Source: an uncultured Muribaculaceae bacterium (GTDB taxonomy: Bacteria; Bacteroidota; Bacteroidia; Bacteroidales; Muribaculaceae). From it: a stretch of DNA of 38,347 nucleotides. Below are positions 1 to 38,347 of this stretch, one piece after another. The stretch's first letter is position 1. Every line of letters begins with the position of its first letter. The DNA is taken from assembly GCA_944321905.1 (NCBI GenBank), contig CALUNI010000010.1, forward strand, positions 1 through 38,347. The letters are read 5' to 3'. The notes below the pieces were generated by a model. The model saw only the letters and a list, made by a program, of their open reading frames with translations, ran no database searches and had not been told where the DNA came from. The position numbers and the translations under genes were made by a program.

Positions 1-190
1 TGCCGAACTACTGTGGCAGCTTAAGTTCGGCATCTCCGAAGCCGCAATCTTACTTTTTAACTTCGGTAGCAGTTGCCTGAAAATAACCAAATTTCCATAT
101 TCGCCATATTTTGCTCCTGCAGACTGCAACCGTTTTTTCGGACTGACCCATCGTTTTAGCCGAGACTCGCAACAAGACGCAACAAAAAAA
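1..190. other. Gene-free left edge with an inverted repeat
   Basis: No convincing gene is visible. The first 32 bases form a perfect 9-bp inverted repeat (TGCCGAACT at 1-9 with AGTTCGGCA at 24-32, 14-base loop). A shorter one follows (CCGAAG at 36-41 with CTTCGG at 61-66). A plus-strand frame starting at base 2 is open here, but it continues straight through the tRNA gene in antisense, so I do not call it coding. The repeat could belong to a terminator or structured RNA whose remainder lies left of the window. Confidence 0.4.
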
Positions 191-220
191 CAGCTAAGCG
201 AATGGCTTAGCTGCTTTTTT
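184..220 (-). terminator. Intrinsic terminator of tRNA-Lys
   Basis: A perfect 9-bp stem (CAGCTAAGC at 191-199 with GCTTAGCTG at 205-213) has a 5-base loop. It is followed on the minus strand by a T-run (A7 at 184-190 on the plus strand). It lies six bases beyond the 3' end of the tRNA. The other side also has T6 (215-220), so it could stop transcription in both directions. Confidence 0.85.
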
Positions 221-225
221 CAGTG

Positions 226-298
226 TGACCCCGGAGGGACTCGAACCCTCGACCCAATGATTAAGAGTCATTTGCTCTACCAACTGAGCTACGGAGTC
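226..298 (-). tRNA. tRNA-Lys (anticodon CTT)
   Basis: The reverse complement folds into a full 73-nt cloverleaf. The acceptor stem is GACTCCG paired with CGGGGTC, with discriminator A. The D arm is GCTC/GAGC. The anticodon stem AATGA/TCATT carries the loop CTCTTAA, so the anticodon is CTT, reading AAG (Lys). The T arm is GAGGG/CCCTC with TTCGAGT. CCA is not encoded. It has its own upstream promoter and downstream terminator and is divergent from recF. No attachment-site duplication or integrase is visible beside it. Confidence 0.95.
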
Positions 299-328
299 AT
301 TTCCGTGACGCGGTGCTGATTTCGACTG

Positions 329-359
329 CAAAGGTACGCACTTTTTCCAACATACCAAA
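329..359 (-). promoter_or_regulatory. Promoter of tRNA-Lys
   Basis: On the minus strand, TTTG (plus 356-359) lies 19 nt upstream of TACCTTTG (plus 329-336), matching the Bacteroidetes -33/-7 pattern. The predicted start near 324 leaves about 25 nt before the mature tRNA. It sits back to back with the recF promoter. Confidence 0.75.
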
Positions 360-393
360 TTTTTTGGCATTTTTTTTGCCGACCCAATCAAAA

Positions 394-426
394 TTTGTCC
401 AAAATCAAAAGTGTTGCTTAACTTTG
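394..426 (+). promoter_or_regulatory. Promoter of recF
   Basis: TTTG at 394-397, a 21-nt spacer, and TAACTTTG at 419-426 match the Bacteroidetes primary sigma-factor promoter. The preferred ATG begins at 432, about where transcription should start, so the message may be leaderless or nearly so. Confidence 0.75.
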
Positions 427-431
427 TACAC

Positions 432-1553
432 ATGATTCTGCATAGCATATCGATATTAAACTTCAAGAATATAGCCGAAGCGACGCTCTGCTTCTCTCGC
501 AACGTGAACTGCTTCATCGGCGACAACGGCATGGGCAAGACCAACCTGCTCGATGCCATATACTACTTGAGCTTCTGCAAAAGCTATGCAGGGATGGGCG
601 ACTCGTCGCTGCTACGGCACGAATCAAACTTCATGCTCGTACAGGGACGATACGAGCGACGAGGCCGGGACGAGGAAATATCTATAGGCTTCAAGCCGGG
701 TAAGCGCAAGTCGGTGAAGCGAGGCGGTAAGGAATATGACAAGCTGAGCAAGCACATAGGGCTGCTTCCGCTCGTGATGGTATCGCCTGCCGACTGGGAG
801 CTGATACGAGGCACAGGCGAAGAACGCCGACGATTCGTTGACCAGATAATCGCCCAAGGCGACGGCGAATACATGGCACACCTTATAAGCTACGCACGGG
901 CAGTGGAAACCCGCAACGCCATGCTCAGACAGGGATTCCGCGACCCGCTGCTGTTTGAAGCAATAGAGCAGCAAATGGCCAAATCGGCAACCTACATACA
1001 CCGTGCCCGCACCGAATGGGTAAACGAATTCTCGCCGATATTCCTCGAATACTACCGGCACATATCCGACAGTGCCGAAACCGTAGGACTTAACTACCGC
1101 AGCCACCTCAACGAAGCCGACATGCAGCAAGTGCTTGACCGCAACCGGGAACGCGACGGGATGCTTGGATACACGTCGGCCGGCATCCACCGCGACGACG
1201 TGGAATTGCTGCTCGACGGGCACCAGATGCGCAAAATCGGCTCGCAGGGACAATGCAAAACCTACACCGTGGCAATGAGGCTTGCACAATACGACTTCTT
1301 AAGGCGGATGAGCGGTATCACCCCGTTGCTGCTACTCGACGACATTTTTGACAAGCTCGACGCGCACCGGGTCAAAAACATCATCGGCGTGGTGGCAGGC
1401 GAAACTTTCGGACAGATTTTCATCACCGATACCAACCGCACGCACCTCGACGGCATAGTAAGAAAGGTAGGTAAGGATTACCGCACATGGAACGTGAAGA
1501 ACGGGAGCTTCTCGCTCATCGAATCATCGGAAACCGAAGGAGGCGACACATGA
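432..1553 (+). CDS. recF: DNA replication/repair protein RecF
   Basis: RecF is an SMC-like ABC ATPase that binds DNA at single-strand/double-strand junctions and, with RecO and RecR, helps load RecA at gaps. The 373-residue product has the Walker A motif GDNGMGKTN at residues 30-38, near the N-terminus as in the family. It has a C-terminal signature/Walker B region with LLLLDDIFDKLD followed by the D-loop and the segment FITDTNRTHLD. An upstream in-frame GTG at 411 lies inside the -7 region, so I chose the ATG at 432 (MILHSISILNFKNI), which fits family N-termini. The stop overlaps the next start (ATGA), so it is translationally coupled to the DciA-like gene. Confidence 0.93.
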   Translation: MILHSISILNFKNIAEATLCFSRNVNCFIGDNGMGKTNLLDAIYYLSFCKSYAGMGDSSLLRHESNFMLVQGRYERRGRDEEISIGFKPGKRKSVKRGGKEYDKLSKHIGLLPLVMVSPADWELIRGTGEERRRFVDQIIAQGDGEYMAHLISYARAVETRNAMLRQGFRDPLLFEAIEQQMAKSATYIHRARTEWVNEFSPIFLEYYRHISDSAETVGLNYRSHLNEADMQQVLDRNRERDGMLGYTSAGIHRDDVELLLDGHQMRKIGSQGQCKTYTVAMRLAQYDFLRRMSGITPLLLLDDIFDKLDAHRVKNIIGVVAGETFGQIFITDTNRTHLDGIVRKVGKDYRTWNVKNGSFSLIESSETEGGDT

Positions 1554-1840
1554 AACGCACCGAAGCCATGACCGTGGGCGACATAATAAAGCAATTGCTC
1601 AAAGAAGACCACATCGACCGCCAATTTGACGAGCAGCAAGTGGTGTATCTTTGGCCCGAAATCGTAGGTCAAGGCATAAACCGATATACCACAAGCCGAT
1701 GGGTGAAAAACGGGGTGCTGCACCTGCATATTTCATCGTCGGTACTGCGCAACGAGCTGCTGATGAGCCGCAGCATTCTCATAAAACGCCTAAACGAGGC
1801 CGTAGGCAGCGAAGTAATACACGACATCGAAATTAGATAA
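1550..1840 (+). CDS. DUF721/DciA-like protein
   Basis: The 96-residue protein matches the DUF721 family in length and pattern. It opens with a helix around GDIIKQLLKED, then VVYLWPEIVGQGINRYT, where the central W-x-x-IVG is typical. It ends with a KH-like segment LHLHISSSVLRNELLMS. Members in other bacteria (DciA) help load the replicative helicase DnaB; that role is inferred here from family and from the position next to recF. The start was placed at the ATG overlapping the recF stop. A start further upstream at 1487 would lie inside recF and add a segment unlike the family. The next gene follows after 2 nt. Confidence 0.8.
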   Translation: MKRTEAMTVGDIIKQLLKEDHIDRQFDEQQVVYLWPEIVGQGINRYTTSRWVKNGVLHLHISSSVLRNELLMSRSILIKRLNEAVGSEVIHDIEIR

Positions 1841-1842
1841 AC

Positions 1843-2319
1843 ATGTTTAACCCACAACCCCGCATGAATCCCGACAAGCAATCACACGCAACGACGAGAG
1901 AGGAACGTCCGTTCAAGCACTCGACACAAATACAAATCAGGTTCAACGACATCGACATGCTTGGACACCTCAACAATTCCATATACTTCTCTTATTTCGA
2001 CATAGGCAAGGCCGAATATTTCAACACCATACGCAAGACAAAAAACCACTGGGACAAACTCGACATAGTTATTGCCAACGTAGATTGCGACTTCCTTGCC
2101 CCGACCTATTACACCGAAGCCATCACCGTAAAGACCCAAATAACACAAGTCCGCGAAAAAAGCTTCCATGTGCTGCAAGCTATGGTAAACGAAGCCACAG
2201 GAGAAGTCAAGGCCGTGTGCCGCACGGTAATGGTTGGCTTCGACCCATCAACAGGCACATCCATGCCGTTGTCGAAAGAATGGAAAGATGCAATAACCGA
2301 ATACGAAGGTCTGCAATAA
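1843..2319 (+). CDS. Acyl-CoA thioesterase, 4HBT hotdog family
   Basis: The 158-residue protein has a hotdog-fold thioesterase domain from about residue 25 onward. The segment IRFNDIDMLGHLNNSIYFSY matches the catalytic loop of the 4-hydroxybenzoyl-CoA/YbgC-like group, where the Asp and the H-x-N region surround the thioester. Later segments IANVDCDFLAPTYYTE and VNEATGEVKAVCRTVMVGFD fit the remaining strands. Such enzymes hydrolyse acyl-CoA thioesters; the substrate cannot be read from sequence. The first 20 or so residues are extra, and a second Met at residue 8 could be the true start. It ends the recF cluster. The 60-base gap to the convergent TonB gene holds a tandem GTGAGGCG repeat but no clear terminator. 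Confidence 0.8.
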   Translation: MFNPQPRMNPDKQSHATTREERPFKHSTQIQIRFNDIDMLGHLNNSIYFSYFDIGKAEYFNTIRKTKNHWDKLDIVIANVDCDFLAPTYYTEAITVKTQITQVREKSFHVLQAMVNEATGEVKAVCRTVMVGFDPSTGTSMPLSKEWKDAITEYEGLQ

Positions 2320-2379
2320 GTGAGGCGGTGAGGCGGTTAACATCTCCCATCCCTTCTCCATGAAGGCCACTCCCCCACG

Positions 2380-4302
2380 TCAAAAGCTAAAGTGCGCCCC
2401 ACCCATGAATGTGGCACGCGGCATGGGATATCCGGCCATGACCTCATAGCGACTGGCAAGCAGATTCTCGCCCCGGGCATAAAACGTAAGCCAATCAGTG
2501 GCACGAAAGCTCACCGACAAGTCCCACAGCACGAAATCTTCCTGCGTGTCGGTTTCTATGTCGGTATATAACCCCTTCACATATTGCACACCTGTCGATG
2601 CATTCCACCGGCCAAGGCCGAAGTTCACCCCACCATACAGCTTATGCCGAGGCGAGGCAAGCACAGGATTCTCCATGTGCAACCAACTGTAATTGGCCGT
2701 CACGCTCCACATGTGATTGAGCGTCCAGTCAACAGCTGCCTCCGCGCCCCAGTTCTCAATAGGCCCGGAATTTTGGTTCAGCATCCCGCTGCCGTTTGGA
2801 TTAGGCAAGCGCATTATCAAGTTTTCGCCATTTATGTAAAACAGGTTGGCACTGTAAGTCAACCTGCCGCCAATCAGCCTCTGCGTGTATGACAGTTCAT
2901 AGCTCCACAAGCTTTCAGGCTCCAAGTCGGGATTCTGCGGTGGGAACATATACATTTCCCGTATCGTCGGATTACGGAATCCCTTGCTCGCCATTGCTTT
3001 CGCCTCGGCATCATGCGGAAGCCTGAAAGCCAGGCCGGCCTGCGGTACCACCTCGTTGCCGGTTTGTGAATGGTGGTCGATGCGCACACCGGCATCAAGC
3101 GTAAGCCACGACACTATATCTTGCCTGAAATCGACGTACCCTGCCACTTCGTCTTGAGTCTTGTCGGCCTGGGTGTCGCGAGTCCCGTCAAAATACTCGT
3201 TCCAAGCCTTGTCCCCAAAATGGAAATAATCAACACCTGCCGTGACACGGTTTCCTTGAAACAATTGCACACTCTGGTACCAAGAAATGCCAAGCATCAA
3301 GTCATTGCTGTTGAAGCGATAATCGAGCGGCTCGTCGCCGGGTCGGTATCCGTCGTTAATCCAATGGTCTCCCCAATTGACAAAAAAGCTCAGTGCTCCC
3401 GACGTGCGGTCATACCGGTTCTCGACGGCAACCGATGCCATACCGCGAGTAATGCGTTGGTCGTTGTCGATATACGGTTCGTCAACGCTGCCGGGATTAG
3501 TTGCATTAAAATGAGTCAAATTAACGTCGCCCCATAGTTTCCATTGCCGGGAAAAATCATATCCCAATTTTACATATCCTCCATACTGCTCAAATCCCAT
3601 GTTGTCGCGATGTCCGTCGGTGCGATTATATGAAGCCGTGACCGTACTCGAAAAACGTCCCTTGCGGACGCGATTCGTAGCCTCCCCTTTGAAAGATCCA
3701 TACGAGCCGCCCGACACATCGACATCGGTCTTAATTCCATCCTCGGCCATCCGCCTTGTCACGATGTTCACCACGCCACCCATGGCGTTTGAGCCGTAAA
3801 GCATCGAAGCCGGGCCGCGCACCACTTCTACCTTTTCCACCATCATCGACTGATAAGCATCGGCTATGGGATGTCCCATCAAACCCATATATTGCGGATG
3901 CCCGTCTATAAGCACAAGCAACCCCGTCGTTGGCAGACCAGCCTGCGCCGGCCCGCCAATGCCTCGCAACGACATCTGCCCCGAACCGCCTGTTGATACA
4001 CCATACCCCATGACCCCGCGAGAGGTTGAAAAGAAACCGGGCACCTGTGTGTTCAAAACAGGCAAAATCGACGACTGCCTGCTCTGTTCGATTTGCGACC
4101 TGCCGACAACAGATATCGTCATTGGCAAATGCCTTACATCTGTTTCGTTGCGCGTACCCGTAACCACCACATCCTTCATCAACACATTTCGCAAAGTGTC
4201 GCTTTGTGCCTGCACAACAAGCGCATGTGCCACAAGTACAAGCCAAAGTACACTTCTACTTTTCTCTATTGCCATTAGTATAACACGGTTAATTTTTTTC
4301 AT
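2380..4302 (-). CDS. TonB-dependent outer membrane receptor
   Basis: This 640-residue protein is a ligand-gated outer membrane transporter. After the signal peptide (predicted cut VQA|Q at residue 32/33) comes a plug domain with DVVVTGTRNETDVRHLPMTI, a MSLRGIGG segment and VEVVRGPASMLYGSNAMGGVVNIVTRR, all typical of plugs. The rest is a 22-strand-type beta barrel with aromatic-rich turns, ending in a C-terminal Phe (GGAHFSF) as outer membrane barrels do. There is no N-terminal carboxypeptidase-like extension and no SusD partner, so a BtuB/siderophore-type role is more likely than glycan uptake; the substrate is unknown. I chose Met at 4302; Met at 4275 is an alternative that keeps the signal peptide. 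Confidence 0.9.
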   Translation of the reverse strand: MKKINRVILMAIEKSRSVLWLVLVAHALVVQAQSDTLRNVLMKDVVVTGTRNETDVRHLPMTISVVGRSQIEQSRQSSILPVLNTQVPGFFSTSRGVMGYGVSTGGSGQMSLRGIGGPAQAGLPTTGLLVLIDGHPQYMGLMGHPIADAYQSMMVEKVEVVRGPASMLYGSNAMGGVVNIVTRRMAEDGIKTDVDVSGGSYGSFKGEATNRVRKGRFSSTVTASYNRTDGHRDNMGFEQYGGYVKLGYDFSRQWKLWGDVNLTHFNATNPGSVDEPYIDNDQRITRGMASVAVENRYDRTSGALSFFVNWGDHWINDGYRPGDEPLDYRFNSNDLMLGISWYQSVQLFQGNRVTAGVDYFHFGDKAWNEYFDGTRDTQADKTQDEVAGYVDFRQDIVSWLTLDAGVRIDHHSQTGNEVVPQAGLAFRLPHDAEAKAMASKGFRNPTIREMYMFPPQNPDLEPESLWSYELSYTQRLIGGRLTYSANLFYINGENLIMRLPNPNGSGMLNQNSGPIENWGAEAAVDWTLNHMWSVTANYSWLHMENPVLASPRHKLYGGVNFGLGRWNASTGVQYVKGLYTDIETDTQEDFVLWDLSVSFRATDWLTFYARGENLLASRYEVMAGYPMPRATFMGGAHFSF

Positions 4303-4306
4303 GATG

Positions 4307-4339
4307 CAAAGATAAACCAACAAAGCCGAAACAAAAGTA
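4307..4339 (-). promoter_or_regulatory. Promoter of the TonB receptor gene
   Basis: On the minus strand TATCTTTG (plus 4307-4314) is a perfect -7 box ending only 4 nt before the chosen ATG. A TTTG at plus 4332-4335 gives a short 17-nt spacer. That TTTG is part of a second -7-like box, TACTTTTG (plus 4332-4339), so two tandem starts are possible. If the proximal box is used, the message is nearly leaderless, or translation begins at the internal Met at 4275. Confidence 0.6.
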
Positions 4340-4466
4340 GATATATTACAGCACTTCCTACCTTTTTTACTTCACAAGCCATGAAGCCTTGTTTGTGCTA
4401 AACATATTTAAATTATCATAAATAATCATATATACAGGCCAACTACAAGCCTGTAAGTTATATAAT
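4340..4466. other. Divergent spacer between TonB receptor and rimP
   Basis: This AT-rich spacer has no reading frame of note. It holds a 7-bp inverted repeat, TACAGGC at 4433-4439 with GCCTGTA at 4449-4455, directly upstream of the rimP -33 element. This could be an operator or only a chance structure. Confidence 0.4.
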
Positions 4467-4498
4467 GTTGCAGATAAGGCAATAAATAAGTATATTTG
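4467..4498 (+). promoter_or_regulatory. Promoter of rimP-nusA-infB
   Basis: GTTG at 4467-4470, a 20-nt spacer, and TATATTTG at 4491-4498 match the Bacteroidetes pattern. The predicted start is near 4503, leaving a leader of about 150 nt before rimP. Confidence 0.7.
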
Positions 4499-4518
4499 CA
4501 GCAGAAAACTAAATGTTT

Positions 4519-4552
4519 TGAGGGAGGGGGCAGGCGGCTCCCTCATTTTTTT
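4519..4552 (+). terminator. Terminator-like hairpin in the rimP leader
   Basis: GAGGGAG (4520-4526) pairs with CTCCCTC (4538-4544), with a closing T-A pair, and is followed by T7 at 4546-4552. It looks like an intrinsic terminator placed about 20 nt after the predicted transcription start and 100 nt before the first gene, so it would act as an attenuator. A further A/T inverted repeat (4551-4558 with 4571-4578) overlaps the T-run and could compete with it. Confidence 0.6.
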
Positions 4553-4654
4553 AAAAAACCGTTTACTAACTTTTTTAACCCTGCCCGACACCACGGCAAG
4601 TCATTAAAAGACCCTTGGTTTTACGGCACATATATTAATACAACGTATTTCCAG

Positions 4655-5119
4655 ATGATAGACAAAGCAGCCTTGGAGAAAGTGGTCACCGACGCACTTG
4701 CCGGAAGTGACAAGTTTTTAGTCTCGGTCGAGATTTCTGCCGACAATCGCATCGTAGTCGAGATAGAACGCCGCAGCGGCAGCATCACAATCGACGACTG
4801 CGTGGAAATAAACAACTTGATTGAAGCAAATTTCGACCGCAACGTGGAAGACTATGAACTTGAAGTCGGCTCGGCAGGCTTGACCGCGCCATTCAAGATC
4901 AAAGCCCAATACGACAAAAATTGCGGCAACCCGGTAGAAGTGCTCACAAAGGATGGCAACAAGCTGCGCGGCACGTTGAAATCGGCCACCGACACCGATT
5001 TCACCATTACCATAACAAAGAAAGTTAAGCCCGAAGGTGCAAAACGCCCCATAATGGTCGAAGAAGACACAACAATCAATTACAACGATATAAAATACAC
5101 AAAAAACATCATAGACTAA
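4655..5119 (+). CDS. rimP: Ribosome maturation factor RimP
   Basis: RimP assists assembly of the 30S subunit. The 154-residue product has the usual two domains. The N-terminal alpha/beta domain includes VSVEISADNRIVVEIERRSG, IDDCVEINNLIEA and YELEVGSAGLTAPFK (family pattern YxLEVSSPGLxRP, here SAGL). The C-terminal SH3-like domain contains KLRGTLKSATDTDFTITITKK. I chose the ATG at 4655 because the longer open frame starting at 4496 runs back through the leader hairpin and has no family match. It is the first gene of the operon, 12 nt before nusA. Confidence 0.93.
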   Translation: MIDKAALEKVVTDALAGSDKFLVSVEISADNRIVVEIERRSGSITIDDCVEINNLIEANFDRNVEDYELEVGSAGLTAPFKIKAQYDKNCGNPVEVLTKDGNKLRGTLKSATDTDFTITITKKVKPEGAKRPIMVEEDTTINYNDIKYTKNIID

Positions 5120-5131
5120 TTCGAAGAAGAC

Positions 5132-6394
5132 ATGGCAAAGAAAGAGGAAGCAATCGACATGGTGGACCGGTTCTCTGAGTTTAAAGAACTGAGAAACATC
5201 GACAAGACCACAATGATAAGCGTTCTGGAAGAGTCGTTCCGCAGCGTCATAGCCAAGATGTTCGGCAGCGACGAGAACTTTGACGTAATCATGAACCCCG
5301 ACAAAGGTGACTGCGAAATCTACCAAAATCTCGAAATAGTCCCTGATGGGGCAGTGGAAAACCCCGCCAAGCAAATCAGTCTGAGCGATGCCCGCAACGA
5401 CGTGGACAACCCCGACCCCGACTGCGAGGTAGGAGAAGAACACACAAAGAAAATCGACTTTGCCAAATTTGGACGACGTGCAATCCTAAACCTGCGCCAG
5501 ACGCTTGCTAGCAAGATTCTTGACCTGCAGAAAGACGCAATCTACACCAAATTCAAGGAAATGGAAGGCGAACTTGTAACAGGCGAAGTTTACCAGTTGT
5601 GGAAAAAAGAGATATTGTTGCTCGATGATGACAAGAACGAACTGTTGTTGCCCAAGGACCAACAAATCCCGACCGACTTCTACCGAAAAGGCGATACCGT
5701 GCGAGCCGTGATCCACAACGTTGACAACAAGAACAACAATCCAAAGATAACCGTCTCACGCACAAGCGACACCTTCCTGCGCCGTCTCTTCGAACTCGAA
5801 GTTCCAGAAATACACGACGGCCTGATACTAATACGCGCCATAGCCCGCATACCGGGCGAACGTGCGAAAATCGCCGTAGAGTCGTATGACGACCGAATCG
5901 ACCCTGTGGGAGCATGCGTGGGCGTAAAAGGAGCACGCATCCACGGCATAGTACGCGAATTGCGCAACGAAAACATCGACGTGATTAATTACACCAGCAA
6001 TCCGTCGCTTTTCATACAACGCGCATTAAGCCCCGCAAAAATATCATCGATACGCATCGACGAGGAAAACAAGCACGCCGAAGTGTTCTTGAAGCCCGAG
6101 GAAGTGTCGTTGGCAATCGGCAAGGGCGGCTTGAACATACGCCTGGCCACTATGCTCACAGGATACGACATAGACGTTTACCGCGACATCGAGGATAATG
6201 AAGAAGACATCTACCTTGACGAATTCAAGGACGAAATCGACTCGTGGGTAATAGAGGCGCTGAAAGACATGGGATGCGCAACCGCCAAGGCCGTCCTTAA
6301 CACACCTCGCGAAGAACTCATAGAAAAGGCCGACCTTGAAGAAGACACCGTAGATAACGTCATCAAGGTGTTGAAAGCCGAATTTGAAAATTGA
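5132..6394 (+). CDS. nusA: Transcription termination/antitermination factor NusA
   Basis: NusA binds RNA polymerase and nascent RNA and modulates pausing, intrinsic termination and antitermination. The 420-residue protein shows the N-terminal polymerase-binding domain (to about residue 145, containing an acidic insertion around DPDCEVGEEH). An S1 domain follows (GELVTGEVYQLWKKEILLLDD). Then come KH1 with the GxxG-type loop in CVGVKGARIHGIVRELRNENIDVI, and KH2 with SLAIGKGGLNIRLA. A short acidic tail and helix-hairpin segment end the protein. It lies between rimP and infB as in many bacteria. Because NusA acts on terminators, the hairpin in this operon's own leader makes autoregulation plausible; that is inference. 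Confidence 0.95.
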   Translation: MAKKEEAIDMVDRFSEFKELRNIDKTTMISVLEESFRSVIAKMFGSDENFDVIMNPDKGDCEIYQNLEIVPDGAVENPAKQISLSDARNDVDNPDPDCEVGEEHTKKIDFAKFGRRAILNLRQTLASKILDLQKDAIYTKFKEMEGELVTGEVYQLWKKEILLLDDDKNELLLPKDQQIPTDFYRKGDTVRAVIHNVDNKNNNPKITVSRTSDTFLRRLFELEVPEIHDGLILIRAIARIPGERAKIAVESYDDRIDPVGACVGVKGARIHGIVRELRNENIDVINYTSNPSLFIQRALSPAKISSIRIDEENKHAEVFLKPEEVSLAIGKGGLNIRLATMLTGYDIDVYRDIEDNEEDIYLDEFKDEIDSWVIEALKDMGCATAKAVLNTPREELIEKADLEEDTVDNVIKVLKAEFEN

Positions 6395-6411
6395 TTTTGC
6401 TCCCGACCATA

Positions 6412-6444
6412 CGGCAGAAAGTGAAAAAGAAAGCCTTTCTGCCG
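6412..6444 (+). promoter_or_regulatory. Intercistronic hairpin between nusA and infB
   Basis: A perfect 10-bp stem, CGGCAGAAAG (6412-6421) with CTTTCTGCCG (6435-6444), has a 13-base A-rich loop. It can extend through GACC (6405-6408) and GGTC (6446-6449). No T-run follows, so it is not a standard terminator. It may be an RNA processing or stability element, or a weak pause, in the 116-nt gap before infB. No consensus promoter is obvious in the gap. Confidence 0.55.
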
Positions 6445-6510
6445 GGGTCTTCCCTCTTGATATATGGTATAATTAATGCTTCATCGTTATAACAGTTTTA
6501 ACAATCGTAT

Positions 6511-9384
6511 ATGCCCGTAAAGATAAGTAAAGTAGCAAAAGATTTGAATGTGGGGACTCAAACCATAATTGATTTCCTAAGCAAAAAAAACATCACAGTG
6601 GAATCTAATCCAAATGCCCGCATTTCTGACGAACAACACAAAATGCTGCTTGACGCATTCCGCACCGACAAAGACCAACGAATAAAATCGGACAACTTCA
6701 TCAGCGAACGGCGCCAAGAGAGAGCAAAACCTGCCCAACAGCCCAAGCAGCAACGGAAAAGCGAAAACTTCATTTCCACTGCATCTCAAATACCCACTCC
6801 AAAGATAGTGGGCAAAATCGACTTGTCTCAAGCCGGGAAACCGAAGCAAGCCATCAAACCAGAACCCGCGGCAAAGCCGGTACCACAAGAGGAAATTGCC
6901 AAGCAAGAAGAGATTGTTGCAACTCCTCAAGAGGTCGAGACTGCCACTGAAACTCAACCTCAAGCAGAGGAAAAAAATGAACAAAAGCAACCCGGGGAAC
7001 CCGAGAAAATTGAAAAAGTAGAAGAACCAAACACCGCTATGGACAACGGCAACAACGAAACCGAAGAATCTGAGAAGAAAAGTGAAGAAGAAATATTCAC
7101 CCTTGGTACTCCCACATTAAAGAACCAGCCAAAGGTTATTGGGAAAATAGACTTGTCGGCAATAAACTCGCAGACTCGTCCGAAGAAAAAGTCAAAAGAA
7201 GAAAAGCGCAAAGAACGACAAGAAAAAATGCGCCAAGAGACTTCTTCCCCCAAAAATGGCAATGGCGACAACAGCAGCGCCACTACAGGAACCGGCGACC
7301 GCAAAAAGCGCAAACGCATAGGAAAAGAAAAAATCGACATCGAGAAAAGCGTGAACTTGCTCGATTCGCAGCAGCCTAAATCGGGAAAAGGCGGCAACAA
7401 TGCCGGCAACGGCGATGAAACGTCGGGCAAAAACCGCAAAAACCGCAAAAACAAACGTCCATTCAAGACCGAGATAAGCGACGAGGACGTTCAGAAACAA
7501 GTAAAAGAGACTCTTGCCCGCCTCACGGCCAAGACTCCTAAAAAATCGGCAAAGTGGCGCAAAGAAAAACGCGAAGCCGTGGAAGAACGCGAACGCGAAG
7601 CCGCCGAACTCGAGGCACAGGAAGAAAAGACACTGAAGCTCACCGAGTTCGTTACCGTCAACGACCTCGCCGTGATGATGAACGTGCCTATCAACAAGGT
7701 GATCGGTACGTGTATGAGTTTGGGCGTAATGGTATCTATAAACCAACGTCTGGATGCCGAAACCATCAACATCGTAGCCGACGAGTTTGGATTCAAGACC
7801 GAATATGTAAGTGCCGAAGTGTCGGAAGCCATACACCACCACGACGACGAGGAAGACAAGCCCGAAGACCTTGTTCCTCGCCCGCCGGTAGTAACCGTAA
7901 TGGGACACGTGGATCATGGCAAGACATCACTGCTCGACTATATACGTAACGCCAACGTGATTGCAGGCGAAGCCGGAGGCATAACGCAGCACATCGGCGC
8001 ATACAACGTGAAACTGAAGAACGGCCAACACATCACGTTCCTCGACACCCCGGGACACGAGGCATTTACAGCTATGCGCGCACGTGGTGCCAAGATTACC
8101 GACATAGTAATCATCATTGTCGCAGCCGACGACAACGTGATGCCGCAGACCGTCGAGGCTATCAACCACGCATCGGCTGCCGGCGTACCCATAATCTTTG
8201 CAATAAACAAGATTGACAAGCCTGCGGCCAACCCCGACAAAATCAAGGAAGAGCTGGCCAACATGAATTACCTTGTAGAAGAATGGGGCGGCAAATATCA
8301 GTCGCAAGACATCTCTGCAAAGAAGGGCATCGGAGTCACCGAGTTGCTTGACAAAGTATTGCTTGAAGCCGAAATGCTCGAACTGAAAGCTAACCCCAAG
8401 CGTCGCGCAACGGGATCGATCATAGAGTCGTCGCTTGACAAGGGCCGTGGATACGTCGCTACGGTTCTCGTGCAAAACGGCACCCTAAAAGTGGGCGACA
8501 TACTGCTTGCCGGGACTCATTACGGCAAAATAAAAGCCATGTTCAACGAGCGCAACCAACGCATCACCGAGGCCGGCCCGTCGGAACCGGCATTGATACT
8601 CGGATTGAACGGCGCACCGACAGCAGGCGACAAATTCAATGTAATGGATACCGACCAAGAAGCGCGAGAGATTGCAAGCAAGCGCGAGCAGTTGCAACGC
8701 GAACTGGGATTGCGCACACAGAAGCGCGTAACGCTCGAAGACATAGGCCGCCGCAAGGCATTGGGCAGCTTCAACGAGCTCAACATCATTGTCAAAGGCG
8801 ACGTTGACGGCTCTATAGAAGCCCTCAGCGACTCGCTCATCAAGCTGTCAACGCCCGAGGTGCAAGTTAACGTAATCCACAAGGCCGTAGGCGCAATTTC
8901 AGAAAGCGACGTGACCCTTGCTGCCGCTTCCGATGCATTCATAATCGGCTTCCAGGTGCGTCCGTCACTGGCTGCCCGCCGCCTTGCCGAACGAGACGGA
9001 GTTGACATAAGGCTCTATTCGGTCATATACAAGGCCATAGAAGAGGTAAAGGCCGCCATGGAAGGACTGCTGTCGCCCGAAGTGAAGGAGGAAATCATCG
9101 GCTCGGCCGAAGTCATGCAGACCTACCACATCTCCAAGGTCGGCACCATTGCAGGAGCCATAGTGCGAGAGGGCAAGGTAAAGCGCAACTGCAAGGTACG
9201 AATCATACGCGACGGCATTGTGATATACACCGGCGAACTTGGTTCTCTCAAGCGATTCAAGGATGACGTGAAAGAAGTCACATCTGGCTTTGACTGCGGT
9301 CTGAGCGTCGCAGGCTACAACGACATCAAGGAAGGCGACTTCATTGAATCGTTTGAAGAAGTGGAAGTAAAGAAAACACTGTGA
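6511..9384 (+). CDS. infB: Translation initiation factor IF-2
   Basis: IF-2 is the GTPase that delivers initiator tRNA to the 30S subunit and promotes subunit joining. In this 957-residue product an IF2N module starts at residue 1 ([20 protein letters not shown]). A long charged linker to about residue 370 is rich in Lys, Glu and Gln. A second IF2N-like module includes [20 protein letters not shown]. The GTPase domain has G1 GHVDHGKTS at 465-473, G3 DTPGHEAF at 512-519, and G4 NKID at 566-569, followed by SAKKG. Domains II-IV follow, ending in EEVEVKKTL. The linker carries GKIDLS twice (about residues 101 and 211). Length is long, as usual for the phylum. Confidence 0.96.
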
Positions 9385-9415
9385 TTTGCACCCTTATACA
9401 AAAATAACTATTCCA

Positions 9416-9454
9416 ATGTAGAGCCGCCAACCACCATGCGGCTCTGCATTTTTG
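9416..9454 (+). terminator. Terminator of the rimP-nusA-infB operon
   Basis: A 12-bp stem (9416-9427 with 9438-9449, core AGAGCCGC/GCGGCTCT, one G-T pair) has a 10-base loop and runs into T5 at 9449-9453. It lies 31 nt after the infB stop and just before folK. The T-run itself resembles a -7 box (CATTTTTG), so it may also serve as part of a folK promoter. Confidence 0.85.
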
Positions 9455-9465
9455 CTTATTGTCCA

Positions 9466-9933
9466 ATGAATTACTATCTTAATATCGGCTCAAACATAGG
9501 CAACCGGCATAGCAACATATCACGAGCAGTAAACTTGATAAGCCGCACATTCGGCACCGAAGTGCAATGCAGCAAACCTGTGGAAAGCGAACCGTGGGGC
9601 TTCGACTCCGAAAACACATTTGTCAACGAAGGCATAGTCTTAAACACAAACCAACGCCCCGACATCGTGCTGTCGATGCTGCAAAAGGTGGAACGAAGCA
9701 TCAGCAACACGTCCCACCGCAATGCCGATGGCAGTTATCGCGACCGAATAATAGATATCGACATAGTAGCCATCGACCAGCTCACCATCGACTCGCCCAC
9801 ACTCAAAGTGCCTCATCCGCACTTTGCCGAACGCGACTTCTACCTCATTCCCATGTGCGAACTTGCCCCGTCATGGACACACCCTCGCACAAGCCTAACC
9901 CCGGGGCAGATGCTTGCTCACCTTGCCCGATAA
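9466..9933 (+). CDS. folK: 6-hydroxymethyl-7,8-dihydropterin pyrophosphokinase (HPPK)
   Basis: HPPK transfers pyrophosphate from ATP to hydroxymethyl-dihydropterin, one step before dihydropteroate synthase in folate synthesis. The 155-residue protein has the N-terminal LNIGSNIGNR, the substrate segment ESEPWGF, the Mg-binding pair in YRDRIIDIDIVAI (Asp97 and Asp99), and the family signature PHPHFAERDFYLIPMCELAP. The start was set at 9466 (MNYYLNIGSN); an in-frame ATG at 9436 would begin inside the preceding terminator. It faces the small minus-strand gene after 24 nt. folA, another folate gene, is elsewhere in the window. Confidence 0.92.
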   Translation: MNYYLNIGSNIGNRHSNISRAVNLISRTFGTEVQCSKPVESEPWGFDSENTFVNEGIVLNTNQRPDIVLSMLQKVERSISNTSHRNADGSYRDRIIDIDIVAIDQLTIDSPTLKVPHPHFAERDFYLIPMCELAPSWTHPRTSLTPGQMLAHLAR

Positions 9934-9957
9934 AGTCATAAACCACGGAGCATATGA

Positions 9958-10116
9958 CTATCGATTCTCGTCGGTCGGACGATTGGCCTTTTCTCGCTCC
10001 ATCCGCTCTTTATACGCTTTAAGCTGCTTCTTGAACAGCAACTTTTTTTGCTGCTCTTTCTTTGCCTTTCTTGCAAGATAGGCATCATATTGATTTTCAA
10101 GATAATTATCAGCCAT
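9958..10116 (-). CDS. 52-residue basic helical protein, unknown function
   Basis: A short open frame starts five bases after the stop of the SIMPL gene on the same strand, so it probably shares its transcript. The product begins MADNYLENQYDAYLARKAKK and ends RPTDENR. Almost all of its middle is Lys/Arg/Gln/Glu-rich with no helix breakers, predicting one long amphipathic or coiled-coil helix. There is no signal peptide or membrane segment. I cannot name a family. The tight spacing, clean ATG and absence of any competing gene support it as real. Confidence 0.6.
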   Translation of the reverse strand: MADNYLENQYDAYLARKAKKEQQKKLLFKKQLKAYKERMEREKANRPTDENR

Positions 10117-10121
10117 GATTT

Positions 10122-10829
10122 CTATTGTTTCAAGGAAAATCTCACACGCACAGTGGCTCGCAACGTGATGGTGCGAAAATTGTCATAACCCGCAGCCGCA
10201 TCTACCGCAATATTAGATGTTGCAACAGAGGATACGCCTTCGACCAGTCCCGCTCCGGCGGGTTCTTCAATCTGTAATACCTCGCCCACTTGCGCACCTA
10301 ACGCTTGAGCCATATATTCGGCCTTCGTTAGAGCCGACTTCAAGGCATCTACACGGCATTGCCGGCGATAGTGGTCGATAGAATCACATTCAAGATCTCC
10401 AACTCTCATATATTCCACAGCCTTCCTGTCGATACGTGTGTTTATCTTGTCAATCATCACAAAGTCGTCGAGCGTTATATCGTAACGCTTCGACACATAA
10501 AACGGTTCTCCCTCCCGTCTCCATCCATAGTCACCCACTTCCTGCAATCGCACCGCATCATCTTTTATGCCAAGTTCATAAAGATGATTACGAAATTCCT
10601 TGTCGATTTGGTCCATAGACACGCAAGACTTGAACTCCTCGGGCTTGGCCCCGTCAAATTCTTCGGCATAGTATTCCCGCAACTGCACTATATAGTGTAT
10701 CCTATCGGGGACAAGTTCTACTTGTGACACGCCATTTACCTCGATAAATCTTTGCTTGCCGCCGTCGGTGGCACAAACAGGCAGTATCGACAAAACCGCC
10801 ATTAAAATAACAATCGACGCACGTAACAT
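10122..10829 (-). CDS. SIMPL-domain (DUF541) exported protein
   Basis: This 235-residue protein has an N-terminal signal peptide (hydrophobic stretch ASIVILMAVLSILPVCA, cut probably after residue 20). It is followed by the SIMPL pattern: IEVNGVSQVELVPDRIHYIVQL, a helical and strand repeat including SKRYDITLDDFVMIDKI, ALTKAEYMAQALGAQVGEVLQIEE, and a final TITLRATVRVRFSLK strand. In other bacteria SIMPL proteins are periplasmic or outer-membrane-associated, with poorly defined roles in stress tolerance. The -7 box TACTTTTG lies 46 nt upstream of the ATG. The downstream 52-residue gene appears co-transcribed. Confidence 0.8.
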   Translation of the reverse strand: MLRASIVILMAVLSILPVCATDGGKQRFIEVNGVSQVELVPDRIHYIVQLREYYAEEFDGAKPEEFKSCVSMDQIDKEFRNHLYELGIKDDAVRLQEVGDYGWRREGEPFYVSKRYDITLDDFVMIDKINTRIDRKAVEYMRVGDLECDSIDHYRRQCRVDALKSALTKAEYMAQALGAQVGEVLQIEEPAGAGLVEGVSSVATSNIAVDAAAGYDNFRTITLRATVRVRFSLKQ

Positions 10830-10874
10830 ATTTTCCTGCTTTATTCAATCACAACACGCAACACCGCCCACAAT

Positions 10875-10882
10875 CAAAAGTA
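10875..10882 (-). promoter_or_regulatory. -7 box of the SIMPL gene
   Basis: On the minus strand TACTTTTG matches TAnnTTTG. No TTTG lies at the ideal distance; the nearest (plus 10909-10912) is 26 nt away, so the promoter is only moderately supported. Confidence 0.45.
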
Positions 10883-10938
10883 GGAAGGCGTTATATAGTT
10901 AATACTCCCAAATATACTGATTTCTTTCATTTATTTTG

Positions 10939-10946
10939 TATTTTTG
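10939..10946 (+). promoter_or_regulatory. -7 box of metG
   Basis: TATTTTTG lies 21 nt upstream of the metG ATG in a divergent arrangement with the SIMPL promoter. The -33 region is not a clear TTTG. Confidence 0.55.
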
Positions 10947-10967
10947 CACGAAATAATAAAAAACAAT

Positions 10968-13007
10968 ATGGAAAAGAAATTTGCACGTACTCTCGTTACC
11001 ACGGCATTACCCTATGCCAACGGCCCGGTACACATCGGGCACCTTGCAGGAGTGTATGTTCCTGCCGACATCTACACACGCTACCTGCGAATGAAAGGCG
11101 AGGACGTGATAATGATAGGCGGAAGCGACGAACACGGAGTGCCTATCACGCTCAAGGCTCGTGCCGAAGGCGTCAGCCCGCAAGACATCGTTGACCGCTA
11201 CCACAACATAATCAAGAAATCATTTGAGCAGCTGGGCATATCGTTCGACATATATTCGCGCACTACGAGCAAGATACATTGCCAAACGGCAAGCGACTTC
11301 TTCCGCTGCTTGTATGACAAAGGCGAGTTCATAGAAAAGACATCCCTGCAATATTACGACGAGGAAGCCAAGCAATTCCTTGCCGACCGATACATCGTGG
11401 GAACGTGTCCACACTGCGGCTACGACCACGCATATGGCGACCAATGTGAGAAATGCGGCACGTCGCTCAGTGCCAACGACCTCATAGAACCCCATTCTGC
11501 CATAACAGGAAGCAAGCCCATCAAAAAAGAGACCAAGCACTGGTACCTGCCACTTGACAAATGGGAGCCGACATTGCGCAAATGGATTCTCGAAGGACAC
11601 AAGGAGTGGAAACCAAACGTATATGGACAATGCAAGTCGTGGCTCGATCTGGGGCTGCAACCTCGTGCCGTAAGCCGAGACCTCGACTGGGGCGTGCCTG
11701 TCCCGGTTGAAGGTGCCGAGGGAAAGGTGCTTTACGTGTGGTTCGACGCGCCTATCGGATATATTTCCAATACCAAAGAGCTCTTGCCCGACCGATGGGA
11801 AGAGTATTGGAAAAGCAAAGACACACGCATAATCAATTTCATAGGCAAAGACAACATCGTGTTCCACTGCATCGTGTTCCCGGCAATGCTCATGGCCGAA
11901 GGGTCGTACCAACTACCCGAAAATGTGCCGGCCAACGAATTCCTAAACCTTGAAGGCGACAAGATATCCACGTCGCGCAACTGGGCCGTGTGGTTACACG
12001 AGTACCTTGTAGAATTCCCGGGCAAGCAAGATGTGCTGCGATACGTGCTAACGGCAAACGCACCCGAGACCAAGGACAACGACTTCACCTGGAAAGACTT
12101 CCAAGCCCGCAACAACAACGAGCTTGTAGCCATACTCGGAAATTTTGTCAACCGCTCGATAGTGCTGACACACAAATATTTCGAGGGCAAGATACCGGCA
12201 ATGGGAGAACTTACCGACTATGACCGGCAGACGCTCGACGAATTCAAGAACGTAAAAGAGACTCTTGGCAACAACATAGAGCACTTCCGCTTCCGCGACG
12301 CTCTGCGCGATGCCATGAACCTTGCCCGGATAGGCAACAAATACCTCGCCGACACCGAGCCTTGGAAGCTTGCAAAGACCGACATGGCACGCGTGGCTAC
12401 AATATTGAACATGGCCATGCAAATCACAGCCAACCTTGCCATAGCATTTGAACCGTTCTTGCCTTTCTCGGCCGAGAAACTACGCAAGATGATTAACATG
12501 CCTGAAGCCGACTGGAACAAACTGGGCAGCATCGACATTCTTGCCGCAGGCAAGCCCGTAGAAAAGCCCGAGCTGCTGTTTGAAAAAATCGAAGACTCGG
12601 TAATCGATGCCCAGATACAGAAATTGGAACGAATCAAGCAAGAAAACATAATCAAGAACTTCCATGCCGAACCTATCGCGCCAACAGTGTCAATAGACGA
12701 TTTTGGCAAACTCGACATTAGGATAGGCAAAGTCATCGATTGCCAGAAAGTTCCAAAGGCCGACAAGCTATTGCAATTCAAAATCGACGACGGACTGGGC
12801 GGACGCACAATCGTAAGCGGCATAGCCAAATACTATGCACCCGAAGACTTGATAGGGAAAGAAGTGTGCTTCATTGCAAATCTTGCTCCACGCAAACTCA
12901 AAGGCATAGAATCGCAGGGCATGATACTTAGCGCAGAGGATGCCGGCGGCAAACTTGTCGTAATCGGACCTCAAGGCGAAGTAAAACCCGGCTGCCAAGT
13001 AAAATAA
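10968..13007 (+). CDS. metG: Methionyl-tRNA synthetase
   Basis: The enzyme charges tRNA-Met with methionine. The 679-residue product is a long class I MetRS. The HIGH motif is at 22-25 (PVHIGHLAG). A zinc knuckle has Cys147, Cys150, Cys160 and Cys163. The KMSKS-type loop reads KISTS at 332-336, followed by RNWAVW. The anticodon-binding helical domain comes next, and a C-terminal EMAP/Trbp111-type tRNA-binding domain spans about 575-679 ([14 protein letters not shown]). I chose the ATG at 10968 ([19 protein letters not shown]); the frame extends to 10944, but that start lies inside the -7 box. ldcA follows after 7 nt, so the two are probably co-transcribed. Confidence 0.96.
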
Positions 13008-13014
13008 CCGACAT

Positions 13015-13914
13015 ATGGTATTTCCAAAACCATTAACCACCGGCGACAAGGTAGCAATCTTGTCGCCGGCTTCTTATATAGACCCGGCACGTGTCGATGG
13101 CGCGGCAAAAGTACTCGGAGAATGGGGCTTCGACCCTGTCGTTTGTCCTCACTGCAAAGGCGTAAACGGCAGTTACAGCGGCACGGTAGAAGAACGCCTT
13201 TCCGACCTGCTATGGGCTTTGGCCGAGCCGTCGGTTCGTGCCATATTGTGTAGTCGCGGAGGATATGGAACCATACACCTGCTACAGCATGTCGCCCCGT
13301 CCACCCTTCGCCGCGATCCAAAGTGGATTATAGGATTCAGCGACATATCGGCACTTCATGCAATGTCGATAAGCTCGGGCATAGCAAGCATCCATGCTTC
13401 GATGGCAAAACACCTCGCCGAGCATGGGAGCAAAGATGCTTGCAACCAATTATTGCTTAATGCCCTACAAGGAGTATTGCCATGCTACAAGTTTCCGTTC
13501 CATCCACTTAACCGCGACGGAGAAGCATCGGGAACTGTAGTCGGCGGGAACCTTGCCGTGCTTTGCGGACTGGTTTCCACTCCATACGATATACTCAAGC
13601 CAGGGCGCATACTGTTTATCGAAGATATTGCCGAAGAAATATACCGGGTCGAACGCATGCTATACACGCTGAGACTGAATGGGACGTTGGCCAATCTCCG
13701 CGGCCTCATCGTAGGACAATTTACCGACTACCGCAACCATGAGCGCAACGGAGAAACAATGGAACATATGATTAGACGCATGGTCGAACCGTTTGACTAC
13801 CCGGTGGCAATGGGATGCCCCATAGGCCATATCAACGGAAACATACCCATGATAGAAGGCGCACGAGCCACGTTATCGGTCGCACACGGCACAACCACGC
13901 TCAAATTCATATAA
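13015..13914 (+). CDS. LD-carboxypeptidase, S66 family
   Basis: S66 enzymes cleave the L,D bond of murein tetrapeptides during peptidoglycan recycling, releasing the terminal D-Ala. The 299-residue protein has SRGGYGT at 80-86, the nucleophile region GFSD with Ser109, FIEDIAEE with Glu203, and GHINGN with His272, which together match the family's Ser-Glu-His triad. There is no signal peptide, consistent with a cytoplasmic LdcA-type role. It follows metG by 7 nt. The stop at 13914 abuts the A-rich side of a terminator that serves the opposite strand. Confidence 0.88.
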   Translation: MVFPKPLTTGDKVAILSPASYIDPARVDGAAKVLGEWGFDPVVCPHCKGVNGSYSGTVEERLSDLLWALAEPSVRAILCSRGGYGTIHLLQHVAPSTLRRDPKWIIGFSDISALHAMSISSGIASIHASMAKHLAEHGSKDACNQLLLNALQGVLPCYKFPFHPLNRDGEASGTVVGGNLAVLCGLVSTPYDILKPGRILFIEDIAEEIYRVERMLYTLRLNGTLANLRGLIVGQFTDYRNHERNGETMEHMIRRMVEPFDYPVAMGCPIGHINGNIPMIEGARATLSVAHGTTTLKFI

Positions 13915-13955
13915 AAGAAAAACAGGCAATGTCGAAATCACTTCGAGGTTGCCTG
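13913..13955 (-). terminator. Strong minus-strand terminator ending an orphan transcript
   Basis: Read on the minus strand, CAGGCAA (plus 13949-13955) and TTGCCTG (plus 13923-13929) enclose an inner stem of TCGAA with TTCGA. The hairpin is followed directly by TTTTTCTTTT (plus 13913-13922). On the plus strand no T-run follows, so the structure is oriented for minus-strand transcription, although it sits just after ldcA. Confidence 0.85.
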
Positions 13956-14041
13956 CCTACGTTTCATCAAGTTTAGTGCAAATTCATCTGTGTGTACGTA
14001 TGATGTTGAGTCTGAGAAGTCGAGTCTAAATCGAATCTGCT

Positions 14042-14134
14042 TTATGATGAGTGCTGATAATAATTTCGGTGTTTATTTAGTTTAACTGTATATTTTCCAA
14101 GTGGTGTTTCGTTTGAAAAACAGCCACAAGTCAT
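14042..14134 (-). CDS. Possible 30-residue peptide inside the orphan transcript
   Basis: The longest ATG frame in the transcript encodes 30 residues, beginning MTCGCFSNETPLGKY and ending NYYQHSS. The same frame is open without a stop for 18 further codons upstream, to the predicted transcription start. A GTG at 14156-14158 would give a 38-residue product starting (fMet)QGDEKDY. The composition (two Cys, many Asn, Lys and Tyr, no signal or membrane segment) looks protein-like but does not prove translation. I recognise no family. It may be a chance frame in a noncoding RNA. Confidence 0.35.
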   Translation of the reverse strand: MTCGCFSNETPLGKYTVKLNKHRNYYQHSS

Positions 14135-14189
14135 GTAGTCCTTTTCATCGCCTTGCACCGCATATGCGGTACTCAGCCTTTTCTGACCT

Positions 14190-14221
14190 CAAAAGTATGA
14201 AAAATGCTACTATTCTGCAAA
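14190..14221 (-). promoter_or_regulatory. Promoter of the orphan minus-strand transcript
   Basis: On the minus strand TTTG (plus 14218-14221), exactly 20 nt, then TACTTTTG (plus 14190-14197). This is as good a match to the Bacteroidetes consensus as any promoter in the window, yet it reads into a region with no recognised gene. Confidence 0.7.
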
Positions 14222-14380
14222 TATTCTCTACTATTTTTCATTGTTTCTAAAAATTTATGTCCATTTAGAGCCTTTCTCGATTCTAAATACGGTATTTTAT
14301 GGCTCCATTTCAAGTCCACCCGGCAACATACCCGAAAACCGATGCCCGTGATTGCTCACATACCATGGCGTAAACTACAA
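14222..14380. other. Spacer upstream of the pseudouridine synthase gene
   Basis: I see no gene, repeat or strong structure in this divergent spacer. The only small symmetry is AAATA/TATTT around 14285-14297. Confidence 0.4.
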
Positions 14381-14412
14381 TTTGCCAGTAAGATTTGCAT
14401 GTATTAACTTTG
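14381..14412 (+). promoter_or_regulatory. Promoter of the RluA-family gene
   Basis: TTTG at 14381-14384, a 20-nt spacer, and TAACTTTG at 14405-14412 match the consensus. The ATG is at 14429, giving a leader of about 12 nt. Confidence 0.75.
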
Positions 14413-14428
14413 CATAAAAATTAAAATT

Positions 14429-15382
14429 ATGAGACAAGCAAACATCAACGACGAGGAGCACAAGAAGCTACGCCCCGACAATATCAAATCATGGACAGCT
14501 CCCGAAGACGGGACTATCCTAAGCACTGCGACAAAAATATTGTCGGACCACACTGCGACAAAAATCAAATCGATGCTTAAGCACAACCAGTTTGCCATAA
14601 ACTATGTACCCCACACACAGTTTGATTTTCCTGTGTCAAAAGGCGACAAATTTTCGGTAAACTTCGACAGGTCGTTTGTCGTGTTCAACAACCGCCGCAT
14701 AGAACTCGTATATGAAGACGAAGACATACTCGTAATAAACAAAGGATACGGGCTGCTATCGATGGGTACAGATAAAATAAAGGATGGAACAGCCTACAGC
14801 ATAATGCGCGAATACGTAAAATCCCACAACCCCAAGTCTCAAGTATTCATCGTACACCGCCTCGACCGCGACACTTCGGGACTTATGATGATCGCCAAGA
14901 CACCCGAGGCCAAAGAAACTATGCAACATAACTGGAACAACATGGTGATAAACCGCAAATATGTGGCAGTGGTAGAGGGCCAAATGGAAAACGAGGAAGG
15001 CGTGGTGAGAAGCTATCTTGCCGAAAATTCACAATTTGAGGTGTACTCGACAAACGACCCGCAAAAAGGCCAACTTGCCATAACTCGTTACAAGACTCTC
15101 AAAGTGGGGAACTTGTATTCTCTCGTAGAATATGAACTCGACACCGGCAGAAAAAATCAAATACGCGTACATTCCAAGGAGATGGGACATCCGATAGTGG
15201 GAGACCGCAAATACGGAGCAGCCACCAGCCCCATCCACCGGTTAGCATTACATGCAATGACGCTGCGGTTTGTACATCCTATAACTCGGAAAGAAATGAA
15301 CTTTTCAACCCCGATTCCGCCAAGTTTCTTAAAATTAGTACATTATAGATATCCGGCAAAAAAAGCGTCAAAAGAGATGTAA
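14429..15382 (+). CDS. RluA/RluD-family pseudouridine synthase
   Basis: These enzymes convert uridine to pseudouridine in rRNA or tRNA. The 317-residue protein has the family signature HRLDRDTSG at 143-151 with the catalytic Asp146. Before it, ILVINKGYGLLSMG is the usual motif leading into the catalytic domain. Later segments are NRKYVAVVEG and the conserved YSLVEYELDTGRKNQIRVH, with RLALHAMTLRFVHP near the C-terminus. Residues 28-80 resemble a weak S4-like RNA-binding domain (TILSTATKILSDHTATKIKSML). The substrate position cannot be assigned. Its terminator lies inside the 3' end of the convergent folA gene. Confidence 0.85.
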   Translation: MRQANINDEEHKKLRPDNIKSWTAPEDGTILSTATKILSDHTATKIKSMLKHNQFAINYVPHTQFDFPVSKGDKFSVNFDRSFVVFNNRRIELVYEDEDILVINKGYGLLSMGTDKIKDGTAYSIMREYVKSHNPKSQVFIVHRLDRDTSGLMMIAKTPEAKETMQHNWNNMVINRKYVAVVEGQMENEEGVVRSYLAENSQFEVYSTNDPQKGQLAITRYKTLKVGNLYSLVEYELDTGRKNQIRVHSKEMGHPIVGDRKYGAATSPIHRLALHAMTLRFVHPITRKEMNFSTPIPPSFLKLVHYRYPAKKASKEM

Positions 15383-15386
15383 CACC

Positions 15387-15887
15387 CTATCTGCTGCGCT
15401 TCAAGTATAAAAAACTATATGGAAAAGGATTACGCTCATCGGCAGCGTAATCTTCTTTTTTTATAATATCCCACTCACCGGCATCTGCCATGGGAAAGAA
15501 AGTATCGGCATTGTCAAATCGGGCATGTATCCGTGTCAGATACAATTCATCCAAATATCCGGCAAAAGCCGCATATATCTGTCCGCCGCCTATTACGAAA
15601 CATCGCTCACGCCCTTCGGCCTCGGCAATGGATATGGCCTCGGCAATCTCATGGCACACCACCGCTCCCGTCGCGGCATATGACGCATCACGAGTCAAAA
15701 TAATATTCAACCTTCCCGGCAACGGTCCCTTCGGAAAGCTCTCAAATGTCTTACGTCCCATTATAATGGGATAACCCATCGTGACCGACTTGAAATGTTT
15801 CAAATCGGCCGGCATATGGCACAGCAGTCCCCCTTTGCGCCCAATTCCGTCGGCCTCGTCAACTGCCACTATTGCTGCGATTTTCAT
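15387..15887 (-). CDS. folA: Dihydrofolate reductase
   Basis: DHFR reduces dihydrofolate to tetrahydrofolate with NADPH. The 166-residue protein starts MKIAAIVAVDEADGIGRKGGLL, then PADLKHFKSVTMG, the cofactor-binding PIIMGRKTFESFPKGPLPGR, FVIGGGQIYAAF, and the C-terminal strand DELYLTRIHARFDNADTFFP. All core motifs are present. At the position of E. coli Trp22 (motif W-x-LP) the protein has Cys (LLCHMPADL). It is convergent with the RluA-type gene (4-nt gap) and lies 41 nt downstream of the AAA-ATPase gene on the same strand. No clear promoter was found in that gap, so it could be read through or have a weak promoter of its own. Confidence 0.93.
   Translation of the reverse strand: MKIAAIVAVDEADGIGRKGGLLCHMPADLKHFKSVTMGYPIIMGRKTFESFPKGPLPGRLNIILTRDASYAATGAVVCHEIAEAISIAEAEGRERCFVIGGGQIYAAFAGYLDELYLTRIHARFDNADTFFPMADAGEWDIIKKEDYAADERNPFPYSFLYLKRSR
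15428..15462 (+). terminator. Terminator of the RluA-family gene, inside folA
   Basis: GATTACGCT (15428-15436) pairs perfectly with AGCGTAATC (15444-15452), loop 7 nt, followed by TTCT7 (15453-15462). It is oriented for plus-strand transcription and lies within the 3' coding end of folA, where the same bases encode EDYAADERN in antisense. Confidence 0.75.
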
Positions 15888-15928
15888 ATTTCTGCAATTA
15901 GAATAATCTTTTTATCTTGCGTCACGGT

Positions 15929-17536
15929 TCAATCGCCCGTCGTTTTTTCTTTTACCGCCCAACCATCTATGGTACCCGACTGCGATGAGAAATTGACCCC
16001 TATTTCATATAACCTGCGAGAATCCGACTCATAAGGTCGGGCATAACCCTTTTCCTCAATCTGGCGCAGAGCCTCATCAGCGGTTCCATCGAGTTTAAAC
16101 TCAAATATATAAATGAATTTTGGAGTCTCCACTATGCAATCCACCCTACCCTCGCTCTGCTGCTTCTCGGTATATGTGGCATACACGCTCACAAGCCTGA
16201 AAATCAAATAAAAAGTATAATGAAAATATCTTTCACGCTCACGCTCATTGTCTTTTCGGCGCATCGAATAAGGAATGTCGGCAAAAAAAGAAATTAACAG
16301 CTTGTTAAGTAAATCCAGATTCCCATTCTCTAATGTATCTACGAATTCTTGTACCCAGCTATTTACACTTTCCCTACGTGGCCTCAGATAATCCGAAGCA
16401 ACAAGTGAAACAAAACCTTTCTTTACCTCATTGTTAGGAAAATCAAGCAAAAAAGTTCCTCTACTAAGCTTATAATCCTTTATTGTAAGATACCCGCTTT
16501 GATAAATCATAGGCAGAGGCTTTTCCACTGTTGCCTTATAATCGACAAACTCCTGCGGGTCGTAATAACGCCCGGTAAGCTCATCAAGCCCTTCATTGGT
16601 GTGATTCAACAGCCGTATAAGATAGGTAGGAGTTCCGCTGCTGAACCAGAAATCACGTATCGACCTCGAAGCAAATGCATTCAGCAGACTGAACGGATTA
16701 TATATGTCGGTCATGTTTTCACTAAAATGATAGCCGTCGTAATACCGCTTGAGCATCTCCTTAACCTCATACTCCGACATTCTACGGGCTTCGGCCAACC
16801 CCTTTATAGACTCCGGGAAACAACGTTCCAACTCGTCTTGGGTTATGCCGCATAATGCCTCATAGCGCGGATCCATGCTTATGTCGGCAGGCTGGTTGAA
16901 ACCACTGAACACGCTCACTTGTGCAAACTTCGTAACCCCTGTCAACAATACAAACTGCAAATGGTCGTCGGCAGCCTTAAACACCGAGTAAAACCCTTTT
17001 AGTGCGTCACGGTTTGAATCCTCAAGCAGCCTGCCATTGCCTGCTTGCACTTGTATGTTGGTATCAAGCACATCGAGTATGGGTTTGTCGTATTCATCTA
17101 TCAATACCACGCAACGCCTGCCGCTGCGCTCGTGTGCCCGCTGCAAGACGTATGCAAAACGTGTACCTATGTCGGCACCACTCATGCTACATTCATACTC
17201 GCGTTCCCATGTTTCAACGAAACTTTCCAACTTCTGTTCAAGCGTACCAGGCACAGTGAAATTACTGCCATTGAAGTCGATATGGAAAACCTGATATTTT
17301 TTCCATTCCTTCTCCAACCCCTCAATTGCCAAGCCGTGAAAAAGCTCCTTGTTTCCGAGGAAGTAATTCTTCAATGTGGAAACAAGCAGGCTTTTGCCGA
17401 ATCGGCGCGGACGGCTTAAAAAATAAATCTTCCCTTCGCTTACCAACCTGTAAACAAGTTCAGTCTTATCGACATACACATATCCGTCCTCCCTCAATTG
17501 TGCAAAGCTCTGTATGCCTATCGGGTATTTTATCAT
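15929..17536 (-). CDS. AAA-ATPase-like/PD-(D/E)XK nuclease-like protein
   Basis: This 535-residue protein matches the two-domain family common and often multicopy in Bacteroidales. The N-terminal AAA-ATPase-like domain has YVDKTELVYRL, a P-loop variant SRPRRFGKSLL at 41-51, and a Walker B-like VVLIDEYDKPI at 143-153. A middle part has the FSGFNQP and YYDGYHF segments. The C-terminal PD-(D/E)XK-like domain has GRVD with Asp466 and IFEFKLDG with Glu479 and Lys481. The function of the family is not established; a nuclease or mobile-element link is inference. The start at 17536 (MIKYPIGIQSF) was preferred to upstream codons, which lie in the promoter and terminator region. Confidence 0.82.
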   Translation of the reverse strand: MIKYPIGIQSFAQLREDGYVYVDKTELVYRLVSEGKIYFLSRPRRFGKSLLVSTLKNYFLGNKELFHGLAIEGLEKEWKKYQVFHIDFNGSNFTVPGTLEQKLESFVETWEREYECSMSGADIGTRFAYVLQRAHERSGRRCVVLIDEYDKPILDVLDTNIQVQAGNGRLLEDSNRDALKGFYSVFKAADDHLQFVLLTGVTKFAQVSVFSGFNQPADISMDPRYEALCGITQDELERCFPESIKGLAEARRMSEYEVKEMLKRYYDGYHFSENMTDIYNPFSLLNAFASRSIRDFWFSSGTPTYLIRLLNHTNEGLDELTGRYYDPQEFVDYKATVEKPLPMIYQSGYLTIKDYKLSRGTFLLDFPNNEVKKGFVSLVASDYLRPRRESVNSWVQEFVDTLENGNLDLLNKLLISFFADIPYSMRRKDNERERERYFHYTFYLIFRLVSVYATYTEKQQSEGRVDCIVETPKFIYIFEFKLDGTADEALRQIEEKGYARPYESDSRRLYEIGVNFSSQSGTIDGWAVKEKTTGD

Positions 17537-17574
17537 ATTGGATGCTATTATTTTTTCCCCATAACAAGAATACA

Positions 17575-17606
17575 CAAATATATGAGTTTTCCGGCGACAA
17601 ATCAAA
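17575..17606 (-). promoter_or_regulatory. Promoter of the AAA-ATPase/nuclease-like gene
   Basis: On the minus strand TTTG (plus 17603-17606), a 20-nt spacer, and TATATTTG (plus 17575-17582). The predicted leader is about 35 nt. It lies just downstream of the phosphatase terminator, so the gene is transcribed on its own. Confidence 0.75.
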
Positions 17607-17610
17607 TGAT

Positions 17611-17654
17611 TAAAAAAATAAAGGCTCTCCCGACATGCGATAACCGGGAGAGCC
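17611..17654 (-). terminator. Terminator after the alkaline phosphatase gene
   Basis: GGCTCTCCCG (17623-17632) pairs perfectly over 10 bp with CGGGAGAGCC (17645-17654). On the minus strand it is followed by TTTATTTTTTTA (plus 17611-17622). It separates the GH3-phosphatase pair from the next gene. Confidence 0.9.
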
Positions 17655-17676
17655 AAAAACATTGTGCCTGGAATCT

Positions 17677-19068
17677 TTATTTTGTGATACCTGCTATCTT
17701 GCGCATCTTTGCCGGAATGTCGATATTGTTGTTGACATTGCTAAACAACTCGCTTCCAACACCAATGGCAAATACAGGAACGAAGTCTCCTGTATGGCTC
17801 GTTGTCGTCCACCCTATGCCGTTGATATGGTCGAGAGTCGTAAACACCTCATTAACAAACTCATTATACGTAGTGTATAGGGTTTCGGTATCATCGCTCT
17901 CATGCTCGATGAAAGTCTTTTCAAACTTTTCCCGGATAGCCTCGTCTTGTTCGTCGCTGACGGCTATAGAGCCATACAAGCCCAGATTGGCCTTCAGATA
18001 GCTTTTCATCGCATCCCATTCCACGTTCTTTCCCGAATCAATCAAGCCTTTGCAATATTGTTGGAATTTTTCTATCGACACACGTTGATAATCCATATTC
18101 TTCAAGTTCACTTCGGCCGGGCCATCCTTCACGCCCATCTGCATGCCGCCGGTATTATGGTCGGCAGTGACGACGATAAGCGTCTCGTCGGGGTGCTGCA
18201 AATAAAAGTCGTAGGCAATCTTTATTGCCTCGTTAAAGTTTAATATTTCCTTAACCACGGCTCCGCCATCGTTGGCATGAGATGCCCAGTCGATATTTCC
18301 ACCTTCTATCATCATGAAAAACTTGTCGGGCGACACTCTCGTCAGATGTTCAAGACAGGCTTGAGTTATATACGGCAAGTGCAAATTACTGTCGATGCTG
18401 TCTATGGTATAGCCAAAATGTTCTATCGTGGAATCATTATTCAGCAATACTATTTTATCGTTATCCTTGTTCTTTTCAAAGTCTTCGCGGCCAAAAGCTA
18501 CCGTGTAGCCGTTTACGCGGAGCGAGTCGATAAGACCGGTCTCATTTCCGGCCGCATCCTTCAAGCCCCGCAATTTCGACCCCACAAACATATCATAGCC
18601 ACTGTGTGCCATGTCAAGGCCTATCTCGTAATACATGCTGCGCGACTTCACGTGAGCATAAAATGCCCCCGGCGTGGCATCATCAGGCTGAACCGAAGTC
18701 CCGACGGCTATGCCATACCCCCTCTTTTGCAACTCGGTTGCTATGCTGTAAACGGGCGTTTCGTCGGGAGTCATGCCAAGCATTCCGTTGTTGGTCTTAT
18801 ACCCGGTTGACAACGCCGTGCCGGCCGCTGCCGAGTCGGTAATTTTACTGCTTGCCGAGTATGTCATTGCAAGCGAAGAAACAGGGAACTGCATCATGGG
18901 CAGCAATTCATCATTTCCGAGCACCGTGCGGTTATAGGTCTGAGCCGTCATCACATGCCCCATCCCCATTCCGTCTCCGATAAAGAAGAAGATATACTTG
19001 GGAGCTTGGGCATATGCGCCCAATGCTATTGCCAAGCACACAATAAAGGAAAACAATCTTGAAAACAT
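17677..19068 (-). CDS. Exported alkaline phosphatase
   Basis: The enzyme hydrolyses phosphate monoesters in the periplasm. The 463-residue protein has a signal peptide with cut AYA|Q at 20/21. It carries the metal motif FFIGDGMGMGH (residues 28-38) and the catalytic segment ITDSAAAGTALSTGYKT with nucleophile Ser79. Further metal ligands are in MIEGGNIDWASHAND, TADHNTGGM and SHTGDFVPVFAIG. These are the core motifs of the PhoA family. A helical crown insertion between about residues 320 and 400 fits family variation. It lies 20 nt downstream of the GH3-family gene on the same strand, with no promoter of its own visible, and ends at a strong terminator. Confidence 0.9.
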   Translation of the reverse strand: MFSRLFSFIVCLAIALGAYAQAPKYIFFFIGDGMGMGHVMTAQTYNRTVLGNDELLPMMQFPVSSLAMTYSASSKITDSAAAGTALSTGYKTNNGMLGMTPDETPVYSIATELQKRGYGIAVGTSVQPDDATPGAFYAHVKSRSMYYEIGLDMAHSGYDMFVGSKLRGLKDAAGNETGLIDSLRVNGYTVAFGREDFEKNKDNDKIVLLNNDSTIEHFGYTIDSIDSNLHLPYITQACLEHLTRVSPDKFFMMIEGGNIDWASHANDGGAVVKEILNFNEAIKIAYDFYLQHPDETLIVVTADHNTGGMQMGVKDGPAEVNLKNMDYQRVSIEKFQQYCKGLIDSGKNVEWDAMKSYLKANLGLYGSIAVSDEQDEAIREKFEKTFIEHESDDTETLYTTYNEFVNEVFTTLDHINGIGWTTTSHTGDFVPVFAIGVGSELFSNVNNNIDIPAKMRKIAGITK

Positions 19069-19088
19069 CGTGTTCGTTTTTTTTATGA

Positions 19089-20609
19089 TTAATATTCGTT
19101 ATTTATATCAAGCAATTGTGAAATCAACGCACGGTCATTGCTCAAACGTGGCACTTTGCGCTGCCCGCCGAGCTTACCCGTCTCGCCGAGCCAACGCTCG
19201 AACACTCCCTCGCGAGCAACCGTTATTTCCGGGCCGTCGAGAAATATACCCTTATACCGCTTGGCCTCATAGTCACTGTTAAGTTCCTTCAAGTGAGAGT
19301 CGAGGCTCTCGGCAAACTGCTCCGTATCCTTGGGCGGCACAGAAAATTCCACAAGCCATTGATGATGTCCGTGCTTCCCTTCTGCCGCATACACCGGAGC
19401 CGCAGTATAGTCGGCCACTGCCGCACCGGTATCCCTGCAGGCACGTTTTATGGCCTCGTCGGCATTATACACCATCAGTTCCTCGCCAAATGCATTAATA
19501 TAATGGCGAGTACGCCCTGCAATCCGTATCTTTACCGGAGCCGTCTGCTCCACCCTCACGGTGTCTCCTATTTTATATCTCCACAACCCATTGTTGGCAG
19601 TGATTACAAGCGCATAAGTCTTGCCTTTTTCCACTTCCCACAACGGCAATACTCGTGGGTTGTCGCTCTCGGCATCCTCGACAGGTATGAATTCATAGAA
19701 CACCCCCACGTCGAGCAGCAGCATCATGGCATTGCTCTCCCACGACGTCTGCACGGCAAAGAATCCTTCCGACGCGTTATAGGTCTCAAGATAATGCATT
19801 CTCGATGCATCGCATAATTGCATGTAACGGTCACGATACGGCTCAAAACTGATGCCTCCATGGAAAAACACCTCAAGGTTAGGCCACACCTCGTGTATGC
19901 ACTTCACGCCTTTGCGGCGCATCACCTCCTCTATCACCGTCAGGAACCACGACGGCACACCCGATATATTGGTGACATTCTCGTTTATGCTGCTATCCAC
20001 CAACGCAGGCAACTTCTGTTCCCAATCTTCCATTAGGGCAATCCGCTTGCCGGGAATGCGCACCAAGTTGGCAACGGGATTTATGTTTTCAATCAAATTG
20101 GCCGACAAGTCGCCCACCCTCACGCCGGGCTTCAATTTAAGTTCATTGGCAAAGCTGCCGCCGAGTATGAAACTTTTCCCGGCAAATATCCTGCTGTCGG
20201 GAACAAGGTTCAAATAATGTGCAACCACGTCAAAACCGCCTTGATAATGGCAGCGGCTCAAAGAATCGTTGGTTATGGGTATATACTTGCTCTTTCCGTC
20301 GCTCGTTCCCGACGACTGGGCAAAACGCATGGTAACACCACGCCACAGCACATTCTTTTCACCCGCCACCATGCGCATGATTGCAGGCTTCAAGTCTTCA
20401 TAACTGTGCAACGGCACACGCTCACGAAACTGGTCGTAGGTGAGACTGTCGATAAACTTATATTTTTGGCCGAATTCGGTAAAGCTCGCCTGCCCTATCA
20501 GCTCGTAAAGCTGCTCGCGCTGAACCACGTCGCCATAATCGATAAACCGCAACGACCTGCGAATGCGGTTCTCAAACAGCGGCCTTACCAACGGCGTAAA
20601 ATTAAACAT
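19089..20609 (-). CDS. GH3-family acyl-adenylate-forming protein
   Basis: GH3 proteins belong to the adenylate-forming superfamily; plant members conjugate amino acids to auxin or jasmonate. The bacterial substrates are unknown. The 506-residue product has the N-terminal RFIDYGDVVQREQLYELI, the ATP-binding loop SSGTSDGKSKYIP at 99-111, NISGVPSWFLTVIEE, a YNASEGFFAVQ segment, and LWRYKIGDTVRV followed by GRTRHYINAFGEELM at the hinge before the C-terminal domain. I chose the Met at 20609; the longer frame runs through the promoter. The phosphatase gene follows after 20 nt, so an operon is likely, but I see no biochemical reason for the pairing. Confidence 0.85.
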   Translation of the reverse strand: MFNFTPLVRPLFENRIRRSLRFIDYGDVVQREQLYELIGQASFTEFGQKYKFIDSLTYDQFRERVPLHSYEDLKPAIMRMVAGEKNVLWRGVTMRFAQSSGTSDGKSKYIPITNDSLSRCHYQGGFDVVAHYLNLVPDSRIFAGKSFILGGSFANELKLKPGVRVGDLSANLIENINPVANLVRIPGKRIALMEDWEQKLPALVDSSINENVTNISGVPSWFLTVIEEVMRRKGVKCIHEVWPNLEVFFHGGISFEPYRDRYMQLCDASRMHYLETYNASEGFFAVQTSWESNAMMLLLDVGVFYEFIPVEDAESDNPRVLPLWEVEKGKTYALVITANNGLWRYKIGDTVRVEQTAPVKIRIAGRTRHYINAFGEELMVYNADEAIKRACRDTGAAVADYTAAPVYAAEGKHGHHQWLVEFSVPPKDTEQFAESLDSHLKELNSDYEAKRYKGIFLDGPEITVAREGVFERWLGETGKLGGQRKVPRLSNDRALISQLLDINNEY

Positions 20610-20638
20610 CCCTAATTTAATATTTTTCCTTGTCACAA

Positions 20639-20646
20639 CAAAGATA
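20639..20646 (-). promoter_or_regulatory. -7 box of the GH3-family gene
   Basis: On the minus strand TATCTTTG lies 29 nt upstream of the ATG. No TTTG lies at the usual 19-21 nt distance, so only the -7 element is well supported. Confidence 0.55.
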
Positions 20647-20678
20647 CAATTTTTGCCCAACTCTGCCCGTAACATTAC

Positions 20679-20767
20679 GGTAAATTTTATTTTTACCATA
20701 ATACGGACACATGTCACCGTTGCTAAGCTCAAGCAATACAACATACCCGTTAAATGACCGTTAAATG
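20679..20767. repeat. Small repeats in the GH3/PpiD divergent region
   Basis: GGTAAA (20679-20684) and TTTACC (20692-20697) form an inverted repeat. CCGTTAAATG occurs twice in tandem with one base between (20747-20756 and 20758-20767). They sit between two divergent promoters and could be regulator binding sites, although they are short enough to be chance. Confidence 0.35.
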
Positions 20768-20794
20768 CTTGAAAATACAAAAATTCAGACACTT

Positions 20795-20853
20795 TTTGGG
20801 CAGAAATATAAAAATTTGGTATCTTTGTGCGCTTTTAATGGCATATATTTTTG
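20795..20853 (+). promoter_or_regulatory. Promoter(s) of the PpiD-like gene
   Basis: TTTG at 20795-20798, a 21-nt spacer, and TATCTTTG at 20820-20827 match the consensus. A second perfect -7 box, TATTTTTG, lies at 20846-20853, with the TTTG of the first box 18 nt upstream. Two overlapping starts are therefore possible. The leader also has a 6-bp hairpin, CCGTGT (20854-20859) with ACACGG (20867-20872). Confidence 0.65.
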
Positions 20854-20913
20854 CCGTGTTACCGACACACGGTGCGTTTTATAGCATAAAATAACAAAAA
20901 AACATAATACTAA

Positions 20914-22974
20914 ATGGCAGCTTTAGAGAAGATTAGAAGCAAAGCAGTCCTGTTGACGGTTGTCATAGGTTTAGCCTTGTTGGCCTTTATCCTAACCGAC
21001 TTCCTCAACTCGGGCAGAACGTTCTTTGGCGATGGCAATACCGTTGCCAATGTGGGAGGTACAAAAATCGACGCTATGGAATTCCAGCATCGTTATGAAT
21101 TGGCAAGTCAAGAAATGCAAGCACGCGGGCAACGGTCGTTCGATGGCGCCGTGCTGCAAAGCCAGGTCATGAACCAGATGATTCAAGAAATCTTGCTCAA
21201 CGACGAGCTTGACGCGCTCGATATCGATGTCTCAAGCGAAGAAATCACCAACGCAATGATTGGGGACAACGTGCATCCGCAAGTAATGCAATTCGTGCAA
21301 CAAGCAGGCATGCAATCGCCCAGCGAATTGCACAACCTCATTTTCCACCCCACTCAATACGGGCTGAGCGATAACGACATGGTTCAAATGAAAGAAGCAT
21401 GGCTGTCGCTCGAAGAGGAAATCACAAAAAGCTTGAAGTACGAAAAGCTACAAAACCTAATCGTCGGAGCCATTCAAGCCAACAACCTCGACAAGAAAGA
21501 AATGGCATCGGAAAATGCCGTCACCAACCATATCAAGTATGCACGCGTCAACTATTCGACTTTAAAGAATGACGATTATCCTGTAAGCGACAGCGAAATA
21601 CTTGCCGAATACAACAAGCAGAAAGAGCTTTACAAGTTACCGCAAGAGATGCGCATAGGACACGTCATTGCAGTGGACATCGCGCCTTCCACAGCCGACT
21701 TGAACATGGCTCAAGAAAACATCAACGGCGTATATACGCAATTGGTATCGAGCGAAGGCATTGACGACATACGCAACAACAGCGACTTGTCTATCAACGA
21801 AACCACTGTAAGACTGAGCGATGTCCGCCAAAACGATGAGCGCGACTTCATTTCTCGCGCAGCAATCGGCGACGTTACTTCACCCAAGTTCCTGTCAAAC
21901 ACCTACACCATAGTCAAGCTCCTCGGCAAAGAAATGGGTCTTGACTCGGTTAACGTGAGCATGATGAGCATTGCAGGTGCAAAGAACTTGCAAGATTCGG
22001 TGCTCAACCTGCTCAACGCCGGTACTCCTTATGCCGAAATACAGAAGATTCAAGGCACACAAGGACAAGAAAACTTCTGGCAGACGCTTGTCGGCGCACC
22101 CGATTCTACGATAGCCAAGTTCAAAGCCGCAGGCAAGAACTACTTTACGCTCAACCAGTCGGAACAAGGCGCAATCTACGTGAAGGTAAACGAGCTGAAA
22201 GCTCCAAAGCAACTGTATGACATTGCCCGCATAACCTACACCGTATATCCAAGCACAAAGACCACCGAAGACTTGCGCGACAGCCTGCAAGCATTCATCA
22301 ACAAGAACAACACGGCAGAGCTGTTTGAACAAAACGCAGCCAAGGCCGGTTACAACGCAATGGCAACCCGCGTAACCTCGTCAACACCGCAAGTAAACGG
22401 CATCGATGGTACACGCGAAGTGGTAAGATGGCTGTTCGAGGCTCAACCGGGAGCGGTTTCCACCATCTTCGACGAGCAAAGCAACGACAAACTTATTGTC
22501 GCATCGCTCGACAATATCTATGAAGAAGGATACATGCCTGCCTCGGCACCCGAAATAAGCAACGCCCTTACCACACAAATCCGCAACAAGAAGAAAGGCG
22601 ACGCACTGGTTGCCCAATACCAAGGCAAGGCTTCTGATATCGAAGGCTATGCCAAATTAATGAACGTTGCTGTTGATTCGGCTCAAGTGACATTCGGACA
22701 GAACTACATCGCGAAGATTGGCGCAGGCGAATCGGAACTCACAGCAAGCGTGGCAGCAGCACAACCCAACACAGTGGTTGGCCCGATAGAAGCCAACACA
22801 TCGGTAATAGTGTTTGAAGTTGTAAAACAAGACACTTCAAAGCGCGAGCTTACCGACATGGAAACCGAGCAACAGTTTGCCCGTAGCCGCGGCAACCAGG
22901 CAGTGATGAGCCAAGCCATCAACATACTGGAAAACGCGGTGGATGTGGAAAACAAGATGATACGATTCTTCTAA
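20914..22974 (+). CDS. PpiD-like membrane-anchored peptidyl-prolyl isomerase/chaperone
   Basis: The protein is anchored by one N-terminal membrane helix (AVLLTVVIGLALLAFILTDFL, about residues 11-31) with the bulk in the periplasm. There it would chaperone newly exported proteins, as PpiD/SurA relatives do. The 686-residue product has a SurA-N-like helical region (VANVGGTKIDAMEFQHRYELASQEMQ, then VMNQMIQEILLNDELD and DVSSEEITNAMI). A parvulin-like middle part follows from about residue 245 (EMRIGHVIAVDIAPSTADLNMAQENI, then SPKFLSNTYTIVKLLG), but its catalytic residues are not clear. A second degenerate parvulin-like unit may follow. Isomerase activity is therefore uncertain. It has its own promoter and terminator. 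Confidence 0.82.
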   Translation: MAALEKIRSKAVLLTVVIGLALLAFILTDFLNSGRTFFGDGNTVANVGGTKIDAMEFQHRYELASQEMQARGQRSFDGAVLQSQVMNQMIQEILLNDELDALDIDVSSEEITNAMIGDNVHPQVMQFVQQAGMQSPSELHNLIFHPTQYGLSDNDMVQMKEAWLSLEEEITKSLKYEKLQNLIVGAIQANNLDKKEMASENAVTNHIKYARVNYSTLKNDDYPVSDSEILAEYNKQKELYKLPQEMRIGHVIAVDIAPSTADLNMAQENINGVYTQLVSSEGIDDIRNNSDLSINETTVRLSDVRQNDERDFISRAAIGDVTSPKFLSNTYTIVKLLGKEMGLDSVNVSMMSIAGAKNLQDSVLNLLNAGTPYAEIQKIQGTQGQENFWQTLVGAPDSTIAKFKAAGKNYFTLNQSEQGAIYVKVNELKAPKQLYDIARITYTVYPSTKTTEDLRDSLQAFINKNNTAELFEQNAAKAGYNAMATRVTSSTPQVNGIDGTREVVRWLFEAQPGAVSTIFDEQSNDKLIVASLDNIYEEGYMPASAPEISNALTTQIRNKKKGDALVAQYQGKASDIEGYAKLMNVAVDSAQVTFGQNYIAKIGAGESELTASVAAAQPNTVVGPIEANTSVIVFEVVKQDTSKRELTDMETEQQFARSRGNQAVMSQAINILENAVDVENKMIRFF

Positions 22975-23001
22975 ATCACAAACATATCGACAATTTACAC
23001 G

Positions 23002-23041
23002 ACAAGGGCAGAGCATTTGGCACTGCCCTTGTTGCATTTTT
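23002..23041 (+). terminator. Terminator of the PpiD-like gene
   Basis: ACAAGGGCAG (23002-23011) pairs perfectly over 10 bp with CTGCCCTTGT (23023-23032), followed by TGCAT5. Its last bases overlap the -33 element of the sufE promoter. Confidence 0.85.
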
Positions 23042-23062
23042 CACCAAAAATGCCTATTTTTG
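23031..23062 (+). promoter_or_regulatory. Promoter of sufE
   Basis: GTTG at 23031-23034, a 20-nt spacer, and TATTTTTG at 23055-23062. The ATG is at 23081, giving a leader of about 12 nt. Confidence 0.7.
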
Positions 23063-23080
23063 AGCAATTTATTATACGAC

Positions 23081-23524
23081 ATGAAATCAATTAACGAAAT
23101 ACAAGACGAAATCATAGAAGAATTTGAGGGTCTCACCGAATGGATGGACCGATACAGCTACATCATCGACCTCGGCAACGCCCTTGAACCCATAGACGAA
23201 AAGTACAAGACCCCCGAATACCTTATTGAAGGATGCCAAAGCCGGGTGTGGATTACCGCCGACGAAGACAGTGACGGGCTGATTCACTTCAAGGCCGACA
23301 GCGACGCAATCATCGTGAAGGGCATTATATCGCTGCTCATACAGGTGCTTTCGGGCCATACGGCACAAGAAATACTCGACAGCGACCTATACTTCATAAA
23401 AAAAGTAGGACTACAGGAACACCTGTCGCCAACACGCAGCAACGGACTCGTGGCAATGGTAAAGCAAATGCGAATGTATGCCATGGCATTCCACGCCAAA
23501 GATAAAACCGACAACAAACAATAA
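23081..23524 (+). CDS. sufE: SufE family sulfur acceptor
   Basis: SufE accepts persulfide sulfur from the cysteine desulfurase SufS and passes it to the Suf scaffold for iron-sulfur cluster assembly. The 147-residue protein has the family layout: an N-terminal helix INEIQDEIIEEFEGLTEWMDRYSYIIDLG, then YLIEGCQSRVWI with the sulfur-accepting Cys52, then HFKADSDAIIVKGIISLLIQVLSG, and SPTRSNGLVAMVKQMRMYA near the C-terminus. I chose the ATG at 23081; an upstream TTG lies in the promoter. No other suf genes are in the window. The peptide transporter gene follows after 32 nt. Confidence 0.92.
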   Translation: MKSINEIQDEIIEEFEGLTEWMDRYSYIIDLGNALEPIDEKYKTPEYLIEGCQSRVWITADEDSDGLIHFKADSDAIIVKGIISLLIQVLSGHTAQEILDSDLYFIKKVGLQEHLSPTRSNGLVAMVKQMRMYAMAFHAKDKTDNKQ

Positions 23525-23556
23525 ATAACAATACTCTAAAAAACGCACTTAAAACT

Positions 23557-25119
23557 ATGTTTAACCAACCCAAAGGATTAATCCCTGCCGCCCTGTCAAA
23601 CATGGGCGAACGCTTTGGCTATTACATCATGAACGCTGTCCTGACGCTGTTCCTTTGCTCGAAATTCGGGCTGAGCGAAGAAGTCGGCGGCTTGATTTAC
23701 TCGTTCTTTTATGCGGGCATATACGTGCTCAGCTTAGTTGGCGGACTTATTGCCGACCGCACGCAAAACTACAAAGGCACCATAATCAACGGTCTCGTGG
23801 TGATGTCGCTCGGCTATCTGATTCTTTCCATCCCCATCTTATCTACCGAACAAAACATCAATTGGCTTCTGCCTCTCACATGCTTTGCTTTGTTCTTGAT
23901 TGCTTTTGGCAACGGCTTGTTCAAAGGCAACCTGCAAGCCATCGTCGGACAAATCTATGACAACTATGAAGCCGAAGAAGCAAAAAAAGGCGCCGAGGCT
24001 CTCGCCGCGGCACAGAAAAAGCGCGACTCGGGATTCCAAATCTTCTATGTGTTCATCAACATCGGCGGACTCGTAGCCCCATTCGTTGCTCCGCTACTGC
24101 GCAGCTGGTGGTTAAACGCTCACAATTTCCTATACAACGCCGATCTCCCTGCCCTGTGCCACGAATACCTTGACAATGCGGCCAATATGGCCGCCACCGA
24201 CATGGCCAACCTCAACGGCCTCGTGGCAAAGGTTACCGACGGAACTGCAATCACCGACATGGGCGCATTCTGCACGCAATATCTCGACGTGTTCAACACC
24301 GGCATACACTATTCGTTCATAGCATCGGTTGTGGCAATGCTCATTTCACTTGTCATTTTCATCGCCACAAAGAAGATATTCCCAACTCCGGGCAAGAAAG
24401 CCGAAACGGCAGCCGCCGAATACACCACCGAAGAGAAGCTGAAGATGGCAAAGGAAATCAAGCAACGCATGTATGCCCTGTTTGCCGTGCTTGGAATAGT
24501 AATCTTCTTCTGGTTCTCGTTCCACCAGAACGGAGTTTCGCTCTCTTATTTCGCTCGCGACTTCGTTGACACCACAGTGATTCCGCCCGAAATATGGCAA
24601 GCAGTGAACCCGTTCTTCGTAATCGTGCTTACTCCGGTAATCATGCTGCTGTTTGGCGCACTGTCGCGCCGTGGCAAGGAAATCTCCACCCCGCGCAAGA
24701 TTGCATACGGCATGGCGATAGCCGGCATTGCCTACTTGTTCCTGTCGCTTTACTCTGCATACATGGGCTACCCGTCGGCAAACGACTTCACGGGACTTGC
24801 CGAAGATGACAAAGTGAAAGCCGGATGGTGGGTACTGATTGTGATGTACTTCTTCCTTACCGTGGCCGAATTGTTCATCTCGCCACTCGGGCTGTCGTTC
24901 GTTTCAAAAGTAGCCCCAAAGAATATGCTCGGCCTGTGCCAAGGCCTGTGGCTGGGAGCCACCGCAGTCGGCAACCTGTTGTTGTGGATAGGCCCGCTGA
25001 TGTACAACGCATGGCCCATATGGCAATGTTGGGCAGTGTTCTTCGTGGTGTGCATCATCTCGATGGGCGTGATGCTGGGCATGGTAAAATGGCTTGAACG
25101 TATCGTTGCCGGGAAATAA
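23557..25119 (+). CDS. POT/PTR2-family proton-dependent peptide transporter
   Basis: A 520-residue inner membrane major-facilitator protein predicted to import di- or tripeptides. It has 12 or more hydrophobic helices. The POT signature near the N-terminus reads NMGERFGYY (residues 15-23), where the family motif is ExxERFxYY, so the first Glu is Asn here. Other conserved parts are FGNGLFKGNLQAIVG, FYVFINIGGLVAP and AELFISPLGLSFVSKVAPKNMLGLCQG. A charged cytoplasmic stretch (EAEEAKKGAEALAAAQKKRD) and a 70-residue extracytoplasmic insertion after about residue 185 are larger than in short POTs. It may be read from the sufE promoter. A perfect palindrome follows it. Confidence 0.88.
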   Translation: MFNQPKGLIPAALSNMGERFGYYIMNAVLTLFLCSKFGLSEEVGGLIYSFFYAGIYVLSLVGGLIADRTQNYKGTIINGLVVMSLGYLILSIPILSTEQNINWLLPLTCFALFLIAFGNGLFKGNLQAIVGQIYDNYEAEEAKKGAEALAAAQKKRDSGFQIFYVFINIGGLVAPFVAPLLRSWWLNAHNFLYNADLPALCHEYLDNAANMAATDMANLNGLVAKVTDGTAITDMGAFCTQYLDVFNTGIHYSFIASVVAMLISLVIFIATKKIFPTPGKKAETAAAEYTTEEKLKMAKEIKQRMYALFAVLGIVIFFWFSFHQNGVSLSYFARDFVDTTVIPPEIWQAVNPFFVIVLTPVIMLLFGALSRRGKEISTPRKIAYGMAIAGIAYLFLSLYSAYMGYPSANDFTGLAEDDKVKAGWWVLIVMYFFLTVAELFISPLGLSFVSKVAPKNMLGLCQGLWLGATAVGNLLLWIGPLMYNAWPIWQCWAVFFVVCIISMGVMLGMVKWLERIVAGK

Positions 25120-25141
25120 CATAACCCGTATAACCCAACAG

Positions 25142-25169
25142 ATAGAGACGCGACCGGTCGCGTCTCTAT
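25142..25169. repeat. Perfect 28-bp palindrome after the transporter gene
   Basis: ATAGAGACGCGACC followed directly by its reverse complement GGTCGCGTCTCTAT, with no loop base. It lies 22 nt after the transporter stop and 28 nt before the next ATG. The bases after it (TCATTTCATTA) are only weakly T-rich, so it may be a weak terminator, an mRNA-stabilising hairpin, or one copy of a dispersed extragenic palindrome. Only one copy was seen in this window. Confidence 0.75.
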
Positions 25170-25197
25170 TCATTTCATTATCGACACACTCCGACAA

Positions 25198-26376
25198 ATG
25201 ACAAATATCATTAACAAAAACCGAATACTTGCCGTGGATGCCCTTCGTGGATTTGCAGTAATGGGCATAGCGCTGCTCCACAACATAGAGCATTTCAATT
25301 TCTATTCGTTCCCCGAAACCACAGGCACGCTCAACGCCCTCGACAACACGATATGGGATTTCTTGTTTTTCTCGTTTTCGGGCAAGGCATATGCAATATT
25401 CGCACTTCTGTTTGGATTCACCTTCTACCTTCAAAGCCGCAGTTGCAGCCGCCGCGGCGAAGATTTCAAGAACCGATACATGTGGCGTCTTGTACTGCTG
25501 CTGCTCTTCGGCTTCATCAACGCATCGTTTTTTCCGGGCGAGATACTTGTACTCTATGCCATACTTGGCTTTGTCCTTGTCCCGGTCAGGCACATAAGCG
25601 ACCGCGCCCTGCTTGTAACGCTCGTCATTCTCATGCTACAGCCGCTTGAATGGATAAAAGTCATATACGCCGCCATCGACCCTACGGCCAACCCCGAGCA
25701 GATGATATTCTCGCTTGGAGACGTGTATCCGCAGCTTGGCGGCGATGACTTTGCGGAAATGGTCAAGGCCAACTTCGTCACCGGCCAACTTGCAAGCCTC
25801 AATTGGGCTTGGTGCTACGGGCGCGTGTTCCAAACGTGCGCCTTGTTCATGCTCGGACTGCTGCTTGGCCGCAAAGGCATGTTCTCGTCGTCCGACGAGG
25901 GGGCGTTGACCCGCTCGCGCCGATTCTGGAGCCGCACCGTGTGTCTTTCGCTGCCGATTGCCGTAATAATGTACTACTTGAAGCAATTCATATTTTCGCA
26001 AATCGACAATCCTTTCATGCTTGCATCTGTCGAAACCACGCTCAACTCGTGGTACAATCTCGCCTTCATGCTTGCCATGACCGGGACGTTCCTGCTGCTT
26101 TATTGGTCATTCAACGGCAAACTGCTAAGCATCCTTGCCCCATATGGACAAATGAGTCTTACCGACTACATAACCCAGTCTATAATAGGTAGTTTCGTTT
26201 ATTATGGCTATGGACTGGCTATGCACACGGTTTGCAGCCACACCTACAGCCTGCTCATTGGCATTGCCATGCTCGTGGCACAAGTGGCATTTGCCCACTG
26301 GTGGTTCCGCCACTTCCGCCGCGGACCGCTGGAAACAATATGGCACCGCCTCACATGGATAGGTTCAAAGCACTGA
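25198..26376 (+). CDS. DUF418 family membrane protein
   Basis: The 392-residue polytopic protein opens with the family-typical NRILAVDALRGFAVMGIALLHNI, where the DxLRGFA motif starts the first membrane helix. About eight to ten helices follow. The DUF418 C-terminal part is seen in YGQMSLTDYITQSIIGSFVYYGYGL and AHWWFRHFRRGPLETIWHRLTW. The related DUF1624/acyltransferase-3 group suggests a transport or acyl-transfer role, but the function is unknown. It starts 28 nt after a perfect palindrome. No clear promoter was seen directly upstream, so it may depend on read-through from the transporter gene. Confidence 0.85.
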   Translation: MTNIINKNRILAVDALRGFAVMGIALLHNIEHFNFYSFPETTGTLNALDNTIWDFLFFSFSGKAYAIFALLFGFTFYLQSRSCSRRGEDFKNRYMWRLVLLLLFGFINASFFPGEILVLYAILGFVLVPVRHISDRALLVTLVILMLQPLEWIKVIYAAIDPTANPEQMIFSLGDVYPQLGGDDFAEMVKANFVTGQLASLNWAWCYGRVFQTCALFMLGLLLGRKGMFSSSDEGALTRSRRFWSRTVCLSLPIAVIMYYLKQFIFSQIDNPFMLASVETTLNSWYNLAFMLAMTGTFLLLYWSFNGKLLSILAPYGQMSLTDYITQSIIGSFVYYGYGLAMHTVCSHTYSLLIGIAMLVAQVAFAHWWFRHFRRGPLETIWHRLTWIGSKH

Positions 26377-26452
26377 CCCTGCGCACTCGATTTTAAACCG
26401 AACGGCCATAAAAATAATATTTATACACTAAAACTGTATTATATAACAAAAC

Positions 26453-26485
26453 ATTGGCCAAATATCGAATTATTTCCTATCTTTG
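26453..26485 (+). promoter_or_regulatory. Promoter upstream of the tandem secreted-protein genes
   Basis: ATTG at 26453-26456, a 21-nt spacer, and TATCTTTG at 26478-26485. Transcription would start near 26490, about 97 nt before the first gene. Confidence 0.65.
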
Positions 26486-26515
26486 TTTCACTGTAATATC
26501 GATATAACCATTACT

Positions 26516-26557
26516 AAAGTCTCGCCCTTGCGAGCAAGGGCAAGACTTTTTTTTTTT
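26516..26557 (+). terminator. Strong terminator-like hairpin in the leader of the 26587 gene
   Basis: AAAGTCT-C-GCCCTTG (26516-26530) pairs with CAAGGGC-A-AGACTTT (26535-26549) through one C/A mismatch, loop CGAG, and runs into T11 (26547-26557). It lies between the predicted promoter and the gene, so it would cut transcription after about 65 nt unless overcome. It could also be the late terminator of the DUF418 gene, 140 nt upstream. Confidence 0.8.
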
Positions 26558-26586
26558 GACATACCTAATAAAACAACATTAACACT

Positions 26587-29133
26587 ATGAAACAATTTTA
26601 CAAATTCGCAGCACTGGCCTGCATGATTCTCTGCTTCACGCATGCCTCTGCTCAAACCGAAACCGTGCTATTCACCGAGACATTCGACACGCAAGAAAGC
26701 ATGGAGAAATTCCAGACCCTCGACGTGGACGGCGACGAGGAATCATGGACCTACAACACCGTAAACGAATGCGCCCAAGCAATGGTACCGGGATTCGCAG
26801 CCGTAAGCGACTGGCTGATTACTCCTGCCTTTGACGCAAAAAAAGGTAATACCTACCTGCTTCAATTCCGCACCGAAGGAAGCTATGGCGGAGTATTGGA
26901 AGTAGCCTACGGCGACCAACCGACCGACGAATGCCTGTCGGGCAACATCTTAATAGATAAAACCACATTAGACGGCAACACGTGGCAACAGATGGAAACG
27001 CAATTCGTGTGCGAAGCCGACGGGCCTCACTACTTCGCATTCCACTCGGTAGGAGCCGAATGGCTGAGCACGCTTCACGTTGACGACATAGTAATCACCG
27101 AAATTGCAACCGCTCCCGCAGAACCCGAAAATACCCTTTACGGCACAATAGCATATTCCGACGACGCTGCCGCAGTGATGGGTATTTATTCATTCAACCC
27201 ACAGGAAGAAATCGAATTGACACCGGTCGCCACCCGCACCGACTACATTGCAAACGGCGGCGGCGTATATGTCGATGGGAAATATTACTTTACATGCTAC
27301 ATGCCATATGGCTCGACCGTGGTATGCGCATACAACATTTATGACATGGAACTCGGCACAGCGACATCTACCATAAACGAAGGCTACCAATATGTGGCTT
27401 CCGACATGGCCTACGACCCGACCACAGGCAACGTTTACTGCTGCTCAATCGACGAGATTGCCGACGGCTCGATTTCATACGTGTTCAGCACCATGGACTT
27501 GGAAACCGGCGCAAAATCGGCCATCGCCGACATCCAGCCTATGGTGGTAGTGGCTGCCGACAAGGATGGCAACATATATGGCATATCCTCTGAAGGCATA
27601 TTATACAGCATCGACAAATGGACTGGCAAGACATCAGAAATAGGCGATACAGGCATACGCGGCTTGGGTTCTTTGGTGCAATCAGGAACCATCGACCCTG
27701 AAACAGGAATATTCTACTGGGCGGCTGCCACCGACAACGGAAGCGGGCTGTATGAAGTTGATGCCGAAACCGGCGCGGCAACGCTCATCGGCAACTTCCC
27801 TCACAACGAACACATGACCGGCCTGTTCATGACAAAAGATTTCTTTGCCGAAGGAACACCTGCTGCCGTAACCGACCTTAAAGTAGCCATGAACGGCGGC
27901 GAACTAAACGGCACGGTTGCCTTTACAGCTCCGTCGCTTGACAACGATGGCAACACGCTACAACAGCCTTTGACCATAAGCATCATGATTGACGGCTCAC
28001 AAGCCTACACGCAGAGCGGGGTGCAACCGGGCGAACAAGTGGAAGCGGCTGTGACGTTGGAAACCGACGGCTACCACTTCTTTACCGTAACTGCAAGCAA
28101 CGACGGCGGTAACGGCAAGCCGACCAGCAAACGCATTTATGCCGGTTACGACACACCCCGACCTGTTACCGAACTTACGCTTGAACACCTCGGAAACGGA
28201 GAAATGCACGTGACATGGAATGCGCCCGAAGGTGGCATAAACGGCGGATACATCGACTATGACAACATCACATACTCTATACAACGTTACCCCGACTACA
28301 CGTGGCTTACAGAAGATTGCACTGCAACCGAGTGGACCGACATGCTTGAATCAACCTACCGCGAGACATATAGCTACGGCATAGTGGCAACATCTCATGG
28401 CAACTCGAGCGAAATGGTTGTAACCAATTTTGTTACCGTGGGCGAGGAATTGGCAATACCGTTCCTTGAAACATTTGAAGTTGAACCGAGGTTTGCGTCA
28501 TGGAATGTAATCGACAGCAACAACGACAATTGCACGTGGATTTACAACTATGACGACCGTGCAGCCCTCTACGAGTGGAGCTATAGCGAACCACAAGCCG
28601 ACGATTGGCTCGTAAGCCCGAAATTCACACTCGAAAGCGGTGTCACCTACGACTTCACAATCGATGCCCGTAATTCAATCAACGGCAGCCTCGAAAAATT
28701 TGAAGTATTCCTTGGCTCTGCCCCCGATGCCGAAAGCATGACCAATGAGATACTGCCGACCACGGAAATAAACGACAACTCGGCATTCCAAACCATCACA
28801 CGCTCTTTCACCGCACCCGCAAGCGGCCAATATTACCTCGGGATACATGTCACGAGCGAGACCCACATCGGTGACCTGCTTGTGAAAAACATCGGCGTAA
28901 GCGTGAGTGAGGAAAGTGGCATAGAACAGGAACAACAGGCATCGTCGAAAGCCTGGAGCGAAGGCTCGAAGCTGTATGTGTCAAACATGACCGACACCGA
29001 AGCCACCATATACACAGTGCGCGGCATAGCCTGCGGCGTGGCTCCGGCGGGCGAGACCACATCGTTCGACCTGCCATCGGGATTCTACATTGTTTCCTTT
29101 GGCGACAAAGCCGAAAAAGTAATAATCAAATAA
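26587..29133 (+). CDS. Secreted multidomain adhesin-like protein with type IX-like C-terminus
   Basis: The 848-residue protein has a signal peptide with predicted cut ASA|Q (22/23). A choice-of-anchor/cleaved-adhesin domain (about 28-175) has TETFDTQESMEKF, WLITPAFDAKKGNTYLLQFR and LHVDDIVIT. A propeller-like repeat region (about 180-420) has SDMAYDPTTGNVYCCS and GTIDPETGIFYWAA. Two FN3-like domains follow (about 420-620), including TELTLEHLGNGEMHVTWNAP. A second adhesin domain (about 625-775) has PFLETFEV, DDWLVSPKF and YYLGIHVTS. The final 70 residues end SGFYIVSFGDKAEKVIIK, resembling a type IX secretion sorting domain. The ligand is unknown. The next gene is a shorter paralogue. Confidence 0.75.
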   Translation: MKQFYKFAALACMILCFTHASAQTETVLFTETFDTQESMEKFQTLDVDGDEESWTYNTVNECAQAMVPGFAAVSDWLITPAFDAKKGNTYLLQFRTEGSYGGVLEVAYGDQPTDECLSGNILIDKTTLDGNTWQQMETQFVCEADGPHYFAFHSVGAEWLSTLHVDDIVITEIATAPAEPENTLYGTIAYSDDAAAVMGIYSFNPQEEIELTPVATRTDYIANGGGVYVDGKYYFTCYMPYGSTVVCAYNIYDMELGTATSTINEGYQYVASDMAYDPTTGNVYCCSIDEIADGSISYVFSTMDLETGAKSAIADIQPMVVVAADKDGNIYGISSEGILYSIDKWTGKTSEIGDTGIRGLGSLVQSGTIDPETGIFYWAAATDNGSGLYEVDAETGAATLIGNFPHNEHMTGLFMTKDFFAEGTPAAVTDLKVAMNGGELNGTVAFTAPSLDNDGNTLQQPLTISIMIDGSQAYTQSGVQPGEQVEAAVTLETDGYHFFTVTASNDGGNGKPTSKRIYAGYDTPRPVTELTLEHLGNGEMHVTWNAPEGGINGGYIDYDNITYSIQRYPDYTWLTEDCTATEWTDMLESTYRETYSYGIVATSHGNSSEMVVTNFVTVGEELAIPFLETFEVEPRFASWNVIDSNNDNCTWIYNYDDRAALYEWSYSEPQADDWLVSPKFTLESGVTYDFTIDARNSINGSLEKFEVFLGSAPDAESMTNEILPTTEINDNSAFQTITRSFTAPASGQYYLGIHVTSETHIGDLLVKNIGVSVSEESGIEQEQQASSKAWSEGSKLYVSNMTDTEATIYTVRGIACGVAPAGETTSFDLPSGFYIVSFGDKAEKVIIK

Positions 29134-29152
29134 TCTTACAATTAATACTCTT

Positions 29153-29191
29153 CCCCGGCGATACACGGTATGCCAATACCCCTCGCCGGGG
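29153..29191 (+). promoter_or_regulatory. Hairpin between the two paralogous secreted-protein genes
   Basis: CCCCGGCG (29153-29160) pairs with CGCCGGGG (29184-29191). Inside it GGTAT (29167-29171) pairs with ATACC (29176-29180). There is no T-run, so it is more likely an RNA processing or stability element than a terminator. No consensus promoter is seen before the second gene. Confidence 0.6.
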
Positions 29192-29221
29192 ATATCCATA
29201 AATAAAAAAACAGACACCTGT

Positions 29222-31324
29222 ATGAAAAAACATTTTTTACTCATCGCGCTGCTTGCTGTGGCATTATTGAGTCAGAGCCTTAACGTTAAAGCCCAAGACC
29301 CGGCAAGCGGCAACCGGCAGACCACACTTTATGGCTGCTGCCTATTTTCAGAAAACAACACCATGCCCAAGGGAATATATTCGTTCCCGGCCACCGAAAA
29401 CACTTCGTTCACTCCCTTATGGGTCAACGGAGACCTCATGGCAAACGGTGGCGCCACATATGCCAACGGGCTGTATTACATATTCACATATCTCGACTTT
29501 GGCGGCATGGGCGTGGCGTCGCTGCTCACATGCGATGTCGAATCGCAAGAAATCATCGCCACCGCCGACATCCCGATGTATGACTACAACATATCCTACA
29601 TCTCTACCGACATGGCTTATGACCCGACGACAGGGCGCATATACTGCTGCAGCTTCAACGCCGACGGCAGCGGCTCGTTCGTACTGAGCACATTAGACGT
29701 AGAAACCGGCGGAAAAGACGCGATAGCTCCCATGCAGCAGATGTGCGCACTTGCAGTAGATGCCGCCGGGCAACTATACGGAATAGGTGCCGACGACGGG
29801 GTTTTGTACAAGATAAACAAGGCCGATGCCACACTGTCGCCTGTGGGCAGCACAGGTCTGGCTCCTACAGGCTCGCAATCGGCCACGATAGACTCGGAAA
29901 CCGGCACTTTCTACTGGTCGGCCTATACAGCCGACGGCGGAGCTCTTTACACCGTAGATACCGCCACCGGCGCGGCCACAATGATATCGGAATTCCCCGA
30001 CAAGGCTCAAATCACCGGCCTTTACACCAAGCGAACCGAGAACAAGGCACCTTCAGTTCCCACAGATGTCATGCTCGACTTTGAGAAAGACAATCTCTCG
30101 GGCTCGATCTCTTTCGTCATCCCCGATACCGATGCCGACGGCAATCCTTTGGCCGACGCGACGCTTGATTACGAAGTAAGAATCGATGATGCCGCCTATG
30201 CCACCGGGCAAGGCATACCGGGAGAAACAACCGAAGTGCCAATAACCGTCGAAGCTGCCGGAAACTACTATTTCTCGGTGTCGGTGGCAAATTCGGCAGG
30301 CTCGTCGTCGGCAGCAGGCATGACCAAATACATAGGTATGGACACACCTTGCGCCATAACCGACATAACAGTGGCCGCCTCTGACGAAGAAACCGTTACG
30401 ATAAACTGGACTCTACCCGAAAGAGGCGTGAACGGCGGATACATCGACCCGCAACAAGTGACTTATGAAATAGTGCGTATGCCCGAAGAAGAAACATTAC
30501 CCGAAGTAACCGGCAGCTCGTCATATTCCGACACTCCCGATACCGAAGAAATACGCATATGCTATTACACGATAACTCCGCGCATCGGCAACTTGATTGG
30601 AGAACCGACGATTACCGAATACGCGATAATGGGTGACCACTTGAATATCCCCGTCGATGAAAATCTTGCCGACTGGACCCGCTTCCCGCTATTCACCGTT
30701 GTTGATGTCAACGACGACTTCTCCACATGGATATACGACCTTGAATCGGGAACGGTAAAATATCAATGGGCATTCGGTGATGCCAACAATGACTGGTTCA
30801 TCACTCCATCAGTAAAACTCGAACAAGGCAAGAGCTACCGCGTGACCGGATACTTCCACTCGTCGCGTCAGGAATACGCCGGTTACATAGCGTACTACAT
30901 CGGCAATGGCAACACTCCCGACGACCTTGCGACATCAATCATGACACCGACCGAAATCAACAGCACAACCACCCAAGAATGTGTGTCGGGCAACTTCTCG
31001 GTCGATGAGAGTGGCATGTATAACATAGGCATACACGTTTCGGGAGAAAGCAACACATGCTACATCTACTTCGACCGCTTAGTAATAGAAGAAGTAGAGG
31101 ATTCGGGCGTGGCACACGCAACAAGTTCTGCATCAAGCCCCATAAGCATATCGAATGACGGGCAAATGGTCACAATCACCAACCCCGAATGCCACACTGT
31201 CAATATTTATACGGCAGCAGGCCTGCTATATGTAAGCAGCAACGACCCGAGCATCACGCTCGCCCCGCAGCATGGCGTTTACATCATAACCGCAGGCTCA
31301 TACACCACAAAAGTCATTTTCTAA
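29222..31324 (+). CDS. Secreted paralogue of the upstream protein, lacking the first domain
   Basis: The 700-residue protein has a signal peptide with predicted cut VKA|Q (24/25). It has the same propeller-like region (STDMAYDPTTGRIYCCS, ATIDSETGTFYWSA, YTVDTATGAATMI) and FN3-like domains (TINWTLPERGVNGGYIDPQQVTY). One choice-of-anchor/adhesin domain follows (DWFITPSVKLEQGKSYRV, YNIGIHVSGESNTCYIYFD), and the type IX-like end is VYIITAGSYTTKVIF. Compared with its neighbour it lacks the N-terminal adhesin domain. Shared motifs in the same order show a tandem duplication. The function is unknown; surface binding or adhesion is inference. Confidence 0.75.
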   Translation: MKKHFLLIALLAVALLSQSLNVKAQDPASGNRQTTLYGCCLFSENNTMPKGIYSFPATENTSFTPLWVNGDLMANGGATYANGLYYIFTYLDFGGMGVASLLTCDVESQEIIATADIPMYDYNISYISTDMAYDPTTGRIYCCSFNADGSGSFVLSTLDVETGGKDAIAPMQQMCALAVDAAGQLYGIGADDGVLYKINKADATLSPVGSTGLAPTGSQSATIDSETGTFYWSAYTADGGALYTVDTATGAATMISEFPDKAQITGLYTKRTENKAPSVPTDVMLDFEKDNLSGSISFVIPDTDADGNPLADATLDYEVRIDDAAYATGQGIPGETTEVPITVEAAGNYYFSVSVANSAGSSSAAGMTKYIGMDTPCAITDITVAASDEETVTINWTLPERGVNGGYIDPQQVTYEIVRMPEEETLPEVTGSSSYSDTPDTEEIRICYYTITPRIGNLIGEPTITEYAIMGDHLNIPVDENLADWTRFPLFTVVDVNDDFSTWIYDLESGTVKYQWAFGDANNDWFITPSVKLEQGKSYRVTGYFHSSRQEYAGYIAYYIGNGNTPDDLATSIMTPTEINSTTTQECVSGNFSVDESGMYNIGIHVSGESNTCYIYFDRLVIEEVEDSGVAHATSSASSPISISNDGQMVTITNPECHTVNIYTAAGLLYVSSNDPSITLAPQHGVYIITAGSYTTKVIF

Positions 31325-31338
31325 CGACAACACTAATA

Positions 31339-31420
31339 AACCCAAACGGTCATTAGATTTGGGTTAAAACAAAGAGCCATTTGCACCGTCAAGAAAGTGC
31401 AAATGGCTCTTCTTAATTCT
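31339..31420. terminator. Terminator between convergent genes
   Basis: Two hairpins. AACCCAAA (31339-31346) pairs with TTTGGGTT (31358-31365). A perfect 14-bp stem follows (31373-31386 with 31397-31410, core GAGCCATTTGCAC). The second is followed by TCTTAATTCT on the plus strand and by TTGTTTTAA on the minus strand, so it can serve both the secreted-protein gene and the oligopeptidase gene. Confidence 0.8.
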
Positions 31421-31437
31421 CAATCCGTATAACTCGG

Positions 31438-33570
31438 CTATTTGGCTGCCGGAGCTACGTATTCTTCTCCCATATTGTACAAGATGAAGCTATAAATGTC
31501 GCTATACTCGTCAATTACCTTCGACACCGGCTTGCCGCCACCGTGTCCGGCCTTGCTGTCGATGCGTATCAAGTGCGGCTTGTCGCCAATATTCGAGGCC
31601 TGCAACGTGGCAGCATACTTAAACGAGTGCGCGGGAACCACACGGTCGTCGTGGTCGGCAGTAGTTACAAGTATTGCCGGATATACCGTACCGTCGTTCT
31701 TCACATTGTGCAACGGAGAATAGCCGCGCAGATATTCAAACATCTCTTTGCTGTCGTCGCTGCGCCCGTAGTCTGAAGCCCAGTTCCAACCGATTGTGAA
31801 CTGATGATAACGAAGCATGTCCATCACGCCCACTTGCGGCACCGCGGCAGCAAAAAGGTCGGGACGCTGGTTGACGACGGCGCCTATCAGCAGTCCGCCA
31901 TTAGAACCGCCGTTGCAAGCAAGCTTTTCGGGACAGGTATAACCTTCCTTAATGAGATATTCGGCAGCTGCGATGAAATCGTCAAACACGTTCTGCTTGT
32001 TCATCTTCGTGCCTGCCTGATGCCACTGCTCGCCATACTCGGCACCACCCCTCAAGTTGACCGAAGCAAAAATGCCACCGTTCTCCAAGAAGGGCAGATT
32101 GCGAGGATTGAAACTCGGAGTCAGGCTGATGTTGAAACCTCCGTAACCATAAAGCAAAACAGGAGTCTTGCCGTTACGCTCAAGTCCCTTCTTGTGAGTT
32201 AGGAACATACGCACCGTGGTACCATCCTTGCTTTGGAAAGACACCTGCTCGGTGACATAATCGTCGAGATTGATATCGAGCGTCGGTCTCCAATATTCGG
32301 TCGAAACATTCGTCTTCTTGTCATATGCATAAATAAAGCCGGGAACCGTGAACGATTTCATCGAGTACATCACTTCGTCGTCCTTTGAACTTGCCACAAA
32401 CAGTGCCGACCCCATTACTGGAAGCTCTATCTCGTTAAGCATCTTGCCGTCGCAATCATACACATATGCACGGTTGTAAGCGTCCTTTTCATATTCTACT
32501 ATCAGATTGTCTTTGCCCGATTGCTGCACGCCCACAAGCAACTCTTCCTTTTCGGGCAGGACAGTCTTCACCTGCTTGAGCGTGCGCAAGTCGTAGGCCA
32601 CAAGCTTGCCCATAGCGGCATCCTTGTTGGTGTAAACATATATCAAGTTACGAGCCTCGTCCACTCCGATTACAGCACACTGGCTGTCCATGCCGCCGAC
32701 AACGGTACGATACTTCGCCCCCGGCTGCTTGGCGTCTTTGAGCAGGATATTAGTATTTTGCCCGTCCGACGGATAAATGAACACGTAACGGTTTTCCATT
32801 ACCGAAGCCGAATAGAACATCAGCGGGTCGTTACCCTCATATTCTACGCGGTCGTCAGATTGCGGAGTGCCAAGCTTGTGATAGAAAACCTTGTGGTACT
32901 CGTTCTTGCTTGAATAAGCCTTGTCGGCATCTTCGGGAGCGTCATACCCGCTATAGAAGAACCCGTCGCCAAGCCACTCGACACCGGTAAACTTAGCCCA
33001 CATGATATGGTCATCGAGCATTGAACCATCGGCAAGGTTCATGACGAATATCTCATTCCAGTCGCTGCCACTGCGCGAGATGGCATAAGCCAGATACTTG
33101 CCGTCGTCGCTGAAGCTGATACCCGACAGAGCCACAGTGCCATCGTCGCTCAACTTGTTTGGGTCGAGGACTACACGAGAGTCTCCAGCAAGAGAATCCT
33201 GCACATACAGCACGTCCTGGTTCTGCAAGCCCGAGTTGCGGTAAGTATAATACTTGCCGTTACGCTTAAACGGAACACCCATCTTCTCATAATTAAACAG
33301 TTGCGACATGCGCTCGCGCAACGCCCCGCGGAAAGGGATTTGCGCCAAGTAAGCATCGGTCACTGCATTCTCGGCTTTCACCCACGCCTCGGTGGCGGCC
33401 GACGTGTCGTTTTCGAGCCACCTGTAAGGGTCGGCCACTTTGGTTCCAAAATAATCCTCGACGACAGTCGTGTCTTTCATCGTCTCGGGATAATCGATTT
33501 TGCCCGAGCCTGTCGAGCAACTCGCAGCAAAAACAGCAGAACCCATTGCAATATAAACAAAAGATTTCAT
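31438..33570 (-). CDS. Prolyl oligopeptidase, S9A family, probable lipoprotein
   Basis: The enzyme cleaves short peptides after proline. The 710-residue protein has an N-terminal export signal with a lipobox-like FAASC (Cys18). An N-terminal segment typical of the family follows (DYFGTKVADPYRWLEN), then a seven-bladed propeller. The C-terminal alpha/beta-hydrolase domain contains GGSNGG with Ser556, TTADHDDRVVP with the Asp at 641, and AGHGGG with His676. All catalytic residues are present. The gene starts 18 nt after the stop of the M28 gene on the same strand, so the two are likely co-transcribed. Together they would act on periplasmic peptides or protein ends. Confidence 0.92.
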   Translation of the reverse strand: MKSFVYIAMGSAVFAASCSTGSGKIDYPETMKDTTVVEDYFGTKVADPYRWLENDTSAATEAWVKAENAVTDAYLAQIPFRGALRERMSQLFNYEKMGVPFKRNGKYYTYRNSGLQNQDVLYVQDSLAGDSRVVLDPNKLSDDGTVALSGISFSDDGKYLAYAISRSGSDWNEIFVMNLADGSMLDDHIMWAKFTGVEWLGDGFFYSGYDAPEDADKAYSSKNEYHKVFYHKLGTPQSDDRVEYEGNDPLMFYSASVMENRYVFIYPSDGQNTNILLKDAKQPGAKYRTVVGGMDSQCAVIGVDEARNLIYVYTNKDAAMGKLVAYDLRTLKQVKTVLPEKEELLVGVQQSGKDNLIVEYEKDAYNRAYVYDCDGKMLNEIELPVMGSALFVASSKDDEVMYSMKSFTVPGFIYAYDKKTNVSTEYWRPTLDINLDDYVTEQVSFQSKDGTTVRMFLTHKKGLERNGKTPVLLYGYGGFNISLTPSFNPRNLPFLENGGIFASVNLRGGAEYGEQWHQAGTKMNKQNVFDDFIAAAEYLIKEGYTCPEKLACNGGSNGGLLIGAVVNQRPDLFAAAVPQVGVMDMLRYHQFTIGWNWASDYGRSDDSKEMFEYLRGYSPLHNVKNDGTVYPAILVTTADHDDRVVPAHSFKYAATLQASNIGDKPHLIRIDSKAGHGGGKPVSKVIDEYSDIYSFILYNMGEEYVAPAAK

Positions 33571-33588
33571 TATAAATAATATTATGTT

Positions 33589-34575
33589 TTAGTAACTATA
33601 AATCACGTTAAGCACGGTCTGCCCTACAGCCTTAAGGGTGGCCGGGTCGATAATGCCGACGGTATCGGCCGTGGTGTGCCACTGCTTGAAGAAGCCGGTG
33701 CCTCCATCTCCACTTTGGTCGATGATATCGATGCACGGAATTCCTGCACGGTTGACAAAAACGTGGTCGTCGGTGATGGCGCCACCCTGCCGGTCAACAA
33801 AGTAATCGCCATAGCCCGCTTCATGCGCCACGCGCCACACCTCATCGACAAAACCTTGCGCATAATAAGTGGAAAAATACTCCCGGGCAAACGTTGCCCC
33901 ACCTGCTCCCACCATGTCGAGCAATATGCCATACATCGGCCTGTAGCCCGGGCGGTGAGGACTGGCCGCCCAGTATTGCGTGCCAAGTCCCCAACTCTCG
34001 TCATTGCCCATGCCCGAGTCGCCCCAGTCTTCGGCATCGACAAAAAGTATGTCAACTCCTATGGCAGGCGACTTCTCTGCCATATGGCGAGCCACCTCAA
34101 GCAGCACCGCCACGCCGCTGGCACCGTCGTTAGCACCCATTACCGGTTCGCGGCGACGTGCAGGGTCGGGGTCGTTGTCGGCCCAAGGGCGGCAGTCCCA
34201 GTGAGCGAGCAATAGCAATCGCCGTCGCGCATCGGGGTTATATTCACCTATGATGTTACGCGCATCGATTTTAGTGCCGTCAAACGTGGTAAGCTTCATA
34301 TTCTGCTCGACTACCGCCGCGCCATACTGTTTCAACCGGGCCACAAGATAGTCGCCACACAGGCGATGAGCCTCACTGCCCGGCACTCGCGGGCCGAAAT
34401 CACATTGCGCCACGACAAACGCATATGCAGAGTCTGGATCAAAGTCGGCAACAAGCCGTTCCTGCTCTTTCCCAACCTCAACAGTAGCTTCCTGCACTCT
34501 ATTTCCCGAGTTTCTACCCGAAGAACATCCCACAAGAACCGTCAACATTATAATTAACAACAATAAACACTTCAT
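33589..34575 (-). CDS. M28-family glutaminyl cyclase-like lipoprotein
   Basis: Type II glutaminyl cyclases are zinc enzymes that close N-terminal Gln to pyroglutamate. The 328-residue protein has a lipoprotein signal with lipobox LVGC (Cys17), placing it in the periplasm or envelope. The M28 metal and catalytic segments are LLAHWDCRPWADND, GANDGASGVAVLLE, FVDAEDWGD, GILLDMVGAGG, GAITDDHVFVNRAGIP and QWHTTADTVGIID. The overall layout and the WDCRP and HTTADT regions favour glutaminyl-peptide cyclotransferase over a general aminopeptidase. I chose Met at 34575 (MKCLLLLIIML) because it gives a clean lipoprotein signal. It has its own promoter and precedes the oligopeptidase gene. Confidence 0.85.
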   Translation of the reverse strand: MKCLLLLIIMLTVLVGCSSGRNSGNRVQEATVEVGKEQERLVADFDPDSAYAFVVAQCDFGPRVPGSEAHRLCGDYLVARLKQYGAAVVEQNMKLTTFDGTKIDARNIIGEYNPDARRRLLLLAHWDCRPWADNDPDPARRREPVMGANDGASGVAVLLEVARHMAEKSPAIGVDILFVDAEDWGDSGMGNDESWGLGTQYWAASPHRPGYRPMYGILLDMVGAGGATFAREYFSTYYAQGFVDEVWRVAHEAGYGDYFVDRQGGAITDDHVFVNRAGIPCIDIIDQSGDGGTGFFKQWHTTADTVGIIDPATLKAVGQTVLNVIYSY

Positions 34576-34596
34576 ATTCCAATTGCAATTTTCCAC

Positions 34597-34628
34597 CAAA
34601 ATTAGTGATTTTCACCCCAATCGACAAA
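34597..34628 (-). promoter_or_regulatory. Promoter of the M28-oligopeptidase pair
   Basis: On the minus strand TTTG (plus 34625-34628), 20 nt, then TAATTTTG (plus 34597-34604). The predicted start near 34591 leaves a leader of about 16 nt. Confidence 0.75.
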
Positions 34629-34647
34629 TTACCATAAAAATTACGCT

Positions 34648-34760
34648 TATAAAAAAGAAGTGCGCATTTTCACAAATGCACACCCCCCTCATAACCAAAA
34701 TTCAAGTATATATTTTTGTTGTTTGTTGTAATTATTATGAAAAAATTCCTTTTACTTTAG
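34648..34760 (-). ncRNA. Candidate small RNA between der and the M28 gene
   Basis: On the minus strand a -7 box TATCTTTG (plus 34766-34773) is followed about 85 nt later by a hairpin: GTGTGCATTT with AAATGCGCAC (plus 34660-34669 and 34674-34683, one G/T-type mismatch), loop 4 nt. The hairpin is followed by TTCTTTTTTAT. Because the M28 gene has a separate promoter downstream, this would give an independent RNA of about 115 nt. Alternatively the hairpin is the terminator of der, 200 nt upstream. The -33 element is weak. No convincing small reading frame is present. Confidence 0.4.
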
Positions 34761-34878
34761 CAATACAAAGATATAACGAAAATAGGTTCAGAAAACTTTA
34801 TTTATTTAAATAAATGTCAACAACCATTAATTTAACGTTATTCTTCCGTCATCTTCGCGCGTCACACTTTGCAAGTGC
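34684..34878. other. AT-rich spacer downstream of der
   Basis: No gene is seen. It holds the candidate -7 box above, a perfect 16-bp palindrome ATTTATTTAAATAAAT (34800-34815), and a small hairpin CACTT/AAGTG (34865-34877) just after the der stop. None looks like a strong terminator for der. Confidence 0.4.
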
Positions 34879-36192
34879 CTACTTTTCACGCATGAAGATG
34901 TTAATCGGAGTTCCGCTAAAGTTCCAGTTCTCCCGGATTTTGTTTTCGAGATAACGCTTATATGGTTCTTTTACCCACTGTGGCAAGTTGCAGAAGAACA
35001 AGAACGATGGAATCTTGGCTTCCTTAAGCATAGTAACATATTTTATCTTCACATATTTGCCCTTGTTGGCCGGTGGCGGATATGCCTCGATAGCCTCGTG
35101 CATCACGTTGTTAAGCTCAGATGTAGGAACTATGCGATTGCGATTCTCATACACGTTGACCGCGCTCTCAAGCACTTTAAGTATGCGTTGCTTTGTCAGA
35201 GCCGAACCAAATATTATGGGGAAATCGGTAAACGGCGCGAAACGGTTGCGTATGGCATTCTCAAACGTCTTTATGGCTGCCGTACTCTTGTTTTCAACCA
35301 GGTCCCACTTGTTGACACACACCACCAGGCCTTTTTTATTGCGCTGTATCAATGAGAATATGTTGGCATCCTGTCCTTCAATTCCGCGAGTGGCATCAAT
35401 CATGAGTATGCACACGTCGCTGTTTTCGATGGCACGTATGCTTCGTATCACCGAATAATATTCAATGTCTTCGTTTACTTTGGCCTTTTTGCGGATTCCG
35501 GCAGTATCTACAAGATAGAAGTCGAAACCGAACTTGTTGTAGCGGGTATATATGCTGTCGCGCGTGGTTCCGGCTATGTCGGTTACGATATTACGCTCCT
35601 CGCCTATGAAAGCGTTTATTATTGAGGACTTGCCCGAATTGGGACGGCCTACTATTGCAAATTTAGGCAGATGGTCGGTAGGACTTTCTTCCTGCGCACC
35701 CTTAGGCATAAGTTCAAGCACCCTGTCGAGCAGGTCGCCTGTTCCCGAACCGTTGATGGCCGACACTGCAATGGGGTCGCCCAGTCCGAATGCGTAAAAC
35801 TCGGCTTCGCTGAAGTAAGTAAGGTCGTCGGCCTTGTTTGCCACCACGATTACCGGCTTGCGAGACTTACGCAATATTGCGGCCACATGGTCGTCGAGGT
35901 CGGTAATGCCATTTTTTATGTCCACCATGAACAGTATCACGTCGGCCTCCTCGATGGCGATTGCCACCTGCTTGTTGATTTCTTCCTCGAAAATGTCCTC
36001 GGAATTTACGACCCATCCGCCGGTATCGACTACCGACATTTCAACGCCACCCCATTCGGTCTTACCATACTGGCGGTCGCGCGTGGTACCCGACGTGTCG
36101 TCCACTATGGCCGCGCGCACTCCCGTGAGGCGGTTGAACAGCGTGGATTTGCCCACATTGGGTCGTCCTACTATTGCTATCAGTTTTCCCAT
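34879..36192 (-). CDS. der: Ribosome-associated GTPase Der (EngA)
   Basis: Der is an essential double GTPase for 50S subunit assembly. The 437-residue protein has the first GTPase domain with GRPNVGKST (9-17), [15 protein letters not shown] and NKAD (119-122). The second domain has GRPNSGKSS (182-190), [15 protein letters not shown] and NKWD. A C-terminal KH-like domain ends [21 protein letters not shown] and [11 protein letters not shown]. Length and order are normal. It lies 22 nt downstream of era on the same strand, so der and era are co-transcribed. Confidence 0.96.
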
Positions 36193-36214
36193 ATTATGTT
36201 TCCAGATGTTATAA

Positions 36215-37099
36215 TTAATCTATGTAACCAAACGAGCGCAACTTGTTCTCCTTGTTGCGCCAGTCTTTTTCAACCTTCACATACAATTCCAAATACACAT
36301 GCTTCTGGAAAAAAGCCTCGATGTCTTTTCGAGCCTCTATACCGACGCGCTTCAGCTTTTGCCCGCCATGCCCGATGATTATCGCCTTCTGGCTGTCGCG
36401 CTCGACATATATCACAGCCATTATGTGTATCGAATCGGCTTTTTCCTCAAACAGTTCCACCATTACCTGCGTTGCGTAAGGCACTTCCTTGTCATAGTCG
36501 AGCAGCAGTTTCTCCCTGATGATTTCGGTCACGAAGAACCGTGCCGGACGGTCGGTGAGGTCGTCTTTCCCGAAATAAGGCGGCGAATCGGGCAGCAACT
36601 CCACTATGCGTTTCATGAGGTTAGCCACATTGAAGTTCTCTTGCGCCGACATAGGAAATATCTCGGCCTGTGGCAACACGGCACGCCACTTATCGATAAT
36701 GGCCACCAGGTCGTCGTTCCCCTTCAGCAAGTCTATCTTGTTTATCACAAGCAGTATGGGAATTTTCATTTTGGCCACCTTGTCGAGGAACGACTGGTTT
36801 TTGTTAATCGATTCCACGACATCGGTGACATATAGCAGGATGTCGGCATCGACAAGAGCCTCCTCCGAGAATTCGAGCATACTTTCTTGCAATTTATACT
36901 TTGGCTTCAGCACACCGGGGGTGTCGGAAAACACGATTTGGTATTCATCGGTATTGACAATACCCATGATACGGTGCCGAGTGGTCTGAGCCTTTGATGT
37001 GATAATGGAGATGCGTTCGCCCACGAGGCGGTTCATCAAAGTCGATTTTCCCACGTTGGGGTTTCCCACGATGTTTACAAATCCTGCTTTGTGTTGCAT
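36215..37099 (-). CDS. era: GTPase Era
   Basis: Era binds the 3' end of 16S rRNA and assists 30S maturation. The 294-residue protein has GNPNVGKST (12-20), the switch region [34 protein letters not shown] and SAQENFNV. The C-terminal KH domain has [21 protein letters not shown] and [25 protein letters not shown], where GHGGQKLK is the RNA-binding loop. It is upstream of der. I saw no clear -7 box in the 203-nt gap to fabH, so its promoter is uncertain. Confidence 0.96.
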
Positions 37100-37223
37100 A
37101 TTAGATTGCGCTTTTTGGTGAAATGGAAAGAAACTGTTTTGAATCTTGACATAAACTTTTTATCCTTGAGCATACCTGTGTGGTTGTATGGCACCTAATC
37201 GGTCGAAATTCAAAACAAGCCCC

Positions 37224-37284
37224 AAAACAAAATCCCACAGCCGCCTGTGGTGTGTTGTGCGCCCCGAGGCAGTCGTGTGGGATT
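37224..37284 (-). terminator. Terminator-like long hairpin after fabH
   Basis: AATCCCACA (37231-37239) pairs with TGTGGGATT (37276-37284), and a second stem inside (37241-37246 with 37267-37272) pairs fully on the minus strand using one T/G wobble but has a mismatch on the plus strand. On the minus strand it is followed by TTGTTTTGG. Orientation and position, 18 nt after the fabH stop, suit fabH termination. Confidence 0.65.
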
Positions 37285-37302
37285 ATGAGAGACAAGGACC
37301 GA

Positions 37303-38286
37303 TTATATTCCCCAGACTACATACATGGCACCCCACGTAAAGCCGGCGCCAAATGCTGTGAGGACAATCTTGTCGCCTTTTTTAAGGCGTCCTTTGTATT
37401 CGTCTATACACAATGGAATTGAAGCCGCGCTGGTATTGCCGTAGTGCTGGATATTGACAAGAACCTTTTCGGGGTTGATGCCGAGACGAGAACCCACGGC
37501 TTCGATGATGCGCAAATTGGCCTGATGCGGAATGAACCAGTCGATTGAATCCACTGTCAGCCCATTGCGGGCCATTATTTCTTCGCTCGACTCATACATG
37601 TCGGTTACGGCATGTTTGTAAACGGCGCGCCCCTCCTGATAAACGTAGTGCTCGTCGGCTTCCACGTTTTCGACCGATGCGGGATTTACCGAACCGCCGG
37701 CTTTCATAACCAAGTGAGGCAGTCCCTCGCCATTGACGTGGAACACGCCATCGATCACCCCCACGTTCTCGGTCGTAGGTTCAACAAGTACCGCCACCGC
37801 GGCATCGCCAAACAGCGGGCATGTGGTGCGATCCTTGTAATTGGTCATGCTCGACATCTTCTCGGCTGCAATCACCACGACCTTCTTGTAAAGGCCGCTT
37901 CTTATATAGGCCGAAGCCGATTGCAACGTCACTATGAAACCGGCACAGGCCGCTTGTATGTCATAGGCATAAGCGTTTGTCGCACCGCAATGATATGCTA
38001 TTATCGATGCTGTCGAAGGGAAACGGTAGTCGGGATTCGACGTGGCGCATATAATCAGTTCGATTTCCTCGGCCTTGGTTCCCGTTTCTTCAAGCAGTTT
38101 GTTAAGAGCACGTATGCCCATGTAAGACGAGCCTGCATGAGGCTCCTTAAGGATACGCCTTTCCTTGATTCCGACGCGGGTGGTAATCCACTCGTCGCTC
38201 GTCTCGACCATTTTCGACAGTTCGTCGTTGGTGAGCACGTAGTCGGGCGTATATGACGCGATACCGGTTATGTTAGCGTTAATCAT
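37303..38286 (-). CDS. fabH: 3-oxoacyl-[ACP] synthase III
   Basis: FabH condenses acetyl-CoA or another primer acyl-CoA with malonyl-ACP to start fatty-acid synthesis. The 327-residue protein has the thiolase-fold motifs: EWITTRVGIKERR near the N-terminus, AACAGF with the nucleophile Cys114, GDAAVAVLVEP, WFIPHQAN with His254, and HYGNTSAAS with Asn284, completing the Cys-His-Asn triad. It ends FGAGFTWGAMYVVWGI. It heads the minus-strand fabH-era-der series, though a hairpin separates it from era. Genes further upstream are outside the window. Confidence 0.96.
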   Translation of the reverse strand: MINANITGIASYTPDYVLTNDELSKMVETSDEWITTRVGIKERRILKEPHAGSSYMGIRALNKLLEETGTKAEEIELIICATSNPDYRFPSTASIIAYHCGATNAYAYDIQAACAGFIVTLQSASAYIRSGLYKKVVVIAAEKMSSMTNYKDRTTCPLFGDAAVAVLVEPTTENVGVIDGVFHVNGEGLPHLVMKAGGSVNPASVENVEADEHYVYQEGRAVYKHAVTDMYESSEEIMARNGLTVDSIDWFIPHQANLRIIEAVGSRLGINPEKVLVNIQHYGNTSAASIPLCIDEYKGRLKKGDKIVLTAFGAGFTWGAMYVVWGI

Positions 38287-38347
38287 AATTTTTGATTGTA
38301 AAGTCTTTTTGCGAAACGTTAGTTATGGAAACGACGACTACTATATC
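38287..38347. other. Right edge upstream of fabH
   Basis: Sixty-one bases hold no identifiable feature. A minus-strand frame ending in a TAA near 38319 could be the tail of an upstream gene, but only eight codons are visible. In related genomes rpmF often precedes fabH; the visible residues do not let me confirm that. Confidence 0.3.

Follow-up and report, generated by a model that had tools for sequence, protein, structure and literature searches.

Small RNAs have already been mapped in Bacteroides, and 6S RNA, which is near 200 nt in length, is an intergenic RNA. A study on Bacteroides describes intergenic sRNAs that possess a transcription start site (TSS) and an intrinsic terminator of their own, and presents GibS (BTnc035) of Bacteroides thetaiotaomicron as an sRNA of about 145 nt with a 5' seed (PMC7366714). 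The locus described here lies in a stretch of 38,347 nt (contig CALUNI010000010.1, hereafter the window) from an uncultured Muribaculaceae bacterium, and it shows by sequence what characterizes intergenic sRNAs: a promoter of its own in an intergenic region, an intrinsic terminator of its own, and an RNA whose conservation does not extend to a reading frame, apart from a very short one discussed below. We consider it fairly probable that this is an autonomous small non-coding RNA gene (~200-315 nt) of one Bacteroidales genus, which would act in trans by base-pairing.

The proposed transcription unit and its conservation

The candidate lies on the minus strand of a 514-nt gap between an LD-carboxypeptidase-like gene (13015-13914) and an RluA-like gene (14429-15382). 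The initial annotation had called this gap the largest gene-free stretch, which holds only if an ORF of 154 codons (23060-23524) is itself a gene, its gap measuring 582 nt against 514. The minus-strand layout it described, consisting of TTTG-N20-TACTTTTG, about 270 nt, a hairpin and a T-run, was recovered in every element when the letters were read directly: TTTG occupies 14221-14218 and is followed by 20 nt and by TACTTTTG at 14197-14190 (the promoter, 14190-14221, is of Bacteroidota type with a conserved spacer), and the terminator hairpin extends from 13957 to 13921, with the T-run reaching 13913. With the start placed from the promoter, sequence comparison assigns 13913-14185 (minus strand, ~270 nt) to the candidate small RNA gene in the window, and the length from assumed start to terminator is 198-315 nt among eight species. 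A scanner for E. coli-type promoters and simple hairpins returned none of either in the gap; it relies on other hexamers and needs an uninterrupted stem with a loop of 3-8 nt.

The promoter consensus matches that of the main Bacteroides fragilis sigma factor as given in the Bacteroides study (PMC7366714). The pattern TTTG-N18..22-TANNTTTG occurs nine times in the window against a mean of 0.93 and a largest value of 6 in 100 dinucleotide shuffles. With up to 3 mismatches, the unit's promoter is found once per genome in eight of the nine genomes of the genus (the window's genome and G001-G008) and is absent from G002, and the reversed control of the pattern gave 0 matches in the same nine. The conserved promoter block includes the spacer and extends 19 bp upstream of the -33 box; the rluA promoter of the relatives, compared by eye as a control, has little in common beyond the -7 region, and its spacer is not conserved. 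Over the promoter lies a direct repeat: a distal AATAGTAG upstream of the -33 box (14228-14235, minus strand) and a proximal AATAGTAG inside the spacer (14214-14207) are 21 bp apart in the window, and every one of the eight homologues has related words at these positions; the distal half reads A-A-T/C-A-G/A-T in each and lies 21 bp from the proximal one. No other promoter of the genus genomes carries this 21-bp-spaced repeat at the stringency searched, and we regard it as probably a site for a putative dedicated regulator.

The unit recurs in the window's genome, in G001 and in G003-G008. In a DNA search of 61 genomes, 18 reached E <=0.01: the window's own genome, seven of the eight other genomes of the genus, each with a best E of at most 7.4e-18, and ten others whose matches are all short (E 0.001-0.0093), which we take as chance, two of these places having been read. 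G002 gave no match by DNA search or promoter pattern, and a closer look there gave only E 5.2; the rluA tree is compatible with a loss of the unit in G002 as well as with its original absence. In 84,980 species genomes a pattern of 28 bases, 24 of them fixed, matched seven records, of which one is Candidatus Avimuribaculum pullicola, four are uncultured Muribaculaceae and two are uncultured Bacteroidales. In the NCBI taxonomy the genus stands under Bacteroidales incertae sedis.

Identity to the window, with gaps counted as differences and block borders set by hand from the alignment, is 15-24% in the upstream flank (14330-14241), 78-88% in the promoter block (14240-14190), 20-35% in the 5' half of the transcript (14185-14066), 71-84% in the 3' block (14061-13921) and 13-27% beyond the terminator (13912-13880). 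At the fourfold sites of rluA, identity is 36-45% for the seven relatives having the unit and 35% for G002. The values of the two blocks, set against those of the flanks, the 5' half and the fourfold sites, mark the promoter block and the 3' RNA block as being under strong purifying selection: in the aligned sequences the surrounding DNA drifts, but promoter, 3' block and terminator persist. The initial annotation had suggested a complete minus-strand transcription unit, possibly a regulatory RNA, and had proposed to judge it by the conservation of promoter and terminator in close relatives. Both are kept in eight of the nine genus genomes, as is the 3' block, and the terminator stem has undergone compensatory changes, so that this part of the proposal gains considerably. 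Conservation in the relatives is the decisive support for reading the minus-strand unit as very probably a real gene.

Predicted structure and the conserved loop

The conserved 3' block (13913-14061, minus strand), which is the basis of model R1, comprises clamp stem, loop and terminator, and its consensus structure consists of two 8-pair clamp helices and a 14-pair terminator stem. The outer clamp helix (5' arm 14042-14051, paired with 13963-13970; 8 pairs, two bases bulged in the window) is almost invariant, with 98.4% of cells paired and its first pair broken in the window. The inner helix (5' arm GCAGATTC, 14033-14040, paired with GAATTTGC, 13978-13985) is 100% paired, with one pair varying between G-U and A-U. 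The intrinsic terminator (13913-13957, minus strand) is a 14-pair hairpin with a GUGAU apical loop, followed by the T-run. Altogether 99.6% of 240 pair cells stand, and slid versions of the structure are 25-52% paired. Cells changed on both sides number 9 against a shuffled mean of 2.4, a value reached in none of 500 shuffles; by a weaker measure, four pairs are changed on both sides against a mean of 1.7 (5 of 500 as high), and the further pair types (11 against 9.3; 65 of 500 as high) are not notable. The compensatory base changes which had been named as evidence for a structured RNA are present, and all four covarying pairs belong to the terminator stem, while the clamp is nearly invariant; the predicted clamp stem is consistent with the alignment but unproven. 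Folding of the window's transcript gave z -2.72 relative to shuffles, with 4 of 200 shuffles at least as good.

The apical stem-loop CG..GUGAU..CG (13933-13945 in the window) also occurs in hairpins elsewhere in the family, at loci L034, L036, L037, L038 and L121, a biased sample inasmuch as these hairpins were selected by the model, and terminators of the family may favour this loop.

The 5' part of the transcript does not align, and a hairpin is predicted there, without a shuffle control, in all eight species. In the window this predicted hairpin (14155-14172, minus strand) includes the 14-bp palindrome ACCGCATATGCGGT (14170-14157), which the initial annotation had noticed near the 5' end. 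The folding predictions identify the palindrome as the window's version of a 5' hairpin whose letters vary between species.

The loop held by the predicted clamp (AGACTCGACTTCTCAGACTCAAC, 14005-14027, minus strand), delimited by alignment and folding prediction, is our proposed seed. It is nearly invariant across the homologues, though its final portion is missing from G004, and all eight predictions leave it mostly unpaired (unpaired probability averaging 0.68-0.95 over 24 nt). The motif AGACUCRAC is present in two exact copies in the window, G005, G006 and G001, and in one copy in the other four. Searches for complements of the loop gave little: a 15-mer complement with 1 mismatch found the gene itself in seven of nine genomes and one other place, and among 26 start regions in the window none stood out as a target (best z -1.38), short seeds being hard to judge in this way. 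A 13-mer complement with at most 1 mismatch occurs at 17 places outside the gene in the nine genus genomes, against 5 for the reversed control; apart from one place common to the close pair G005 and G006, no gene was shared among the 10 of the 17 places that were read, which leaves a weak excess over the control.

Conservation of the whole loop, together with the lack of a shared target in the complement searches, would also suit an RNA that binds an RNA-binding protein or the polymerase instead of mRNAs, for which CsrB and 6S RNA are the models. We regard such a protein-binding or sponge function as unlikely, though it is the strongest competitor, in view of a loop motif that is present in at most two copies and doubled exactly in only four of eight homologues, of predictions lacking the long bulged hairpin of 6S RNA, and of the absence of any Rfam family at threshold. 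Putative pairing of the loop with mRNAs in trans is the reading that we prefer, and the layout of the unit suits a trans-acting sRNA.

Reading frames and genomic neighbours

The initial annotation had also allowed for a small protein, alone or together with an RNA. Its codon counts are correct: a frame is open for 48 codons behind a TGA that lies within the -7 box, or for 47 if counted from 14185, and for 30 from the ATG at 14134. The 30-codon ORF (14042-14134, minus strand) is not conserved, the 30-aa ATG frame being present in one of eight homologues; other ATG frames, of 39 aa in G003, 37 in G004, 27 in G007 and 24 in G008, do not match one another. Since none of the frames persists in all eight homologues, a conserved 30-aa peptide was rejected. 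The frame open from the assumed start spans 39-54 codons in six of the eight, and it breaks off after only 2 codons in G001 and 12 in G008; no ATG start within it is common to the species, and by eye it enters different frames of the conserved block in the close pair G005/G006. Many gaps in the conserved block have lengths not divisible by three. The frame open from the start, interrupted in two species and shifting between others, gives the suggestion of a small protein no support.

There is one short frame of wider occurrence, nine codons (MKRR....K) lying over the terminator stem at 13938-13967 (minus strand), which is found in seven of the eight homologues, as MKQR in G004, and whose fourth-codon arginine is kept via AGG, AGA and CGA. 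In G008 a deletion and the loss of the stop disrupt it, most of its variable codons coincide with paired terminator positions, and the terminator stem explains most of its variation. That either this frame or the longer one is translated, making the locus a peptide or dual-function gene, is a reading to which the arginine-preserving changes and the open frame in six species lend something, but the breaks in G001 and G008, the shifts between species and the mismatched ATG frames make it very improbable.

In six of the eight genomes (G003-G008) the unit follows a TonB-dependent-receptor-like gene on the same strand. The window's genome has its receptor-like gene (2380-4323) 10 kb away, with no such unit beside it, and in G001 unit and receptor-like gene are on separate contigs, the unit adjoining a tRNA-Leu. 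The genes past the terminator vary by species and include MATE-, FBPase-, radical-SAM- and ThiF-like genes as well as a tRNA-Arg and an EamA-like gene. A comparison of positions 2380-15887 of the window with G008 shows rluA and a DHFR-like gene inverted as a pair, and the sRNA separated from the receptor gene.

The position behind the receptor gene in six genomes could indicate a 3'-UTR-derived or cis-acting element of that neighbour, or else an antisense partner of a convergent neighbour. We hold this to be about as improbable as the peptide: the unit has its own conserved promoter, both the window's genome and G001 have kept the receptor gene with no such unit behind it, and the next gene downstream changes from species to species. 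With differing neighbours and a receptor link that is missing in two genomes, the unit is, on the compared sequences, a gene of its own that stands alone. A chance meeting of promoter and terminator in a gap without any gene can practically be dismissed: among 2000 shuffled versions of the 514-nt gap, 3.3% do contain the promoter pattern alone, TTTG-N18..22-TANNTTTG, but the unit is conserved far above fourfold sites in seven other species.

Range, proposed function and comparison with known systems

For the unit, no family of Rfam 15 reached its gathering score, tRNA being the only match elsewhere in the window; at E up to 5 there were three chance-level matches only (E 1.9-4.4), which lie far under the gathering scores, and a 6S-Flavo search found no match in any control genome either and so carries no weight. 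Model R1 was made from seven of the eight rows, G006, which is near-identical to G005, being omitted; matches within the genus occur by construction because R1 was built from those rows, and presence there rests on the DNA and promoter searches. In 297 genomes of the family, searched with stricter filters and 10 candidates scored per genome, R1 found 16 at E 0.01 or better, eight of which are genus members (151-178 bits) and eight are not (best scores 29.8-41.8 bits, formal E 1.8e-5 in G031 to 0.008). Five of the latter matches were read and L038 was seen as an alignment only, L039 and L041 being left out. Those seen were rejected as homologues by eye, since they resemble terminators behind other sequence or, at L040, the end of a coding frame, and no promoter block was seen in any of the six. 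A more sensitive search of seven sister-genus genomes gave matches in four at E up to 10; the best (0.036, G012), which was the one read, is a terminator behind a receptor-like ORF and was likewise rejected. Viral contigs held no exact match. We thus see nothing convincing outside the genus, though weak distant homologues may have been missed, and the unit is very probably a genus-specific sRNA gene with no Rfam 15 match at threshold. Among the papers listed in literature searches there was no sRNA study of Muribaculaceae or Avimuribaculum, which is weak evidence of absence. In three sister-genus genomes, G015, G010 and G011, rluA (L115, L116, L118) shows in-frame stops in or at the matched stretch.

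Under the preferred reading as a trans-acting sRNA, a sigma-ABfr-type polymerase would start near 14185, and a dedicated regulator would bind the AATAGTAG direct repeat that overlaps the promoter. The folded RNA would consist of a 5' hairpin, a clamp stem in two parts that presents the mostly single-stranded conserved loop, and the terminator; the loop could then pair in trans with short complementary stretches of mRNAs and alter their translation or stability. A more far-reaching possibility, which we put forward tentatively, is a regulatory hub private to the genus: a single-copy sRNA with a clamped seed loop, which half of the species have in doubled form, that would be switched by its own dimeric transcription factor via the 21-bp-spaced direct repeat and would still be selected after a chromosomal move. 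The candidate is well delimited and strongly conserved, and its structure, loop and promoter-proximal site give testable predictions.

Among known systems, riboswitches and leader attenuators resemble the unit as structured elements with a terminal terminator, but here no constant gene follows downstream on the same strand and no Rfam family matches at threshold. The unit is similar to 6S RNA in size and intergenic position, but its predictions lack a long bulged hairpin and it has no Rfam match at threshold. In GibS the seed is 5', whereas conservation in the present unit falls on the 3' block, a loop on a predicted clamp is the presumed seed, and the 5' part varies. Both are nevertheless conserved within a genus and have a single-stranded conserved segment as (here presumed) seed, and by its layout, as a free-standing intergenic gene with a TSS and an intrinsic terminator, the unit is like GibS and the other intergenic sRNAs of Bacteroides (PMC7366714).
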